Shown here one piece after another: positions 1 to 64,000 of a stretch of DNA of 64,000 nucleotides. The notes under the pieces are model-generated. The model made no database searches. It saw nothing but the letters and a program-made list of their open reading frames with translations, and was not told the DNA's origin. How positions within the stretch are numbered: position 1 is the first letter of the stretch; every line of letters begins with the position of its first letter. A program made the position numbers and the translations under genes. The stretch comes from Halobacterium wangiae (GTDB taxonomy: Archaea; Halobacteriota; Halobacteria; Halobacteriales; Halobacteriaceae): NCBI RefSeq assembly GCF_021249345.1, contig NZ_CP089588.1, positions 868,001-932,000 of the forward strand, in the 5' to 3' direction.

Positions 1-673
1 GCAGCAGGGCGACGCGTACAAGCACGTCCTCGACGAACTCGGCGTCCGCACCGAGCTCTCACCGGACGAGAGCGCGCGCATGGTCGACGAGGTGGGCTTC
101 GGCTTCTACTACCAGCCGGAGTTCAACCCGGTCGTCGACGCGCTGTGGGACCGCCGCGAGAAGATGGGCGTCCGGACGTTCGTCAACACCGTCGAGACGC
201 TCGGCAACCCCGCGAACGCCGACGTCCACCTCGGCTCGTTCTACCACCTCGCGTTCGCGAAGAAGATCGTCGAGACGGTCCGCGAGAGCGAGGCCGTCGG
301 CTTCGACCGCGTCCTGATGTTCCAGGGGATGGAGGGGTACGACGACGTGCGCCCCGGGTCGACGACCGTCGCGGAGTGGTCCGCGGGCGGCGACGTCGAG
401 GACTTCACCGTCGAGACGCCGGACTACGGGATGGACTTCGAGAGCGAGGACCTGCACGTCGACGACGTCGCCGTCGACTCCGCGGCGATCACGGCGGACG
501 TGCTGGCCGGTGAGGAGCGCGGCCCGTTCGTGGACGCCGTGGCGCTCAACGCCGCCCTCCGCATGTACGCCGGCGAGGACGTCGACTCCATCGACGAGGG
601 CGTCGAGGCGGCCCGCGAAGTTATCGCCGACGGCCGCGCCGAGTCGCTGCTCGCGGACCTCTGTGCGTTCTGA
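1..673 (+). CDS. Anthranilate phosphoribosyltransferase-like (TrpD family) protein, C-terminal part
   Basis: The open frame enters from the left edge (codons from position 2) and stops at 671-673, so the N-terminal half lies outside the window. The visible 223 residues resemble the C-terminal domain of the TrpD / nucleoside phosphorylase-like transferase family: a GFGFYYQPEFNPVV stretch followed by GVRTFVNTVETLGNPAN, which matches the family's 'R-x-G-x-R-T-x-F-N-x-x-G-P-L-x-N-P' region. Family members move a phosphoribosyl group between PRPP and an aromatic amine. Many haloarchaeal paralogues (TrpD2-like) have no proven tryptophan role, and no other trp gene is visible here, so the substrate is undecided. 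The PRPP site would lie in the missing part. Confidence 0.72.
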   Translation, partial: QQGDAYKHVLDELGVRTELSPDESARMVDEVGFGFYYQPEFNPVVDALWDRREKMGVRTFVNTVETLGNPANADVHLGSFYHLAFAKKIVETVRESEAVGFDRVLMFQGMEGYDDVRPGSTTVAEWSAGGDVEDFTVETPDYGMDFESEDLHVDDVAVDSAAITADVLAGEERGPFVDAVALNAALRMYAGEDVDSIDEGVEAAREVIADGRAESLLADLCAF

Positions 674-712
674 GGTCGGAACCACTTTGTGACAGCCGGC
701 GAATCGGAGCGC

Positions 713-1564
713 ATGAGCGACGGCGACGGGTTCGACGTGCTGGCCGACGAGACCCGCGCCGGCATCGTCCGTGCGCTCGCGGTGGCGCGCCGCGACGACC
801 CGCGGAACCCACACCGCTCGTTCTCCGAACTGCAGGACGACGTGGGGGCGACGGACTCCGGCCGGTTCAACTACCACCTCGGGAAGGTCAGGGGGCACTT
901 CGTGACGCAGACAGAGGACGGCTACACGCTGTCGGCGGTCGGGCAGCGAGCAGCGGGCGCCATCCTCTCGGGGTCCTTCGACGACCCGCCGGAACACGAC
1001 CCCGTGGACCTCGACGAGGACTGCGGCCGCTGTGGCGAGCCAGTAACGGCGCAGTACGAGGACGGACTGCTCCTGGTGGGCTGTGAGAACGACCACAGGT
1101 TCGGGGACTCCCTGCCGCCCGCGACCATCGAGGAGAACACCCTCAGAGAGTCCATCGACGTCCTCGACGCGAAGATGCGCGGCGACGTCGAGCTGGCACG
1201 CCGGGGCGCCTGTCCGACGTGCTTCGGCCCGGTCGCGTGGTCGTTCCACCGGGACCTCGACCCCGAGGCCCCGGTCGAGCAGATCTACACCGCCGAGTGC
1301 CAGCAGTGCGGCCAGCAACTCGGCGTCCCACCGGGGTTAGTCGTCCACGACCACCCGGCGCTCGTCGCCGCCTACCGGGACGCCGGCGTGGACCTCCGCG
1401 AGCAACTCCTCTGGACCGTCGACTGCTGTCTCCCCGGGGCGTCGGAACTCGTCTCCGAGGACCCCGTCCGGGTCGCCATCGACGCCGGCCCGCACGGCGA
1501 CCAGCGGTTCGTCCTCGACGCCACCGCCGACGTCGTGACGGCACCGAACGACGCGAGTAGGTAG
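713..1564 (+). CDS. Winged-helix (ArsR-like) regulator with C-terminal zinc-ribbon-like cysteines
   Basis: A 283-aa haloarchaeal protein. Residues about 5-85 look like a winged helix (FDVLADETRAGIVRAL, then FSELQDDVG and FNYHLGKV), typical of ArsR-like DNA-binding domains that open with a 'LADETR' helix. The rest carries three CxxC pairs (CGRC, CPTC, CQQC), and the last two could form a zinc ribbon. I chose the ATG at 713 because the MSDGDGFDVLADE start is usual for these proteins; an upstream start at 689 would add eight unlike residues. It is probably a transcription regulator, but ligand and targets are unknown and neighbours give no hint. Confidence 0.75.
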   Translation: MSDGDGFDVLADETRAGIVRALAVARRDDPRNPHRSFSELQDDVGATDSGRFNYHLGKVRGHFVTQTEDGYTLSAVGQRAAGAILSGSFDDPPEHDPVDLDEDCGRCGEPVTAQYEDGLLLVGCENDHRFGDSLPPATIEENTLRESIDVLDAKMRGDVELARRGACPTCFGPVAWSFHRDLDPEAPVEQIYTAECQQCGQQLGVPPGLVVHDHPALVAAYRDAGVDLREQLLWTVDCCLPGASELVSEDPVRVAIDAGPHGDQRFVLDATADVVTAPNDASR

Positions 1565-1598
1565 CGTTATCCGCCCGGCGGTCGACCGTTCGGACTGT

Positions 1599-2141
1599 AT
1601 GACTATCCAGGCGACGCTCCACACGAGCGAAGGCGACATCGAGGTCGAACTGTACGACGACCGGGCCCCGCGGACGGTCGAGAACTTCGTCAACCTGGCG
1701 AAACACGACCCCGCGGCCAGCGACGACCCGGCCCCCGACACGCCCACGTGGGAGGACCCCGAGAGCGGCGAGGTCCGGGGCGACGCGCTGTACAACGACG
1801 TCAAGTTCCACCGCGTCATCGAGGGGTTCATGATCCAGGGTGGCGACCCGACGGAGACCGGTCGCGGCGGCCCCGGCTACCAGTTCGACGACGAGTTCCA
1901 CGACGACCTCCGCCACGACGGCCCCGGCGTGCTCTCGATGGCGAACTCCGGCCCGGACACGAACGGCTCGCAGTTCTTCGTCACGCTGGACGCCCAGCCA
2001 CACCTCGACGGCCGCCACGCGGTCTTCGGGAAGGTCACCGACGGCATGGACGTCGTCGAGGCCATCGGCACCGTCGAGACCGGCCCGAACGACCAGCCCC
2101 AGCGCGACGTCGTCCTCGAGTCCGTCGAAGTCCACGAGTAA
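1599..2141 (+). CDS. Peptidyl-prolyl cis-trans isomerase, cyclophilin type
   Basis: A 180-aa single-domain cyclophilin with no signal peptide, so a cytoplasmic prolyl isomerase that speeds protein folding. Family signatures are clear: FHRVIEGFMIQGGD (active-site region with the catalytic Arg after FH), GTG-like GRGGPGYQFDDEF, MANSGPDTNGSQFF and HLDGRHAVFGKV. The stretch at about residues 35-65 (ASDDPAPDTPTWEDPESG) is an acidic insertion between the first helix and the FHRV strand, as often seen in haloarchaeal cyclophilins. The ATG at 1599 follows the previous stop by 34 bp and fits the usual MTIQATLHTSEGDI start. Confidence 0.95.
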   Translation: MTIQATLHTSEGDIEVELYDDRAPRTVENFVNLAKHDPAASDDPAPDTPTWEDPESGEVRGDALYNDVKFHRVIEGFMIQGGDPTETGRGGPGYQFDDEFHDDLRHDGPGVLSMANSGPDTNGSQFFVTLDAQPHLDGRHAVFGKVTDGMDVVEAIGTVETGPNDQPQRDVVLESVEVHE

Positions 2142-2211
2142 CGCGACGCTCAGAGCCCTGCGGCGCGGCGTTCTTCTTCGTCACCCAGTCGGGTAGCGAC
2201 CAGTCGGTCGG

Positions 2212-2226
2212 CGCTCCACGGGAGCG
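2212..2226. other. Small perfect hairpin upstream of coxA
   Basis: CGCTCC (2212-2217), a three-base loop ACG, and GGAGCG (2221-2226) form a perfect 6-bp stem whose 3' edge is 18 bp before the coxA ATG. A direct repeat CAGTCGG lies just upstream (about 2186 and 2201). If transcribed, the hairpin would sit in the coxA leader. A role is inference only. Confidence 0.4.
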
Positions 2227-2244
2227 ATTCACTCACTACCGAAC

Positions 2245-4041
2245 ATGTCCGCGACAACCACCAACTGGTCGCTCCCGAAACCGGACGACATGGCTGTCGG
2301 ATCGGGACAACTCGCACTCACAGTGACGACCGGACTGCTGTTGTTCGTCGTCGCGTGGACGCTCACCAGCGTGGAGAACTGGCGCTCGTACACGCCCTCC
2401 GGCGGAGGGTTCGGTACCGGCGACGACGTCGACCACCGGGAGAAACCGGGCGGCGTCGTGCGCTGGCTCACCACCGTCGACCACAAGGACGTCGGCATGC
2501 TGTACGGCACGTTCGCGCTCCTCTCGTTCGTCTGGGGCGGCGTCGCAGTCCTGCTGTTGCGCACCGAACTGCTCACGCCCCCCATCGACGTCCTCGACGC
2601 GGCGACGTACAACGCGTTGCTGACCAGTCACGGCGTCACGATGCTGTTCCTCTTCGGGACGCCCATCCTCGCGGCGGTGGCGAACTACTTCATCCCGCTG
2701 CTCATCGGCGCCGACGACATGGCGTTCCCGCGCATCAACGCCATCGCGTTCTGGCTGCTCCCGCCGGGTGCGCTGCTCGTCTGGGGCGGGTTCTTCCTCG
2801 AACCGCTGGGGCTGGCCGAGGGCGCCCAGACCGCCTGGACGCTCTACCCGCCGCTGTCGGTCCAGCAGACCAACCCGGGCGTCGACCTGCTGTTGCTCGG
2901 CCTCCACCTCACGGGCGTCTCCGCGACGATGGGCGCCATCAACTTCGTCGCCACCATCTTCACCGAGCGCGGCGACGACGTCGACTGGGCCACCCTCGAC
3001 ATCTTCTCGTGGACCGTCCTCGTGCAGTCCGGCCAGATCCTGTTCGCGTTCCCGCTGCTCGGCAGCGTGCTCATCATGTTGCTGCTCGACCGGAACTTCG
3101 GCACCACGTTCTTCGCTGTCGGGGGTGGCGACCCCATCCTTTTCCAGCACCTCTTCTGGTTCTTCGGCCACCCCGAGGTGTACATCCTCGTCCTCCCGCC
3201 GATGGGACTCGTCTCCTACATCCTGCCGAAGTTCACGGGCCGGAAGCTGTTCGGCTTCAAGTTCGTCGTCTACTCGACGCTCGCGCTCGGCGTCCTCTCG
3301 TTCGGCGTGTGGGCCCACCACATGTTCGCCACCGGCATCGACCCACGTCTCCGTGCCTCGTTCATGGCCGTCTCCATCGCCATCGCGATCCCCTCCGCGG
3401 TGAAGGTGTTCAACTGGATCACGACCATGTGGAACGGGGACCTCCGGCTCACCGTCCCGATGCTGTTCTGCATCGGGTTCATCCAGAACTTCATCATCGG
3501 CGGCGTCACCGGCGTCTTCGAGGCCGCCATCCCCGTCGACCTCATCCTCCACGACACGTACCACGTCGTCGCGCACTTCCACTACGTCATCATGGGCGGC
3601 ATCGTCTTCGCCGTCTTCGCGGGCATCTACTACTGGTTCCCGCTGTACACCGGTCGCTGGTACCAGCGACGACTCGCCCACGCCCACTTCTGGCTCTCGA
3701 TGGTCGGCACCAACCTCACGTTCTTCCCGATGATACTGCTCGGCTACGGCGGGATGCCGCGTCGCTACGCGAACTACAGCCTCGAGGTCGGGCCGGTGTC
3801 GTACTTCACCGACCTCCACCAGCTCGCGACGCTCGGCGCGTTCGTCCTCGCGGTCGGCCAGCTCGTCTTCGTCTGGAACGTCGTCGTCTCCTGGCGCGAG
3901 GGGAAGCGCGTCGAGAGCGACGACCCTTGGGACCTCGCCGTCCACGGCCAGCGGACGAAAGAGTGGGTGTGGTTCGAGCGCGACCGCCGCCCCGTCGTCG
4001 CGGACGGCGGCGACGACGCCGACGGCGAGGCGGCGGACTGA
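2245..4041 (+). CDS. coxA: Haem-copper (aa3-type) terminal oxidase subunit I
   Basis: A 598-aa integral membrane protein with about 12-13 hydrophobic segments. It is the catalytic subunit that reduces O2 to water and pumps protons. Metal ligands are visible: the low-spin haem His in LLTSHGVTMLF, CuB His and cross-linked Tyr in FGHPEVYIL, the CuB pair in WAHHMF, and the haem ligands in VVAHFHYV. The Glu of GHPEVY marks an A1-type D-channel, and the K-channel Lys is in PSAVKVFNW. The first 60 residues add an extra N-terminal hydrophobic helix before the canonical TTVDHKDVG start. No subunit II or III gene adjoins; a ferredoxin follows 54 bp later. Symbol by family; some genomes call it ctaD. 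Confidence 0.95.
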   Translation: MSATTTNWSLPKPDDMAVGSGQLALTVTTGLLLFVVAWTLTSVENWRSYTPSGGGFGTGDDVDHREKPGGVVRWLTTVDHKDVGMLYGTFALLSFVWGGVAVLLLRTELLTPPIDVLDAATYNALLTSHGVTMLFLFGTPILAAVANYFIPLLIGADDMAFPRINAIAFWLLPPGALLVWGGFFLEPLGLAEGAQTAWTLYPPLSVQQTNPGVDLLLLGLHLTGVSATMGAINFVATIFTERGDDVDWATLDIFSWTVLVQSGQILFAFPLLGSVLIMLLLDRNFGTTFFAVGGGDPILFQHLFWFFGHPEVYILVLPPMGLVSYILPKFTGRKLFGFKFVVYSTLALGVLSFGVWAHHMFATGIDPRLRASFMAVSIAIAIPSAVKVFNWITTMWNGDLRLTVPMLFCIGFIQNFIIGGVTGVFEAAIPVDLILHDTYHVVAHFHYVIMGGIVFAVFAGIYYWFPLYTGRWYQRRLAHAHFWLSMVGTNLTFFPMILLGYGGMPRRYANYSLEVGPVSYFTDLHQLATLGAFVLAVGQLVFVWNVVVSWREGKRVESDDPWDLAVHGQRTKEWVWFERDRRPVVADGGDDADGEAAD

Positions 4042-4095
4042 CCGCCAGTCGCGGGGACCGAAAGCCGAAAGACCGGCGACCCCCAACCCCCGCCA

Positions 4096-4437
4096 ATGAG
4101 CGACGCCGACACCGCCGTCGACCCCAGCGACATCGGGGAGGCGGACGCGCCGCCCGTCGAGGAGAAGCCGTACAAGCTCGTCTACGAGGCCAACAAGTGC
4201 TTCGGCGCGGGCAAGTGCGCCGAGGTCTCCGCGAACTGGGAGATGGACATCTCGACGGGCGTCGCGAAGCCGAAGACCTACTTCTTCGACGAGGACGAAC
4301 TCGACCACAACGTCGCCGCCGCCGAGGCCTGCCCCGCGAAGAAGGGCGACGGCGTCATCCACGTCGTCGACCGCCGCACCGACGAGGAGATCGCGCCCGA
4401 CCCCGACGGCGACGGCACCCTCTCCGTCGACTGGTAG
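4096..4437 (+). CDS. Ferredoxin, probable [3Fe-4S] type
   Basis: A 113-aa acidic protein. The cluster ligands look like NKCFGAGKCAEVS (Cys-x5-Cys) followed about 50 residues later by AEACPAKKG (Cys-Pro). Three cysteines with this spacing are typical of single-cluster [3Fe-4S] ferredoxins of the actinobacterial P450-partner kind. The middle Cys of a normal CxxCxxC motif is absent, so a [4Fe-4S] cluster would need a non-cysteine ligand. The first 30 residues are a D/E/P-rich extension common in haloarchaea. It is a small soluble electron carrier; the partner is unknown, and the oxidase upstream is a neighbour rather than a demonstrated partner. Confidence 0.82.
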   Translation: MSDADTAVDPSDIGEADAPPVEEKPYKLVYEANKCFGAGKCAEVSANWEMDISTGVAKPKTYFFDEDELDHNVAAAEACPAKKGDGVIHVVDRRTDEEIAPDPDGDGTLSVDW

Positions 4438-4438
4438 C

Positions 4439-4621
4439 GTGCGCCCCCTCTACCGCTTCCTCCTCGCGACGAGCGTCGTCTACCCCGTCGCACTCGTCGC
4501 CGGCGCCGTCGCGTTCGGCCTCGACTGGACGCTCGCCAACCGCCTCCCCCTGCTCGCCGCGAGTTTCGGCGTCGGCGCCGCCGTCCTCACGCAGGCCGCC
4601 GTCCGTCGACAGTTCGCCTGA
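4439..4621 (+). CDS. Small membrane protein (60 aa)
   Basis: Starts with GTG one base after the ferredoxin stop, so the two are probably co-transcribed. Residues about 7-27 and 34-53 are hydrophobic and predict two membrane helices, with Arg residues at both ends. I do not recognise the family. The tight spacing and a composition unlike a random frame make it likely real, though a protein this small is uncertain. Confidence 0.55.
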   Translation: MRPLYRFLLATSVVYPVALVAGAVAFGLDWTLANRLPLLAASFGVGAAVLTQAAVRRQFA

Positions 4622-4666
4622 GCACGCACCGTAACCGACTTCTCCCCCCGGACCCCACGAACGGAC

Positions 4667-4749
4667 GCGAGGGTGGCCGAGCGGCCAAAGGCGGCGGGCT
4701 TAAGACCCGCTCCCGTAGGGGTTCGTGGGTTCGAATCCCACTCCTCGCA
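4667..4749 (+). tRNA. tRNA-Leu (anticodon UAA)
   Basis: An 83-nt class II tRNA. The acceptor stem GCGAGGG (4667-4673) pairs with TCCTCGC at the 3' end, followed by discriminator A4749; CCA is not encoded. The anticodon stem GCGGG/CCCGC (4694-4698/4706-4710) encloses CTTAAGA, giving anticodon TAA at 4701-4703. A long variable arm (TCCCGTAGGGG region) and a GTGGG-TTCGAAT-CCCAC T-arm complete the fold. No intron is visible. The last 24 nt recur downstream (see the repeat). Confidence 0.97.
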
Positions 4750-4862
4750 TCTGCGACGAACGAACGTGAGGAGCGATGCGTGGGGGATTCGAAGCACGGC
4801 AGACGCAGCGCGAACGGAGTGAGCGACCGTCTGCAGGCGGTTCGAATCCCACTCCTCGCATC
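4728..4862 (+). repeat. Direct repeat of the tRNA-Leu 3' end (possible att scar)
   Basis: Bases 4728-4751 (T-loop to 3' end of tRNA-Leu plus two bases) recur identically at 4839-4862: 24 nt, offset 111 bp. The second copy has no tRNA body in front of it. This is the arrangement left by tyrosine-recombinase integration into a tRNA 3' end, with the downstream copy being the distal attachment site. The 87 bp between copies hold no gene, so if an element was here it has been lost or nearly lost. No integrase is visible nearby. Confidence 0.75.
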
Positions 4863-5093
4863 GGACCTTTTACGCTGCGCTCGGCGGCTCCGCCGCCTCG
4901 CTCGGTAAAAGCTACGCTAAAAGCACTCCTCGCTCCTGCCGCTCGCTACGCTCGCGCAGTGAATCGCGGCGTCCTCGTTCGCCTTCGGCTCACGAGGGAC
5001 AAGCAGACCTCCGGTCTGCTCAGTCTCGGGCTCTTCGACCCGCTTCCGTCGCCAGCGAACGGGGTCGGCGGCAGCAGGGCCAACACTCTCCGC
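4750..5093. other. Intergenic region with several short-loop hairpins between convergent units
   Basis: About 340 bp without a gene, between tRNA-Leu (+) and the PQQ enzyme (-). Besides the tRNA 3' repeat it holds an arm pair CTTTTAC (4867-4873) / GTAAAAG (4905-4911) enclosing GGCGGC-TCC-GCCGCC, and a perfect 8-bp hairpin AGCAGACC-TCC-GGTCTGCT at 5002-5020. These may end transcription from either side. An open frame crosses the region but has no protein-like features. Confidence 0.5.
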
Positions 5094-7133
5094 TCAGGCC
5101 GACCCGTCGCCCTCCTCTGGGGGAACGATTTCGAGGACCGCGCCGGTGTCGCCTTCGGGGACGCCGCGCTGGTTGGCGAGGACGTACACCTCGCCGTTCG
5201 GCCCCTGGCCGAACATGCGGACGAAGTAGTCGAAACCGCCCTGGACGACGAGTTCCTCCATCTCCCAGAGCTGGTCCAGGGGGACGTCTCCGGCGGTGCC
5301 GTCCGCCGCCTCGGTCGTCGTAGTCGTCCCCTCCGTCGTGGTGGTGGTCGTCGTATTGTCCGCCGTCGTGGTAGTGGTCGTCGCGTTGTCCGTCGTCGTA
5401 GTCGTCCCGTTGTCCGTCGTCGTGGTGGTTGCGCCGTCGCCCTGCCCGAAGTCGCCGCGAGGAGTCGCCGCGAGGATGCGGCCGGCTGGCTCCTCGCGGG
5501 CCGGGTCGGTCGTCCAGGCGCCGAAGACGTACTTTCCCTGGAGGTCCGGGACCGCGTCGGCCTCGTAGCGGTGGCCACCGACGACCGTGATACCGACACT
5601 CTCGCCCTGGTACGTGTGGGGGAACTCGACCACTGGGTCGACGAGTGGGCTGCCATCGTACGGTGCCTGATTCGGCTCGTTCGCCGGACAGTCCGTTATC
5701 GCGGCGGGGTCGCTCGGGCTCTCAGTGCTGAAGCAGTGCGTGCCCTCCTTGACGTTCCAGCCGTAGTTCCCGCCGCGTTCGACGACGTTCACCTCCTCGA
5801 AGAGGTTCTGGCCCGCGTCGGCGACGAACAGGTTCCCCTCGCTGTCGAAGGAGATGCCGTACGGGTTCCGGAACCCGTACGCGTAGATCTCGTCGCGGGC
5901 GTCCGTCCCGACGAACGGGTTGTCCTCCGGGACGCCGTACGGCGAGTCGTCTCCCTGTGCGTCCACGTCGATTCGGAGCACGTCACCGAGGAGGTTCTCC
6001 GTGACGTCCTGGCCGTTGCCGCCCTCGTTGACGTCGTACCAGTCGTCGACGTGGCCGTACATGTTGTCGTTGGCACCGCCACCGTCGCCCATGGGGACGT
6101 ACAGGTAGCCGTCCGGACCGAAGGCCATCGGGCCGGCGTCGTGGTTGTACTGGGGTTTCTGGAACTGGAGGAGGACCCGCTCGGACGACGGGTCGGCACT
6201 GCTGCCGTCCCCGGTGGTCGTGAACTCGGAGACGACCTCGACGTGGTCCCAGCCCTCCGGCGTGTCCTCGTTCGGCGGTGCACTGTAGTGGAGGTAGAAC
6301 CGACCGTTGTCCGCGAAGTCAGGGTGGACGTCGATACCCAGCAGGCCGCGCTCGTCGTACTCCTGGGTCTGGCTCGCGTACGAGCCATCGAACTCGCCGA
6401 GCGTGACCATCTGGTCGGAGACGTTCACGAACGGGGTCTCTTGGCGGCCGTCGTCGGTGACGACCCACACCTCGCCGGTCTGGTCGGTGACGAACTGTCG
6501 GCCGCTCCCGTCGTCCGGCACCGCGAGATCAGTCGGCGCGGTCATCCCGTCCGCGACCGTCCGCAGGCCGACCTCGGTTCCCTCCGTGAAGAATCCGGCC
6601 TGGCCGGGCTCCTCGGTCGTCGTAGTCGTCGTCTGCGATTCGTCCGTGACGGAGACGCCGCCGACCATGGTGTTCGGGTGGACCTCGCAGAGGTACTCCG
6701 TCATCTCGGTGGTCGCCGTGAACGTCACCGTCTGGGTCGCCCCCTGTTCGGTGACGATGTCGGAGCGTACGAGCTGGTTCCCGTCCGCGTCGACGACGAC
6801 GACGTTGTGTGGTTGTCCGTCGAGGTTCTCCCAGACGATGCTGTACTCCTGACCGTCCTGCAGTTCCAGCGTCGGGTTGTTGACGCCCTCGATGGAGGCC
6901 GGGGTCTGCCCCTGCCACCCCCCGATTTCGCCGCCGAGCCGGAACTCGGTCTGCTGGATTGCCGCGGCGGCGCCGTATCCGAGCAGGCCGAACGCGACCC
7001 CTGCACCGCCCACGCCCGCCAGGACGCTCCGCCGCGATACCGGGAGCGCCCCGTCTGCCCAGCTCTCGTCCGCCGGCTTCTGGTCGTTCGCTTCCGGTCT
7101 GTCGGCTTCCGCGTCGGTGTGGTGGTTGCGCAT
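5094..7133 (-). CDS. Tat-exported cupredoxin / PQQ-dependent sugar dehydrogenase-like beta-propeller
   Basis: A 679-aa protein. A twin-arginine signal lies at about residues 33-60 (SRRSVLAG followed by a hydrophobic run); no lipobox Cys. A cupredoxin domain follows (about 65-165) with type-1 copper ligands His109, Cys149, His152 and Met156 (QPHNVVVV, LCEVHPNTM), as in halocyanins. After a Thr/Glu linker, residues about 185-679 match the soluble glucose/sorbosone dehydrogenase (GSDH) propeller, with LLGIDVHPDF, GFRNPYGISF and GDVLRIDVD segments. A 42-residue Thr-rich insert (about 567-608) carrying N-x-T sequons interrupts the last blade. A built-in electron acceptor for a secreted dehydrogenase is a reasonable inference; the substrate is unknown. 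Confidence 0.88.
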   Translation of the reverse strand: MRNHHTDAEADRPEANDQKPADESWADGALPVSRRSVLAGVGGAGVAFGLLGYGAAAAIQQTEFRLGGEIGGWQGQTPASIEGVNNPTLELQDGQEYSIVWENLDGQPHNVVVVDADGNQLVRSDIVTEQGATQTVTFTATTEMTEYLCEVHPNTMVGGVSVTDESQTTTTTTEEPGQAGFFTEGTEVGLRTVADGMTAPTDLAVPDDGSGRQFVTDQTGEVWVVTDDGRQETPFVNVSDQMVTLGEFDGSYASQTQEYDERGLLGIDVHPDFADNGRFYLHYSAPPNEDTPEGWDHVEVVSEFTTTGDGSSADPSSERVLLQFQKPQYNHDAGPMAFGPDGYLYVPMGDGGGANDNMYGHVDDWYDVNEGGNGQDVTENLLGDVLRIDVDAQGDDSPYGVPEDNPFVGTDARDEIYAYGFRNPYGISFDSEGNLFVADAGQNLFEEVNVVERGGNYGWNVKEGTHCFSTESPSDPAAITDCPANEPNQAPYDGSPLVDPVVEFPHTYQGESVGITVVGGHRYEADAVPDLQGKYVFGAWTTDPAREEPAGRILAATPRGDFGQGDGATTTTTDNGTTTTTDNATTTTTTADNTTTTTTTEGTTTTTEAADGTAGDVPLDQLWEMEELVVQGGFDYFVRMFGQGPNGEVYVLANQRGVPEGDTGAVLEIVPPEEGDGSA

Positions 7134-7445
7134 GGTCTACAGTCGTCGTTCAACCATCCTGTCGGTCTTTGTTATGCACAATCGCCCGACAGGTAAGCGC
7201 GACCGAGGCACGGAAACGCGATGTTACCTTCCGTGGCGACCCGACGAGGCTCGCGGCGTCGCTGTCACCCCCGGCCACAGGTACAGAGCGCAGAAACGGG
7301 AGCCGGCCCAGCCAACCAGGTCAGCTTACTACCACCCAGGCCAGACCTATCGCGAGTCCGGCGCCGCCGACCATCGAGAGGCGGACTGCGAGGCCCAATC
7401 ACGGCGGACACGTATTTGTTCGCTCCCTCCATAAGAACAGTGAGA
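7134..7445. promoter_or_regulatory. Divergent promoter region with 8-bp dyad around the PQQ-enzyme promoter
   Basis: 312 bp between divergent genes. CCTGTCGG (7158-7165) and its exact inverse CCGACAGG (7186-7193) flank 20 bp containing GCATAAC on the minus strand, about 40 bp before the 7133 start. A protein on the dyad would cover the promoter core. For the rightward gene, GTATTTG near 7412-7418 lies about 30 bp before the ATG at 7446. The rest holds no gene I can support. Confidence 0.45.
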
Positions 7446-8699
7446 ATGGCCGTCGAACTGAGACCGGCGACGGCGGTGCTCGTGCTTGTCGCCGTGCTCG
7501 CGGCCGGTTCGGTGGGGTCGATCGTGGTCGCGGAAGCCGACAGTAGCGGCGACGACGAGACGCTCCGATCCATCACCCTGGAGGGCGAGGACCGCCACCT
7601 CTGGCTGTTCACGAGTCGAGGGCGCACGTTTGACCAGCCGACGCTCTCGGTCAACGTGCTCGTCTACGGCGACCCCGAGGACGTCCGGCGACGGCTCGTC
7701 GAGTCCAACCGCGGGAACTGGAACGAGACCGGCGCCGGGGAACAGGAGGTCGCCGTCGACGAGAGCGCCTCGGCGCTCAACTCGACCTCCGTCGAGTGGC
7801 AGGTCGCCGACGGTGCCGACCGGTACGTCTACCTCTCCGACGTCGAGGGCGGGGCGTGGCTCTCCGAGGACTACCAGATCCACGACGGGTCCTACCTGGG
7901 GAGCCGCCACCACGTCCGGGCGTACACGCCACCCGGTGACGACGCGTCGTGGACGGCGATGCAGGCCCACCACGAGCACTGGGACTGGTTCATGGGGCAG
8001 CACATCGTCACGAGCGTCGGCGATTCCCAGTCGTACCTCGAACGGGAGTTCGTCGACAACCGCGACGGGCCAGCGATCACCAGAGTGCCGACGAGCAGCG
8101 GGGACCACCCGGGCTTCGACCGGTGGCTGACCGTCGTCGACTTCCGGAACGAGGGCGTCCAGTCCGCCGCCGTCCTCGCCGTCGTGCTCCTCGGGGCGTT
8201 CCGGACTCGCGTCGCCGACGCCGGGGCCGCGCTGGCGGACCAGTACCCGGAGGCGGACGCTCGCGCGTTCGTGCTCGCCGCCGGAGTCGGCGCGCTGTTC
8301 GTGTCGGTTCGCCTGGCTGGAATCGCGCTCGAGCGGTCGCTCGACCTCCCGCCGAAGGGGTTCGCGTTCCTCCTCTACCCCGTGCTGTTCGTCGGACTCC
8401 CCGTCACCGCGTACCTGCTCGCAGGGCCACTCGACCGCGCCAGGGCCTTCGGTGGCGCGTCTCTCGGGTTCATCGCCGCCGTCCTCGTGGACTACACGTA
8501 CCTCGGCGTCGCGAACATCCCCCTGGACGTGCTCGTCCACCGCGGGGCGCTGGCGGTCGCACTGGGCCTGGTCGCCGTCGGTGGGTCGCGGGGCGAGCGC
8601 CGCGACCCCGAACACGCCGACCACGTCCGCTCCGGGGTGTTGCTGTGGCTGGTCGCGACGGTGCTCCCACTGCTACGGCACACGCCGTTGCCCGTGTAG
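7446..8699 (+). CDS. Membrane protein with N-terminal signal, extracellular domain and C-terminal helix bundle
   Basis: 417 aa from the ATG at 7446. The longer frame from 7221 adds a Cys/Arg-rich, un-haloarchaeal stretch and places the hydrophobic signal internally, so I reject it. Residues 5-30 form a signal or anchor (ATAVLVLVAVLAAGSVGSIVV). About 35-235 is a polar, probably extracellular domain rich in Trp, Tyr and His (AMQAHHEHWDWFMGQH). About 240-410 holds six hydrophobic helices. I do not recognise the family. The His/Trp cluster just before the membrane part could be a binding site, but that is speculation. Confidence 0.75.
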   Translation: MAVELRPATAVLVLVAVLAAGSVGSIVVAEADSSGDDETLRSITLEGEDRHLWLFTSRGRTFDQPTLSVNVLVYGDPEDVRRRLVESNRGNWNETGAGEQEVAVDESASALNSTSVEWQVADGADRYVYLSDVEGGAWLSEDYQIHDGSYLGSRHHVRAYTPPGDDASWTAMQAHHEHWDWFMGQHIVTSVGDSQSYLEREFVDNRDGPAITRVPTSSGDHPGFDRWLTVVDFRNEGVQSAAVLAVVLLGAFRTRVADAGAALADQYPEADARAFVLAAGVGALFVSVRLAGIALERSLDLPPKGFAFLLYPVLFVGLPVTAYLLAGPLDRARAFGGASLGFIAAVLVDYTYLGVANIPLDVLVHRGALAVALGLVAVGGSRGERRDPEHADHVRSGVLLWLVATVLPLLRHTPLPV

Positions 8700-8711
8700 C
8701 CAGCCCGGGAG

Positions 8712-8951
8712 TCAGGGTGGGCTGCGGTACGGCCGCTCCCAGCCGGGCGTGACTTTGCCGTAGACGGCGATGCCGGCGAACAGGACCAGGTAGTGGAGCC
8801 ACTGGGGGAGCGTCAGCCAGCGGAACAGCGCCGCCGAGACGACGAGCCACGTCAGCAACACCGCGGCGTCGACGACCAGCTGGTCGCGGTTGTGCCGGAG
8901 GAACGCGAGCAGGCGCCCCGTCCTGGACTCGACGGTGGGTCGGTCGGTCAC
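8712..8951 (-). CDS. Small two-helix membrane protein
   Basis: 79 aa from a GTG at 8951, with two hydrophobic segments (VVDAAVLLTWLVVSAALF and WLHYLVLFAGIAVYGKV) and basic flanks (RTGRLLAFLRHNRDQL). A GGTTATG box about 26 bp upstream supports this near-leaderless start over the much longer Arg-rich extension in the same frame, which is a shadow of the crcB genes. Conserved-looking in haloarchaea, function unknown. It may share transcription direction with the crcB pair but has its own promoter-like box. Confidence 0.62.
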   Translation of the reverse strand: MTDRPTVESRTGRLLAFLRHNRDQLVVDAAVLLTWLVVSAALFRWLTLPQWLHYLVLFAGIAVYGKVTPGWERPYRSPP

Positions 8952-9001
8952 TGGCGGGGGGTAGACACCACAGCGGCATAACCGGAGCGGCGCTGGGCCG
9001 C

Positions 9002-9358
9002 TCACCCGACCAGCAGCCAGGCCGCTCCGACGGCAGCGCCGGCGCCGACCAGGTTCCCGAGCGCGTGGAACGCCGCCGCGCCCCACCGCTCGTTTTCCGC
9101 GAGACCGACGACGTCGACGCTGAACGAGGAGAAGGTGGTGAACGCGCCGCAGGCGCCCGTGCCGACGAGCAGGAGGACGTCGTCGCTGGCGCCCGCGAAC
9201 GTGACGGCGGCGAGGACGAACGTACCGACGACGTTCACGACGAGCGTGCTCGCCGGGTAGCCCTCGACCCGGACGGCCTCGCCGACGGCGTGGCGGAGGA
9301 CGGCGCCAACCGCACCCCCGACGCCGACGAGGAATGCGGGTGGCAGCGGGAGGGGCAT
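9002..9358 (-). CDS. crcB: Fluoride exporter CrcB/FluC, second subunit of a pair
   Basis: 118 aa with four hydrophobic helices. CrcB signatures are seen: GGAVGAVLRHAVG, the TLVVNVVGTFVLA Asn-containing helix and GTGACGAFTTFSSFS, where the TFSSF segment contributes the Phe/Ser-lined fluoride path. FluC channels are dual-topology dimers that let toxic F- leave the cell. Its ATG (9358-9356) overlaps the TGA of the preceding crcB by one base (TGATG), so the two are co-translated and probably form a heterodimer with each chain in a fixed orientation. No fluoride riboswitch is visible upstream of the pair. Confidence 0.93.
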   Translation of the reverse strand: MPLPLPPAFLVGVGGAVGAVLRHAVGEAVRVEGYPASTLVVNVVGTFVLAAVTFAGASDDVLLLVGTGACGAFTTFSSFSVDVVGLAENERWGAAAFHALGNLVGAGAAVGAAWLLVG

Positions 9359-9738
9359 CACGCCCCACCCCCGTAGCGGACCGCCAGCGAGCGCCCGACG
9401 AGGACGCCGAGGAAGCCCAGTCCGTAGTTCGCGGCGACGTTCGCGACCATCAGCGGGGGAGCGACGCCAGCGGTCTGGACGGCGAACGTGCTGTACGTCG
9501 TCAGCGAGGAGAGCACGCCCGTGGCGAGCAGGGTCCGGGACGACTCCGAGAGCACGCTGCGGCCGACGGCCTCGTAGACGAGGAAGCCGAGCGCGAGGCT
9601 CCCGGCGGCGTTCACGGCGAGCGTGCCGGGGAGGCCGGGGGCGAGCAACGCGACGGCGTACCGGAGGGTCGCGCCGGCGAACCCGCCGGCACCGACAAGC
9701 GCCAGCGTCCCTAGCGTCCCGGGTGAGTGTCTCGACAT
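9358..9738 (-). CDS. crcB: Fluoride exporter CrcB/FluC, first subunit of a pair
   Basis: 126 aa, first gene of the crcB operon. It has the family segments GGFAGATLRYAVA, GTLAVNAAGSLALGF (conserved Asn) and GVLSSLTTYSTFAVQT (Thr-Tyr-Ser-Thr-Phe track), in four helices. It differs clearly in sequence from the next copy, as expected for heterodimeric FluC where each chain keeps one topology. The ATG at 9738 lies about 40 bp from a CTATACG box, giving a short leader. Confidence 0.93.
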   Translation of the reverse strand: MSRHSPGTLGTLALVGAGGFAGATLRYAVALLAPGLPGTLAVNAAGSLALGFLVYEAVGRSVLSESSRTLLATGVLSSLTTYSTFAVQTAGVAPPLMVANVAANYGLGFLGVLVGRSLAVRYGGGA

Positions 9739-9776
9739 CTGGGCCTCGAGTTGCTCCGAGGTGGTCCGCGCCGGTA

Positions 9777-9784
9777 CGTATAGC
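9777..9784 (-). promoter_or_regulatory. TATA-like box for the crcB pair
   Basis: On the minus strand this reads CTATACG within GGCTATACGTACC. It ends about 40 bp before the first crcB ATG, predicting a leader of roughly 14 nt, too short for a fluoride aptamer. Confidence 0.5.
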
Positions 9785-9843
9785 CAGCGGTCCCGCGGCC
9801 CCGAGCGCAACGCCCAACTGCCCGCACTCCCTCTCGAACGGTA

Positions 9844-10329
9844 ATGAGCGACATCGAGGCCGAGTTCGTCGACCACGGGCTGTACCGACGCGTAGACGCG
9901 CAGGACGACGCGGAGGGCGCCGTCTTCGAACCGACGTCGAACGACTGGAGCGCGCGCACGGTCGTCGGGGACGAGACGGTCGAGGTCGCGGTGACGGTGC
10001 CGACGCTGTCGGCCGTCGTCGACGAACCCGTCGCGGACGTCGTCGAGGACGGCTGGTACGACACGTTCGAGCGTCGCGTCGTGGACGCCGACAGCGTCAC
10101 GCTCGCCGACGACGTGACCGTCACGAGCGTCTCGCGGGCGGACGGCGACGTGGTCGTCGAACTGACGCTGACGCCCCGGCAGGGGAAGGCTGCCGACGAC
10201 GCGCTCGCACTCGTGAACTACGTCGAGGGGACGTGGTTCCAGGGCGTCATCCCGGGCTACGACTACGTAGAGCAGGTCCAGTCGATGCGCGAGCGGGCCG
10301 CCCAGAACGGGCAAGGAAGCAGTATCTGA
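9844..10329 (+). CDS. Conserved haloarchaeal protein (DUF5813-like)
   Basis: 161 aa, acidic and soluble, with no signal or helix long enough for a membrane. It starts MSDIEAEFVDHGLYRR and contains alternating short hydrophobic strands (VEVAVTVPTLSAVV, DVVVELTL) suggesting an alpha/beta fold, then the conserved-looking NYVEGTWFQGVIPGYDY. From memory it resembles the haloarchaeal family DUF5813, which has no known function. It is divergent from the crcB operon, with about 105 bp between starts. Confidence 0.7.
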   Translation: MSDIEAEFVDHGLYRRVDAQDDAEGAVFEPTSNDWSARTVVGDETVEVAVTVPTLSAVVDEPVADVVEDGWYDTFERRVVDADSVTLADDVTVTSVSRADGDVVVELTLTPRQGKAADDALALVNYVEGTWFQGVIPGYDYVEQVQSMRERAAQNGQGSSI

Positions 10330-10365
10330 GTCGGGAGAAGGGAGAGAGCGGGACCGATTCAGGAG

Positions 10366-10596
10366 TCAGCTCATCGAGATGTACGTCTCGGTGTCCTCGA
10401 CGCCGGGCGTGTTCTGGATGGCGTCGGCGGCGATCTCCTTCACGTCGGCCGGCGAGTCGACATCCACTCTCGCGATGAGGTCGACGTCGCCGGCGACGAG
10501 GTGGGCGTCGACGACCCCGTCAATGCCGGCCACTGCGTGGAGCAGGCGGTCGGCCTCCCCCGTGTTGGCCTTCACGAGGATGTAGGCGGTGACCAT
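10366..10596 (-). CDS. Free-standing RAM (Lrp/AsnC effector) domain protein
   Basis: 76 aa consisting only of the regulatory beta-alpha-beta-beta-alpha-beta RAM domain of Lrp proteins: MVTAYILVKANTGEADRLL, GVVDAHLVAGDVDLIARV, then PGVEDTETYISM. There is no helix-turn-helix. Such stand-alone modules bind small ligands or amino acids and can mix with full-length Lrp proteins. Its ATG (10596-10594) directly abuts the TAG stop of the TrkA-N gene, so they are one transcript and it may act with that protein. Confidence 0.9.
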   Translation of the reverse strand: MVTAYILVKANTGEADRLLHAVAGIDGVVDAHLVAGDVDLIARVDVDSPADVKEIAADAIQNTPGVEDTETYISMS

Positions 10597-11274
10597 CTAC
10601 TGACCCCCCGCGACGGCCTCGGTACCGACGAGTATCTGGCGGACGTCCTCGAGCGCCTCGAACTCCGCGAGCACGGCGATGCGGGACCCGACTTCGAGCG
10701 TCTCGTCGGGGAACGGGAGCCCCAGTGAGCCGTCCTCCTTCCCGAAAGCGAGCAGGCGGGCGCCGGCGGGGAGTTCGAGTTCGCTGAGCGTGTAGCCGTG
10801 CATCGGCGCGTCCCGGGTGACGGTGAACTGGACGATCTGGAGGTTCTCGGCGAGGTCGGCGATGGCGGTGACGTTGCCGCCGAGGAGCGCGTTCTTCGCG
10901 CCGATGGCGCCGAGGCGCTCCGGGTAGACGATCTCGTCGACCTCGTCGGCGTACTTCTGGTAGATCTCCTCGCGGTAGTCCTCGTCGATGCGCATGACGG
11001 TCCGGCAGCCGTGGTACTTGCCGACCATGCAGCCCACGAAGTTCGTGTTGAGGTCGCCGGCGAGCGCGCCGAGTGCGTCGGCCGTGTCGAGGTCGGCCTG
11101 CATCAGTACCTCCTCGTTGGAGCCGTCGCCCTCGATGACGTCGAAGTCCTGCTTCCGTGCGCGTTCGGCCTTGTCGTAGTCGCGCTCGACGAGCGTCACG
11201 TCGTGTCCCTCGTTGGCGGTGATGCGGGCAGTGCGGAGGCCGACCCGCCCCGCGCCGATGATGACGATGCGCAT
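10597..11274 (-). CDS. trkA: TrkA-type NAD-binding potassium uptake regulator
   Basis: 225 aa from the ATG at 11274 (MRIVIIGAGRVG); the seven extra upstream residues in the frame are unlikely. An N-terminal Rossmann fold carries GAGRVGLRTA and VTLVERDYDKAE (RCK-N), followed at about 140-225 by an RCK-C (TrkA-C) domain (YTLSELELPAGARLLAFGKEDG). RCK proteins bind NAD(H) or nucleotides and gate K+ transporters such as TrkH. No transporter gene adjoins. It is cytoplasmic, associated with a membrane partner. It is co-transcribed with the RAM gene downstream and divergent from a second RAM gene across a palindrome. Confidence 0.9.
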   Translation of the reverse strand: MRIVIIGAGRVGLRTARITANEGHDVTLVERDYDKAERARKQDFDVIEGDGSNEEVLMQADLDTADALGALAGDLNTNFVGCMVGKYHGCRTVMRIDEDYREEIYQKYADEVDEIVYPERLGAIGAKNALLGGNVTAIADLAENLQIVQFTVTRDAPMHGYTLSELELPAGARLLAFGKEDGSLGLPFPDETLEVGSRIAVLAEFEALEDVRQILVGTEAVAGGQ

Positions 11275-11315
11275 ACCCCTCGTAGGACGTGACACGCCAA
11301 ATAGGTTTGCGCCGC

Positions 11316-11331
11316 GTTACCACGTGGCAAC
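11316..11331. promoter_or_regulatory. Near-perfect 16-bp palindrome between divergent trkA and RAM genes
   Basis: GTTACCACGTGGCAAC reads the same on both strands except for one mismatched pair, with CCACGTGG at its centre. It lies about 42 bp upstream of the trkA ATG and 32 bp upstream of the RAM-protein ATG, where an operator for both would be expected. Lrp-family proteins bind such sites; which protein binds here is not known. Confidence 0.55.
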
Positions 11332-11362
11332 GTTTTTCGTGTGGGGCGTCCAACGTGACGCC

Positions 11363-11599
11363 ATGGTTCACGCGTTCATCATGGTGCGAACCGGCGCGGG
11401 CGCGGCCAGCGACGTCCGCGACTCGGTGGCGGAACTGGAGGGCGTCGAGGCCGCCCACGTCGTCGCCGGACAGTACGACATCATCGCGGAGGTCGGCGGC
11501 GGCGAGGTCCACGACGTGCTGGAGACGGTGTCGAGTCGCATCGGCACCGTCGACGGCGTCACGGACACGCGGACGTACATCTCGCTGTCGGCCGCGTGA
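11363..11599 (+). CDS. Free-standing RAM (Lrp/AsnC effector) domain protein
   Basis: 78 aa with only a RAM ligand-binding domain: MVHAFIMVRTGAGAASDV, GVEAAHVVAGQYDIIAEV, then DGVTDTRTYISLS. It is a paralogue of the 76-aa protein at 10366 (same VVAG-x-D-I/L-IA core and TYIS end), but read in the opposite direction on the other side of trkA. The ATG at 11363 is chosen because the conserved domain begins at once; upstream codons in frame are unrelated. It is probably a ligand sensor lacking its own DNA-binding part. Confidence 0.9.
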   Translation: MVHAFIMVRTGAGAASDVRDSVAELEGVEAAHVVAGQYDIIAEVGGGEVHDVLETVSSRIGTVDGVTDTRTYISLSAA

Positions 11600-11662
11600 G
11601 GACGGGCGCAACCCCGGCGGTTCGACGCGATTCTCGGCGTCCTCGGCACGCCCCGAGCGCCA

Positions 11663-12097
11663 TCAGCGGCCGACCGAGTCCTGGAACACGGCACGAACCA
11701 CGCCACCGAGTCCACCGAGTACCGCCGCCACCACCAGCAGGAAGACGAGCGCCACCCCGAGCGCCGTCGGGGTCAGCTGACTGAACCCGACCAACGACTG
11801 ATCCAGCCCGGGAACGAGACCTACGCCGGGGATTGCGGCCAGGAACGGACCCAGAATCAAGAGGAAGACAGCGCCAAGCAGTAGGACAGGGGCGATGGCG
11901 GCGCCCCGTTTCAGCCCCGTCTGCCACCGGTCGGTACCCGACGCGGCGACTGCGCCACCGACGAGCGGCGACGCGAGTTCGAACACCGCCAACCAGAGCG
12001 GTGTCCGGTACGCCATGGAGGCGGCGACGGTGTTCGCCACGAACAGCAGTCCGAAGGCGACGAGGCCACCGCGCACGCCGCGTTGCCACGGGGTCAT
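11663..12097 (-). CDS. Four-helix membrane protein
   Basis: 144 aa from the ATG at 12097 (a GTG one codon upstream is also possible). It has about four hydrophobic segments (LVAFGLLFVANTVAAS, LAVFELASPLVGGAVAAS, AAIAPVLLLGAVFLLILG, LGVALVFLLVVAAVLGGLGG) separated by short polar turns with Gly and Pro. It resembles small haloarchaeal DUF5518-like membrane proteins but I am not sure of the family. No linked function. Confidence 0.62.
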   Translation of the reverse strand: MTPWQRGVRGGLVAFGLLFVANTVAASMAYRTPLWLAVFELASPLVGGAVAASGTDRWQTGLKRGAAIAPVLLLGAVFLLILGPFLAAIPGVGLVPGLDQSLVGFSQLTPTALGVALVFLLVVAAVLGGLGGVVRAVFQDSVGR

Positions 12098-12163
12098 CAC
12101 GACTCCGTCGGAGCCCCACCGACCTGTCTCGTTCGGTTCTCCTCGACTGGTCCTCGGACCGCC

Positions 12164-13228
12164 CTAGAACTCCTGTTCCTGCGGGTCGTGGTCCTCGAGC
12201 CACTCGTGGAGCCACGCTCGCTGGTCGTCGATGCGGGGCGTGCGCTCGGCGTAGACGTAGTCGAACAGTTCGTCGACGTCCGGTTCCCCGACCGCCTCGG
12301 CAGTGTCGACGGCGTCGTCGAGTTCCGCCTTCGCGTCCTCCCGGCACTCGGCGACGAACTCGTCGTCGACGACGCCCTGCTCGCGGAGGTACGTCTCGAA
12401 GCGCTCGACGGGGTCGGCGGTCCGCCACTCGGGGAGGTCCTCGTCCTCCGGGCGGTAGCGGTCCGGATCGTCGCTCGTCGTGTGGGCGCCCTGCCGGTAG
12501 GTGAGACTCTCAACGAGCACGGGGTCGCCGTCCCGCGCCGAGTCGAGCGCGTCGGCGACCGTCTCGTAGACCGCGACGGGGTCGTTGCCGTCGACCTGCA
12601 CGCCCTCGAAGCCGTAGGCCTCGGCCTTCACGGCGATGGACTCGCTGGCGGTCTGCCGCTCGCGGGGGAGCGAGATGGCCCAGTTGTTGTTCTCGCAGAG
12701 GAAGACGACGGGCGCGTCGAAGACGCCGGCGAAGTTCATCCCGACGTGGAAGTCGCCCTCGCTGGTCGCGCCGTCGCCGAGGTAGCAGACGGCAGCGTCT
12801 GTGACCTCGGTGTCGTCGCGAGTCGCCTCGTAGTTCATCGCCATCCCCGCGCCCGCCGCGTGGGGAATCTGGGACGCGATGGGGATGGCCTGGGGGAAGT
12901 TCGGCACGTCGTGGTCGGAGTGGTACTCCGCGTGGCCACGCCGGAACAACAGGATGTCACTGGCGGGGACGTCGCGGGCCAGCTGCATCGCGTTCGAGCG
13001 GTAGGTGGGGAACAGCCAGTCGTCGTCGGCCATCGCGTGGGCGGCGCCGACCTGCGACCCCTCCTGGCCCTTGTACGGCGGCCAGCCGCTCATCCAGCCG
13101 CGGCGCTGGAGCGCCAGCGCGCGCTCGTCGAAGTGCCGTGCGCGAATCATGTCTCGGAAGACGGCGCGCGCCCCGTCCTCGTCCAGCGCGGTCTCCGAGA
13201 GGTCCGTTTCCCCGATGACGCGGTGCAT
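12164..13228 (-). CDS. 2-oxoacid dehydrogenase E1 component, alpha subunit
   Basis: 354 aa, thiamine diphosphate-dependent. The TPP motif begins YLGDGATSEGDFHVG and ends at FLCENNNWAIS (GDG...NN), and the phosphorylation-loop-like region contains YRQGAHTTSDDPDRYR. E1 alpha pairs with E1 beta to decarboxylate pyruvate or branched-chain 2-oxoacids and pass the acyl group to an E2 lipoyl domain. Here it stands alone: neither E1 beta nor E2/E3 is next to it on either strand. The substrate therefore cannot be told. The start MHRVIGETDLSETALDEDGAR is typical. Confidence 0.9.
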   Translation of the reverse strand: MHRVIGETDLSETALDEDGARAVFRDMIRARHFDERALALQRRGWMSGWPPYKGQEGSQVGAAHAMADDDWLFPTYRSNAMQLARDVPASDILLFRRGHAEYHSDHDVPNFPQAIPIASQIPHAAGAGMAMNYEATRDDTEVTDAAVCYLGDGATSEGDFHVGMNFAGVFDAPVVFLCENNNWAISLPRERQTASESIAVKAEAYGFEGVQVDGNDPVAVYETVADALDSARDGDPVLVESLTYRQGAHTTSDDPDRYRPEDEDLPEWRTADPVERFETYLREQGVVDDEFVAECREDAKAELDDAVDTAEAVGEPDVDELFDYVYAERTPRIDDQRAWLHEWLEDHDPQEQEF

Positions 13229-13293
13229 ATCTCCCGGAACTGGGGCCAGTCACTTACCGATAGCGAAAAGCCACCCGAGTTCGAAGCCGGGGT

Positions 13294-13608
13294 ATGGTCT
13301 CGGCCGTCACCGCCGCGGGCGTCGGCGTCATCGTCCTCGTCCACACAGCCATCGCCGCCTTCTGTGCGCGGTTCTTCCGCATCACGCTGAAGACGCGGTG
13401 GGGGTCGATCCTCTACACGGCGCTGCTCGTCCCGCTGATCTACGCCGTCACGACGCTCGTGCTGGGTGCGATAGGGCTGGGCGCGGGCGCCTTCGACTCC
13501 GCGGGCCAGTTGATCGTCTTCACGTGGGCGTTCCCCTTCTTCCTCGGGTGGTCCATCGACCTGTTCTGGCTGCCGCCGCCCGAGCAACTCGAGGAGCTAC
13601 CGGAGTAA
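13294..13608 (+). CDS. Small membrane protein (three helices)
   Basis: 104 aa with hydrophobic segments VTAAGVGVIVLVHTAIAAF, ILYTALLVPLIYAVTTLVLGAI and LIVFTWAFPFFLGWSIDLFW, and an acidic tail ending EQLEELPE. Conserved-looking haloarchaeal protein; the role is unknown. Its 3' end overlaps the convergent gene at 13597 by 12 bp. Confidence 0.68.
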   Translation: MVSAVTAAGVGVIVLVHTAIAAFCARFFRITLKTRWGSILYTALLVPLIYAVTTLVLGAIGLGAGAFDSAGQLIVFTWAFPFFLGWSIDLFWLPPPEQLEELPE

Positions 13609-13962
13609 CCGGACGACGAGGAGCGCGCTCAGCGTCGGGAACGCGGTCACCCACCCGAACCCGAGCAGCGCCGCGACCACTTCGAGAACGTACGGAATCC
13701 CTAACAGACCGAACGTGGCGCCGGCGACGAGCGACCCACCCACCGTGCGAGCGGCCGTGACGGCCGTCGCGTCGACGGTCAACGCGAGCACGGCGTCCAC
13801 CAGGTCGAACGCGACGAGCGCGGCAGTCACGAGTCGAGCGGAGACGCGGCGCCGCCGGCCGTCGCCGCCGCCCGGCCACAGGACGCGGAAGTCCTCCGGG
13901 AACAGCGGCGGGAGGCGGATCGGTGGGAGCGAGAGCGAGAAGCCGTCCTCGTCGTCAGGCAT
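13597..13962 (-). CDS. Membrane protein downstream of thymidylate kinase
   Basis: 121 aa starting [21 protein letters not shown]. After a polar, Pro-rich first 40 residues it has about three hydrophobic helices ([63 protein letters not shown]). Its start overlaps the end of tmk by 8 bp, so it is translated from the same message. Family unknown; co-transcription with tmk does not by itself imply a shared function. Confidence 0.65.
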
Positions 13963-14545
13963 CGCTGAGCACGCGGTCGAGCACGCTCTCGGCGTCGTCG
14001 AGGACCGCCTCCGGGGACTGCGAGGCGTCGATGCGGACGAACCGTTCGGGAGTGTACTCGATGAGCTGCTCGTAGTTCGTGCGGACGTCGCGGAGGAACT
14101 CGGCCTGCTCGAACTTGTTCGTGGCGCCGGCGCGTGCGGCGCCCGTCTCCGGGTCGACGTCGAAGTAGAGCGTGACGTCCGGGGGCCGCGTCCACGGCTG
14201 GTGGATGCCTCGCACGTACTCCATCGGTCGGGGCACCTCGCCCTCGAGGGCGACGCCCTGGTAGGCGTACCGGGAGTCGGAGTAGCGGTCCGAGACGACG
14301 ACGTCACCGCAATCGAGGGCGGGTTCGACGACGCTGGAGAGGTGGTCGGCGTGGTCGGCAGTGAAGAGGAACAGTTCCGCGAGCGGGTTCGCGTCGTCTG
14401 CCGCCTCGGAGCGGCGAACGGCCTTCCCGTACCACGAGTCGGTGGGCTCGTGCGTGAACGTGTAGCCCTCCTCGCGGTCGGCCCGCAGCGCCTCCCACAC
14501 CGTGGTCTTGCCGCTGCCGTCGATGCCCTCCAGCGTGACGAGCAT
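13955..14545 (-). CDS. tmk: Thymidylate kinase
   Basis: 196 aa from the ATG at 14545 ([15 protein letters not shown]); the nine residues before it in the frame are basic and out of family. Walker A is GIDGSGKTT. The DR-Y motif [13 protein letters not shown] binds dTMP, and a [13 protein letters not shown] lid region follows. It phosphorylates dTMP to dTDP for DNA synthesis. Length is normal for archaeal Tmk. The downstream membrane gene overlaps its stop. Confidence 0.95.
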
Positions 14546-14651
14546 ACGAGAGACACGGCGAGCGACGTACAAACGGCTTCGGGTTCGCTACGAACCGGGC
14601 AGCGTCGCTGCCGGGCCTAGCTTTAGGGCAGCGCCGTCCATCTGTAGGCCT

Positions 14652-15539
14652 ATGGACGTGCTGGTCACCGGCGGAACGGGATTCATCGGGAGGCACCTGT
14701 GTCGTGAACTCGACGAGCGCGGCCACGATGTGACCGCGCTCTCGCGGCACCCGGACGGAACTGGCCTGCCAGAGAGCGTCGGGACCGCGGTCGGGGACGT
14801 CACGGCGTACGACGCGGTGGCCGAGGCGATGGAGGGCCACGACGCCGTGGTGAACCTGGTCGCACTCTCCCCGCTGTTCAAACCGAAGCAGGGCGACGAG
14901 CGGCACCTCGACGTCCACCTCGGCGGCACCAGGAACGTCGTGCAGGCGGCCGAGGAGACGGGTGCGGAGTACGTCTTCCAGATGTCCGCCCTCGGCGCCG
15001 ACCCGAACGGCCCGACGGCGTACATCCGCGCGAAGGGCGCCGCCGAGTCCGTCGTCAGGGAGAGCGACCTCGAACACACTATCGTCCGGCCGTCGGTCAT
15101 CTTCGGCGACGGCGGCGAGTTCGTCTCCTTCACGAAGAAGCTGACCACGCCGTACCTCACGGGGCTCCCGGGCGGCGGGAAGACCCGCTTCCAGCCCATC
15201 TGGGTCGAGGACCTCGTGCCGATGCTCGCCGACTGCGTCGACGACGAGGACCACTGGGGGGAGACGTACGAACTCGGTGGCCCCGAGGTGTTGACCCTCG
15301 CGGACGTGGCTCGACTCGCCTACCGCGCGGAGGGGAAGTCGGTGCGCGTGCTCCCGGTCCCGATGCCGCTGGCCGGCATCGGGATGCGCCTCGCCGACCC
15401 GCTGCCGTTCGTCCCGTTCGGGACCGACCAGTACCGGTCGCTGAAGTTCGACAACACGGTCCGCGAGAACGACCTGTCAGCGTTCGGTGTGACCGAGTCG
15501 GAGTTGACAACGCTGGCGGCGTACCTGCGCCGCACGTGA
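14652..15539 (+). CDS. NAD(P)-binding protein, complex I NDUFA9-like SDR
   Basis: 295 aa with an N-terminal Rossmann motif GGTGFIGRHL and the atypical SDR features of the NDUFA9/YbjT group: SALGADPNGPTAYIRAKGAAE (in place of the classic YxxxK site, the Tyr and Lys are spaced Y-x3-K within AYIRAK) and TIVRPSVIFGDGG. A GGPEVLTLADVARLA stretch lies near the C-terminus. In mitochondria the homologue is a structural complex I subunit; archaeal forms are of unknown substrate, often linked to quinone or isoprenoid metabolism. It is followed by a hairpin at 15547-15561 and the cetZ1 promoters. Confidence 0.85.
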   Translation: MDVLVTGGTGFIGRHLCRELDERGHDVTALSRHPDGTGLPESVGTAVGDVTAYDAVAEAMEGHDAVVNLVALSPLFKPKQGDERHLDVHLGGTRNVVQAAEETGAEYVFQMSALGADPNGPTAYIRAKGAAESVVRESDLEHTIVRPSVIFGDGGEFVSFTKKLTTPYLTGLPGGGKTRFQPIWVEDLVPMLADCVDDEDHWGETYELGGPEVLTLADVARLAYRAEGKSVRVLPVPMPLAGIGMRLADPLPFVPFGTDQYRSLKFDNTVRENDLSAFGVTESELTTLAAYLRRT

Positions 15540-15546
15540 CGAGTCA

Positions 15547-15696
15547 GTAGGATGAACCTACCCGGAAGCTAATTTAAAAGGAACGGGTTGACCCTACTCG
15601 TGGCCGACAACTATATATCTGTCCCGGGGTCGCTTTCCCGCGAAAAGCAACGTGTACACTAAGCGGGGGAAAACGGGCCTGCAAAAGGCTTATAGG
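15547..15696 (+). promoter_or_regulatory. Long cetZ1 upstream region with three TATA-like boxes
   Basis: GTAGG-ATGAA-CCTAC (15547-15561) is a small hairpin just after the NDUFA9-like stop and may end that transcript. Three separate AT-rich boxes follow in this GC-rich genome: AATTTAAAAG (15571-15580), CTATATATC (15611-15619) and GCTTATAGG (15688-15696). The last leaves a leader of about 15 nt before the cetZ1 ATG; the others would give leaders of roughly 95-135 nt. Confidence 0.5.
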
Positions 15697-15731
15697 CCCC
15701 ATACTTCTCTAACTGTGCAAAGGGTTCCGTA

Positions 15732-16910
15732 ATGAAACTGGCAATGATCGGGTTCGGTCAAGCGGGCGGGAAAATACTCGACAAGTTCCTCGAGTACGAC
15801 AAGCGGCACGACTCCAACATCGTCCGTGCCGCCGTCGCCGTCAACACCGCCAAGGCCGACCTAATGGGTCTCGAACACGTTCCACAGGAGAATCGCGTCC
15901 TCATCGGACAGTCCCGCGTCAAAGGGCACGGCGTCGGGGCGGACAACGAACTCGGCGCGGAAATCGCCGAGGAAGACATCGACGAGATTCAGGGGGCTAT
16001 CGACAGCATCCCCGTCCACGAGGTCGACGCGTTCCTCGTCATCTCTGGTCTCGGCGGCGGTACCGGGTCGGGTGGCTCCCCGGTCATCGCCAAACACCTC
16101 AAGCGCATCTACACCGAACCCGTCTACGGTCTCGGCGTGCTCCCCGGCCGCGACGAGGGGGGCATCTACACGCTGAACGCGGCCCGCTCGTTCCAGACGT
16201 TCGTCCGCGAGGTGGACAACCTCCTCGTCTTCGACAACGACGCGTGGCGGAAGTCCGGCGAATCGGTCCAGGGCGGCTACTCGGAGATCAACGAGGAGAT
16301 CGTCACGCGCTTCGGCATCCTCTTCGGCGCGGGCGAGGTCGAACAGGGCGGTGCGGTCGCGGAGTCCGTCGTGGACTCCTCGGAGATCATCAACACGCTC
16401 GCCGGCGGCGGCGTCTCCACGGTCGGGTTCGCCTCCGAGGGCGTCGACAACGAGGGCAGCAGTAGCGGCCTGCTCTCCCGGTTCACGAGCAGCGACGACC
16501 CGGTCGAGGACTCGGCATCCACGACCAACCGCATCACGTCGCTCGTCCGGAAGGCGGCACTCGGTCAACTCACGCTCCCCTGCGAGATCGAGGGCACCGA
16601 GCGCGCGCTCCTGGTCACCGCCGGCCCGCCGAAGTACCTCAACCGGAAAGGGATAGAGCGCGGGCGGAAGTGGCTCGAGGAGCAGACCGGCTCGATGGAG
16701 GTCCGCGGCGGCGACTACCCCGTGCGGAACTCCAAGCAGGTCGCGTCGGTCGTCCTGCTGTCCGGCGTGAACAACGTCCCCCGTATCAAGGAGCTCCAGG
16801 AGGTCGCCATCGAGGCCCAGGACAACATCGACGACATCCGCGACGAAAGCGAAGAGAACTTGGAAGAACTCGTCGAAGACGACGACGATGAACTTGAGCC
16901 GCTGTTCTAA
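15732..16910 (+). CDS. cetZ1: Tubulin-superfamily cell-shape protein CetZ1
   Basis: 392 aa. The GTP-binding loop is GGGTGSGG (residues 108-115), and the T7 loop has Glu218 in DSSEIINTLAGG, the residue numbered the same in the studied Haloferax CetZ1. CetZ1 polymerises with GTP and governs rod shape and motility in haloarchaea. The ending (EELVEDDDDELEPLF) is the acidic CetZ1-type tail, and overall similarity to CetZ1 rather than CetZ2 or FtsZ is strong by eye. The last 23 bp overlap the next gene, so translation is probably coupled. Three TATA-like boxes upstream suggest complex regulation. Confidence 0.95.
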   Translation: MKLAMIGFGQAGGKILDKFLEYDKRHDSNIVRAAVAVNTAKADLMGLEHVPQENRVLIGQSRVKGHGVGADNELGAEIAEEDIDEIQGAIDSIPVHEVDAFLVISGLGGGTGSGGSPVIAKHLKRIYTEPVYGLGVLPGRDEGGIYTLNAARSFQTFVREVDNLLVFDNDAWRKSGESVQGGYSEINEEIVTRFGILFGAGEVEQGGAVAESVVDSSEIINTLAGGGVSTVGFASEGVDNEGSSSGLLSRFTSSDDPVEDSASTTNRITSLVRKAALGQLTLPCEIEGTERALLVTAGPPKYLNRKGIERGRKWLEEQTGSMEVRGGDYPVRNSKQVASVVLLSGVNNVPRIKELQEVAIEAQDNIDDIRDESEENLEELVEDDDDELEPLF

Positions 16911-17667
16911 GCTCGCGGCTGCACTCGTCGTTCTCCTGCTCGCGGCTGCCGTGCCAGCGGCTGCGGTCTCCGTGAGCGGTGACAGCCCCGCGGCCGTGCA
17001 GGTCGACTCCAGCCAGGACCTCACCTACGAGTTCACCGACCTCTACACGGACTACGACCAGTGGACCCTCCGTGGAGAGACCGGACTCGACGACGTCACG
17101 TGGACGGTCACGCTGTACGACCAGACCGGCGCGCAGATCGACCGCCTGACGTACAACGGCCAGCAGTTCGAACAACCCGTCGTCGCCAACGACGACGTCA
17201 ACCGCGTGACCGTGCGCCTCGAGGGCACGGTTCCGGCGGCCGAGTCGTACTCCTACGACCCGGCCCAGTCGATGACGCTCGCGTCGTTCGCACAGGTCCA
17301 GGAGGGTGGAACGTCCACGACGCTCCAGGCCTACGAGACGCGACCGTACACGACCGCCAGCGACGACGCCCGGTCCGCCATCGACGACGCGCGTGACGCC
17401 ATCGACAGCGCCGCGAGTGCTGGCGCCGGCGTCTCGGACGCCGAGAGCGACTTCGAGGACGCCGTGGAGTTCTTCAACACGGGCAACTTCGAGCAGGCGA
17501 CGAGCAACGCCGAGGAGGCCGAGCAGACCGCGAACAACGCGGCCTCGTCGGCCCAGCAGACGGACATGCTCCTGCTGGTCGGTGCCGGCGTCGTCGTCCT
17601 CGTGCTGGTCGCGGGCGGCGTCTACTGGTACCTCCAGCAGCGGGACACCTACGACAAACTCGGCTGA
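16888..17667 (+). CDS. Secreted-domain, C-terminally membrane-anchored protein translated with cetZ1
   Basis: 259 aa. It has a signal peptide (residues 1-27, LAAALVVLLLAAAVPAAAVS) and a beta-rich extracellular domain (about 30-150) rich in Tyr, Thr and Asp. An Ala/Asp/Glu-rich helical segment (about 160-220, DDARSAIDDARDAIDSAAS, EQATSNAEEAEQTANNAAS) is likely coiled coil. One transmembrane helix follows (about 228-250, LLLVGAGVVVLVLVAGGVYW), with a short cytoplasmic basic tail QQRDTYDKLG. It starts inside cetZ1 by 23 bp. Topology puts most of it outside and about 10 residues inside, where CetZ1 is. A role as a CetZ1-linked envelope protein is inference from position; I do not recognise the family. 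Confidence 0.78.
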   Translation: MNLSRCSKLAAALVVLLLAAAVPAAAVSVSGDSPAAVQVDSSQDLTYEFTDLYTDYDQWTLRGETGLDDVTWTVTLYDQTGAQIDRLTYNGQQFEQPVVANDDVNRVTVRLEGTVPAAESYSYDPAQSMTLASFAQVQEGGTSTTLQAYETRPYTTASDDARSAIDDARDAIDSAASAGAGVSDAESDFEDAVEFFNTGNFEQATSNAEEAEQTANNAASSAQQTDMLLLVGAGVVVLVLVAGGVYWYLQQRDTYDKLG

Positions 17668-17669
17668 CC

Positions 17670-18287
17670 GTGCGGGTCGTCGTCCCGTTCGACCCGACCG
17701 AGCCGAACACGCGCCTCTCCTCCGTTCTCACCCCCGAGGAGCGACGCGAGTTCGCGGACGCGATGCTCGCCGACGTCCTCAACGCCGTCCAAGCAGCCGG
17801 CGGCAGCCCCGAGTTGCTGGCGAGCGCGCCCGTCGACGTCGACGCGCCGGTGACCGTCGACGACCGGTCGCTGTCGGTCGCGGTGAACGACGCGCTCGCC
17901 GACGGCGTCCCGGCGGCGGTCGTGATGGCCGACCTCGCGCTCGTCACGCCGGGCGCGCTGGCCGACCTGTTCGACGCCGACGGCGACGTCGTCGTCGCAC
18001 CTGGCAGGGGTGGCGGGACGAACGCACTGGTCGTCCGGGAGCCCGCGTTCCAGGTGGACTACCACGGCGTCTCCTACCGCGACCACGTGACGGCCGCCGA
18101 GGACGTCGGAGCGAGTGTCGCGACCGTCGACTCGTTCCGCCTCGCCGTCGACATCGACGAACGCGCCGACCTCGTGGACGTGCTAGTCCACGGCGACGGT
18201 GCGGCCGCGGCGTGGCTCCGGGACGCCGGCTTCCGGGTCGCGGTCCGTGACGGCCAGCCGGTCGCGGTCCGCGAACCCAACGACTAA
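17670..18287 (+). CDS. cofC: 2-phospho-L-lactate guanylyltransferase (coenzyme F420 synthesis)
   Basis: 205 aa from a GTG two bases after the previous stop. It is nucleotidyltransferase-like: MRVVVPFDPTEPNTRLSSVL binds nucleotide, AVVMADLALVTP is the metal-binding segment, and VVVAPGRGGGTNALVV is the CofC signature. CofC activates 2-phospholactate (or PEP) with GTP for transfer to the deazaflavin F0. It sits just upstream of cofG, separated by one membrane-protein gene. The Asp-Leu-Ala-Leu segment replaces the more usual D-L-P-L. Confidence 0.92.
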   Translation: MRVVVPFDPTEPNTRLSSVLTPEERREFADAMLADVLNAVQAAGGSPELLASAPVDVDAPVTVDDRSLSVAVNDALADGVPAAVVMADLALVTPGALADLFDADGDVVVAPGRGGGTNALVVREPAFQVDYHGVSYRDHVTAAEDVGASVATVDSFRLAVDIDERADLVDVLVHGDGAAAAWLRDAGFRVAVRDGQPVAVREPND

Positions 18288-18312
18288 GCGCGCGAGAGCC
18301 GACCGCACCCGT

Positions 18313-18759
18313 ATGCAACTGAGACGGCTCGGGCGCGCGGCAGTCGCGCTCGTCGGCCTCGCGTTCGTCGCCGCCGTACTGTTCTCGGTGCTCCTGGCGG
18401 CCCTCGAGGCGGTCGGCCTCGCCCGGTCGACGGCCTCCCCGGCCGCGCTGGGTGGCGTCGTGTCGGCGGCGCTCGCCGCCGCAGACGTCTACACGCCGCT
18501 CGGGAACAACAGCCGGACGGCGACGCTGCGCGAGAAGCCCCGGGGAGCGCTCGCCGCCGACTTCGCGGCCGCGTCCGCAGTCGGCTTCGCCACCGGCGCC
18601 GTCGCCGGGGCGGTCCTGCTGTCGCCGGGAACCGCCGAGTGGACGAGGATGGGCGTGGTCGCGGCCGCCGTCCTCCTGGGCTACGGCACGTTCGTCGCGC
18701 GGAACGTCGCGGTGTACAGCCCCGGGTTCGGCGCCGGGGAGGACGGGTCCGAGCTATGA
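18313..18759 (+). CDS. Membrane protein between cofC and cofG
   Basis: 148 aa from the ATG at 18313, with four hydrophobic stretches (AVALVGLAFVAAVLFSVLLAAL, AALGGVVSAALAAADVY, AADFAAASAVGFATGAVAGAVLL, GVVAAAVLLGYGTFVARNVAVY). Its last codons overlap the cofG start (ATGA), so it belongs to the cof operon. The family is not recognised; nothing in it suggests catalysis. Confidence 0.7.
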   Translation: MQLRRLGRAAVALVGLAFVAAVLFSVLLAALEAVGLARSTASPAALGGVVSAALAAADVYTPLGNNSRTATLREKPRGALAADFAAASAVGFATGAVAGAVLLSPGTAEWTRMGVVAAAVLLGYGTFVARNVAVYSPGFGAGEDGSEL

Positions 18760-19862
18760 GTTCGATTCCGGGCGCGGAGGCGTACGGCGTCGACCTCGAC
18801 GTCCCCGAGGCGGACCGGGAGCGCGCGCTCGCCGTCCGTCCCGGGGACGTCGACCCGGCCGACGAACTGACGTTCGCGCGGAACGTCTTCGTCCCGCTGA
18901 CGACCGCCTGCCGGTACACCTGCACGTACTGCACCTACTACGACGTCCCCGGCGAGGCGACGCTCGTGAGCCCCGAGGACGTCCGCGAGACGTGTCGGAC
19001 CGGCGCGCAGGCGGGCTGCACGGAGGCGCTGTTCACGTTCGGCGACGACCCCGACGACCGCTACACCGAGGTCCACGACCAGCTCGCCGAGTGGGGCCAC
19101 GACTCCATCCACGACTACCTCCGGCGGGTCTGCGAGATCGCCCTCGACGAGGGGTTGCTCCCGCACGCGAACCCGGGCGACCAGACCCGCGAGCAGATGG
19201 CACTGGTCGCGGACGTGAACGCCTCGATGGGCGTGATGCTGGAGACGACGGCCGACGTCCAGGCCCACGGCGGCCCCCGGGCGAAGACCCCCGGCCAGCG
19301 ACTCCACACCATCCGGACCGCGGGCGAACTCGGCGTCCCGTTCACGACCGGTATCCTCGTCGGCATCGGCGAGACGTGGGACGACCGCGCCGAGAGCCTG
19401 CTCTCCATCCGCGAGTTGCACGAGCGCTACGGACACGTCCAGGAGGTCATCGTCCAGCCGGTGAGTCCGAACGAGCGCTGGCGGGGCGACCCGCCGAGCG
19501 AGGCGACGATGCGCCGGACGGTGGCGATGGCGCGGGCCGTCCTCCCCGAGGAGGTGGCGGTGCAGGTGCCGCCGAACCTCGCGGACGCCCGGGCGCTGCT
19601 GGACTGCGGCGTCGAGGACCTCGGTGGGGTGTCCCCCGTGACGGACGACTACATCAACCCGGACTACGCGTGGCCGGCGCTCCGCGAACTCGAGGCCATC
19701 GCCGAACACGGCGGCGTCCCGCTGCGCGAACGCCTCCCCGTCTACGAGCGCTTCCTCCCCGAAGACGGCGTCGAGAACGAGTGGGTGAGCGAGCGCATCG
19801 GGCGCGCGCTCGCTGCGGACGACGACGCGGGGCGGCGGTACCGTGCCGTCCTGGACGGCTAG
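18756..19862 (+). CDS. cofG: 7,8-didemethyl-8-hydroxy-5-deazariboflavin synthase subunit CofG
   Basis: 368 aa, radical SAM. The cluster motif is Cys-x3-Cys-x2-Cys in ACRYTCTYCTYYDVP. LPHANPGDQTREQM, GQRLHTIRTAGELGVPFTTG and VTDDYINPDYAWP are CofG segments. With CofH it joins a tyrosine-derived radical to 5-amino-6-ribitylaminouracil to make the F0 chromophore of F420. The ATG at 18756 overlaps the preceding stop. Its stop (TAG, 19860-19862) shares a CTAG with the stop of the convergent gene. Confidence 0.95.
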   Translation: MSSIPGAEAYGVDLDVPEADRERALAVRPGDVDPADELTFARNVFVPLTTACRYTCTYCTYYDVPGEATLVSPEDVRETCRTGAQAGCTEALFTFGDDPDDRYTEVHDQLAEWGHDSIHDYLRRVCEIALDEGLLPHANPGDQTREQMALVADVNASMGVMLETTADVQAHGGPRAKTPGQRLHTIRTAGELGVPFTTGILVGIGETWDDRAESLLSIRELHERYGHVQEVIVQPVSPNERWRGDPPSEATMRRTVAMARAVLPEEVAVQVPPNLADARALLDCGVEDLGGVSPVTDDYINPDYAWPALRELEAIAEHGGVPLRERLPVYERFLPEDGVENEWVSERIGRALAADDDAGRRYRAVLDG

Positions 19863-20416
19863 ACGTCGAGTCGTTCACCGAGCCGTCCGATCGGTTTCCT
19901 GACGAGGACGTACACCGCCGACACGGACAGCATCGCGAGCGTGAGTCTGCGGACGAGTTCGCCGTACAGCAGGAGTCCGGGCAGCGAGAAGACGGCGACC
20001 GCGAGCAGGTCCTCGGGGGCACCGTCGTAGCGGATCCAGCGCCGCGGCGCGATCCACCGGCCGCGCCGGTGGGCGTAGACGCCGCGCTGGTCGTCGTTCT
20101 CCCACGGCCGGGAGCCGAGGCCGCCGCCGAAGGCGTCCGTGACGGAGTGGACGGCGGCGGACAGCAGGAAGAACGCGGCGCCGACGGTGACCGGCGAGGG
20201 TACGAGGAGGGCGACGGCGAACCCGACGGCGACGAACGGCCAGTACAGTTCGGGGTAGTGCAGCGTCTTCCGGTGAGCGACGACGGCGACGTCAAGGTCC
20301 GGGAAGATGCCGCCGGCGAGCGCGCCGAGTGCCGCCGGGACGGCGAGTTCGGGGGAGACCCACAGAGTACTCGTGGCGAGCGTGACGCCGATGGCGGCGT
20401 GGGTGGTGCTCATCAT
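19859..20416 (-). CDS. Membrane-bound metal-dependent hydrolase (YdjM/LexA-binding hydrolase-like)
   Basis: 185 aa (184 if the second ATG, at 20413, is used). It starts MMSTTHAAIGVTLATS and contains GALAGGIFPDLDVAVVAHRKTLHYPELYWP and AVHSVTDAFGGGLGSRPWE. The His/Asp pattern (H near the N-terminus, FPDLD, H-R-x-x-x-H, H-S-V-x-D) is that of the YdjM membrane hydrolase family, with four to five helices. Substrate unknown. It lies 5 bp downstream of cofH on the same strand and converges with cofG, sharing the CTAG. Confidence 0.82.
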   Translation of the reverse strand: MMSTTHAAIGVTLATSTLWVSPELAVPAALGALAGGIFPDLDVAVVAHRKTLHYPELYWPFVAVGFAVALLVPSPVTVGAAFFLLSAAVHSVTDAFGGGLGSRPWENDDQRGVYAHRRGRWIAPRRWIRYDGAPEDLLAVAVFSLPGLLLYGELVRRLTLAMLSVSAVYVLVRKPIGRLGERLDV

Positions 20417-20421
20417 GGCGG

Positions 20422-21792
20422 TCAGTCGTCCGCGCTGGCCGCTCCGGAGGCGGTGTCGGCGTCGCGTTCGGGGACCAGTGGCGTACCGTCCGCCTGCGGA
20501 CCGAGTCGGGGGCCGAGCGGGTCGTCGTCCGGGTCGACGACGCGACGTTCGGTGTAGTCCGTCGAGCGCTCGACGGGCGTGCGACCGATGGCCGATATCA
20601 TCTCGGCGTAGTCCGCGACCGAACGGAACTCGCCGTGCTGGCCGCCCGCGCGCTTCGTGATCTCCTCGCTGAGGATGGTGCCCATGAAGTCGTCGGCGCC
20701 GCAGTTGAGGAGTTTGAGTCCCTTCGCGTTCCCGAACTTCACCCACGACGACTGGACGTGCTCGACGTTGTCGAGGTAGAGCCGCGAGACCGCGATCATC
20801 AGTTCGTCCTCGGCGTCGCTGGCGCCGCCGGTGACGACGCCGCGGTCGAAGAGGGGGGTCTCCTGGTGGACGAACGAGAGCGGGACGAACTCCGTGATGT
20901 TGTCCGTGCGGTCCTGCAGGTCCCGGACGACGTCGAGGTGGTGGATGCGGTGGGCGGCGTTCTCGACGTGGCCGTACATGATGGTCGCGGTCATCGGGAG
21001 GCCGACGTCGGCAGCGGCCTCCATCGCGGCGACCCACTCGTCGGTCGAGATCTTCCCGGGGCAGATGACGTCCCGGACCTCGTCGACGAGGATCTCCGCG
21101 GCGGTGCCGGGGACGGTGTCGAGGCCCGCGTCTTTGAGTCGCTGGTACACCTCGCGGTAGCCCCACTCGACGCCGCGCTGGGCGTGTTCGGCCTCCTCGG
21201 GCGTCACCGAGTGGACGTGGGCGCCGGCCTCGCTCATCGCGCGGATCTGCTCGACGTACGTATGGGGGTCCGTGTCGTAGCGCTCGGGTGGCTTGTAGTT
21301 GTGTTCCTGGTTCTGGGGGTCGAGGGCTTCGCGGTGCTCCTCGTTCAGTCCGAACGCGGGGTGGAGCCCGGAGACGGACGTCACCTCGTAGACGCCGCGG
21401 TCGACGGCGTCCGCAACGACGTCGTGGGACTCCTCGGGCGTCTTCGTGAAGCCGGCGTGGGCCTCGGTGTGGTCCGTCTCGAACCTGTGGGCGGTGTCCT
21501 TGAAGTTGCAGAACAGACAGCCCGTGTTGCAGGCCGTGGTGACGTTGTTGTTGACGTTCGCGACGAACGTCACCTCGTCGCCGACTACCTCGGCGCGGCG
21601 GCGGTCGGCGGCCTCGAGGACGAGTTCCTTCCGCCGCTGGTCGATGCCCTCGACGTCGGTGCCGGTGGTGACGAGTTCGATGCCGTCGGCGACGGTGAGG
21701 CGGTCGCCGGCGCGCGCCTTCGCCAGCGCGTTCTCGAACGACTGGTCGGAGTCGGGGACCACGTCGAAGTCGAACTCGCCGGCGTCTGTCAT
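20422..21792 (-). CDS. cofH: 7,8-didemethyl-8-hydroxy-5-deazariboflavin synthase subunit CofH
   Basis: 456 aa from the ATG at 21792 (MTDAGEFDFDVV). The radical SAM motif is ACNTGCLFCNF (Cys-x3-Cys-x2-Cys). Other CofH features are NVNNNVTTACNTG, VYEVTSVSGLHPAFG, CPGKISTDEWV and NCGADDFMGTILSEE. It forms the tyrosine-derived radical used with CofG to build F0. The C-terminal 35 residues are an acidic low-complexity tail. A longer in-frame extension to 23148 is antisense to purC and rejected. cofH is transcribed toward cofG, with the YdjM-like gene between. Confidence 0.95.
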   Translation of the reverse strand: MTDAGEFDFDVVPDSDQSFENALAKARAGDRLTVADGIELVTTGTDVEGIDQRRKELVLEAADRRRAEVVGDEVTFVANVNNNVTTACNTGCLFCNFKDTAHRFETDHTEAHAGFTKTPEESHDVVADAVDRGVYEVTSVSGLHPAFGLNEEHREALDPQNQEHNYKPPERYDTDPHTYVEQIRAMSEAGAHVHSVTPEEAEHAQRGVEWGYREVYQRLKDAGLDTVPGTAAEILVDEVRDVICPGKISTDEWVAAMEAAADVGLPMTATIMYGHVENAAHRIHHLDVVRDLQDRTDNITEFVPLSFVHQETPLFDRGVVTGGASDAEDELMIAVSRLYLDNVEHVQSSWVKFGNAKGLKLLNCGADDFMGTILSEEITKRAGGQHGEFRSVADYAEMISAIGRTPVERSTDYTERRVVDPDDDPLGPRLGPQADGTPLVPERDADTASGAASADD

Positions 21793-21942
21793 GGTCGAGG
21801 GAACTGCTCGCACGGACAAAAAGCCTCTCACAGCGGCTAACTGCGACTCGCGCGCCACGAACGTGTACAACTCCAGTCGAAGCAGAGGGGTTGTGGGCAC
21901 GAGAGTGAAAGATTCATGGTCGTCGGTCACCCGGGTACGGCC

Positions 21943-22962
21943 ATGACGAGCGTCAAGGACCTCCGGGTCGAGGAGCCACCCACCCGGGAGTCGCTGGGTC
22001 GCGGCGTCTTCGAGTTCAGCGACCGCTACTCCGTCTTCGACTGGGGGGAGATGCCCGACCTGATCCCGCGGAAGGGCGCCAGCCTCGCTACGATGGGCGC
22101 GTTCAACTTCGAACTCCTTGAGGCCGAGGGTGTGCCGACCCACTACGAAGGTGTTCGAACAGCGACCGGTGACACCGTCGCACTCGCGGACGCCCCCGAA
22201 CCACCGACGGAGATGGTCGTCGCGCTCACCCAGGTGCCCGACCTCCCGTTCGAATCCGGGTCCTACGACTACGACGCCTACCACGAGGCCGCCGCCGGGA
22301 ACTACCTCGTCCCGCTGGAGGTCGTCTTCCGGAACAGCGTCCCGGTCGGGTCGAGCCTCCGGAAGCGCTACGAACCGGCGGACTTCGACCTCGACGTCGA
22401 GGAGTGGCCCGAGGAACGCGTCAGCCTCCCGGACCCTGTCGTGGAGTTCTCCACGAAGTACGAGGAACAGGACCGCTACCTCGGCCGCGAGGCGGCCGAC
22501 GACATCGCGGGCCGCGCGAGCATCGCGGACCTCGAAGCGCTCGCCCACGAGGTGAACCGCGTCGTCACCGAGCGCGCCGAACGCGCGGGGTTCGTCCACG
22601 AGGACGGGAAGATCGAGTGCCTCTACGTCGACGGCGAGGTCCGGGTCGCGGACGTCGTCGGCACGTTCGACGAGAACCGCTTCGGGTTCGACGGCCGCGA
22701 GGTCTCCAAGGAGGTCGTCAGGCAGTACTACAGGCGCGCCGACCCCGAGTGGGTCGAGGCCGTCGCGGCGGCCAAGCGGAAGGCCGACGAGCGCGGCGTC
22801 GCGGAGTGGCGAGACCTCTGCGAGGTGTCGCCGGACCCGCTCCCCCCAGTACTCGTGCAGGCGACCGCCGACATGTACGCCGCGGGCACGAACCGCTACA
22901 CGGACCACGAGTGGTTCGATGCGCCGCCACTCGGCGAGGCGCTCGCCGCGTTCGACCAGTGA
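21943..22962 (+). CDS. purC: Phosphoribosylaminoimidazole-succinocarboxamide (SAICAR) synthase
   Basis: 339 aa from the ATG at 21943 ([14 protein letters not shown]). SAICAR-synthase segments seen are [51 protein letters not shown] and [13 protein letters not shown], where the DE pair and KxE bind ATP/Mg and aspartate. It ligates aspartate to CAIR in purine synthesis. It is longer than bacterial PurC (about 240 aa) because of a C-terminal extension, as in other haloarchaea. The stop is overlapped by the VanZ-like start (GTGA). Confidence 0.94.
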
Positions 22963-23324
22963 GGGCGCAGCGGTGGGGTGTAGCCACGACAGTCGCGCTG
23001 GCAGTCGTCGCGGCGTCGCTCGTCCCCGCCTCGGCGGCTTCCGGTGGCAGTCTCCCGGGCGGTGCAGACAAACTGCTGCACGCCGTCGGTTACGCCGCAC
23101 TCTCGTTCTCCGTCGCCGTCGCGCTGCGCGCACGGACCGGCCGCGCACTCGCGGCAGTCGTCCTCGTCGTCGCAGCCCTCGGCGCTGGCGTCGAAGTCGT
23201 CCAGCCGACGGTCGGCCGCACCGCCAGCCTGCTCGACGCCGCGGCGAACCTCGGGGGCGCTACAGCTGGCGCTCTCCTCCGGCACCTCGTCGCCACCCGA
23301 GAAGCCGACACCCTGGCGGATTGA
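22959..23324 (+). CDS. VanZ-like family membrane protein
   Basis: 121 aa from a GTG overlapping the purC stop. It has four helices with the VanZ pattern: [15 protein letters not shown] (D-K-x-x-H-x-x-x-Y), [23 protein letters not shown] (E-x-x-Q, R-x-x-S-x-x-D-x-x-x-N). Some homologues affect teicoplanin resistance; most archaeal ones have unknown roles. Its terminal codons GCG-GAT-TGA fall inside the conserved 5' flank of a dispersed stem-loop element (23323-23476), so the element may have supplied the stop. Confidence 0.82.
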
Positions 23325-23476
23325 AAGGGCGAGGCGCTGTCGGCGAACCCCCGCGACGCAAGCACCGCAGTGGAGCGAGGAGCGTGGTTCGAGAGAGCTT
23401 CGCTCTCTCGTCATCTCGGAAATCTCCGATTTCCGGCGACAGCGAGCGGCGGGAGTCGACAGTGCCGAGGGCTTTC
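23323..23476 (+). repeat. Dispersed stem-loop element, copy A
   Basis: GAAAG (23323-23327) pairs with CTTTC (23472-23476). A G-rich internal loop GGCGA/GAGGG follows, then a 10-bp helix GGCGCTGTCG (23333-23342) / CGACAGTGCC (23457-23466) with one G-T pair. Inside are two perfect hairpins, GAGAGAGC-TTC-GCTCTCTC (23391-23409) and CGGAAATC-TCC-GATTTCCG (23417-23435). The loop segment GCGACGCAAGCAC (23353-23365) is shared with two other copies. The preceding CCTGGCGGATT matches the flank of copies at 47.9 and 57.0 kb. Confidence 0.72.
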
Positions 23477-23570
23477 GGGAGTCGTACCAGGTGGAAGCAT
23501 CGAAACCAGAGAGCTACAGCCCAAGGACTAGACGAAGCCGCTTTACGCCCGCGTCGACTCCCACCGAGTA

Positions 23571-24650
23571 ATGAGCGAGCCGAGCGCGGAGGTCTACGAG
23601 CAGGGGCGGGGGATGGACGCCCACAACAAGGTGATGCGGGAGCTGCGGGACGAGAAGGGCTCGAAGGACTACGCGCCGGACGAGCCGACGCGGGTCTGGC
23701 TCGACGAGGACAACACGCCGGACGGCGTCTACCAGAGCCTCACCATCATCCTGAACACGGGCGGCTGTCGGTGGGCGCGGGCCGGCGGCTGTACGATGTG
23801 TGGCTACGTCGCGGAGTCCGTCGAGGGCGGGACAGTCGCCCACGAGGACCTGATGGCGCAGGTCGACGCCTGCCTGGACCACGAGCGCGAGGAGGGCGAG
23901 GAGACGAGCGGCCTGGTGAAGATCTACACGAGCGGGTCGTTCCTCGACGAGCGCGAGGTGCCCGCGGAGACCCGGCGGGCCATCGCCGAGACGTTCGCGG
24001 ACCGCGAGCGCATCGTCGTAGAGAGCCTGCCGGACTTCGTCGACCGGGAGAAGCTCGCGGACTTCACCGAGGTGGGCCTGGAGACGGACGTCGCCGTCGG
24101 CCTGGAGACCGCGAACGACCGCGTGCGCCACGACTGCGTGAACAAGTACTTCGACTTCACGGACTTCGAGGCGGCCTGCGCGGAGGCCCGCGAGGCCGAC
24201 GCGGGCGTGAAGGCGTACCTGCTGATGAAGCCGCCGTTCCTCTCGGAGTCCGAGGCTATCGAGGACATGGAGCAGTCCATCCGGCGCTGCACGGACGTCG
24301 AGGGCTGCCACACCGTCTCCATGAACCCGACGAACGTCCAGCGCTACACGATGGTCGACCAGCTGCACTTCCGGGGCGGCTACCGGCCGCCGTGGCTCTG
24401 GTCGGTCGCGGAGGTGCTGGAGTCGACGGCGGACGCGGACGCCATCGTGGTGTCGGACCCCGTGGGCCACGGCAGCGACAGGGGGCCGCACAACTGCGGG
24501 GAGTGCGACGACCTGGTCCAGGAGGCCATCAAGGACTTCGACCTCCGCCAGGACCCGTCGGTGTTCTCGGAGGTGTCCTGTGAGTGCGAGGCGACGTGGG
24601 ACGCGGTCGTCGAACGCGAGACGGCGTACAACCTGCCGCTCGCGGAGTGA
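23571..24650 (+). CDS. Archaeosine radical SAM enzyme RaSEA
   Basis: 359 aa. The cluster-binding region is GGCRWARAGGCTMCGYV (Cys-x7-Cys-x2-Cys), an unusual spacing matching the archaeosine radical SAM family (TIGR01210, Elp3-related). Other segments are KIYTSGSFLDEREVP, VAVGLETANDRVRHDCVNKYF and MKPPFLSESEAIEDM. Near the end CGEC and CECEATW give further cysteines. RaSEA converts the lysine adduct placed on preQ0-tRNA by ArcS into archaeosine at G15. Its partner arcS (30988) and the transglycosylase tgtA (34074) are both in this window. Confidence 0.9.
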   Translation: MSEPSAEVYEQGRGMDAHNKVMRELRDEKGSKDYAPDEPTRVWLDEDNTPDGVYQSLTIILNTGGCRWARAGGCTMCGYVAESVEGGTVAHEDLMAQVDACLDHEREEGEETSGLVKIYTSGSFLDEREVPAETRRAIAETFADRERIVVESLPDFVDREKLADFTEVGLETDVAVGLETANDRVRHDCVNKYFDFTDFEAACAEAREADAGVKAYLLMKPPFLSESEAIEDMEQSIRRCTDVEGCHTVSMNPTNVQRYTMVDQLHFRGGYRPPWLWSVAEVLESTADADAIVVSDPVGHGSDRGPHNCGECDDLVQEAIKDFDLRQDPSVFSEVSCECEATWDAVVERETAYNLPLAE

Positions 24651-24663
24651 GTAGCCCCGACGC

Positions 24664-24683
24664 AGCAGCGCTTGAACGCTGCT
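24664..24683 (+). terminator. Hairpin after RaSEA
   Basis: AGCAGCG (24664-24670), loop CTTGAA, CGCTGCT (24677-24683): a perfect 7-bp stem starting 14 bp after the RaSEA stop. No T-run follows, so termination is only a suggestion. Confidence 0.35.
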
Positions 24684-24779
24684 CGTCTGAGAGCGCGGCC
24701 ATCCGTCTCTCGCTTGCCGACCGTCACTACCCGCGTTCGCGGGGGAAAGTGTAGATTGCTGGCGACCCTAGCGCGAGGT

Positions 24780-25103
24780 ATGCCCACGATCCACTTCGAG
24801 GGGCGAGACGTCGAGTGCGAGGCGGGCGCTGTGCTCCGGGACGCGCTCCTGGCGGCCGGCGAGACGCCGCACAACGGCCTCGCAGACACCCTGAACTGCC
24901 ACGGGATGGCGACGTGTGGAACCTGTGCCGTCGCCGTCGACGGAGATGTTAGCGAGCGGAACGCGGCGGAGCGCCGCCGCCTCTCCTTCCCGCCCCACGA
25001 CGCCGACAGCGGCCTCCGACTCGCGTGCCAGACGGAGGTGTACGGCGACGTCGACGTCACGAAACACGGTGGCTTCTGGGGCCAACACGTCGACGAGAAG
25101 TAG
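24780..25103 (+). CDS. [2Fe-2S] ferredoxin
   Basis: 107 aa from the ATG at 24780. A plant-type ferredoxin fold with cluster ligands CHGMATCGTC (Cys-x5-Cys-x2-Cys, where plant forms have Cys-x4) and the fourth Cys in RLACQTEV. It is a soluble one-electron carrier. It follows RaSEA, which needs electrons to reduce its cluster, but a 129-bp gap with a hairpin separates them, so partnership is only possible. It converges with purQ. Confidence 0.9.
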   Translation: MPTIHFEGRDVECEAGAVLRDALLAAGETPHNGLADTLNCHGMATCGTCAVAVDGDVSERNAAERRRLSFPPHDADSGLRLACQTEVYGDVDVTKHGGFWGQHVDEK

Positions 25104-25109
25104 ACCGGG

Positions 25110-25784
25110 TTACGCGAACGCTTCGAGGACGCCACGACCGTCGGTGAGGCCGAGTTCCGGGAGCGTCGCGCGCTCGGGGTGGGGCATCATCACGGCGACC
25201 GTCTCATGCTCGCCGAGGATACCGGCGACGGCGCCACGAGAACCGTTGGGGTTCGCCGCGTCGGTGACCGCACCGTCCGCGTCGCAGTACCGGAACAGCA
25301 CGCGGTCCTCGTCGACGAGTTCGTCGTAGCGCTCCTCGGTGATCTCGAAGCGACCCTCGCCGTGCGCGATGGGGATCTCCACCACGTCGCCCTCGTCGTA
25401 CGAGCGGGTCCACGGCGTGTCGGCGTTCTCCACGCGGAGGTGGACGTGCTCGCACTGGAAGCGCGCGCTGGCGTTGGTCGTGAACGCGCCGGGCGTCAGC
25501 CTGGCTTCACAGCCGATCTGCGCGCCGTTGCAGACGCCGAGGACGGGGACGCCCTCGTCGGCGAGTTCTCGGACGTCCGCGAGAATCGGTGACTGGGCGG
25601 CCATCGCGCCGGCGCGGAGGTAGTCGCCGTAGGAGAAGCCGCCGGGGAGCACGACGCCCGTGGTGTCCGCCGGGAGGCCGTCCTCGTGCCAGACGAGTTC
25701 GGCGTCGACGCCGACGTCGGCGAGCGCGCGGACGGCGTCCCGGTCGCAGTTCGACCCGCCGAAGCCGACGACCGCTACGGTCAT
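25110..25784 (-). CDS. purQ: Phosphoribosylformylglycinamidine synthase, glutaminase subunit
   Basis: 224 aa class I glutamine amidotransferase. The nucleophile Cys is in PVLGVCNGAQIG, and the His/Glu pair in MMPHPERA. GGFSYGDYLRAGAM and NASARFQCEHVHLRV are PurQ segments. It feeds ammonia from glutamine to PurL for FGAM formation in purine synthesis. The ATG overlaps the purS stop (ATGA), so purS-purQ form an operon; purL is not in the window. Confidence 0.96.
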   Translation of the reverse strand: MTVAVVGFGGSNCDRDAVRALADVGVDAELVWHEDGLPADTTGVVLPGGFSYGDYLRAGAMAAQSPILADVRELADEGVPVLGVCNGAQIGCEARLTPGAFTTNASARFQCEHVHLRVENADTPWTRSYDEGDVVEIPIAHGEGRFEITEERYDELVDEDRVLFRYCDADGAVTDAANPNGSRGAVAGILGEHETVAVMMPHPERATLPELGLTDGRGVLEAFA

Positions 25785-26035
25785 TCGCGTTCCTCGACCG
25801 CCACGTCGTAGTCGTGGATGGTCGGGTTGGCGAGCAGGCGGTCGGCCATCTCGCCCGCGCGGTCGGCGGCCGCCTCCTCGTCGGCGGCGTCCAGGTCGAT
25901 CTCGAAGCGGTCCGTCGAGCGCAGGTCCGCGAGTTCGAAGCCGAGGCGTTCGAGCGCGCGCTGCGTGGTCTCGGCCTCCGGGTCGAGGACGCCCCGCTTC
26001 AGCCGGACCGTCACCGTCGCGGTGTACGCGGTCAT
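25781..26035 (-). CDS. purS: Phosphoribosylformylglycinamidine synthase subunit PurS
   Basis: 84 aa from the ATG at 26035 (MTAYTATVTVRLKRGVLDPE); an in-frame ATG at 26062 would sit only a few bases from the AT-rich box CCAAAAG, leaving no room for a TSS. The PurS fold is recognised by RLKRGVLDPEAETTQRALERLG and FEIDLDA. PurS bridges PurL and PurQ. It overlaps purQ by four bases and is divergent from purU. Confidence 0.95.
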   Translation of the reverse strand: MTAYTATVTVRLKRGVLDPEAETTQRALERLGFELADLRSTDRFEIDLDAADEEAAADRAGEMADRLLANPTIHDYDVAVEERE

Positions 26036-26126
26036 CGCGTGGATGTGGGCGTCCGTGGTCAAAGACTCTTTTGGAACGCAGAGAAGTTACACGAACGTGC
26101 ACAGGCAAGCTCTGCGAGCACGTGGT

Positions 26127-26133
26127 TGCTTAT
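26127..26133 (+). promoter_or_regulatory. TATA-like box for purU
   Basis: GCTTATC lies about 26 bp before the ATG at 26159, predicting a leaderless or nearly leaderless message. CACGTGG sits immediately upstream in the divergent purS/purU region. Confidence 0.45.
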
Positions 26134-26158
26134 CAGCGTCGAGCGACTCTGGCGTACT

Positions 26159-27106
26159 ATGCCGACCCCGAACGGCAGTCCGGAGGTGGCGCCGCTGCGA
26201 ACCGACCTGACCGAGATCACGGTCGTCGGAGCCGACCGCACGGGAATCGTCGCCGGAGTCACCGGACTGCTGTTCGAGCGCGGAGTGAACATCGAGGACA
26301 TCGAGCAGACCGTCCGCGACGGCGTGTTCCGGATGACACTGCACTGTGACACCGAACCAGTGGAGAGTCGCGACGCGCTCCGCGACGCGCTCGCCGAGAC
26401 CGGCGACGAACTCGGCGTCGACATCCGCACGCGGTTCCCCGACGAGCGCGACGAGGGCATCGCGGTGCTCGTCACGAAGGAGGACCACTGCCTCCGCGCG
26501 CTCTGCGAGGCCGACCTCTCGGCAGACGTGCGCGTCGTCGTCGGGAACCACGCCGGCCTCGAATCCGTCGCCGAAGAGTACGGCGTGCCGTTCTACGACG
26601 TCGGCGACGGTTCCGGCGTCCCCGACGAGGACCGCCTGCTCGACCTCCTCGACGAGTACGACGTCGACCTCGTCGTGCTCGCCCGCTACATGCGCATCCT
26701 CAGCCCGGACGTCGTGTTCCGGTACCCCGGCCGCATCGTCAACGTCCACCCGAGTCTGCTGCCGGCGTTCCCCGGCGCGCAGGCCTACCGGCAGGCCGTC
26801 GAGGCGGGCGTTCGCGTGGCGGGCGTCACAGCCCACTACGTCACCACCGACCTCGACCAGGGCCCCATCCTCACCCAGCGGGCCTTCGACGTCCCGCCGG
26901 ACGCCACCGTCGAGGACGTGAAGGCTCGCGGCCAGCCACTGGAGGCCGAGGCGCTCGTGACCGCGGTCCGCGCGCACCTCGCCGGGGACGTGACCGTCCA
27001 GCGTGGCTCCGTCCAGGTGACCGGCGACCACCAGTTCGGGATGCCCGCCGTCGCGGCCGACGCCAACCCCGAGCGACCGGTGGACGTCGAACCCGTCGAC
27101 GACTGA
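26159..27106 (+). CDS. purU: Formyltetrahydrofolate deformylase
   Basis: 315 aa. The N-terminal ACT domain (about 15-95) contains ITVVGADRTGIVAGVTGLLF. The formyltransferase domain (about 100-285) has the catalytic N-x-H...D set: IVNVHPSLLPAFPGAQAY and HYVTTDLDQGPIL. PurU splits 10-formyl-THF into formate and THF; formate can feed PurT-type GAR transformylation. Placement opposite purS-purQ and near purC fits purine supply. About 30 C-terminal residues exceed bacterial PurU. Other formyltransferases lack the ACT domain, so PurU is the best call. Confidence 0.92.
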   Translation: MPTPNGSPEVAPLRTDLTEITVVGADRTGIVAGVTGLLFERGVNIEDIEQTVRDGVFRMTLHCDTEPVESRDALRDALAETGDELGVDIRTRFPDERDEGIAVLVTKEDHCLRALCEADLSADVRVVVGNHAGLESVAEEYGVPFYDVGDGSGVPDEDRLLDLLDEYDVDLVVLARYMRILSPDVVFRYPGRIVNVHPSLLPAFPGAQAYRQAVEAGVRVAGVTAHYVTTDLDQGPILTQRAFDVPPDATVEDVKARGQPLEAEALVTAVRAHLAGDVTVQRGSVQVTGDHQFGMPAVAADANPERPVDVEPVDD

Positions 27107-27235
27107 CGCGGACTCGCCCACCACGGCGCTCGGTCCGCGAGTCGTGGTGTCAGTTCACCCTGGAAGCGCAGCAGTAATGTAGCTCTGCATCGTTTCCCGC
27201 CGCGTGAACGACGGAGTGCCACACCTCTCTCGACG

Positions 27236-28162
27236 ATGAGTTCTCCACTCACCGACGCCGTCCGGAGCCTCCGACACGCCGGTCTCGACGCAGTCCGGGA
27301 GTTCGTCTCCCGGACGTACTACGCCGTCCGTCCGGCGACCCCCGACCCCGACCCGGTGCTGGAGCGGGACTGGGACCTCCTCGTCGTCCTCGACGCCTGC
27401 CGTGCGGACGTCTTCGCGGAGGTCGTCGGAGCGGGCGACTACGACCTCCCGACCACCGAGACGGCTACCTCCCAGGGGAGCACCTCGAAGGAGTGGCTGT
27501 CGGCCGTCTTCGGGAGCGCCGACGACGACGCGCTCGCCGAGGTGGCCTACGTCACGGGCAACCCCTACTCGACGAAGATGCTCGACCTGAGCCGGTTCGG
27601 CCACGTCGACGAGGTGTGGCGCGACGGCTGGGACGACGACCGCGGGACGATTCCGCCCCGGCCGATAACGAACCGCGCCATCGAGGCGGGCCGCGAACAG
27701 GACACCGACCGCATGGTCGTCCACTACATGCAACCGCACTTCCCCTCCATCGTCGACGGCGACGACGACGGCATCGCGCTCGACGACTGGGGCGCCCAGC
27801 CGATGTCCGTCTGGGAGGAACTCCGGTTCGGCCACCGCGACGTCGACGACGTCTGGGAGAGCTACCGCCGGAACCTGGAGGCGGTGCTCGAAGACGTCGA
27901 ACTCCTGCTGTCGAACGTGGACGCCGAGCGGGTCGTGGTCACCGCCGACCACGGCAACGCCTTCGGCGAGCACTACATCTTCGGCCACCCGGGCGGCGTC
28001 GGCATCCCCGCGCTCCGCGAGGTGCCGTGGAGCGTGACCGCTGCAACCGACGAGGGGACACACGACCCAGCCGCGGACGCAGAGCCTACAGAGACGACCG
28101 ACGAGGAAGTCACCGACAGCACGGTCGAGGACCGACTGGAGAGCCTCGGCTACAGGACCTGA
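27236..28162 (+). CDS. Alkaline-phosphatase-superfamily (sulfatase-like) protein
   Basis: 308 aa. An LVVLDACRADVFAEV segment gives the first metal-binding Asp, VVHYMQPHFPSI is the sulfatase-like middle, and VVVTADHGNAFGEHYIFGHPGG is the metal-binding Asp-His region. The LESLGYRT ending is shared in style with sulfatases. The nucleophile region is unclear: ETATSQGSTSKEWLSAVFG holds Thr/Ser but no C-x-P-x-R. Such proteins cut or move phosphate- or sulfate-type groups on surface glycans; the substrate is unknown. It is 2 bp from the next, related gene. Confidence 0.8.
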   Translation: MSSPLTDAVRSLRHAGLDAVREFVSRTYYAVRPATPDPDPVLERDWDLLVVLDACRADVFAEVVGAGDYDLPTTETATSQGSTSKEWLSAVFGSADDDALAEVAYVTGNPYSTKMLDLSRFGHVDEVWRDGWDDDRGTIPPRPITNRAIEAGREQDTDRMVVHYMQPHFPSIVDGDDDGIALDDWGAQPMSVWEELRFGHRDVDDVWESYRRNLEAVLEDVELLLSNVDAERVVVTADHGNAFGEHYIFGHPGGVGIPALREVPWSVTAATDEGTHDPAADAEPTETTDEEVTDSTVEDRLESLGYRT

Positions 28163-28164
28163 CC

Positions 28165-29424
28165 ATGAGCGACGACACCACCCCGTCGATCGAGGACCCG
28201 AACCTGCTGATCGTCTGCGTCGACTGCTTGCGGGACGACTTCGTGCGCTCCGACCGGACGGACACGCCGTTCCTCGACGACCTGCGGGCGCGCGGACTCG
28301 ACTGCTCGAACCTCTTCTCGACGACCACCACGACGACGCCAGCCATCGCGAGCCTCCTGACCGGGACGTACTCCGAGCGCAACGGCGTCCAGTCGCTCCA
28401 GCACGGGACGCTGTCGCCGGACGTCGAGCCACTCGGCGAGGTCATGAGCGACGCCGGCTACCACACGGAGGCGCTAGTCACCGGTCCGCTGCTCCCGGAG
28501 ACCGGCCTCGACCGCGGCTTCGACCGCTACGACCACCGAGCGGAGGACGCCGACATGTTCTCCGAGTGGCGCGAGGAGGCCCTCGACCGCGTCGCCTCGC
28601 TCCCCGAACCGTTCGCGGCGTTCGTCCACCTCTGGGAGATCCACGAGGACGTCCGCGTGCCAGCCGAGTTCGACAGCCCGGAGTACGGCGAGACGCCGTA
28701 CGGCCGCGCGTTCTCCGCGCTCGACCGCGAGATCGAGGCCATCGTCGACGCCGCACCCGAGAACACCGTCGTCGCGTTCGTCGGCGATCACGGCGAGAGC
28801 ATCACGCACCGCCACAGCCCGCTGCGCCTGCTGTTGAAGTCCCTCCGCGACGCGCTGCGCTACTACGGCGGGGTCGACACCCGCGACGTCGTCGGTCGGC
28901 TGAACCGCTCGTTCGACGACGAGGGCCCCGACATCGACGACCACTACATCGAGAAGGGGCACGGCGAGAACGTCTTCGACTTCACGACGAACGTCCCGTT
29001 CGTGCTGGCGGGTCCGGGCATCGAGCCCGCGACCGTCGACGCGCAGGTCCGCCAGGTGGACGTCCTGCCGACGATTCTCGACTACTTCGGGCTCTCCGTG
29101 GACGCCGACGGCGAGCCGATCTGCCCCGACGAGGGCGTCGACGACCGGCCCGCGTACATGCGCGCCTGCGGCGCGTCCCTCCACGGCGAGGAGAACTGGG
29201 CGCGGGCCATCCGCGCCGACGGCGCGAAGTACGTCGAGTACCCCGACCGCGACTGGAGCCCGGAGCTGTACGACCTCGAAGCCGACCCCCGGGAACTGCG
29301 CCGAATCGACGACCCGGACCTCGAGGCGAGACTCCAGCGACTCATGCCCGAGCGCGGCCAGCCACTCGACGAACTCGAACGACTGGACATCGACGACCAC
29401 CTCGAGGACCTCGGCTACCTCTGA
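28165..29424 (+). CDS. Sulfatase-family hydrolase
   Basis: 419 aa. NLLIVCVDCLRDD is the metal-binding start. TTTTPAIASLLTGTY lies where sulfatases carry the Cys/Ser-x-Pro-x-Arg formylglycine site; Thr replaces Cys and the Arg is absent, so a Thr nucleophile (phosphatase or phosphotransferase-like) is likelier than formylglycine chemistry. VVAFVGDHGESITH and KGHGENVFDFTTNVPFVL give the second metal set and catalytic His. C-terminal: YVEYPDRDWSPELYDLEADP and LEDLGYL. No signal peptide. It is probably in one operon with the preceding paralogue. Confidence 0.85.
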   Translation: MSDDTTPSIEDPNLLIVCVDCLRDDFVRSDRTDTPFLDDLRARGLDCSNLFSTTTTTTPAIASLLTGTYSERNGVQSLQHGTLSPDVEPLGEVMSDAGYHTEALVTGPLLPETGLDRGFDRYDHRAEDADMFSEWREEALDRVASLPEPFAAFVHLWEIHEDVRVPAEFDSPEYGETPYGRAFSALDREIEAIVDAAPENTVVAFVGDHGESITHRHSPLRLLLKSLRDALRYYGGVDTRDVVGRLNRSFDDEGPDIDDHYIEKGHGENVFDFTTNVPFVLAGPGIEPATVDAQVRQVDVLPTILDYFGLSVDADGEPICPDEGVDDRPAYMRACGASLHGEENWARAIRADGAKYVEYPDRDWSPELYDLEADPRELRRIDDPDLEARLQRLMPERGQPLDELERLDIDDHLEDLGYL

Positions 29425-29442
29425 TTCTCCCGTCGTCCGTCG

Positions 29443-30465
29443 CTACCGTTCGACGGCACCGCGGACGCCCAGCACGCTGGCGGCCGCCGCGCCTACGCTC
29501 GTCGTCAACAGGTAGCCGCCGACGCTGTGCAGGGTCACCGCCGCCGCGACGGTCGGCGCCGCGACGGACGTGACGACGGTCAGCACGGTGACGTTGATGG
29601 CCTCCGTGCCGCCGAGGCCGCCCGGCGTCGGCACCACCGACCCCATCGTCCCGAGCGGGAGGACGAACAGCGGGACGTAGACGGGGATGTGCTCGCCGAG
29701 CGCGAGGAACGTCACCCAGAGGCCGACCGCCTGGAACACCCAGCCGAGCGCGGAGAGCCCGACGGCGCCCGCGAGTCGCGGGCGGTCGTTTCCCACGCGC
29801 CTGATGGCGCCGACGAAGCTCGCGATGCGCGCCTTCAGCGACTCGCGGGACGGTGGCTGGACGCGCGGGACGCGCGTCGCCACCGCGTGCACGATGCGGT
29901 AGACGGCGCCGCCGGCGTACTGGCGGACGCGCTCCCGGAACCACCACGCGAGGAGGGCGACGACGACGAGCGCGGCGAGGACCCAGAGGACACTCCGGGG
30001 CACCATGCCGACGTCCAGGTTCGTCGTCGAGACGAAGTAGAGACCGCCGACCACCGCGAACGACAGCGACGGCACGACGTTGATGGCGTCGAGGCTGGCG
30101 ATGGACGCCAGGCCCACCTCGTAGTCGGTGTCCATCGACTGCGTGATGAGCCACGCCGTGACTGGTTCGCCGCCGGCCTGTCCGAACGGCGTGACGTGGT
30201 TGGCGAAGCCGCTCGCCGCGTTCACCAGCAGCGCCGTGTGCACCGGCGCCTCCACCTCGAGCGTGTGCAGGACGGTCCACAGTTCGAGCCCCCACGCGAC
30301 GTTCCACAGCAGGATGGTCCCCGCGACGACGGCCAGCAGGAGGAGGTCGGCCTGCCGGCCGGCCGCGAGCACCGCTTCGGCGTCGACCACGTAGAACATC
30401 ACCGCGAAGACGGCCGCGGCTACGAGGAACCCGGCCACCGTCGCTGCGAGGTGCTCTCGGTCCAC
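29443..30465 (-). CDS. Flippase-like membrane protein (lysylphosphatidylglycerol synthase TM family)
   Basis: 340 aa with about eight hydrophobic helices. Family landmarks are NAASGFANHVTPFGQAGGEP and PLGTMGSVVPTPGGLGGTEA (the repeated N/T-P-x-G-x-G-G-x-E motif of UPF0104/LPG_synthase_TM proteins). In archaea these accompany glycosyltransferases and may move lipid-linked sugars. Converging with two sulfatase-like genes, it suggests a surface-glycan theme, though no glycosyltransferase is present. Confidence 0.88.
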   Translation of the reverse strand: MDREHLAATVAGFLVAAAVFAVMFYVVDAEAVLAAGRQADLLLLAVVAGTILLWNVAWGLELWTVLHTLEVEAPVHTALLVNAASGFANHVTPFGQAGGEPVTAWLITQSMDTDYEVGLASIASLDAINVVPSLSFAVVGGLYFVSTTNLDVGMVPRSVLWVLAALVVVALLAWWFRERVRQYAGGAVYRIVHAVATRVPRVQPPSRESLKARIASFVGAIRRVGNDRPRLAGAVGLSALGWVFQAVGLWVTFLALGEHIPVYVPLFVLPLGTMGSVVPTPGGLGGTEAINVTVLTVVTSVAAPTVAAAVTLHSVGGYLLTTSVGAAAASVLGVRGAVER

Positions 30466-30533
30466 GGCGAACGTCTCACGTCCGCGGGAATCAATCCTCC
30501 GAAATCGGAGACGCTACTCCGAACTCGGAGGCG

Positions 30534-30959
30534 CTAGTCGACGGTCCACTCCTCGCGCTCGCGGAGGTACCTCCGGGACTCGGCGTCGAGGTCGCCCTGG
30601 GCGGCGAGGAGGTCCGTGGCCGTGACGATGCCGACGAGGTCGATGCCCTCGGCGACCGGGAGGCGCTTGATGCGCTCCTCGCTCATCTTCGCGGCGGCCG
30701 CCCGCAGCGTCGCTGTCGGCCCGATGGTGACGAGCGGACTGGACGCCGCGGCGTAGACGGGAATCTCTCCGAAGGGCCGGTCGTGCTCGTGGCCCGCGGC
30801 GACGAAGTCGGCCTCGGTGAGGATGCCCGCTGGGTTCCCCTCGCGCGTGACGACGACGCTGCCCACGCCCTCGGTCAGCATCCGGCCGGCGGCGGCATGG
30901 AGGGACGCCTCCGCGGCCACCGTCACGACCTCGTTCGTCATCGCGTCCGCGACCTGCAT
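30534..30959 (-). CDS. CBS-domain protein
   Basis: 141 aa from the ATG at 30959 (MQVADAMTNEVVTVAAE); the frame's upstream part is Arg/Pro-rich and rejected. Two CBS motifs: residues 1-60 (ASLHAAAGRMLTEGVGSVVV, PAGILTEADFV) and 70-130 (ATLRAAAAKMSEERIKRLPV, LVGIVTATDLL). Paired CBS motifs bind adenosine nucleotides and act as energy sensors. No partner domain is present. It lies 28 bp downstream of arcS on the same strand. Confidence 0.92.
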   Translation of the reverse strand: MQVADAMTNEVVTVAAEASLHAAAGRMLTEGVGSVVVTREGNPAGILTEADFVAAGHEHDRPFGEIPVYAAASSPLVTIGPTATLRAAAAKMSEERIKRLPVAEGIDLVGIVTATDLLAAQGDLDAESRRYLREREEWTVD

Positions 30960-30987
30960 GCGCCTGGCTACGGAGCGGGGTGTCTTG

Positions 30988-32742
30988 TCACTTCTCCCGA
31001 GAGTGACGCACGTGGACCGCGATGCCGCGGGTGGCGTCGGCCATCGCGGGGCCGGGCATCGTCGCGCGCCCGACGGCGAACGCACGCGGCCCCTCGACGA
31101 CTACCTCGTCGCCGACGCGGATGTCGTCGCTGGCGTCGATGATGCCGGGCGCGAGCACGCTGCCCTCGGGGACGAAGCCGTCGATCTCCACGCGTTTCGT
31201 GGGTGCGTCGCTGTCGACCCAGCGGTCCGCGCCGGCGAGCGTGAACGACAGCGAGCCGTACTGTGGGACGAGCGCCGCGAGCTGCTCGCCGTCGGCGTCC
31301 AGCGCCTGCAGTTTCGGGTAGCGGCCCTGGACCTGGATGTCCGCGAACACCTCGTCGCCCGCGCCGTCGCCGAGGTAGAAGTCCGCGACCGCGCGCAGCG
31401 TCGCTTCCTCGCGTTCGGAGACCCAGATCTTGTCCTCGCCGGCGAGCGCGGCGTTCAGCTCCCCGAGGCTCTCGTCGGTCGTCGGGTGGTCGTCGACGGT
31501 GAACTCGAAGGGGACGTCCACCTCGCTGGCGACGCGCTCGCAGATGTCGCGGTAGCCCTCCGGTGGGACGTGAGCGATGACGCGGGAGTAGTCCGTGCGC
31601 TCGAGGTAGCGCCGCAGCACGCGCGCGACGAAGTCCTTCTCCTCGGCACTCCAGCGCCCGGTCACCACGGAGTCGTACTGCTGGGCGGGGTACGTGAGTT
31701 CGAGTTCCTGGGGGACGACACCGATGGGCGACGTCATCGACACCATGTGCGCGCGGTAGCTGGCGGCGTCCTGGAACTGGCGGTGGCTCTGGCTCTCGCT
31801 GTACGGCTTCGCTGCCGAACAGGGAACGAGTAACAGCGGGTGGCCGTCGAGGCGCTTCCGGTAGCGGGTGGTGACGCGCTCGGCGAAGCGCTGGATCTCC
31901 ACGCGACGGAGCGAGTCCTCGGTCGCGGAGAGCAGCAGGTCGTCGCGGAAGACGGGCGTGCGCTCCTCGAGGTAGCCGTACTGCTGGTCGAACTCGCGGA
32001 ACGCCGCGGTCGCCCACGCCGTGTGGCGGGCCTGGCCCTCCACGTAGTCCCGGAGGCGGCCGTCACGGATGCGGCGACGCACCCGCGCGAGTTCCGCGCG
32101 GAGGACGTTGACGTTGTGCTCGACGCAGTCCTCGCGGTCGAACGACTCTACGGACTGCTGGCAGGCCGCACACGAACACGGCAGTTCGTCGAGGTCGGCG
32201 AGGTCGTAGGCGCCCTCGGTTGTGAGGTAGCGGCCCTGCGTCCCGCGCACGACGACGCGGTCGGCGTCCACGAGGTCGACGCCCGCGTAGACGAGCACGG
32301 CGACGTTCCGCGGCGTCGCCACCCCCGAGAGGTAGAGCGCGGTGTCGTCGGGGATCGCCGCCCGCGTCTGCACGACGGCGTCGCGGAACGCCGACCCGTG
32401 GCCGACGAATCCGGGCGCACCCGAAAGGACGTAGGCGTCCGCGCCGAAGTCCGCGGCCGTCCCGGGGGAGACGACGACGGCGCTGGGGTAGTCCACGTCG
32501 GGGTAGTCCGGCGCGAACGACTCCTGGACCTCGGCGGCGGTCCCGGACGGGAACGCGCGGTGTGGTAGCACGGTCAGCATCGAGTCGTCGCCCTCCGGGT
32601 GGTCCTGGCGCTGGAACCACTCGCTGCCCGCGTCCGCCACCACGTCGTCCGCGAGTGCCGGCGTCGTCACGGACTCCGCGAGGCGGAGTTCCCCCACGCG
32701 CGCGGCGGCGTCGCGCTCGTGGGCCTCGAAGTAGTCGGTCAT
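30988..32742 (-). CDS. arcS: Archaeosine synthase subunit (ArcS)
   Basis: 584 aa from the ATG at 32742 (MTDYFEAHERDAA). The N-terminal TGT-like half includes a cysteine cluster PCSCAACQQ...DREDCVEHN (zinc). The diagnostic ArcS motif LLVPCSAAKPYSESQSH (P-C-S-x-x-K-P-Y-x-x-S-x-x-H) lies at about 320-336. A C-terminal PUA domain follows (about 505-580, RVEIDGFVPEGSVLAPGI, VGDEVVV). ArcS adds lysine to preQ0 in tRNA at position 15; RaSEA (23571) completes the conversion. The PUA domain here can serve RNA binding, since TgtA in this genome ends without one. Confidence 0.92.
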   Translation of the reverse strand: MTDYFEAHERDAAARVGELRLAESVTTPALADDVVADAGSEWFQRQDHPEGDDSMLTVLPHRAFPSGTAAEVQESFAPDYPDVDYPSAVVVSPGTAADFGADAYVLSGAPGFVGHGSAFRDAVVQTRAAIPDDTALYLSGVATPRNVAVLVYAGVDLVDADRVVVRGTQGRYLTTEGAYDLADLDELPCSCAACQQSVESFDREDCVEHNVNVLRAELARVRRRIRDGRLRDYVEGQARHTAWATAAFREFDQQYGYLEERTPVFRDDLLLSATEDSLRRVEIQRFAERVTTRYRKRLDGHPLLLVPCSAAKPYSESQSHRQFQDAASYRAHMVSMTSPIGVVPQELELTYPAQQYDSVVTGRWSAEEKDFVARVLRRYLERTDYSRVIAHVPPEGYRDICERVASEVDVPFEFTVDDHPTTDESLGELNAALAGEDKIWVSEREEATLRAVADFYLGDGAGDEVFADIQVQGRYPKLQALDADGEQLAALVPQYGSLSFTLAGADRWVDSDAPTKRVEIDGFVPEGSVLAPGIIDASDDIRVGDEVVVEGPRAFAVGRATMPGPAMADATRGIAVHVRHSREK

Positions 32743-32822
32743 GCACGCCTCTCCGGGGCGAGCGCCCAATTGCCTTGTCTTTTCACCGAAGACACTTGCC
32801 GGCCCGCCGTGAACGCCAACCG

Positions 32823-34091
32823 ATGACCGACGCGCCCTCCAGACGCGAGGTACTGGCGGCCTGTGCCGGCGGCCTCGCCGGCGCCGCTGGCGGCTACGCC
32901 GCGGCCCCGCTGCTCGACGCCGACGCGGCGTCCGAACAGTCCCCCGACCCCGTCTCGCTCGCGTGGAGCGACACCGAGTGGCCGTACCCGGACTACGACC
33001 CGGCGTGCACCCGCAATCCACCGGCTACCAGTGCGCCCGGCGACGACCTCGAGGTCCACTGGCGGCGGGACCTGGGAACCGCACACGCCCACACTCCGCC
33101 GGTCGTGGCCAACGGCCAGGTCGCGTCAGCGAGCCTGGAGTTCCGGGGCACGACGGTCCGGAGCCTCGCGTTCGACAGCGGCGACACCGCGTGGGAGCAC
33201 CCATTCCTCGGGGGAGAGACGAACGTCGTCCCCGACCTGCTGGCGCCCGGGGACGGCGTCTACTACCGGGTGGACGAGTACGAACGCGGCCCACTGGGGA
33301 TATTCGGCGCGGCGACCGGCGAGCACGCGTGGGGCGTCCCCGAACCGCCGCGGGGCGAGTGGACGGTCGGTGCTGGCCGACTCTACTACGGGAGTCGCGT
33401 CACCGGCGACCTCCACGCCTACGACGCGCGCTCGGGGACCGAACTGTGGGTCGAGAGCGTCGACGACGACCGCCTCGGCGTGCAGTCGTTCCACCCCGAC
33501 CACGGAGTGTTCGCCACCTCGCGGGGCACCGTGTACGCCCTCGACCCCGCAGACGGCAGCGTGCTGTGGGAGTCGGCCGTCGAACCGTACGTCAGGAGCG
33601 GGCCGGTTCTCGCGGGTGGGCTGGCGGTCGTCTCGAAGTGGGCCGGTGGGATGGACCTCGTCGCGTTCGACGCCGTGACCGGCGACGAGCGGTGGACGTA
33701 CCCGCTGGCCACGACCGAGGTGACGGCAGACGGGGCGACGCTCCGGCGGTGGTACGAGGTCGGTGCGGTGGACGGGGACGTCGTGGTCGTCCGGGAGCGG
33801 CGTGCGGACCCGTCGCCGCAACCGCTCCACGCCGTCGACGCGGCCTCGGGCGACCGCCTGTGGCGAGTCGACCCGCCCGAGGGCGCCACGGCGTTCTCGA
33901 AGCCGACGGTCGTGGACGGCGAGGTGTTCGTCTGTGTCGGCGGCGACGCGCGGACCGAACTCCGGCGGCTGGACCGCGCCGACGGCTCGACGACCGGGTC
34001 GTGGACGCTTCCCGACCACGGTGGCGGACCCGTCGTCACGGACGGCCACGTGCTCGTCCAGACCGGGAACGAACTACTCGCCTTCCGGTGA
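32823..34091 (+). CDS. Exported PQQ-like beta-propeller repeat protein
   Basis: 422 aa with a twin-arginine signal ([19 protein letters not shown]). Cys14 follows the RR too closely for a convincing lipobox, so cleavage probably occurs near DADAASEQS. The rest repeats a blade of about 45 residues: [68 protein letters not shown]. These match the A-x-D-x-x-T/S-G-x-x-x-W PQQ-enzyme/BamB repeat. No catalytic PQQ ligands are identified; a surface scaffold is possible. Its 3' end overlaps convergent tgtA by 18 bp. Confidence 0.87.
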
Positions 34092-35546
34092 GATGTCCAC
34101 CAGTTCGACGCGTTCTGGGACCAGCGCGAGCGCCGAGTCGGGCCAGCCGCGGTGGCCGAGCGTGAACGACGCCGCCGGGTTCGCCTCGGCGAGTCGGCGG
34201 ACGCCCTCGGCGGCGGCCTCGAAGCCCCCGCGGTCCATCCGGTCGGGCGTCTCCGCGGTCAGGGGGTAGGTCGTCGAGAGCGCGCGCGGGTACGGGCCGA
34301 ACGGCGCTTCGACGTTCCACCACTCGTCGAAACGGTCGCTGCCCGAGCCCTCCGTGAGGAGGACGTCGCCGGAGACGTCGAGGCGTTCGAGGCGGCGGTG
34401 GTGGCGCAGCACCTCGGGGCGGCGCGCGCTGTCCGCGGACGTGTAGAAGAAGGCGTCCTTGCTCGCGGGGTCCGACGCCTCGAGCTGGTCGGCGTGGTCG
34501 AGGAGCGTGCGGTAGCCGTCGAGGGAGTCGGGGTGGGCGTGCGCGCGTGACTCCACGAGTTCCAGCAGGTTCCCGGACTTGAGGGCCTGCTTCACGCGGC
34601 GGATCTCCCCGAAGGAGACGTGGAGGTTGTGCTCGGCGAGGAGTTTCTCGCGGTCGGCGGCGCCCATGGCCTGGACCTCGGCGGGCGTGTGGTCGGCACA
34701 GACCGGGCAGTCACAGGGGAAGTAGTGGAGGTCCGCGAGGTGCTCGGTGCCGCTGACCGTGAGGTAGCGGTCGTCGCGGGCGTAGATGGCGTACGCCGCG
34801 GAGTCGAAGAGGTCACAGCCCAGTGCGGCGGCGAGCGCGAACATCATCGGGTGGCCGGCGCCGAACAGGTGGACGGGCGCGTCCCGACCGAGGCCACGCT
34901 TGGCGGCGAGGACGGCCTCGGTCATGTCGTCGTAGCGGTACTGGTTCATCAGCGGGACCACCGCGCCGACCGGGAACAGGTCGAGGCCGGTGCCATAGGC
35001 GTGCCGCCCTGCGTCCTCCCGGAGGTCCGGGTACGTCGACCCCTGGACGGGTGCGTTGACGAGCATGTCGCCGACGTCGACGGTCGCGGCGAGTTCGAGG
35101 CGCTCTTGGGTCGTCGCGAGTTCCGCCTCGGCCTGGTCGCGGTCGACGTCCGGCGGCGTCGGGATGTCAACGGGCGTCCCGACGTCGCTGCCGATGGCGT
35201 GCTGGAACTCCAGGATCTCCTCGGTGTGGGTGTCGATCTCGCCGTACTCCGCGAGCTGGAAGCTCCCCGAGTCCGTCATGATGGCGCCGTCGAAGCCCAG
35301 CATCTCGTGGAGCCCCTCGTCGAGCGCCTGCTCGTTCAACTCGGGGTCGTTCTTCACGATGTAGGAGTTCGTGATGAGCATCTCCGCGCCGAACTCCGGG
35401 AACCGCGACGGCTCGACGGTGATCAGGTTCGGGTTGACGACGGGCATCAGCGTCGGCGTCTCCACGGTCACGCCGGCCCGCGGAATCTCGAGTTCGCCGA
35501 TGCGGCCGGCGCCGTCCTGGGCGCCGACCTCGAATACCGCTCTCAT
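34074..35546 (-). CDS. tgtA: tRNA-guanine(15) transglycosylase (ArcTGT)
   Basis: 490 aa TGT-fold enzyme that exchanges G15 of tRNA for preQ0. Seen: the [20 protein letters not shown] start, catalytic Asp in [42 protein letters not shown] and zinc ligands FPCDCPVC with the following AEHNLHVS His. Length matches the PUA-less haloarchaeal form; the PUA domain is found in ArcS. It and arcS flank the propeller gene and are on the same strand. The 35546 start gives the normal [17 protein letters not shown] opening. Confidence 0.96.
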
Positions 35547-35579
35547 TGCACCGGGCTACCCGCCCACCGCGCGTAAGGG

Positions 35580-35765
35580 TTACTGTCCGCGCTCCCCGGC
35601 CGTCTCCACGTAGAACACTCGCTCCCGGGGGATGCGACGCACCGTGTCGCCGTCCCCCGCCCGGATGAGCCAGTGGTCCGTGTCCTCGTCGAAGCGGAGG
35701 TTCGCGTCCGCCGTCTGCCAGTCCGTCACGCCGCCCTGCGGGTCCTCGTACACGATGACGCCCAT
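35580..35765 (-). CDS. Small acidic protein (61 aa), function unknown
   Basis: Reads MGVIVYEDPQGGVTDWQTAD, with strand-like segments YEDPQGG, LRFDEDTDHWLIRAG and RERVFYVE suggesting a small beta fold. Codon pattern and acidity are like neighbouring genes. It lies 34 bp upstream of tgtA on the same strand. Family not recognised. Confidence 0.6.
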   Translation of the reverse strand: MGVIVYEDPQGGVTDWQTADANLRFDEDTDHWLIRAGDGDTVRRIPRERVFYVETAGERGQ

Positions 35766-35856
35766 GTTCGTTTGCTGCTCGTAGCGGACGGTGTTAAGTC
35801 TCGTCCTCAGTGTTCTGCTGGTGGGTTTCCGTCGGTCGTCTAGTCGTAGACACCTC

Positions 35857-35957
35857 GAAAGCCCCTGGCGGCTGAACCGTCCGCGACTCGCTGCGCGCCT
35901 CGCCTTCGGCTGCGGTGCTTGCGTCGTCGGGGCCGGTTTCAGCCGCCAGCCCCTTTC
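35857..35957 (-). repeat. Dispersed stem-loop element, copy B1 (minus strand)
   Basis: Read on the minus strand: GAAAG (35957-35953), GGG, a perfect 12-bp helix (plus-strand arms CTGGCGGCTGAA at 35865-35876 and TTCAGCCGCCAG at 35938-35949), GGG, CTTTC. The loop carries CGACGCAAGCAC (plus strand 35915-35926 reversed), as in copies A and B2. Its 5' flank GGTGGATT matches the GGYGGATY flank of the other copies. Confidence 0.75.
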
Positions 35958-35999
35958 AATCCACCTGTGGCCGGTTGGTCAATCAGCGCGGGGTGGGCT

Positions 36000-36104
36000 G
36001 AAAGGGGCGGCTGGGTTCGGGAAGCACGGCGACGCAAGCACTGTAGTGAGCGGAGCGAACGAAGCGCGCAGCGAGCCGCGCGACCGAAGCCAGCCGGGGC
36101 TTTC
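36000..36104 (+). repeat. Dispersed stem-loop element, copy B2
   Basis: GAAAG (36000-36004), GGG, arm CGGCTGGGTTCGG (36008-36020), arm CCGAAGCCAGCCG (36084-36096; 12 of 13 pairs), GGG, CTTTC (36100-36104). Loop segment GCGACGCAAGCAC at 36029-36041 is identical to that in copy A. The helix sequence is unrelated to those of copies A, B1 and D. Confidence 0.75.
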
Positions 36105-36162
36105 GAACTGTTCTCGTGCGGTGCGAGGTCCAGTTCGGAGAGCGAACAGGACACTCCAGCGA

Positions 36163-36705
36163 CTAGCCCAGTTCGTACTGCAGCACGCCCAGCGCAGTCC
36201 GACCGTCACGGATGTCTCCACCACGGACGGCCGCGAGCAGGTCGTCGTAATCCTCGGTAACGACACGAATCGACTCGTTGAAGTCGAGGTCCTGTTCGGC
36301 CGTGGGCTCGCAGCCACGCGCGACGAAGTAGTGATGGACGGCGTTCGAGATCCCGTTGGCGGGTTCGTAGGTGGCGAAGCGTTCCACGGTCTCGGCCTCG
36401 TAGCCCGTCTCCTCGCGGAGTTCGCGGCGGGCCGCGACCGCGAGGTCCTCGTCGCCCTCAACGCCGCCCGCCGGGAGCGCGCGGTTGACGCGCTTCACGG
36501 CCTGTCGCCACTCCTCGACGAGCACGACGTCGTCGTCGGGCGTGTACGCGAGCAGAACGACCGCGGGGTCGTCGACGAGGTAGTCGAAGTCCGTCTCCGT
36601 GCCGTCGGGCAGCACGACGTCCTCGTTGACGATGTCGAAGCCCGGGCACTCGTAGGCGACCTGGCGGTTCGTCGTCTCCCACGCCAGCGGGTCGTCGTCG
36701 GTCAT
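36163..36705 (-). CDS. Nudix hydrolase (ADP-ribose pyrophosphatase-like)
   Basis: 180 aa from the ATG at 36705. The Nudix box is GGVEGDEDLAVAARRELREETGY (G-x5-E-x7-R-E-x2-E-E-x-G). N-terminal VVLPDGTETDFDYLV and the loop FATYEPANGISNAVHHYFVARG resemble ADP-ribose pyrophosphatases. It hydrolyses a nucleoside diphosphate-X; the exact substrate is open. Upstream on the same strand lies a P-loop kinase, 65 bp away. Confidence 0.92.
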   Translation of the reverse strand: MTDDDPLAWETTNRQVAYECPGFDIVNEDVVLPDGTETDFDYLVDDPAVVLLAYTPDDDVVLVEEWRQAVKRVNRALPAGGVEGDEDLAVAARRELREETGYEAETVERFATYEPANGISNAVHHYFVARGCEPTAEQDLDFNESIRVVTEDYDDLLAAVRGGDIRDGRTALGVLQYELG

Positions 36706-36770
36706 GTGCGAGCGTTCGCCGGACTGGAAGAAAAGCGTGGCGCGACGACGGAAGCGTGGCGCGACGACGG

Positions 36771-37307
36771 CTACAGGAGCGCGTCCACCTGTTCGAGCGT
36801 CTCGTCGAGGCGGCCGGAGTTGTCGACGCGGGCGAACGGCCCCGCGATGGGTTCGAACTCCTCGCGGTACTGCTTGTGGATCTCGAAGTCGGCGTCGCTG
36901 GCGTCGCCGGTGCGCGCGCGGATGCGCTCGCGGACGACATCCTCGTCGCAGGCGACCTTCACGAGGGAGAGCGGAACCCCGACGGCCTGGGCGGTACGGC
37001 GGGCGTCGCCGCGGTGCTCGCGGTACGTGAACGTCCCGTCGAGGACCACGGAGCGGCGCTGGCGGAGCGTCTCCGTCGCGCGGTCGAACAGTTCCTCGTA
37101 CACCGCCGCGCGCTCCTCGGGCGTGTAGTCGGGGTCCGGGAACAGTTCCTTGCGGACGACGTCCGTGCGCAGCAGCCGGCCATCGAGGGCGTCGGCGGCG
37201 TGCTCGGAGACCGTCGTCTTCCCGGCGCCGGGCAGCCCGCACACCACCACGAGGTACGGGCCCCGGCGCGTGGTCGCTGTGTCCCCGGTGGCGTGCTCCC
37301 CGCTCAC
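36771..37307 (-). CDS. P-loop kinase (AAA_33-like)
   Basis: 178 aa from a GTG at 37307. A CATATTC box about 30 bp upstream supports this over the much longer frame from 37403, whose extra residues are Ser/Arg-rich. Walker A is VVVCGLPGAGKTT. RLLRTDVVRKELFPDPDYTPEE and VVLDGTFTYREHRGDARR match small-molecule or nucleic-acid end kinases of the zeta-toxin/AAA_33 group, with the RTDxxRK substrate arm. Substrate unknown. Confidence 0.83.
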   Translation of the reverse strand: MSGEHATGDTATTRRGPYLVVVCGLPGAGKTTVSEHAADALDGRLLRTDVVRKELFPDPDYTPEERAAVYEELFDRATETLRQRRSVVLDGTFTYREHRGDARRTAQAVGVPLSLVKVACDEDVVRERIRARTGDASDADFEIHKQYREEFEPIAGPFARVDNSGRLDETLEQVDALL

Positions 37308-37383
37308 GGTAATCGAGTTGGAGAGGGCGCGCCCCGAATATGAAACTGTGGAATCACGGTGGCAGGGCGGACGTCGAGACAGC

Positions 37384-38106
37384 CTACAGCGAGACGTCGT
37401 CAAGGTCCGCGCCCAGGTCGGCCACGTCCTCGTTGAAGGCCGCGACGAAGTCGCCGAAGTCCTCGGCGTACGCCCGCACGTCCCGCGCCGACGGGGCGCC
37501 GTACTGCGAGACGAGGTAGACGCCGCCCTCGCCGCCGACCCGCACGTAGGAGACGCGGTCGGCGTCGCGTTTCAACTCCCAGCGCGTCCCGTCGACGGGC
37601 GCCGCGAACGACCCGTACTCCGTGTTCTCGACGCGGTAGAGCGTAGCCGCCATCTCGTTGGCGGCTCCCCGAATTCGCGCGACGATGGCGTCCCGCGCCT
37701 CGACGACGGACTCGCCGGCTTCGACGGCCGGGAACTCGGTCGGCACGTCGTCGAGGACGCCGTCCAGGCCGCGCACGTAGTCGTTGAACGACGCGACGAA
37801 GTCGGCGTAGTGGGCCATCGCCGTCGCCAGCGGCTCCGGTTCCGGCGGTTGCTGCGTCGAGACGACGTAGACGTCGACGCCGGCCTGCCCCTCGAAGCGG
37901 AGGAACTCGATGTCGCCGGCCTCGTACTTCAGCGTCCACTCGCCGCCGTCGGTGCGGAACGACTCGCGGCCGTAGTCCCCGCCCCGCAGGCGCGCGAGTT
38001 CCCGGGCGGCCTGCCCCGCGTGCTGGCGCACCTGCTCGACTACCTCGTCGCGGTGCTCGCGGACCGCGTCGGTGTCCTCGAGGTCCGCGTCCAGTCCCTC
38101 TATCAT
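37384..38106 (-). CDS. Haloarchaeal protein with an internal duplication
   Basis: 240 aa from the ATG at 38106. Two similar halves: about 45-130 (DYGRESFRTDGGEWTLKYEA, VDVYVVSTQQPPEP, YADFVASFNDYVRGLDGVLDDV) and about 155-240 (EYGSFAAPVDGTRWELKRDA, GGVYLVSQYGAPS, FGDFVAAFNEDVADLGADLDDV). Each half reads as a beta-strand sheet followed by a helix with the shared FV-A-x-FN motif. No catalytic residues or signal peptide. I do not recognise the family; a roadblock/profilin-like fold would fit the pattern but is a guess. Confidence 0.72.
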   Translation of the reverse strand: MIEGLDADLEDTDAVREHRDEVVEQVRQHAGQAARELARLRGGDYGRESFRTDGGEWTLKYEAGDIEFLRFEGQAGVDVYVVSTQQPPEPEPLATAMAHYADFVASFNDYVRGLDGVLDDVPTEFPAVEAGESVVEARDAIVARIRGAANEMAATLYRVENTEYGSFAAPVDGTRWELKRDADRVSYVRVGGEGGVYLVSQYGAPSARDVRAYAEDFGDFVAAFNEDVADLGADLDDVSL

Positions 38107-38212
38107 CGAACGGAGGGAGGGGCGGCAGGCGGATAACGACGTTGGAGGGTAGCGAGCGGTGAACCCAGAGCCTGTCAGAAGGTTCATTGACTGGAGGATT
38201 GAAGTTGGACGC

Positions 38213-38692
38213 ATGAGTTCAGCGGAACTGGATGCAGTTGACCGTGGCATCCTCCACCTCCTGCAGGAGGACGCACGGAACCTGACGCCGGTCGACATCG
38301 CGCGAAGGCTCCCCGTCTCGGAGGGGACCGTCCGCAACCGGATCGAGCGACTGGAGGACGACGGCGTCATCCGTGGGTACGTCCCCACCCTCGACTACGA
38401 GGCGGCGGGGTTCCCGCTGAAGGTCGCGTTCACGTGTACGGCGCCGGTCTCGCGGCAGGCGGCCCTCGCGGAGTCCGTCCTCGACACCCACCGCGTCGTG
38501 AACGTTCAGGAGCTGGTGTCGAGCCGGGGCAACGTCCGCGTCGTCGGCGTCGCCACCGACCTCAACGAACTGATGGAGCTCGCCGAGGACCTCATCGACG
38601 CGGGCCTGGTGATCGAGGAGCAGACGCTGATGCGCCACGAGTACACCCAGCCGTTCAACCACTTCGGCGAGGAAGCAGCGACCCAGAACTGA
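38213..38692 (+). CDS. Lrp/AsnC family transcription regulator
   Basis: 159 aa from the ATG at 38213 (MSSAELDAVDRGILHLLQEDARN). The helix-turn-helix spans about 8-55 (LTPVDIARRLPVSEGTVRNRIERLEDDGVIRGY), and an Lrp-type sensor domain covers about 60-145. The last 15 residues (HEYTQPFNHFGEEAATQN) are characteristic of a haloarchaeal subgroup. It is probably a dimeric or octameric DNA-binding regulator. It faces away from the duplicated-domain gene, from which only about 100 bp separate it. Confidence 0.92.
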   Translation: MSSAELDAVDRGILHLLQEDARNLTPVDIARRLPVSEGTVRNRIERLEDDGVIRGYVPTLDYEAAGFPLKVAFTCTAPVSRQAALAESVLDTHRVVNVQELVSSRGNVRVVGVATDLNELMELAEDLIDAGLVIEEQTLMRHEYTQPFNHFGEEAATQN

Positions 38693-38738
38693 ATCGGACG
38701 TTCTTTCACCAGAAAAGTTACGTAATATTCAATCATCG

Positions 38739-38782
38739 CCGAATTCGGTGAGAATTGGCACAAAGTCCCCACTGAGTTTATA
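38739..38782 (+). promoter_or_regulatory. Promoter of the HalOD1 gene pair with upstream palindrome
   Basis: TTTATAC near 38776-38782 is a clear TATA box about 28 bp before the ATG at 38810, predicting a leaderless message. The 10-bp palindrome CCGAATTCGG (38739-38748) lies some 28 bp further upstream, where an activator could bind. Confidence 0.55.
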
Positions 38783-38809
38783 CGTGGCGGAGCCATCCTC
38801 AGCGATATC

Positions 38810-39070
38810 ATGACTGGGCCGGGGTTAGTCGGGCCGTCCAGACGAGCGGGGGAACGTGCCAGTGAGGCAGTCGTCGAAGCAGTCGCCAACCGAAGCAACA
38901 CCGAGCAGACGTCGCTCCCACCGCTGTACGGCGTCGTCGAACCGGACAGCCTGGACACGCTCGCTGCGAGAGCCGACGAGAGCGACATCCTCGTCTCCTT
39001 CGAGTACGCCGGCTACGACGTCCGCGTCGCCGGACCGATGGACGTCACCGTCTCGGCCATCGATGACTGA
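38810..39070 (+). CDS. HalOD1 output-domain protein
   Basis: 86 aa. The core SLPPLYGVVEPDSLDTLAA and ILVSFEYAGYDVRVAG is the HalOD1 domain, a haloarchaea-specific module often attached to bacterio-opsin activators and receivers and thought to be a signalling output. Here it stands alone with a short basic N-terminus. It overlaps the next gene by 8 bp, so the two are translated together. Confidence 0.88.
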   Translation: MTGPGLVGPSRRAGERASEAVVEAVANRSNTEQTSLPPLYGVVEPDSLDTLAARADESDILVSFEYAGYDVRVAGPMDVTVSAIDD

Positions 39071-39227
39071 CGCAACTGACAGTTCGGCGCTGGTCTGTAC
39101 CAACTGCGGCACGCTCCTCGAGTTCGACGTGGCGTACCCGGTCGTCGCCCACAAGCGCAACGGCGACATCAAGTACCACTCGTTCTGCGGCGACGACTGC
39201 CGGCAGGAGTGGGACGACGGGACGTAG
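39063..39227 (+). CDS. 54-aa zinc-finger protein paired with HalOD1
   Basis: Starts inside the HalOD1 gene (overlap 39063-39070). It has CTNCGTLLEFDV and YHSFCGDDCRQEW, i.e. Cys-x2-Cys plus Cys-x3-Cys, a likely single zinc site, in a protein with almost nothing else. From memory it resembles haloarchaeal DUF7576. The pairing with HalOD1 suggests a shared regulatory role. Confidence 0.8.
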   Translation: MTDATDSSALVCTNCGTLLEFDVAYPVVAHKRNGDIKYHSFCGDDCRQEWDDGT

Positions 39228-39239
39228 TCCCGGCCCAGC

Positions 39240-40328
39240 TCACAGCCGGAACTCGCCGTCGACGAAGCTCCGGGCGGTCGTCGTCACGTAGTCGACCAGC
39301 GGCGGGAACGTGGAGTCGTCGCCAGCCGCCAGTCGGCTCCGGTGGAGGTCCTCCCAGACGGTCGCGAGCACGAACGCCGCGTGCGCGAGGTAGTACTCCG
39401 CGTGCTCGACGTCGGACCCCGTCTTCGCCTCGTAGCGAGCGACTAGCTCGCGTCGAGTCGGCGTTCCGGGGTCGTTCGTGAACGGCGCCAGTCCGTCCTC
39501 GTTCACGTCACGCAGGTGGTCGATGGCCGCCTCGTCCGCGTGGCGCGCTTCGAGGTCGTCCAGCGACGGCGTCGGGTCGCCGTCGTCCCGCCAGCGCAAC
39601 AGCAGGTAGCCGAGTTCCGTTAGCGGGTCGCCGAGCATCGCCGTCTCCCAGTCGAGCACGCCCGCGATCTCGGGGTCGTCGTCACCAGCGAAGAGCACGT
39701 TCCCCGGCCGGTAGTCCCCGTGGACGAGCGTGGTCGCCGTCTCCGCGGGCGCGTGCTCCCGGAGCCACTCGCCGACGGCCCGGAGTTCCGGCACCTCCCG
39801 TCCGGTCGCGCTCGTCGCGTTATCCAGCCGCGCCATCGCCCGGTCGACCATCTCCGTCGGCGTCTGGCGCTCGCAGACGTCCGCGAACGGCCCGGGGTCC
39901 AGCGAGTGGATCTCGGCGAGCGTGTCGACCAGCCCCTCGGCCAGTCGCCGCCGCGCCGCCGGGTTCCGGAACCGCTCGGGCAGGTCCGACCCCAGCGGCA
40001 CCGCCTCGCCGTCGAGGAACGTCGTCACGACGAACTCGTCGCCGAACACCGACGCGTCCTCGCAGTGCAACACGGGTTCGGGCGCGGGAACGGCGGTGTC
40101 CGCGAGTCGCTCCAGCACCTGGAACTCCACGTCCAGGTCGACGACCAGGTTCGTCTCCCGCAGGTTCCGCGGTCGCCGGAGGACGTACGCTCGCTCCCGC
40201 TCGGCGGTCGATACGGCGAGCGAGAGGTTCAGCGCCTCGTGGAGCACCTCGACGTCGACGATCTCGTCGTCGAGTTCCGCGGAGAGGTAGGCTTCCAGGG
40301 CGGCAGTGTCGAGGTCCGCTTCGGACAT
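39240..40328 (-). CDS. APH-like phosphotransferase family protein
   Basis: 362 aa kinase-fold protein of the aminoglycoside phosphotransferase group. The N-lobe contains YVLRRPRNLRETNLVVDLD and EFVVTTFLDGEAVPLG. The catalytic loop is TTLVHGDYRPGNVLFAG (H-G-D-x-x-x-x-N) and the metal-binding Asp is in IAGVLDWETAMLGDP. Related archaeal and ACAD10/11-associated kinases act on small hydroxylated metabolites; this one's substrate is unknown and resistance is not implied. It converges with the HalOD1 pair. Confidence 0.9.
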   Translation of the reverse strand: MSEADLDTAALEAYLSAELDDEIVDVEVLHEALNLSLAVSTAERERAYVLRRPRNLRETNLVVDLDVEFQVLERLADTAVPAPEPVLHCEDASVFGDEFVVTTFLDGEAVPLGSDLPERFRNPAARRRLAEGLVDTLAEIHSLDPGPFADVCERQTPTEMVDRAMARLDNATSATGREVPELRAVGEWLREHAPAETATTLVHGDYRPGNVLFAGDDDPEIAGVLDWETAMLGDPLTELGYLLLRWRDDGDPTPSLDDLEARHADEAAIDHLRDVNEDGLAPFTNDPGTPTRRELVARYEAKTGSDVEHAEYYLAHAAFVLATVWEDLHRSRLAAGDDSTFPPLVDYVTTTARSFVDGEFRL

Positions 40329-40438
40329 GGTCGGAGAGAAACCGGGTGTCGGTAAAAGTCTCGTCGTGGTGTGATGGGGAGTGGCAGGCAGGACAGAGAG
40401 GAGGACATCGTCCCGTGTGACTGTTCGAGAAGACGGGA

Positions 40439-41095
40439 TTACGGTTCAGTCTTTGCCTCTTTCTCCCTCAACCACTCTTTGATTTCGTTGAGACCAAGTT
40501 GGTATCCAGAGGACCATTGAGACCGAATTACACCAACGAGAATCACCCCGAGGAAGGAGAACGCGCTTGTCAAAACTGCTTTGTTCCATTTTGCTCTAAA
40601 ACAGAGTACTTCATCTGGCATCCGAACAGTCAGTCCCTCATACGCTAGTTTTTCTGTAGTGACTTTTCCGATGATAAGATGTGTGCCAAGGAACCACGAG
40701 AATACCGTAATTAGAGCAGAGACACCACCCTGATACAGAGCTGACAAACCAAAGTCAGGAATCGAGATTGCAAAGAACGTCAATACGCCCACCACAAAGA
40801 TGCCCAGAACTTCAAGTTTATTAACAATCTTAACTCCCCTATCTAGGTGCCGATAGGCCTTTCCTGCGTCCCTCACTCCTTGCATTCCCGCATTTCGAAG
40901 CTCTGTCTTTTCGGAGATGTCGTATTCGCGGTCTACTGTCTCTACAAAGATCGTCTCTAAGTTATCTCGAAAACCTACAGCACCGTCTAAAAGGCCTAAT
41001 TCCCTCAGCCTCTTCTCCGTTCTGTCCTTCTCTGAACTCGGGAAAAGCTGGTTGTCATCCTCCTCAGGTATACCGTCTCTCTGTCCACCCACCAT
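40439..41095 (-). CDS. AT-rich predicted membrane protein, probably acquired
   Basis: 218 aa. Composition is unlike the rest: bases 40561-40620 contain 25 G+C of 60, against 39 of 60 at 40261-40320. Codons use A/T third positions freely. The first 90 residues are polar and acidic; hydrophobic segments at about 95-112, 120-142 and 172-190 predict three helices; the tail ends EWLREKEAKTEP. GATATTTTACC on the minus strand, 10-20 bp before the ATG, is TATA-like. No family recognised. It sits beside tRNA-Pro, a usual place for integrated elements. Confidence 0.7.
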   Translation of the reverse strand: MVGGQRDGIPEEDDNQLFPSSEKDRTEKRLRELGLLDGAVGFRDNLETIFVETVDREYDISEKTELRNAGMQGVRDAGKAYRHLDRGVKIVNKLEVLGIFVVGVLTFFAISIPDFGLSALYQGGVSALITVFSWFLGTHLIIGKVTTEKLAYEGLTVRMPDEVLCFRAKWNKAVLTSAFSFLGVILVGVIRSQWSSGYQLGLNEIKEWLREKEAKTEP

Positions 41096-41270
41096 GCCCT
41101 AATTGGTAAAATATCTACATCTTGAAAGCGTTTCCCCAGAGAGAAGCTACATCTCCTACGGACAACAACTGTACGCGGTTAACTGATGGAATGTCCCCAA
41201 CTTTAGCTAAGGACTGTACGTAGAGGTGGTTGCCAGGAAGGTACACCTCTAAGCCAAAATGCGGGAGAAG

Positions 41271-41343
41271 TGGGCCGGCGCGAATTCGAATCGCGGTTAC
41301 GGCCACCCGAAGGCCGAAGGATACCAAGCTACCCCACCGGCCC
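41271..41343 (-). tRNA. tRNA-Pro (anticodon CGG)
   Basis: 73 nt on the minus strand. Acceptor GGGCCGG/CCGGCCC with discriminator A at 41271. Anticodon stem CGGCC/GGCCG encloses TTCGGGT, giving anticodon CGG (plus positions 41307-41309, reversed). T-arm CGCGA-TTCGAAT-TCGCG. No intron. GTTAAAC on the minus strand at 41375-41369 is a plausible TATA box 26-32 bp upstream. The AT-rich stretch lies against its 3' end. Confidence 0.96.
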
Positions 41344-43786
<2,443 letters not shown>

Positions 43787-43842
43787 CGCCGCTCGGTCTC
43801 TCTGCAGTTCTCCGTTCTCGACGACGACCAGTCGCTACTGGT

Positions 43843-44289
43843 TCACTCCTCCGCGTTCGCTTCGACGTACGCGACGGCGTCAGCTGGCGTCTCGACGGCC
43901 TCGACGTGGGGTGCGTCGGGCGCACCGATACCCGCGATGGGACGGTCGTAGACGGACGCGAACCCGACCTCCGAGAGCGTCCCGCCCGCCCCGTCGACGG
44001 CGACGACCGCGTCCCCGTTCATGACGACGAGCGCGTTCCGGGCGTGTCCGAGGCCGGTGGCGATAGCCGTGTCGACGTACTCGTTGGCCGCGCGGCGGTC
44101 CTCGCCGGGGAGAATGCCGACGGTGTGGCCACCGGCCTCACTCGCGCCCCGGCAGGCCGCGCGCATCACGCCACCCAGTCCGCCGCAGACGACGGTGTGT
44201 CCGTCCTCGGCGAGCAGGCGACCGACCTCGCGTGCGTCCGCGAGAGCAGCGTCCGTTGGCGCACTCGCGCCGATGACACTCACCCGCAT
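43843..44289 (-). CDS. TIGR00725-family (LOG/SLOG-like) protein
   Basis: 148 aa Rossmann-like protein: [53 protein letters not shown] and VAVDGAGGTLSEVGFA match the TIGR00725 branch of lysine-decarboxylase-like/SLOG proteins (GG-x-G-x-M and GG-x-G-T-x-x-E motifs). These bind nucleotides; cytokinin-type nucleotidase activity is known in LOG relatives but not shown for this branch. Its ATG overlaps the trmY stop (TGATG). Confidence 0.88.
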   Translation of the reverse strand: MRVSVIGASAPTDAALADAREVGRLLAEDGHTVVCGGLGGVMRAACRGASEAGGHTVGILPGEDRRAANEYVDTAIATGLGHARNALVVMNGDAVVAVDGAGGTLSEVGFASVYDRPIAGIGAPDAPHVEAVETPADAVAYVEANAEE

Positions 44290-44879
44290 CAGTAGTCGGT
44301 GAAGCCGTCGGTGTCGAGGTAGTTGTGTACGACGGTGACGGTGTGGTCGGCGTGGAGAATCTCGGGGCCGACGCGCACCCGCCGGTCGCTGCGTTCGGCG
44401 AGGAGTTCGGCCTCCCGCTCGGTGAAGTCGTGGTGGTCCGAGAGCACGAACACTGGATTCTCGGGCGGTTCGACGTCGGCGAGCGGCGTGCCGTCCTCGT
44501 GGAGTTCGACGACGGTTCCGTCGATCGCGTCGAGGACAGCCTCGAAGCCGCGCTTCGAGACGTGGATGCCGGGCGTGGACTCGGCCTCCCGGTGGCCGAT
44601 CGCCTGGTCTTTGGCCTCGATGGCCTGCCGGAGGAGGCTGGCGACGTTGCGCTCGTCGGGACTCATGTACCGCAGGGCGGCGCCGTCGACGCGGACGGTC
44701 ACCTCGTCGGACAGCACGAGGAAGACCTGTACGTCCTCCCGGATGCCGTGGGAGAGGAACAGCGCGGCGCTCACGCAGCGACAGAGCACGTCGAGTCTGC
44801 CCGCGGCGCCCGCGAGGTCGTCGAGCGGGAAGTCGGGGTCCGTGGGCGCGTCGTGCCCGAGGACGACGAACTGGCGCAT
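44289..44879 (-). CDS. trmY: tRNA (pseudouridine54-N1)-methyltransferase
   Basis: 196 aa SPOUT-fold methyltransferase. [22 protein letters not shown] is the TrmY start; [17 protein letters not shown] and [18 protein letters not shown] are the SAM-knot segments. It N1-methylates pseudouridine 54 in the T-loop of archaeal tRNAs. The enzyme that makes pseudouridine 54, Pus10, is encoded about 1.0 kb away (45918) across a Usp gene. The gene ends in a TGATG overlap with the TIGR00725 gene. Confidence 0.94.
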
Positions 44880-44941
44880 ACCCCGACTTCTCGCGGCGTC
44901 GGCTTACCACCATCGGAGTTCCGGGCCACCGACCGGCACGC

Positions 44942-45814
44942 TCACTCCTCGTCGTGGGCGGAGACGGTGAGCACGGGCATCTCGGCGACGCGGACGACCT
45001 TCTCGGTGACGCTGCCGAGCAGGTAGCGCTCGAGCCCGGTGCGGCCGTGGGTCCCCATCGCGACGAGGTCGACGTCGCGGTCGGCGGCGTAGTCGAGGAT
45101 CGCGCGGGCAGTCGCCCCGCCGAGTACCGACGCCTCGATCGTTCCGACGCCGGCGTCCTCGGCCCGGGCGACGACGTCCCCGACCGCTCGCTGGCCAGCC
45201 ATCTCGAGGGCCTCCAGAACGTCGGCGCTACCGTACTCGCCGGCCGCCGCGGTCGGGTCGACCACGTAGACGACCTGGAGGCCCGCACCGGTCGCTGCGG
45301 CGAGCGCGACGGCGCGGTCCGCGGCGGCGTTCGCGGCGTCGCTACCGTCTGTCGGGACGAGCACCGACTCGGGCGCGGTGTCGAGGCCGCTGTCCTCGTG
45401 GACGGTGAGGACGGGGACCGGGGAGACCCGGAGCAGGCGCTCGGTGACGCTCCCGAGGACGATGCGCGCGAGCCCGGTGCGGCCGTGGGTCCCCATCACG
45501 ACGAGGTCGACGCCCTCGTCGGCGACATAGTCGAGGAGTTCCTCGTGGACCGGCCGCGGGGACTCGAGGACGCGCGTGGTCACCGGGACGTCGGTGTCGG
45601 CCGCGCGGTCAGCGACGGACTCCACCGCCGCCTCCCCCTGGCGCTGCAGTTCCGTGGTGGCGTCTGACTGCACGCTCGACGGGACGTCGGACAGGTCGAC
45701 GACGTGGACCGCGTGGACGGCCGCGTCGAACCGGTCGGCGAGCGCGATCGCTACGGAGGCGGCGGTCGCTGCAGCCTCGCTACCGTCTGTCGGGACGAGA
45801 ATCCTGTGGAACAT
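44942..45814 (-). CDS. Tandem-domain universal stress protein
   Basis: 290 aa with two Usp domains. Domain 1 (1-145) starts MFHRILVPTDGSEAAATAAS and has the ATP loop MGTHGRTGLARIVLGSVTERLL. Domain 2 (about 150-290) starts SVLVPTDGSDAANAAADRA and has MGTHGRTGLERYLLGSVTEKVV. Both keep the G-x2-G-x9-G-S/T nucleotide motif. Double-Usp proteins are presumed stress-related ATP-binding factors. It lies between trmY and pus10. Confidence 0.95.
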   Translation of the reverse strand: MFHRILVPTDGSEAAATAASVAIALADRFDAAVHAVHVVDLSDVPSSVQSDATTELQRQGEAAVESVADRAADTDVPVTTRVLESPRPVHEELLDYVADEGVDLVVMGTHGRTGLARIVLGSVTERLLRVSPVPVLTVHEDSGLDTAPESVLVPTDGSDAANAAADRAVALAAATGAGLQVVYVVDPTAAAGEYGSADVLEALEMAGQRAVGDVVARAEDAGVGTIEASVLGGATARAILDYAADRDVDLVAMGTHGRTGLERYLLGSVTEKVVRVAEMPVLTVSAHDEE

Positions 45815-45917
45815 CGTCTAGCGTGTCCTACGCCGCCCAGGAGCGTCAAACTGGGTGTCCGTTCCGGGCAGACCGAGGACCGAAGAGTACGTACTACCGC
45901 GCAACGACACCACCCAC

Positions 45918-47198
45918 ATGACCATCCTCGAGGACGCGCGGCGGGTGCTGGCGGAGGACCCCGTCTGCGACGCCTGCGTGGGGCGGTGTTTCGCAGACCG
46001 GAGTTTCGGGTTGACGAACGCCGAGCGCGGGCGGGCGCTCCGCACGACAGTGGCGCTCGAGGACGACGAGCCCTACGAGTCCCCGGACACCGCGGACTGC
46101 TGGGTCTGCGAGGGGGCGTCGGGGCGCTTCGCGGCGTTCGCCGAACTCGTCGTCGACGCCCTGGACGAGGAGGCGTTCGACACGTACCAGGTGGGGACGC
46201 GGGCACCGCCGCTCGTCGAGGAGAACGAGTCGCTGCTTCGGGACCTCGCCGGCCTCCCAGCGGACGCTGGCGAGCAGTTCAAGTCCGAGTGCAACCGGGA
46301 GGTCGGCAAGCGCGTCGGGCAGGCGACGGGCGCGGACGTCGACTTCGGGCGACCGGACGTCCTCGCCATCCTGGACGTCGAGGACGAGACCGTCGACGTG
46401 ACCGTGAACTCGACGTTCGTCTACGGGCGCTACCGGAAACTCGAACGCGGCATCCCGCAGACGAAGTGGCCGTGCAGCGACTGCAACGGCACGGGGACGC
46501 TCGTCGACTCGCCGTGCCCGCACTGCGACGGGACCGGGTTCCTCTACCCCGAGAGCGTCGAGCAGTTGACCGCGCCGCCGGTCGTCGAGGCGATGGACGG
46601 CGAAGAGGCGTCGTTCCACGGCGCGGGCCGCGAGGACATCGACGCGCTGATGCTCGGGACGGGCCGGCCGTTCGTCGTGGAGGTCCAGCGGCCCCAGAAC
46701 CGCCACCCGGACCCCGAGGCCCTGGAGGAGGCCATCAACGAGTACGCTGATGGGAAAGTCGAGGTGGAGGGCGTCCGCCTCGCCGCCTACGACATGGTAG
46801 AGCGCGTGAAGGAACTCGACGCGAAGAAGCGCTACCGCGCGCAGGTGGAGTTCGACGACCCGGTCGACGAGGAGGCCTTCCAGGCCGCGCTCTCGGAACT
46901 CGACGGCGCGACCATCGAACAGGAGACCCCCCAGCGCGTGAGCCACCGGCGCGCGGAACTCGTCCGCACGCGGACGGTGTACGACATCGACGGCGAGCGG
47001 ACGACCGACACCAACGCGGTCGTCGAGATCGAGGGCGAGGGCGGCCTCTACATCAAGGAACTCGTCTCCAGCGACGACGGCCGCACCGTCCCGAGTCTGG
47101 CGGGCCTGCTCGGCGTGGACGCGACGGTCACCGCGCTCGACGTGGTCGCCGTCGAGGGCGAGGACGAGGCCTTCGAGGACGAGGACTTCTTCCGCTGA
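45918..47198 (+). CDS. pus10: tRNA pseudouridine(54/55) synthase Pus10
   Basis: 426 aa from the ATG at 45918 (MTILEDARRVLAEDPVCDAC); upstream residues in the frame are unlike the family. An N-terminal zinc/THUMP-like part carries CDACVGRCF and CWVCEG. The middle has CSDCNGTG and CPHCDGTG, a DnaJ-like zinc pair. Catalytic domain: HGAGREDIDALMLGTGRPFVVEV (conserved Asp) and GGLYIKELVSSDDGR. It makes pseudouridine at tRNA 54 and 55, the former then methylated by TrmY. It overlaps rnhB by TGATG. Confidence 0.94.
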   Translation: MTILEDARRVLAEDPVCDACVGRCFADRSFGLTNAERGRALRTTVALEDDEPYESPDTADCWVCEGASGRFAAFAELVVDALDEEAFDTYQVGTRAPPLVEENESLLRDLAGLPADAGEQFKSECNREVGKRVGQATGADVDFGRPDVLAILDVEDETVDVTVNSTFVYGRYRKLERGIPQTKWPCSDCNGTGTLVDSPCPHCDGTGFLYPESVEQLTAPPVVEAMDGEEASFHGAGREDIDALMLGTGRPFVVEVQRPQNRHPDPEALEEAINEYADGKVEVEGVRLAAYDMVERVKELDAKKRYRAQVEFDDPVDEEAFQAALSELDGATIEQETPQRVSHRRAELVRTRTVYDIDGERTTDTNAVVEIEGEGGLYIKELVSSDDGRTVPSLAGLLGVDATVTALDVVAVEGEDEAFEDEDFFR

Positions 47199-47830
47199 TG
47201 CGATTCGGCGTCGACGAGGCGGGGAAGGGACCCGTCCTCGGGTCGATGTTCGCGGCGGCAGTCGCGGGCGACCCCGCCGACCTCCCCGACGGCGTCGCGG
47301 ACTCGAAGCGTCTCGTCCCCGAGCGCCGCGAGCACCTCGACGAGGCGATCCGGGCGCGCTGCACCGTCGGCGTCGCCGAGATTCCGGTCGCGCGCATCGA
47401 CGACGCGGAGACCGACATGAACGGACTCACCGTCGCCGCGCAGGCCGAGGCGCTCGCGCAGGTGGCCAGCGACGGCCTCGCCGGCTACGTCGACGCGGGC
47501 GACGTGAACGAGGACCGGTTCGGGCGGCGAGTCGCGGACGCCGTGCCGGCGGACGTTCGGGTCACCGCTGAGCACGGCGCCGACGACGAGTACGACCTGG
47601 TGGCGGCGGCCAGCATCGTGGCGAAGGTCGCCCGCGACAGCCACGTCGCGGACCTGGCCGCGGTCCACGGCGACGTCGGGTCGGGCTACCCCAGCGACCC
47701 CGCGACCCGGGATTTCCTCCTGGAGTACGTCCGCGAGCAGGGCTGTCTGCCCGACTGCGCCCGCGAGTCCTGGCAGACGAGTCGGGACGCGCTAGCGGCC
47801 GCCGAGCAGTCCGGCCTCGACGAGTTCTGA
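47198..47830 (+). CDS. rnhB: Ribonuclease HII
   Basis: 210 aa. Catalytic acidic residues: Asp-Glu in MRFGVDEAGKGPVLG, Asp in GYVDAGDVN, and the DLVAAASIVAKVARD segment that ends the active-site set. It removes RNA from RNA-DNA hybrids (primers, misincorporated ribonucleotides). It is translationally coupled to pus10 through TGATG and precedes nucS, another genome-maintenance gene. Confidence 0.95.
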   Translation: MRFGVDEAGKGPVLGSMFAAAVAGDPADLPDGVADSKRLVPERREHLDEAIRARCTVGVAEIPVARIDDAETDMNGLTVAAQAEALAQVASDGLAGYVDAGDVNEDRFGRRVADAVPADVRVTAEHGADDEYDLVAAASIVAKVARDSHVADLAAVHGDVGSGYPSDPATRDFLLEYVREQGCLPDCARESWQTSRDALAAAEQSGLDEF

Positions 47831-47897
47831 ACCCCGAGTCTCCCGGTCGATCAGCCGACAGACCCGCGAAGACCACACAACCGGCCCCTGGCGGATC

Positions 47898-47924
47898 GAA
47901 AGGCCGAGCGCCGCGAGGGCTTTC
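47898..47924 (+). repeat. Dispersed stem-loop element, minimal copy C
   Basis: 27 bp: GAAAG-GCCGA-GCGCCGC-GAGGG-CTTTC. It keeps both ends and the internal-loop halves of the family but lacks the loop and second helix. The flank CCGGCCCCTGGCGGATC matches that of copy D. It looks like a deletion derivative or the smallest working form. Confidence 0.6.
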
Positions 47925-48012
47925 TGGAAGAATACGCGGTGGTGATTGAGGTGACAAGAGACGACCCCAATCCACACCCTTTTCGTCGCCAGCGTGCAAG
48001 CAAGCGAGAACG

Positions 48013-48765
48013 ATGGCAGTACAGCGTTTCGACGCGCCGGACCCGGCGGAGTTCGTCGACGCGGCGAAGGCGGCGTTCCGGGACGGCGCGGTGTTGACGG
48101 TGCAGGGTCGCTGCGAGGTCGAGTACGAGGGCCGGACGAGCGGCTACCTCGGCGACGGTGACCGCCTGCTCGTCGCGAAGCCCGACGGCACGTTCCTCGT
48201 CCACCAGCCGACCGGCCACAAGCCCGTCAACTGGATGCCGGGCGGCGGCACGGTCGAGGCCCGCGAGAGCGACGGCGACGTCGTGTTGCTCGCGCGACGC
48301 ACGAACCCCAGCGAGCGCGTGGAGGCCCGCATCCGGGAGGTGTACGGGGTGACGCGCTACGACGCGGAGGACGGCGCGACCTACGAGGAGTCCGGGACGG
48401 AGGCCGAGATGCACGAGTACATCGAGGCGAACCCGGACGTGCTCGAGGAGGACCTCCGCATCGTGGAACACGAACGCGAGACGAAGTACGGCTTCGTCGA
48501 CTTCTACGCGGTGGACCGCGACGGCACGCCGGTGGTCGTCGAAGTCAAGCGCATCCAGGCGACGCTGAACCACTTCGACCAGTTGCAGCGCTACGTCGAC
48601 CTCTACGAGGGAACGAACGACTCGGTCCGCGGGATGCTGGTCGCGCCGTCGGCCTCCGAGCGCGTCCAGCGCGCGCTCCGGGACAACGACCTGGAGTTCG
48701 TCGAACTCGCGGAGTTCGGCCTGGACGCGAAGGGCGCGATGGAAGCGAAGCTCACCGACTTCTGA
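48013..48765 (+). CDS. nucS: Endonuclease NucS (EndoMS)
   Basis: 250 aa. The N-terminal beta domain (about 1-110) includes LTVQGRCEVEYEGRTSGYLGDGD. The C-terminal nuclease domain has GFVDFYAVDRDGTPVVVEVKR (G-x2-D...E-x-K) plus QLQRYVDLY. NucS/EndoMS cuts both strands at mismatches and works with PCNA, replacing MutS/MutL in many archaea. The family's C-terminal PCNA motif is not obvious here (ends MEAKLTDF). It lies 180 bp after rnhB, with element C between. Confidence 0.94.
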   Translation: MAVQRFDAPDPAEFVDAAKAAFRDGAVLTVQGRCEVEYEGRTSGYLGDGDRLLVAKPDGTFLVHQPTGHKPVNWMPGGGTVEARESDGDVVLLARRTNPSERVEARIREVYGVTRYDAEDGATYEESGTEAEMHEYIEANPDVLEEDLRIVEHERETKYGFVDFYAVDRDGTPVVVEVKRIQATLNHFDQLQRYVDLYEGTNDSVRGMLVAPSASERVQRALRDNDLEFVELAEFGLDAKGAMEAKLTDF

Positions 48766-48774
48766 CGGGCCAGT

Positions 48775-49164
48775 CTACAGCCCGACGCCCTCGCGTTCGA
48801 GCAGCGCGCGCTTCGCGTCGAGGCCACCGAGCGCGGAGTAGCCGCCGAGACCGTCGGCGGCGACGACGCGGTGGCAGGGGACGACGACCGGGACCGGATT
48901 CTCCCCGCAGGCGTTCCCGACGGCGACGGCGGCGGTGTCGATGCTCGCGGCGACGTCGCCGTAGGTTCGCGTCTCGCCCGGCGGAATCGAGCACATCGCG
49001 GCCATCACGTCCCCGAGGAACCCCTCGGGGAAGTGGACGTCGAGGTCGAACGTGTCGCGGTCGCCGGCCTCGTACTCGCGCAACTGCTCGCGGACCGCTT
49101 CCTCGCTGGCGTCCACGTAGTCGAGGTCGACGTCGAAGTCATGGCCGCAGACGGTTGCTCGCAC
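48775..49164 (-). CDS. ogt: Methylated-DNA-[protein]-cysteine S-methyltransferase
   Basis: 129 aa from a GTG at 49164. The active-site motif is VVVPCHRVVAADG. SIPPGETRTYGDVA and AVGNACGENPVPV form the DNA-binding and Asn-hinge region. It removes alkyl groups from O6 of guanine in a suicide reaction. The N-terminal part is short (about 45 residues, acidic), and the longer frame to 49614 is rejected as antisense to the next gene. It converges with nucS, 9 bp apart. Confidence 0.88.
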   Translation of the reverse strand: MRATVCGHDFDVDLDYVDASEEAVREQLREYEAGDRDTFDLDVHFPEGFLGDVMAAMCSIPPGETRTYGDVAASIDTAAVAVGNACGENPVPVVVPCHRVVAADGLGGYSALGGLDAKRALLEREGVGL

Positions 49165-49260
49165 GAGTGGTCGGACGCGGGCCCCCGAGAAGAAGGTGTC
49201 TACCGTCCTGCGGAGGCCAACAGCTAAGTGTTGGCCACAGGAACCCAACACCAGATCGCG

Positions 49261-49596
49261 ATGATCGTCATCCACTCGACCATCACGTTCGACCCGGACC
49301 GCGCCGAGGAGGCCCGCGAACTGGTTCGAGAACTCGCGGCCGCGTCCCAACGGGAGCCCGGCGCGATCAGGTACCGCGCGATGACCGACCTCGACGACGA
49401 ACACACCGTCCGGTTCTTCGAGCAGTACGAGGACGAGGCGGCGTGGCGCGCACACGCCGAGTCCGACCACTACCGGGCGTTCGTCGACCGGCTCCCCGAC
49501 CTCGTCGACGAACCGATGGAGACGATCAACTTCGTCGACGTCGAGGCCCCTCACGTCCACGAGTTCACCGCCGAAGAAGCCGCGAACGAGGCCTGA
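49261..49596 (+). CDS. Antibiotic biosynthesis monooxygenase-fold (putative quinol monooxygenase) protein
   Basis: 111 aa from the ATG at 49261 (MIVIHSTITFDPDRAEEA). A ferredoxin-like ABM fold is suggested by the AREL-x-RELAAASQREPGAIRY helix-strand pattern, HTVRFFEQYEDEAAWRAH and SDHYRAFVDRLP. YgiN-type members oxidise quinols without cofactor; many others have unknown roles. A 96-bp divergent gap separates it from ogt. Confidence 0.85.
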   Translation: MIVIHSTITFDPDRAEEARELVRELAAASQREPGAIRYRAMTDLDDEHTVRFFEQYEDEAAWRAHAESDHYRAFVDRLPDLVDEPMETINFVDVEAPHVHEFTAEEAANEA

Positions 49597-49666
49597 CGAG
49601 CGGCGGTCAGCCACTCGTCCAAGACGATAGAGAACGAAACAGGCGGAGAGGCGTGGCCGCGGCGCG

Positions 49667-51199
49667 TTACCGGTTGTCCGTCAGCAGGCGACGCAGGATG
49701 TCGCCGTACGCCGGGCGCGTGATGATGACGCCGATGAGCACGCCGAGGATGGTGACGATGGCGAACCCGCGGAGGTCACCGAGCGAGAGCACGGCGAGCG
49801 GCGACATCGCGATGATAGTCGTCACCGCGGCGGCGCCGATGATCCACAGCGCCTTCCGGAAGCGACTCTGGAAGACGCGACTGGAGGACACCTCCTCGGT
49901 CATCACCTCGTCGGCGATGATGACGAGGTCGTCCACCCCCGTCCCGATGACGGCGATGAGCCCGGCGATGTGCGAGAGGTCGAGTGCGAGCCCCGACACC
50001 GCCGCGAACCCGAGCAGGATGACCACCTCGGAGAGCGCGGTGAACACCATCGGGATTGCGACCTTCGCCTCGCCGTACCGGAGGAAGACGGTGACCATGA
50101 CCGCGATGGCGGCCGCGATCCCCGTCACGAGCGAGAGCGGCTTGTACCGCTCGGCGAAGCTCGGTGCGACGTAGTAGGAGTCCTCGAAGTCGAGTTCGGC
50201 GGGGAGCGCGCCGGCCCGGAGGTTCACCTGCAGTTCGCGCGCCTCGTCCATCGAGTTCGCCGTGACGACGAACGTCGGGTTGTTCTCGAAGTCGCCGGTC
50301 TCGATGAGGTTCGCGAGTCCGGGCCCCATGTTCGCGGAGTAGACGACCTCACCGTCGAGCACCGTCAGCAGGCAGTGGCTGGCACTGCCCTCGGCGGGGA
50401 ACTGGCAGTTACGGATGCCCTGGTTCGTCGTGAAGCCGTACTGCTGCATGTCGCTGGCGAAGCGCTCTGCGGCCGTCGGGGTGAGTTCGACCGGGACGAC
50501 CGGCTGGCCGGTCTGGGAGTCCGTCGTCGGCGGGTCGACCTGCGCGAGGTCCTCGCTGCCGAGCAGCGTGGCGTTCGTCTGGTTGCCGTTCTCCGGGTAG
50601 TACGCCCACATCTCGACCTCGCCGCGGCCCTCGATGAGGCGCTGGACCTGCGAGGCGTTCTGTCCGGGCACCTCGACTACGACGTACTGCTGGCCGCTCC
50701 CCCGCGGGTCGACGTCGTACACGGACGCGCCGGAGAAACCGGTCTGGTCGACCTTGGACGAGATGGTGCTGACGATGGTGTCCCGCGTCATCTGGGTCAC
50801 GCCCTCGCGGACGTTGCGGGGCTCGTAGCCGAGGTCGGTGAGTGTGGTGCGGACCTCGCTCGTGGAGTTGCTGGAGTACACCTCGACGACGTCCTGGACG
50901 GGACGGGCACGGACGCTACGGTCCTCGAGGTTGAGCGCGGCCGCGACGTCCTGCTCGATGGTCCGCTCGTTGTCCTCGGTGACCGAGACGTTCTCGGCGG
51001 TGACGCCGACGACCGAGGCGCGGAGGCGGACGCCGCCGGAGAGTTCGAGCCCGTAGTTGAGGTTCGTGGGCCGCTCGACGCTCTCGCCGTTCGCGTTCGT
51101 CCCGCTGGCGCCGATTCCGGGGGCGAACAGCGCGACCGAGCTCGCGACGAGCAGGACGACGAGGAAGGCGACGCGCCAGTTCTCGCGGAACCAGCTCAT
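49667..51199 (-). CDS. secD: Protein-export membrane protein SecD
   Basis: 510 aa from the ATG at 51199 (MSWFRENWRVAFLV). One N-terminal helix; a large extracellular P1 domain (about 40-350) with NLNYGLELSGGVRLRA; then five helices with the RND motif GIAAAIAVMVTVFLRYGEAK and GVDDLVIIADEVM (D-D pair for proton flow). With SecF it uses the ion gradient to help complete protein translocation through SecYE. It is shorter than bacterial SecD, as usual for archaea. Overlaps secF by four bases. Confidence 0.95.
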   Translation of the reverse strand: MSWFRENWRVAFLVVLLVASSVALFAPGIGASGTNANGESVERPTNLNYGLELSGGVRLRASVVGVTAENVSVTEDNERTIEQDVAAALNLEDRSVRARPVQDVVEVYSSNSTSEVRTTLTDLGYEPRNVREGVTQMTRDTIVSTISSKVDQTGFSGASVYDVDPRGSGQQYVVVEVPGQNASQVQRLIEGRGEVEMWAYYPENGNQTNATLLGSEDLAQVDPPTTDSQTGQPVVPVELTPTAAERFASDMQQYGFTTNQGIRNCQFPAEGSASHCLLTVLDGEVVYSANMGPGLANLIETGDFENNPTFVVTANSMDEARELQVNLRAGALPAELDFEDSYYVAPSFAERYKPLSLVTGIAAAIAVMVTVFLRYGEAKVAIPMVFTALSEVVILLGFAAVSGLALDLSHIAGLIAVIGTGVDDLVIIADEVMTEEVSSSRVFQSRFRKALWIIGAAAVTTIIAMSPLAVLSLGDLRGFAIVTILGVLIGVIITRPAYGDILRRLLTDNR

Positions 51200-52074
51200 C
51201 GTGCCACCCCCTCGAACTTGTACCACCGGAGCAGCGTGACGTTCATCATGTAGGTGTTCATGAGGTCAGCGGTCAGGCCAAACACGAGCACGATGCCGAT
51301 GTCCGTGAGCAACTGGATGCCGAAGATGTAGGAGACGATGGTCATCACGGTCATCGCGACGATGGAGGTGACCGTCATCGTGACACCGGTCCGCATCGCG
51401 CGTTCGACGCTCTCCCAGAAGCTGCCCGAGCGGCGCAACACCTGGTTGTTCAGTAGGATGTCGGAGTCGACGCTGTAACCGATGAGCATCAGGAGTGCGG
51501 CGACGGTCCCCAGGGAGAGTTCGATGCCGAAGACGTTCATCAGCGCGAGCGGGATGACGATGTCGCTGAACGCCGAGAGCACGACGGCGATGCTCGGCAC
51601 GAACGTCCGGAACAGGACGAAGACGACGACGCTCATCCCGACGAACGCGCCCGCGACGCCGAGCAGCGCGAGTTCCTGGGTGGACTTGCCGAACGTGGCG
51701 GAGCTACTCTGTGACTGGACCACGTCGAAGCCCGCGTCGTTGGCGGCGTCGTTGATGTCGTTCTGGGCGCCCTCGGTGGTAGCCTGGAACTCGAGGAGGT
51801 AGCTGTTGCCGTCAGTACCGATGGGGCGGATAGAGGAGACGTCTTGGCCGCGTTCGTCGAAGGCCGCGACGACCTCGGACTGCGACGCGTCGGTCTCGAC
51901 GACGATCTCCGTCCCACCCGTGAACTCGATACCGAGGGCGACCGGTGACCCCGTGAGGGCGAACGTCGCGCCGAGGACGGCGAGCGCGACGACCAGTACG
52001 GCCAGCGGGGGAGCGACGAGCTCCCGCATGGAGTACTGACTGAGGTCGACCTCCGGGACCTCGAAACTGGGCAT
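51196..52074 (-). CDS. secF: Protein-export membrane protein SecF
   Basis: 292 aa from the ATG at 52074 (MPSFEVPEVDLSQYSMRE). Six helices, an extracellular domain (about 50-130) with GIEFTGGTEIVVET, and the conserved LMLIGYSVDSDILLNNQVLRR motif containing the proton-path Asp and Arg. Gene order is secF then secD with an ATGA overlap, so both are one message. The 48 basic residues upstream in the frame are not part of the protein. Confidence 0.95.
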   Translation of the reverse strand: MPSFEVPEVDLSQYSMRELVAPPLAVLVVALAVLGATFALTGSPVALGIEFTGGTEIVVETDASQSEVVAAFDERGQDVSSIRPIGTDGNSYLLEFQATTEGAQNDINDAANDAGFDVVQSQSSSATFGKSTQELALLGVAGAFVGMSVVVFVLFRTFVPSIAVVLSAFSDIVIPLALMNVFGIELSLGTVAALLMLIGYSVDSDILLNNQVLRRSGSFWESVERAMRTGVTMTVTSIVAMTVMTIVSYIFGIQLLTDIGIVLVFGLTADLMNTYMMNVTLLRWYKFEGVAR

Positions 52075-52193
52075 GGCTTCCGGTCGGGAGCGACGCAGGA
52101 TAAGACTTCTTATAGCCGGTGGGCGGAGCGGCCCGCCGGGGGACCGAACCACTCGGCAGCAGGCGTAAGAACGTGGCACCCCTACCCGCGAAC

Positions 52194-52511
52194 ATGGCCA
52201 CGAAACACGTGACACTCGCCTACCCGTCCGACGTGAGCAACTGGGGACGCGACCAGTTGACGACCGGCCACATGCGGGCGTACCTCAAGCGCACGCAGGG
52301 GCCAGCCCGCGAGGGAGACGTCTGGGACGTGTTCCTCGACGTCGGCTGCTGTGGGGACAGTCCGGACGTCCCCCTCCGCGTCGTGGCGGTGGACGGCGAC
52401 GGCGAGCTGAACGAGGAGACGGAGATCGAGTTCGTCGAGGGGGAGGCCTGTGGCGTCCAGTCCGGCTGGGAAGTGCAGAGCCAGGCCGGGCCGTCCCCGG
52501 ACGAGGCGTAG
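52194..52511 (+). CDS. Small conserved haloarchaeal protein with CC pair
   Basis: 105 aa from the ATG at 52194 (MATKHVTLAYPSDVSNWGRD). Contains HMRAYLKRTQGPAREGDVWD and FLDVGCCGDSPDVPLRVV with adjacent cysteines, then a third Cys in EGEACGVQSGWEV. Acidic, soluble, no signal. The three Cys could hold a metal, but this is unproven. Family not named with confidence. It is divergent from secF. Confidence 0.7.
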   Translation: MATKHVTLAYPSDVSNWGRDQLTTGHMRAYLKRTQGPAREGDVWDVFLDVGCCGDSPDVPLRVVAVDGDGELNEETEIEFVEGEACGVQSGWEVQSQAGPSPDEA

Positions 52512-52532
52512 TGAGAGAAGCGCGACTCTGTC

Positions 52533-53000
52533 CTACGGCAGGTAGCGCACGCTGAGGAAGTCCTCGCCGGAGCGGACCTCGACGCGTTCGACGCCGATCC
52601 TGGCCGCCCGGGCGACCGTCTGGTCGTCCTCGAGGACGTCCTCGACGGCCGCCTCGACGGAGTCCGCGGGCACGGAGAGGACGTGGACTTCGCCGACGCC
52701 GGCGCGCTCGGCGGTCGCGAGTTCGCCCGCGTCGAGGTCCGCGGCCATCGACTCGGCCTGCCGCGTCGGCGCCTCCTCGCTCACCTCGACGGGGATCCGC
52801 TTCCGTTCTTCGACGTCGACGACGCTGTACGTGACGCCCATCGGCGGGTCCGGCGCGACGGTCGCTGCCAGCACGTCGCCGGCCTCGACGCCGGGGTTCT
52901 CCGAGAGCGTGTGCACCTGCGCGTCCGACACGTCCGAGAGAATCGCGGAGTCGTCGTCGGCTTCCGCGACGAGGAACGTCGCTGTCTTCTCGTCGGTCAT
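52533..53000 (-). CDS. Conserved haloarchaeal protein (DUF5812-like)
   Basis: 155 aa from the ATG at 53000 (MTDEKTATFLVAEADDDSAIL). A short TRAM/OB-like beta region (VEAGDVLAATVAPDPPMGVTYSVVDVEERKRIPVEV) is followed by a helical part with repeated ADLDAGELATAERAGVGEVHVLSV and ends GEDFLSVRYLP. Resembles, from memory, haloarchaeal DUF5812; function unknown. It is 8 bp downstream of a membrane-protein gene on the same strand. Confidence 0.75.
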   Translation of the reverse strand: MTDEKTATFLVAEADDDSAILSDVSDAQVHTLSENPGVEAGDVLAATVAPDPPMGVTYSVVDVEERKRIPVEVSEEAPTRQAESMAADLDAGELATAERAGVGEVHVLSVPADSVEAAVEDVLEDDQTVARAARIGVERVEVRSGEDFLSVRYLP

Positions 53001-53008
53001 CGGCGGCA

Positions 53009-53575
53009 CTACGCTCGCTCGCCGTTTCCGCGTTTCGACCTGTACCAGCGGTGGACGGCGTAGACGACGAGCGCACCGACGAGCGGGACCACCGGGGAGG
53101 CCACCCCCGGAATCGCGTACAGCAGTTCGACGACCGGCGCGAACAGCCCCGAGGGCTCCGGTCGCGCCACGAGTTCGCCGTTGGTCCGGAACTCCGCGGG
53201 CATCGACGCGACGACGCCCAGGTACACCGAGATGACGAATGCGTAGCCGGCGGCCCCGAGCGCGGCGTCGTAGCGCGGTGCGACCGGTGTCTCGCGGCGG
53301 TGGCGGCGCGCGACGAGGAGGACGGGCCCGACCAGCGGCGCGAACACGAAGAGGCCGACGACGACGTAGAACGTCCGTGAGAGCGTCAGCGATCCGCCGC
53401 GTGCGCCCGCCGTGTTGCCGACGAGCACGACCAGCGCGCCGGCCATCAGGAACGCGAAGAGGGCGCCCAGCAGCGCGCTCACGACGACGTAGCTCCGGAA
53501 CAGCCGGGAGTCGGAGTGGCGGAACGCGTACGGGTAGGCCGTGAGCAGGCCGGAGTAGCTGTCGAAACGCCCCAT
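53009..53575 (-). CDS. Membrane protein (Yip1-like arrangement), unknown function
   Basis: 188 aa from the ATG at 53575 (MGRFDSYSGLLTAYPYAFRH). Four to five hydrophobic segments (VVVSALLGALFAFLMAGALVVLV, YVVVGLFVFAPLVGPVLLVA, AAGYAFVISVYLGVVAS, ASPVVPLVGALVVYAVHRWY) and a basic tail. Family uncertain. It is divergent from pgi and probably co-transcribed with the DUF5812-like gene. Confidence 0.65.
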   Translation of the reverse strand: MGRFDSYSGLLTAYPYAFRHSDSRLFRSYVVVSALLGALFAFLMAGALVVLVGNTAGARGGSLTLSRTFYVVVGLFVFAPLVGPVLLVARRHRRETPVAPRYDAALGAAGYAFVISVYLGVVASMPAEFRTNGELVARPEPSGLFAPVVELLYAIPGVASPVVPLVGALVVYAVHRWYRSKRGNGERA

Positions 53576-53644
53576 CGTCCGTGGGTCGGCACCGACGGAG
53601 CAAAAGCACGGCGACTTAAGCCAACGGCACCCCGCATACGGAGT

Positions 53645-54922
53645 ATGCACGTAGACGTGGGGAACGCGCTCGCCGAGACGGCGACGCCGGGGGTCCCCGA
53701 GGACGCGCTCGCCCGCCTCGACGACCGCGTCGCCGACGCGCACGACCGCATCGCCGCCGGGATGGCCGACGACGAGTTCGGCTACGCCGCACTGAACCTC
53801 CCGGAGACCGCTGACGCCGACGCGATCCGCGAGGCCGTCGAACCGTTCGCGGACTGCGAGACGCTGCTGACCGTCGGCATCGGCGGTAGCGCGCTCGGCG
53901 CAGCGACCCTCGTCGACGCACTCGACTCGGAGCTGGACACCTACTTCCTCGACAACGTCGACCCGGAACACGTCACCGGCCTGCTCGACGACCTGGACCT
54001 CTCGCAGACGGCCGTGAACGTCGTCTCGCGCTCGGGCACGACGGTGGAGACGCTCGCGAACTTCCTCGTGGTCCGCGAGGCGATGGCCGACGCGGACGTC
54101 GACTGGACCGAGCGCACGTTCGTCACCACCGGCCCGGACGGCAACCTCCGGAACCTCGCGGAGGAACACGATCTCCCGGCGCTCGACGTGCCCGACGGCG
54201 TCCCGGGCCGGTTCTCGGCGCTCTCGACGGTCGGCCTCCCCGCGGCGGCGCTCGCCGGCCACGACGTCGACGCGATTCTCGCGGGCGGACGCGACGGGAT
54301 GGCCGCGCTCGGCGACTCGCTGTTCGACTGTCCCGCGTACGCCTACGGCGCACTCGCGTACGCCCTCGACGAACGTGGCGCCGGCACCAACGTGATGATG
54401 CCGTACGCGGAGGGCCTGGAGACGTTCGCGGAGTGGTTCGCACAGCTCTGGGCCGAGAGCCTCGGGAAGGACGGCCTGGGCCAGACGCCCGCGCGAGCGC
54501 TCGGCGCGACCGACCAGCACAGCCAGCTCCAGCTCTACCGCGCGGGGCCCCGGGACAAACTCGTCACGCTCCTGCGGCCCACCGAACGGACGGACCGCGA
54601 CATCCCCGACACCGAACTCGAGGACCTCGACTACCTCGCGGGCGGCAGCCTCGGCACCCTGCTCGACGCGGAGTTCGAGGCCACCGAGGCGAGTCTCGCG
54701 GAGTCGGGCGTGCCGAACGTCCGCGTCGAGATCGACGGCGTCGACGAGCGGTCGCTCGGTCGCCTGCTGTACGACTTCGAGGCCGCCTGCGTGCTCGCCG
54801 GCGAACTGTACGGCGTCGAGACGTTCACCCAGCCGGCCGTCGAGTGGGGGAAAGAGGCCGCTCGCGGCCTGCTGCGCGGCGAGGAGTGGCTGCCCGACAA
54901 GCGCCGGTTCGTCGTCGAGTAG
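53645..54922 (+). CDS. pgi: Glucose-6-phosphate isomerase
   Basis: 425 aa. SIS-fold PGI: LLTVGIGGSALGAATLVDAL and NVVSRSGTTVETLANFLVV bind the phosphate; DQHSQLQLYRAGPRDK carries the catalytic His region; QPAVEWGKEAARGLL is the C-terminal Lys-containing PGI signature. It interconverts glucose-6-P and fructose-6-P, which in haloarchaea mainly serves gluconeogenesis. A GACTTAAG box lies about 35 bp before the ATG. Confidence 0.96.
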   Translation: MHVDVGNALAETATPGVPEDALARLDDRVADAHDRIAAGMADDEFGYAALNLPETADADAIREAVEPFADCETLLTVGIGGSALGAATLVDALDSELDTYFLDNVDPEHVTGLLDDLDLSQTAVNVVSRSGTTVETLANFLVVREAMADADVDWTERTFVTTGPDGNLRNLAEEHDLPALDVPDGVPGRFSALSTVGLPAAALAGHDVDAILAGGRDGMAALGDSLFDCPAYAYGALAYALDERGAGTNVMMPYAEGLETFAEWFAQLWAESLGKDGLGQTPARALGATDQHSQLQLYRAGPRDKLVTLLRPTERTDRDIPDTELEDLDYLAGGSLGTLLDAEFEATEASLAESGVPNVRVEIDGVDERSLGRLLYDFEAACVLAGELYGVETFTQPAVEWGKEAARGLLRGEEWLPDKRRFVVE

Positions 54923-54970
54923 CGCGCCGCGAGCGGCACGCCTAAGCCCGCGCGGCCCGCACCGCCGGAC

Positions 54971-56005
54971 GTGAACGACCGGTACGCGCAGACCGTCGGG
55001 TTCGTCGTCGCGGGCGTCGGGCTCGCCGCCACGTTCCTCGACTGGGCGCCCGTCACAGACGTCTTGACGACGACCGCCGCCGGGTTCGCGGGCGCCGCGG
55101 CGCTCGCGTTCGCGCTCCGCCGCCACGGCTCCGGGCCCGACTGGCTCGACGCCGTCGCCGCCGTCGCCGCCACCGGCCTCCTGCTCGCGTCGGCGTACGC
55201 CATTCTCGGCATCACGGGGACCCTCCCGCGGGGCCCGCTGCTCGCGTTGCTCGCCGGCGTCGCCGCGGTGGCCGCGGGCGCCGCTGCGGTCGCGGGCCTC
55301 GAGAAGGCCGCCGTCCGCGAGCGCGAGCGCCGGACGTTCGTCGCGGTCGTCGTCTCCATCGCGGCGCTCGTGTTCGGCAGCCTCGTCGCTGCTGTCGTCG
55401 TGTCGTTCCTCCCCGAGGGACCGCTCGTGCAGGTGCCGGCGAACACCGCCTTCGCGAGCGTCGGGTACGGAATCGCGGGGCTCGTGTTCGTGCGCTCGTT
55501 CGGCGGCAGCCTCGACGTGAGCCGTCCGGGACGCCGGGATCTGCTGATCGCCGGCGGCGGCGTCGTCGCCATCTTCGCGGTCCACCTGCTGTTGAACGTG
55601 GTCGTCGCGGCGTTCTCGCTCCCGCAGAGCACCCACAGCCTCGTCGAGACGGCGAAGGCCCACCCCGAGATTCTGCCGCCGCTCGTGGTCGTCTCGCTGG
55701 TCTTCATCGGTCCCGGCGAGGAACTGCTCGCCCGCAACGGCGTCCAGCAGTTCCTCGGCGGCGCGTACTCCAAGCACGCGGCCATCGTCGCGGCGTCACT
55801 CGTGTTCACGGGGAGTCACCTGCTCGCGTACGCCGGCGCCGGCGCGCCACCGGGCGCGGTGCTGGTGACACTCTCCCGGCTCTTCCTCGTCTCGCTCGTG
55901 CTCGGCGTGGCCTACGCGCGGACCGACGACCTGTTCGCGCCGATCGTCGTCCACGGCGTCTACGACGCCGTCCAGTTCGCGCTCGCCTACGCCCTGTTCA
56001 CGTAG
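54971..56005 (+). CDS. CPBP-family intramembrane protease
   Basis: 344 aa from a GTG at 54971, 48 bp after pgi. About nine hydrophobic helices. Protease motifs are FIGPGEELLARNGVQQFLGG (E-E-x3-R), LVFTGSHLLAYAG (F-x3-H) and APIVVHGVYDAVQFALAY (H-x3-D/N). These match the Abi/CPBP (Rce1-like) family, which cleaves within or at membranes, often after prenylated or signal-type sequences. Substrate unknown. Confidence 0.9.
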   Translation: MNDRYAQTVGFVVAGVGLAATFLDWAPVTDVLTTTAAGFAGAAALAFALRRHGSGPDWLDAVAAVAATGLLLASAYAILGITGTLPRGPLLALLAGVAAVAAGAAAVAGLEKAAVRERERRTFVAVVVSIAALVFGSLVAAVVVSFLPEGPLVQVPANTAFASVGYGIAGLVFVRSFGGSLDVSRPGRRDLLIAGGGVVAIFAVHLLLNVVVAAFSLPQSTHSLVETAKAHPEILPPLVVVSLVFIGPGEELLARNGVQQFLGGAYSKHAAIVAASLVFTGSHLLAYAGAGAPPGAVLVTLSRLFLVSLVLGVAYARTDDLFAPIVVHGVYDAVQFALAYALFT

Positions 56006-56060
56006 CGTCTGACGCGGGGCTGACTAAGTATTACGTAGTAGCACCGTGAATGGAAGGAGC

Positions 56061-56195
56061 GTGCCCAGAAAGTACTCCGTCGTCTGTGACGATTCGCTCT
56101 CGGCGGACATCGAGGAGCTGGCCCGGGAGTACGACCTCTCCGAGCAGGAGGTCCTCCGCCAGCTAATCGAGAACGGGCTCGAGGAACTGAACTAG
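56061..56195 (+). CDS. 44-aa ribbon-helix-helix (CopG-like) protein
   Basis: Too short for routine ORF finding. From a GTG at 56061 it reads VPRKYSVVCDDSLSADIEEL, then AREYDLSEQEVLRQLIENGL and EELN. This is a strand (RKYSVVCD) plus two helices split by a turn at YDLSEQE, the ribbon-helix-helix DNA-binding fold. A GTATTAC box about 35 bp upstream suits the start; an in-frame GTG at 56046 is the alternative. The stop TAG shares CTAG with the stop of convergent nob1. It may bind DNA as a dimer; targets unknown. Confidence 0.72.
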   Translation: MPRKYSVVCDDSLSADIEELAREYDLSEQEVLRQLIENGLEELN

Positions 56196-56650
56196 CGGGG
56201 ACGTTTACGCGAGAGGTCGCTCCCACAGACCGGGCAGCGGTCTCTGGACTCGTCGAACTCGCGACCGCAGCCCGCACACTGGAAGTTCCAGTCGCGGCGC
56301 TCGTCGATACCGTCCTGGGCGATGGCGTCGACAGCGACGCCGAGTTCGTCGGCCACGTTCTGCATCGCGTAGTCGTCGGTGACCAGCGTCCCGTCGAGTT
56401 CGTGGGCCACCGCGAGCAGGCGGCGGTCCGTCTCGGAGAGTTCACGGTCGTCGCCCGTCGCCTTCGCGGCGGTCCGGACCGCACGACGCGCCGCTTCTCC
56501 CGGCACCTGTACCTGCATCCCGCTGCCCGACGCGGCGTCGAAGCGGAAACCCGCGGAGTCCGTCAACTCCTCGCGGACCTCCGGCACCGACGCCGTCGGT
56601 CCGTCCACGTCGTAGTCGTGGATGAACGCCGACGAGTCGAGGACGTGCAC
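56192..56650 (-). CDS. nob1: Nob1-like PIN-domain endonuclease with zinc ribbon
   Basis: 152 aa from a GTG at 56650. PIN domain (1-115): VHVLDSSAFIHDY (first Asp), VPEVREELTDS, LSETDRRLLAVAHELDGTLVTDDYAMQNVA (acidic residues). C-terminal zinc ribbon: FQCAGCGREF and DRCPVCGSDL. This is the archaeal Nob1 layout, the nuclease that matures the 3' end of 16S rRNA. The GTG overlaps the stop of the upstream PRC-barrel gene by one base, so they are one unit. Confidence 0.93.
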   Translation of the reverse strand: MHVLDSSAFIHDYDVDGPTASVPEVREELTDSAGFRFDAASGSGMQVQVPGEAARRAVRTAAKATGDDRELSETDRRLLAVAHELDGTLVTDDYAMQNVADELGVAVDAIAQDGIDERRDWNFQCAGCGREFDESRDRCPVCGSDLSRKRPR

Positions 56651-56892
56651 TATCGCTGGACGACGATGTAGTCCTTCACCGCCTGCACGCGCCCGACCGG
56701 TACCCGGTAGCGCCCCTGTTCGTCGGTCGGGAAGTCGACGTTCACCGTGGAGTCCTCGTGTTCCTCGACGAGGAGGTGTTCGAGTTTCCCGCTCTTCAGG
56801 TCCATCGTGATGTTGTACAGCATCCCGAGTTCCGTGCCGTCCGACCCCATCACGGCCTTCCCGGAGAGGTTCTCGGCGAGGATGTCGGCCAT
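56650..56892 (-). CDS. PRC-barrel domain protein
   Basis: 80 aa from the ATG at 56892 (MADILAENLSGKAVMGSDGTE). A single PRC barrel: GKAVMGSDGTELGMLYNITMD, LEHLLVEEHEDS and YRVPVGRVQAVKDYIVV. Stand-alone PRC barrels are common in archaea; the same fold is found in the ribosome maturation factor RimM, which is notable because the next co-translated gene is nob1 (rRNA maturation). More recently archaeal PRC-barrel proteins have been tied to cell division, so the role is open. Confidence 0.92.
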   Translation of the reverse strand: MADILAENLSGKAVMGSDGTELGMLYNITMDLKSGKLEHLLVEEHEDSTVNVDFPTDEQGRYRVPVGRVQAVKDYIVVQR

Positions 56893-56997
56893 ACCCGCTT
56901 CCACTGCCGGGATTCACATAAACCCCGCGGGGTCGTCGTACGCCCGTCCGACGACCAGGATAGTCTACTGACTAAACAGCCGGCAGCCTGGCGGATC

Positions 56998-57108
56998 GAA
57001 AGGGCGAGCGCGGCTCGCGGGCGAAGACCGTGTGCGCCTCAGCGACCACTATCGCGCACGCAGTGAGTGATATGTCGCTGAGCGTGCGCAAGCCGCGCGA
57101 GGGCTTTC
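56998..57108 (+). repeat. Dispersed stem-loop element, copy D
   Basis: GAAAG (56998-57002), GGCGA, arm GCGCGGCT (57008-57015), arm AGCCGCGC (57091-57098), GAGGG, CTTTC (57104-57108): the outer helix and the 8-bp second helix are both perfect. Within the loop, CTCAGCGAC (57038-57046) pairs with GTCGCTGAG (57074-57082), extended past a small bulge by TGCGC/GCGCA (57033-57037/57086-57090). The flank CCGGCAGCCTGGCGGATC precedes it. It lies about 90 bp upstream of the aIF-5B TATA box. Confidence 0.75.
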
Positions 57109-57199
57109 TTCCGTTCACCGCCTGGTGCTACGTCCCTCGCGAGCGGAGCGACACCCATCCAGTGGACGGAGCGACCCACACTCGCCTGCGTTACGATGG

Positions 57200-57250
57200 A
57201 ATTATACGATACCACGCGCTCTGTTCGGGTAACGACCGTTCTCTCGGAGG
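57200..57250 (+). promoter_or_regulatory. aIF-5B TATA box and Shine-Dalgarno sequence
   Basis: AATTATAC (57200-57207) predicts a start site near 57228, giving a leader of about 30 nt. GGAGG (57246-57250) lies 8 nt before the ATG at 57259, a good match to the 16S 3' end. Most genes in this window look leaderless, so this leadered start stands out. Confidence 0.6.
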
Positions 57251-57258
57251 ATTCTACT

Positions 57259-59061
57259 ATGTCCGACGCAGACACCACGGAAACCCCCGGGGACCTCCGC
57301 ACGCCGATCGTGGCGGTCCTCGGTCACGTCGACCACGGGAAGACCAGCCTCCTGGACAAGATACGCGGCTCCGCCGTCATCGAGGGCGAGGCCGGCGCCA
57401 TCACCCAGCACATCGGCGCGACAGCCGTGCCACTGGACGTGGTGTCGGAGGTCGCGGGCAGCCTCGTCGACCCGACGGAGTTCGACCTGCCGGGCCTGCT
57501 GTTCATCGACACGCCCGGCCACCACTCGTTCTCGACGCTGCGCTCGCGTGGGGGCGCGCTCGCGGACATCGCCATCCTCGTCGTGGACGTCAACGACGGC
57601 TTCCAGCCCCAGACCGAGGAGGCCATCCGCATCCTGAAGGACACGGGGACGCCGTTCGTCGTCGCGGCGAACAAGATCGACACCGTGCCGGGGTGGAACC
57701 CCAACGAGGACGCGCCGGTCAAGGGGACCTACGAGGCACAGTCCGACCGCGTCCGGTCGGACCTCGACGAGAAACTGTACGAACTCATCGGCGAACTCTC
57801 CGGTGAGGGGTTCTCCTCGGACCTCTACTGGCGCGTCCAGAACTTCCAGTCGAACATCGGCGTCATCCCGGTGTCCGCGGAGACCGGCGAGGGCGTCCCC
57901 GACCTCCTCACGGTGCTGATGGGGCTCGCACAGCGCTACATGAAAGACGAGATGGAGGTGAACATCGCGGGGCCGGGCGCGGGCACGGTGCTCGAGGTGA
58001 AAGACGAACAGGGGTTCGGGACGACCCTCGACGTCATCCTCTACGACGGCACCATCCGGCAGGGTGACCAGATCGTCGTCGGCGGGCAGAACGACCCCAT
58101 TGTCACGGAGGTTCGCGCGCTCCTGAAGCCGCGGGAACTCGCCGAGATACGGACGGAGAAGCGCTTCGACGACGTGCCCGAGATGCAGGCCGCGGCCGGC
58201 CTGAAGATCGCGGCACCCGACCTCGACGACGCGATGGCGGGCGCGCCGGTTCGGGTCGTCGGCGACCGCGACGTCGAGACCGTCGTCGAGGAGGTGCAGG
58301 CCGAACTCGCGGAGGTCGCCGTCGAGACCGAGGAGGAGGGCGTCGTCGTGAAGGCCGACACGCTGGGCAGCCTGGAGGCGCTCGTCAACGCCCTCGAGGA
58401 GGCCGAGATCCCCGTGATGTCCGCGGAGGTCGGTGACGTCGCACCTCGCGACGTGGCGATGGCGACCACCGTCGACGAGGAGAAACACCGCGTCCTCCTC
58501 GGGTTCAACGTCGAGGTGCTCTCGGCGGCCGAACAGAAGGCCGAGAACGAGGCGGTGCGACTGTTCGACAGCGACGTCATCTACCAGCTCGTCGAGGACT
58601 ACGAGACGTTCGTCGACGAGCGCGAGCGCGAACAGAAGGAGGCCATCTTCGAGAACATCGTGCGGCCCGCGCGCTTCCGCATCCTGAAAGACCACACGTT
58701 CCGCCAGAGCGACCCCGCGGTCGTCGGCGTCGAGGTCGTCTCGGGGACGCTGAAGCGCAACACGCCGGTCGGTCTCATCGAGGGCAACGAACTCGACCGT
58801 GTCGGCGTCGTGAAGGGCATCCAGGACCAGGGCGAGGACGTCGACGAGGCACGAGCGGGCAACCGCGTCAGCGTCTCCATCGACGGCCCGACGGTGGGCC
58901 GCGACATCGAGGAGGGCGACGAACTGTGGGTCGACCTACCGGAGAAACACGCGAAGGTCCTGGAGCAGGAACTCGCCAAGGAGATCCCGGCCGACGAGCG
59001 CGAGGCGCTGAAGGCGTACCTCGAGATCCAGCGCAAGCGCGACCCCTTCTGGGGGAAGTAG
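57259..59061 (+). CDS. infB: Translation initiation factor aIF-5B (IF-2 homologue)
   Basis: 600 aa from the ATG at 57259 (MSDADTTETPGDLRTPIVAV), placed by a Shine-Dalgarno 8 nt upstream. GTPase motifs: G1 LGHVDHGKTS, G3 DTPGHHSF, G4 AANKID, G5 PVSAETGEG. Beta-barrel and IF-2-type C-terminal domains follow (VVKADTLGSLEALVNAL; KDHTFRQSDPAVVGVEVVSG). It promotes subunit joining and initiator tRNA placement. No intein. Normal length for the archaeal factor. Confidence 0.97.
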   Translation: MSDADTTETPGDLRTPIVAVLGHVDHGKTSLLDKIRGSAVIEGEAGAITQHIGATAVPLDVVSEVAGSLVDPTEFDLPGLLFIDTPGHHSFSTLRSRGGALADIAILVVDVNDGFQPQTEEAIRILKDTGTPFVVAANKIDTVPGWNPNEDAPVKGTYEAQSDRVRSDLDEKLYELIGELSGEGFSSDLYWRVQNFQSNIGVIPVSAETGEGVPDLLTVLMGLAQRYMKDEMEVNIAGPGAGTVLEVKDEQGFGTTLDVILYDGTIRQGDQIVVGGQNDPIVTEVRALLKPRELAEIRTEKRFDDVPEMQAAAGLKIAAPDLDDAMAGAPVRVVGDRDVETVVEEVQAELAEVAVETEEEGVVVKADTLGSLEALVNALEEAEIPVMSAEVGDVAPRDVAMATTVDEEKHRVLLGFNVEVLSAAEQKAENEAVRLFDSDVIYQLVEDYETFVDEREREQKEAIFENIVRPARFRILKDHTFRQSDPAVVGVEVVSGTLKRNTPVGLIEGNELDRVGVVKGIQDQGEDVDEARAGNRVSVSIDGPTVGRDIEEGDELWVDLPEKHAKVLEQELAKEIPADEREALKAYLEIQRKRDPFWGK

Positions 59062-59128
59062 CGCACACCCGACCGGGAGTAGAATTTTAGTTTCCGGCGT
59101 TCCTACAACCCACTGCGGGGTGAGTCGT

Positions 59129-59383
59129 ATGCAAGCCGACCAGCCACCAGTCAGTCGAATCGCACGCCAACTGGACGACTCCGTCGCGCCGACTCGATAC
59201 GACCTCGTCCTCGCCGTCATCCCGCTCGCGTTCCTCGCGAGCGTGTTCGCGGGTGCGACCGCCCTGCCGTGGTCGCTCGCACTCGCCTGCGGGGGCGGCG
59301 CCGCGGTCGCCGCGACGGCGTACGCGCTGTTCCTGGCGCCGCCGACAACCGACCACCACCACCACGATGGACTGCAGAACTAG
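59129..59383 (+). CDS. Small two-helix membrane protein
   Basis: 84 aa from the ATG at 59129; a GTG at 59120 in frame is an alternative. Residues about 26-48 (LVLAVIPLAFLASVFAGATALPW) and 50-70 (LALACGGGAAVAATAYALFL) are hydrophobic. The C-terminus has a His run (TTDHHHHDGLQN), which could bind metal. GAATTTTAG about 40-45 bp upstream may be its promoter. Its TAG stop shares CTAG with the convergent gene. Function unknown. Confidence 0.72.
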   Translation: MQADQPPVSRIARQLDDSVAPTRYDLVLAVIPLAFLASVFAGATALPWSLALACGGGAAVAATAYALFLAPPTTDHHHHDGLQN

Positions 59384-59745
59384 CGTGCGGTCTTCGGGAC
59401 GTCGTCGCCGAGCGCGGCCTTCACCTGAAGGGCGGCGCTGGCGGCGAGGCCTCGTGCCACTTCTTCGCGGTCCTCGTCGGAGATGAGGTCGTCGTCCGAG
59501 AGGTTCTCGAACTCGGGGGTGAACCCCGCGCTGACCGGGTTGCCGACCGGCGGTCGGACGGCGACGGTCACCTGGATACCGTTGGTTCCGCTGGAGATCT
59601 CGGAGCCGACGACGTACTCGTCGGGGAGGTAGTCCCTGGTCTGGGCGGCGATCTGTGCGGTGGAGGCACGCAGCGAGCGGCGCTGGGTCGCCGTCAGGTC
59701 GGCGCTGGACTGCTCCACACCGCTGTACGGCGTGTTCCCGTGCAT
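59380..59745 (-). CDS. Conserved haloarchaeal protein (DUF5811-like)
   Basis: 121 aa from the ATG at 59745 (MHGNTPYSGVEQSSADLTAT). Helix-rich start (LTATQRRSLRASTAQIAAQTRDYLP), then strands GSEISSGTNGIQVTVAVRPPVG and an acidic helix DREEVARGLAASAALQVKAA. Matches my memory of haloarchaeal DUF5811; no known function. Soluble, acidic. A GTG two codons upstream is another possible start. Confidence 0.78.
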   Translation of the reverse strand: MHGNTPYSGVEQSSADLTATQRRSLRASTAQIAAQTRDYLPDEYVVGSEISSGTNGIQVTVAVRPPVGNPVSAGFTPEFENLSDDDLISDEDREEVARGLAASAALQVKAALGDDVPKTAR

Positions 59746-59816
59746 TGACACCCCGTAGGCGCCCCCTACGTAAAGGCCTTTTAGTTTGCCACAGAGTCAC
59801 ACGGTCGGCGGGCCGA

Positions 59817-60665
59817 CTACCGGGAGCGCACCTGCTTCCAGTGGGCACGGACGTCCGGCAGCGACTCCCAGCAGCCGTACCGTTCGACGAGCCAGATGGC
59901 CAGCCAGTACGACCCCGCCGCGAGCAGGAGCCCGCCGGCGACGTCCGTCGCCCAGTGGATGCCGAGGTACATCGTCGCGGCGGCGACGCTGACCGCGAGG
60001 AGCGTCGCGACGAACAGCCAGCCGGGGTAGCGCTGTCGGGAGCGCCACGCGAACAGCGCGACCGTCACGGACAGCGACGCGTGCAGCGATGGGAAGACGT
60101 TCGTGTTCAGGTTCACCTCCCCGGTCAGGTGCTGTGACGTCGGGTACGTCGTGTACAGCAGCGACTCGACGGCCGACGGGATGACGTTCCGTGGGCCGTA
60201 CGCGACGATGAGGACGTAGCAGACGAGTCCGAGCCCGTAGTTCAGTCCGTACGCGGCGAGCAGTTCCGCGAGGCGGTCGCTGTCGTCGAGGACGAAGTAC
60301 GCGATCAGGGGGAACACCAGCAGGAACACGTAGCCGTAGAGGTAGACGAACACGAAGTACTCCGTCAGCAGCGGCGACGACAGCGACTGGATGGTGACGA
60401 TGGTCGTCCCCTCCAGCGCGTAGATGAACCCGCTGGCGTTCCACTCCAGGTACCACGACAGCTCCGGTCCGACGGTCAACGCGAGTCGGCGCGCCGCGAG
60501 TACGACGGCCAGCGGAAGGAGGTACGGCGCGACCGCGACGAAGCGGCGCCTGGCGTCCGCGAGTGCCCCCGTCAGGTTCCGCACGCCGACGGCGACGACG
60601 ACTGCCGGGACGAGCATCGCCAACACGTTCACCGCGAGCGCCACTAGCGTCTCTCTGAGGACCAT
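59817..60665 (-). CDS. PAP2-family membrane phosphatase
   Basis: 282 aa with about seven helices. The phosphatase motifs are VFPSLHASLSVTVALFAW (S-x-x-H) and YLGIHWATDVAGGLLLA (H-x3-D). The first motif's K-x6-R-P is replaced by a Tyr/Gly-rich stretch (VAYGPRNVIPSAVE), as in the AUR1/inositol-phosphoceramide-synthase-like branch. It probably dephosphorylates or transfers lipid phosphates at the membrane. Two bases separate its start from the upstream binding-protein gene, so they form one transcript. Confidence 0.87.
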   Translation of the reverse strand: MVLRETLVALAVNVLAMLVPAVVVAVGVRNLTGALADARRRFVAVAPYLLPLAVVLAARRLALTVGPELSWYLEWNASGFIYALEGTTIVTIQSLSSPLLTEYFVFVYLYGYVFLLVFPLIAYFVLDDSDRLAELLAAYGLNYGLGLVCYVLIVAYGPRNVIPSAVESLLYTTYPTSQHLTGEVNLNTNVFPSLHASLSVTVALFAWRSRQRYPGWLFVATLLAVSVAAATMYLGIHWATDVAGGLLLAAGSYWLAIWLVERYGCWESLPDVRAHWKQVRSR

Positions 60666-60667
60666 GG

Positions 60668-62371
60668 TTATCGGTAGAGGTTCTCCTCGTCGTCGTACGT
60701 GAGGCCGATCGATTCGAACAGTTCTCGACCGCGTTCGACGTCCAGTTCGCCGTTCCAGCCCGGGAACGGGCCCACGGAGTGTTCGTCAGTCGTCGTCTCG
60801 TCGACGCCCCACTTCTCGATGACCGGGAGGTCCGTCGCGTTGGCGACGTCGCCGAAGACGGACGCGACGGTGTGCTCCCGGTCGTGGAGTCGAGCGAGCA
60901 CCTGCCGGAACCGGAAGTCCGAGAGCGGCGCGCGCCGGAGGTTGTAGCCGACCACGTACAGTCCGTTCGACCCGCCACTCGAGGTGACCACGTCGTCGGT
61001 GATGCCGCCGAACGCGTTCAGCGGGAACGAGTGCAGCGACGTGTCGAGTCGGCCGTCCCGGAGCGCCGCGATGGCGTCCTCGCCCGACGGCGCGTACCTG
61101 GCGACCAGCCCCTCGCTGTCGAGGGCGCCAGCGTACCGGGTCACCGGGTCGTCGTCCACGTCGGCGAGGAAGTGCTCGGCGAACGGGCGGAGCCGCACCG
61201 ACTCGTCCTCGGTCGCGCCGTCGAACGCGAACGGGCCGCTGCCTACCGGGTTCGGGTTCTCCCAGACGAGCGCCTGCGTGACGCGGTCCTTTACGAGGTT
61301 CGTCCGGTCGCGCCACTCCGCGGCGGGGAGGATTGGTAGCGTGAGGACGCGCTCGGCAGTCCGCGGGCCGACGTCGGGTTCGAGGTCGAACCGGACGGTC
61401 GTGCTGTCGGTCGCCCGGACGGAGGAGACGAGCGTCGTCCGACCGCGGAACCGCGTCGCCGGCACCGGAGAGGCGGCGTCTCCGAGGGCGGTGTCCGACA
61501 GGAAGTCGACGGTGAACGCCACGTCGTCAGCGGTGAGCGGGGAGCCGTCGTGGAACTGCTGGTCCGGGCGGAGTTCGACGACGAGTTCGTCGTCGAAGTA
61601 CCAGTCCTCGGCCGCCCACGGGAGGTACGACGAACTATCCCGCGCCGGGCGTGCCAGCGAGTCGTACAGGAGTCCGAGCAGCTGGTCGTTCCACCGGAAC
61701 TCGCCGGCGATGGGGTTCCGGTTCTCGGTCACCTCCGCGGAGAAGATACCGGCCCGGAGCGGCCGGTCGAGGGCTACGTCCGCGAGCTGCTGGAGGACGT
61801 CGATGGGGCGTGCGGTCAGTGCGTCCGCCTCGACCGAGAGCTCCCGGCGGCGCGCGGTGAGGAACTCCGGCTCCGCGACGACGGCGAACGGGACGCGTTC
61901 GGTGTACGCGTCCAGGAAGGCGTCTAGCTCCGCGGCCGGGTCGTCGGCCGCGCGTATCGCCTCGAGACTGTCGTCGATGGCGACACTGGTGACGCCGAAC
62001 GGGTTCTGCCAGCCCGGCTCGGAGGCGAACGACGAGTGGAGCAGCGAGTAGAGCGCGTCGGGGTGGTCGAGGCCCGGGTGACGGCCGACGAACACGTCGA
62101 AGTCGTTGTTGATGAGCGCGTCCAAGTAGAGCTGTGACTGCCCCTTCGGCTCGAAGCTGGCGTCGACGCCGAGCGCCGACAGCCGGTCCGCGAGTTCCCG
62201 GGCGATCATCGTGGCAGCCTGGTCGTCGTCCGCCGGCGGAGCGCTCACGGTGAGCGAGACGCGCGTCCCGGGGCTGTACCGGTCGCGGTACCTGACGCCG
62301 TTGCAGCCCGCGAGCGAGGCGGAGACTGCGGACGCGAGGAACGCGCGCCTGGAGAGAGAGGGACGTGTCAT
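60668..62371 (-). CDS. Tat lipoprotein, dipeptide/oligopeptide-type ABC substrate-binding protein
   Basis: 567 aa. Tat signal with lipobox: MTRPSLSRRAFLASAVSASLAGC, lipid-modified Cys23. SBP family 5 features: DNFDVF-like INNDFDVFVGRHPG, ELRPDQQFHDGSPLTADDVAFTVDFL, and LVWENPNPVGSGPFAFDG. It would capture peptides or similar solutes outside the cell. No permease or ATPase gene is adjacent; the co-transcribed neighbour is a PAP2 phosphatase. A long leader (about 120 nt) separates the likely TATA box from the ATG. Confidence 0.92.
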   Translation of the reverse strand: MTRPSLSRRAFLASAVSASLAGCNGVRYRDRYSPGTRVSLTVSAPPADDDQAATMIARELADRLSALGVDASFEPKGQSQLYLDALINNDFDVFVGRHPGLDHPDALYSLLHSSFASEPGWQNPFGVTSVAIDDSLEAIRAADDPAAELDAFLDAYTERVPFAVVAEPEFLTARRRELSVEADALTARPIDVLQQLADVALDRPLRAGIFSAEVTENRNPIAGEFRWNDQLLGLLYDSLARPARDSSSYLPWAAEDWYFDDELVVELRPDQQFHDGSPLTADDVAFTVDFLSDTALGDAASPVPATRFRGRTTLVSSVRATDSTTVRFDLEPDVGPRTAERVLTLPILPAAEWRDRTNLVKDRVTQALVWENPNPVGSGPFAFDGATEDESVRLRPFAEHFLADVDDDPVTRYAGALDSEGLVARYAPSGEDAIAALRDGRLDTSLHSFPLNAFGGITDDVVTSSGGSNGLYVVGYNLRRAPLSDFRFRQVLARLHDREHTVASVFGDVANATDLPVIEKWGVDETTTDEHSVGPFPGWNGELDVERGRELFESIGLTYDDEENLYR

Positions 62372-62499
62372 CGTGGGTGGGGTCTCCGGGTCGGGACACG
62401 ACGGGCGCGATGTCGGGCGATAACGAACTGCGTTGGCGGTGGCAGCCTGGACTCGCCCCGTCGGACGGCGTGGTGTCCGGGCGTTCGAGTGCTGTTCAG

Positions 62500-62530
62500 T
62501 TGGCAGAATTGGCGACAGCCGTATAAAGGT
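62500..62530 (-). promoter_or_regulatory. TATA box and paired GCCAA motifs upstream of the binding-protein gene
   Basis: CCTTTATAC on the minus strand (about 62529-62521) is a strong TATA box. Just downstream of it GCCAA occurs twice in the same orientation, 9 bp apart (plus-strand TTGGC at 62500-62504 and 62509-62513), near the expected start site. A repressor bound there would block initiation. Inference. Confidence 0.5.
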
Positions 62531-62573
62531 GTTCGGACCGGATGGCGGGAGCCGACCGCGTTCCCCCGGTCGG

Positions 62574-63047
62574 TCAGAGCACCGGCTCGCTCTCGCCGTA
62601 CGCCGCGACGACCACCGCAGCCGCGTACTCGCCCGGTGTGGCGTCCGTACTCACCGTTCGCGTCGTCTCCGCGGTGAACGCCCAGTCCCGGAGGTCGCGG
62701 CCCGCGTCGAGGCCGGCACGCACGCGCTTGGCGACCGTCTCGGAGTCCGTCTCGCCGGCCGCCTCGTAGAACAACCCCGGGCCGTCCTCGCTCTCGGCCC
62801 ACGCCAGCCCCGCGCTGACCTGTCCCGGACCGGCGGCGTTCGCGTGCGCCTGGACGACCGTCAGGCGGTTGCCCGCGGGGCCGAGGTCCGGCGCCGTCCC
62901 CACCGCCTCGACGTCGGCGTCCGCTGGAATCACCGAGGAGACGGTGACGAGGTTGTAGTTGTGGAGGTTCGCGTCCGCGAGCGCGGCGTCGTAGGCCGCC
63001 ATCTCGGTCGGCCCCGCGCCCGTCCCCCAGGCGACTCGGATTGTCAT
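62574..63047 (-). CDS. pdaD: Pyruvoyl-dependent arginine decarboxylase
   Basis: 157 aa. MTIRVAWGTGAGPTEMAAYD begins the family; LHNYNLVTVSSVIP contains the Ser37-Ser38 self-cleavage site that yields the pyruvoyl group. VVQAHANAAGPGQVSAGLAW and EYAAAVVVAAYGESEPVL complete the fold. It makes agmatine from arginine; in archaea agmatine is needed for agmatidine in tRNA-Ile and for polyamines. Length matches the archaeal enzyme. Confidence 0.94.
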   Translation of the reverse strand: MTIRVAWGTGAGPTEMAAYDAALADANLHNYNLVTVSSVIPADADVEAVGTAPDLGPAGNRLTVVQAHANAAGPGQVSAGLAWAESEDGPGLFYEAAGETDSETVAKRVRAGLDAGRDLRDWAFTAETTRTVSTDATPGEYAAAVVVAAYGESEPVL

Positions 63048-63109
63048 ACCCCGGGGTAGCGTGGCGGGGAGGTAATGGGCTTCGGTTCCGCGACCGCCCG
63101 AAAACAGCG

Positions 63110-64000
<891 letters not shown>

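Follow-up and report, generated by a model that had tools for sequence, protein, structure and literature searches.

The window analysed here is a 64-kb stretch (bases 868001–932000) of a 3.11-Mb haloarchaeal chromosome. An initial annotation, made from its letters, had singled out an AT-rich gene against the 3′ end of tRNA-Pro(CGG), described it as an orphan coding for a three-helix membrane protein with atypical codons, and read it as a horizontally acquired insertion at a tRNA hot spot with a possible defence or interference role. The gene (Table 1) is an intact open reading frame running from ATG to stop. Its product has three hydrophobic segments, in agreement with the proposed membrane protein, and its start lies 174 bp from the 3′ end of the tRNA, both genes pointing in the same direction. 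The block is flanked on one side by an APH-family phosphotransferase gene and on the other, beyond the tRNA, by a gene whose sequence reads as KatG-like.

Table 1. Features at the tRNA-Pro(CGG) locus, in window coordinates (G027, the closest relative)
Feature	Coordinates	Strand	Basis
APH-family phosphotransferase gene (PF01636), conserved left flank	39240..40328	-	Pfam; G027 homology ends at 40374
Variable slot, 882 bp, no alignable counterpart in G027	40375..41256	-	Alignment with G027
Low-GC gene, helical protein with three hydrophobic segments, 218 aa	40439..41095	-	Member of tRNA/integrase-linked membrane-protein family
Leader between tRNA-side border and gene	41096..41256	-	
13 nt after the tRNA common to window and G027, right border	41257..41269	-	
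tRNA-Pro(CGG), low-GC gene on its 3′ side	41270..41343	-	ARAGORN, cloverleaf fold, conservation
KatG-like gene, conserved right flank, 5′ side of tRNA	41648..43786	+	

The tRNA-Pro(CGG) gene folds as a cloverleaf with all four arms and is matched at 96% identity or more in 26 of 26 genomes of the taxonomic family. The Rfam model (RF00005) did not report it, even at E ≤ 10; the same model does report the tRNA-Leu of the window (55.8 bits) and the tRNA-Pro(TGG) of a relative (53.7 bits). We kept the call despite this silence because the gene is conserved and has the cloverleaf structure. Two further ARAGORN calls, tRNA-Pro(CGG) at 18668–18747 and tRNA-Ala(AGC) at 43187–43279, are probably false; the latter lies inside the KatG-like gene, and both are absent from the Rfam list of the genome.

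Base composition sets the gene apart from its surroundings. Its GC content is 46.9%, and 100-base segments from 40450 to 41199 stay between 0.42 and 0.55 throughout, against 0.64–0.77 to the left of 40350. Across the 64 kb, 657-base segments average 69.1% GC (sd 3.5) and reach their minimum of 46.0% at 40567, with the only cluster below 57% spanning 40057–41668. GC at third codon positions is 47.5%, compared with 86.0–93.8% in four neighbouring genes. The GC and codon profiling that had been proposed as a check thus confirms a foreign composition, and this is the sole markedly low-GC block of the window. Outside the studied block, the lowest value of any 500-base segment was 57.4%, at 15501–16000, equal to that of 41001–41500.

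Comparison with the closest relative, G027, delimits the block. The KatG and APH proteins of this sister species are 86–88% identical to those of the window, the DNA is 88% identical on the side of katG and 84% identical across that of APH, and homology breaks at 40374 on the left and at 41257 on the right. Between the same borders G027 carries 1,682 bp of unrelated low-GC sequence (L017:3879–5560). A DDE transposase gene (PF01609) apparently interrupts a membrane ORF there, and a second ORF, of 81 aa, has two hydrophobic segments; Pfam matches neither of these ORFs. Across the genus, katG lies on the 5′ side of tRNA-Pro(CGG) in 12 of 13 genomes (it was not found in G056), and 1.4 to 7 kb further on, within the stretches read, 10 of the 13 have a conserved region that by eye is kinase/Nudix-like. 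The cargo in between differs from genome to genome: G107 has two genes for N6/N4 methylases, G056 one for a Schlafen AlbA_2 protein. The slot 3′ of tRNA-Pro(CGG) is a real variable site.

Single-sequence and profile searches found the window gene in none of the genus's 12 other genomes. This absence, together with the different low-GC cargo in the slot of the sister species, supports the proposed acquisition at a tRNA hot spot. Orthologues of normal GC at the same place in most haloarchaea, named in the initial annotation as what would speak against acquisition, were looked for and did not appear in any genus-mate. Separately, in four genus-mates (G107, G056, G088 and G064; L024–L027) the homologue of the window's APH-type gene lies 2.2–4.9 kb from the other proline tRNA, tRNA-Pro(TGG), in the opposite relative orientation.

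A further genome of the same taxonomic family, G165, carries a gene for an XhoI-type restriction enzyme 3′ of tRNA-Pro(CGG) (PF04555, E = 1.3e-51; PADLOC REase_II, 1.5e-64), accompanied by a 469-aa ORF that, judged by eye, reads like the matching methylase. The two fill the first 2.7 kb after the tRNA (L065:2462–5210). A 21-of-22 copy of the last bases of the tRNA follows at 2,722 nt (the best shuffled query reached 16 of 22), and behind this repeat comes the 3′ flank that directly follows the tRNA elsewhere (alignment score of 66 with G160, against 32 for the best of 30 shuffles). No integrase was seen in the insert. The bracketed restriction–modification (R-M) pair indicates that tRNA-Pro(CGG) is used as an insertion site. 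The G165 insert is a compact R-M cassette at a tRNA attachment site.

The window slot shows no corresponding far border. When the final 16, 22 or 30 nt of the tRNA were sought in the 5 kb that follow, the best copies were no better than those found with shuffled queries, in keeping with the earlier failure to find a repeated tRNA-Pro end. No integrase was detected in the slot, either as an ORF or as a tblastn trace, with the integrase stump of G162 (described below) serving as a positive control. The ancestral 3′ flank found in other genomes is absent from the window, and homology breaks off 13 nt past the end of the tRNA instead of exactly at it.

The description of the gene as an orphan did not hold: it belongs to a diverged family whose members stand repeatedly next to the 3′ ends of tRNA genes and to integrases of the tyrosine type. 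Searching 293 genomes of the order with the single sequence (E ≤ 0.01) returned five others, three of them strong (G134, G080 and G195; E 9e-18 to 6e-14), one weak but real (G162) and one false (G165). Profile searches, whose result sets overlap, found matches in 13 of 391 genomes at class level (including the genome of the window itself and one false match), in 18 of 392 at order level and in 11 of 392 at phylum level. A first scan of genome contigs found nothing, and a second found only Halovivax asiaticus JCM 14624, which is the same genome as G134. Among plasmid records, tblastn returned one match, in Natronorubrum aibiense (28% identity over 97%, E 2e-13); the same kind of search with the G162 member returned nothing. 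Queried with the window protein and the G052 member, tblastn detected no relative among 50,697 phage records, and scans of IMG/VR found no member. Two matches were dropped before any counting, because their ORFs, judged by eye, resemble a KaiC-like ATPase (G165, L005) and an ABC permease (G334, L101).

The window protein is related by sequence to the members found by profile, and its gene stands, as described, on the 3′ side of a tRNA, with no integrase beside it. The phylum-level search also recovered a second, distant member in the same genome (C1:310941–311492, E 3.9e-13). Its ORF (L157:7848–8633, C1:310848–311633) encodes 261 aa, has a GC content of 47% against 66% for its locus, and adjoins neither a tRNA 3′ end nor an integrase. 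In 18 complete or partial members, G334 being excluded, the GC content of the gene ranges from 38 to 53% and in 16 of them lies at least 6 points below that of the locus, the gap being small or nil in G080 (50 vs 53) and G327 (53 vs 53). Some copies are degraded, with that of G135 truncated to 68 aa and that of G067 carrying a stop. The G080 and G195 members, from different taxonomic families, are 70% identical, whereas G080 and the window gene, from one family, are 26% identical; identity out of step with kinship points to horizontal spread. Literature searches on integrases, tRNA sites, defence and superinfection, made without the protein itself, found no description of this membrane-protein family.

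Domain and structure comparisons placed the protein in no named family. At E ≤ 10 it had no match in PHROGs, PADLOC or NCBIfam, so that no anti-phage defence model corresponds to it among the PADLOC families. The sole Pfam match was to PF07332 (Holin superfamily III; E 0.37), and membership was rejected because the score of 11.3 bits falls below the Pfam cut-off of 28.4. An AlphaFold2 model computed from 16 diverged members is all-helical, with a mean pLDDT of 81 and a pTM of 0.73. It replaced a first model built from six sequences (pLDDT 57), which was discarded, and this rise upon adding diverged relatives fits a conserved fold. Foldseek found no match to the PDB or BFVD at E ≤ 0.001, and VIA-align gave no Z of 8 or more, recovering only common helical arrangements.

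We then counted genomic addresses at 25 loci: the window, 18 from the first two readings and six from a later one. The G214 gene, whose two pieces lie on separate contigs, was taken as a single locus, the false matches in G165 and G334 are left out, and G011 (E 8.4e-5, phylum search) stands outside the count. Seven of the 25 loci lie within 600 bp of a tRNA, on its 3′ side, and involve five kinds of tRNA: Pro-CGG in the window (G000), Ala-GGC in G195, Thr-CGT in G162, G272 and G214, Pro-TGG in G075, and Thr-GGT in G039. Two more, beyond this limit and uncounted, lie about 1.08 kb from tRNA-Ile (G052) and about 1.5 kb from tRNA-Arg (G400). A tyrosine integrase stands within 3 kb at 10 of the 25 (G080, G327, G272, G214, G351, G342, G135, G052, G357 and G039); six of the integrases were found independently by PF00589 and the rest by a profile built from those six. 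Background densities are about 13 tRNA genes per Mb (43 in 3.11, 52 in 3.6 and 46 in 4.0 Mb) and about 11 PF00589 matches per genome, corresponding to approximate chance rates per locus of 1.6% and 2.3%. With the limits of 600 bp and 3 kb, which were set after the data had been seen, the binomial P is about 1e-7 for tRNA genes (2.8e-5 if the three Thr-CGT cases are taken as one) and about 1e-10 for integrases. Among the loci with neither a tRNA 3′ end nor a near integrase are the members of G134 (integrase 11 kb away), G225 and G102, the first G055 copy, and the second copy in the genome of the window. At G195, two identical tRNA-Ala(GGC) genes (L020:7055–7127 and 10508–10580) lie 3.4 kb apart, each followed by a near-identical stretch of about 90 nt with a short further copy of the tRNA end, and the member gene stands after one of the two.

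Three related loci place the member between tRNA-Thr and an integrase gene or its stump. The order in G214 is integrase, 22 bp, member, 170 bp, tRNA-Thr(CGT); here the member gene is split over two contig ends, broken beside a gene that by eye is transposase-like. G272 has an integrase with a broken end, the member, about 170 bp and tRNA-Thr(CGT). In G162 (L022:9280–10430), tRNA-Thr(CGT), the member, a C-terminal integrase stump and a 24-of-26 copy of the tRNA end follow one another within about 1.07 kb, with the copy 1,045 nt from the tRNA. The stump comprises the last 65 codons of the integrase and is 74% identical to the G214 integrase over 65 aa. The G162 locus is the one-gene remainder of an element, with both of its borders still present.

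Because the family recurs beside tRNA genes and virus-type integrases, the most likely reading of the window gene is mobile-element cargo left behind. It is probably cargo of haloarchaeal elements that insert at tRNA 3′ ends by means of tyrosine integrases, stranded at this site. An element with such an integrase would insert at a tRNA 3′ end and bring a member gene with it; the window copy would have arrived in this way, and the integrase and the far attachment repeat would later have been lost, leaving the intact gene behind. As the window slot has neither an integrase trace nor a far repeat, this route for the window copy is reconstructed from its relatives. According to one study of the SNJ2 integrase family (PMC8371274), these integrases occur solely in Halobacteria and use a very short attachment site, so a lost repeat may be hard to see.

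An ancestral gene lost from most relatives, its GC low for other reasons, would fit the occurrence of relatives in several haloarchaeal families. Its presence is patchy, however, in the single-sequence and the profile searches alike, the sister species holds different cargo in the slot, identity does not follow kinship, and the third-position GC is far from that of the neighbouring genes; we consider such an origin very improbable. The gene might instead have arrived with an element and have no present function here, being the last piece of it to survive. The missing integrase and far repeat are consistent with this, as are the truncated G135 copy and the stop in G067, but the window frame has remained open over all 218 codons and the improved structural model fits a conserved fold, so that we regard a decaying passenger as quite unlikely.

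A further alternative concerns what the gene does. Its product could be a membrane-bound aid to the integration, replication or spread of the element itself, for example in the anchoring or release of a membrane-vesicle-like pleolipovirus, and have no part in defence. The member does adjoin the integrase: in G214 and G342 it follows immediately on the same strand, and in G272 it does so behind the broken integrase end. The integrase that was compared is of a type found in pleolipoviruses. Yet the accessory genes characterised in SNJ2 are, by its annotation, two small genes upstream of the integrase, unlike the window gene; the phage records and IMG/VR yielded no relative; and members persist without an integrase in the window, G195 and G075. 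On balance, a helper of this kind seems unlikely. Stranded cargo of tRNA-inserting elements remains our preferred account of how the gene came to lie here.

As to function, a role in defence or superinfection exclusion is plausible from the kind of cargo and from the membrane location. The product would reside in the cell membrane as a bundle of transmembrane helices, one face of which carries a helical N-terminal domain, and would shield both element and host against competing viruses or plasmids, either by blocking entry or by damaging the membrane upon infection. We regard a protective membrane-bundle protein of this kind as a possibility, short of a probable one. The defence role suggested at the outset has neither a PADLOC match nor a significant fold match of the protein in its favour, and the neighbours of members showed no clear enrichment over controls. 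Some of these neighbours are of defence type. A SIR2-type PDC-S65 gene lies near the G080 member (E 4.6e-184) and a type I methylase near that of G327; the N. aibiense copy has a TIR protein in its vicinity as well as one that is DUF262-like, and another DUF262-like protein accompanies the G357 member. The ten neighbour proteins in this comparison were picked by eye. At E ≤ 1e-15, 72 PADLOC models matched among 150 neighbour ORFs (of 151, one being left out for size), compared with 15 among 64 control ORFs. The control matches were mostly to general-helicase models, through four proteins, and those at member loci were to methylases, the SIR2-type PDC-S65, a DUF262-like protein and others. When hit proteins are counted, neighbours and controls do not separate, the frequencies being similar. 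Scanning ten more neighbours one by one added a single match, an AAA protein in the vicinity of G080.

These results place a supposed orphan in a family that can be recognised and that has a consistent location, at a tRNA 3′ end and on the side of the integrase, and make that family a marker for haloarchaeal integrative elements. They also mark tRNA-Pro(CGG) as a cargo site at which restriction systems and unnamed membrane proteins alternate, and as a place to look for new archaeal antiviral genes. A bolder reading, which we hold to be unlikely, is that this unnamed haloarchaea-wide family of integrase-linked membrane proteins consists of one-gene tRNA-end cassettes that protect the host or the element against rival viruses and can be mobilised in trans by the SNJ2-type integrases of other elements. 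Were this so, the G165 R-M pair, which has no integrase and is bracketed by the tRNA and the repeat of its end, would represent another integrase-less cassette at the same attachment site.

Among known systems, the SLATT proteins (SMODS- and SLOG-associated 2TM effectors) resemble the window protein in combining a helical domain with membrane helices. A BFVD structural match to a Fadolivirus protein so named was weak and non-significant (E 0.87, probability 0.60, TM 0.32). The window protein differs in having no Pfam SLATT match at E ≤ 10, and a SLATT_2 scan matched 0 of 59 genomes, with the controls silent too.

A second comparison is with SNJ2-type integrase elements, which include the betapleolipoviruses SNJ2, HRPV9 and HHPV4 and related integrated elements. 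The G214 integrase, the one compared and the basis of the SNJ2-type assignment, shares 38% identity with the SNJ2 enzyme and 41% with its HRPV9 counterpart, and against the integrases of HRPV9, SNJ2, HHPV4 and Harhisp1 identity is 36–41% over 98–99%. The window slot differs from such elements in having no integrase, no viral gene and no far direct repeat of the tRNA end, and the phage searches gave no match to its membrane protein.

Bacterial defence hot spots offer a third comparison. The window differs from them in that its cargo is a single membrane protein that corresponds to no known defence model and has a candidate protective role. P2/P4-type and core hot spots (PMC9122126, PMC10250203 and PMC10121019) are likewise single sites beside conserved genes, with cargo that varies between genomes. 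At tRNA-Pro(CGG) the cargo varies in the same way: G165 has an XhoI-type R-M system there, G107 N6/N4 methylases and G056 a Schlafen AlbA_2 protein.
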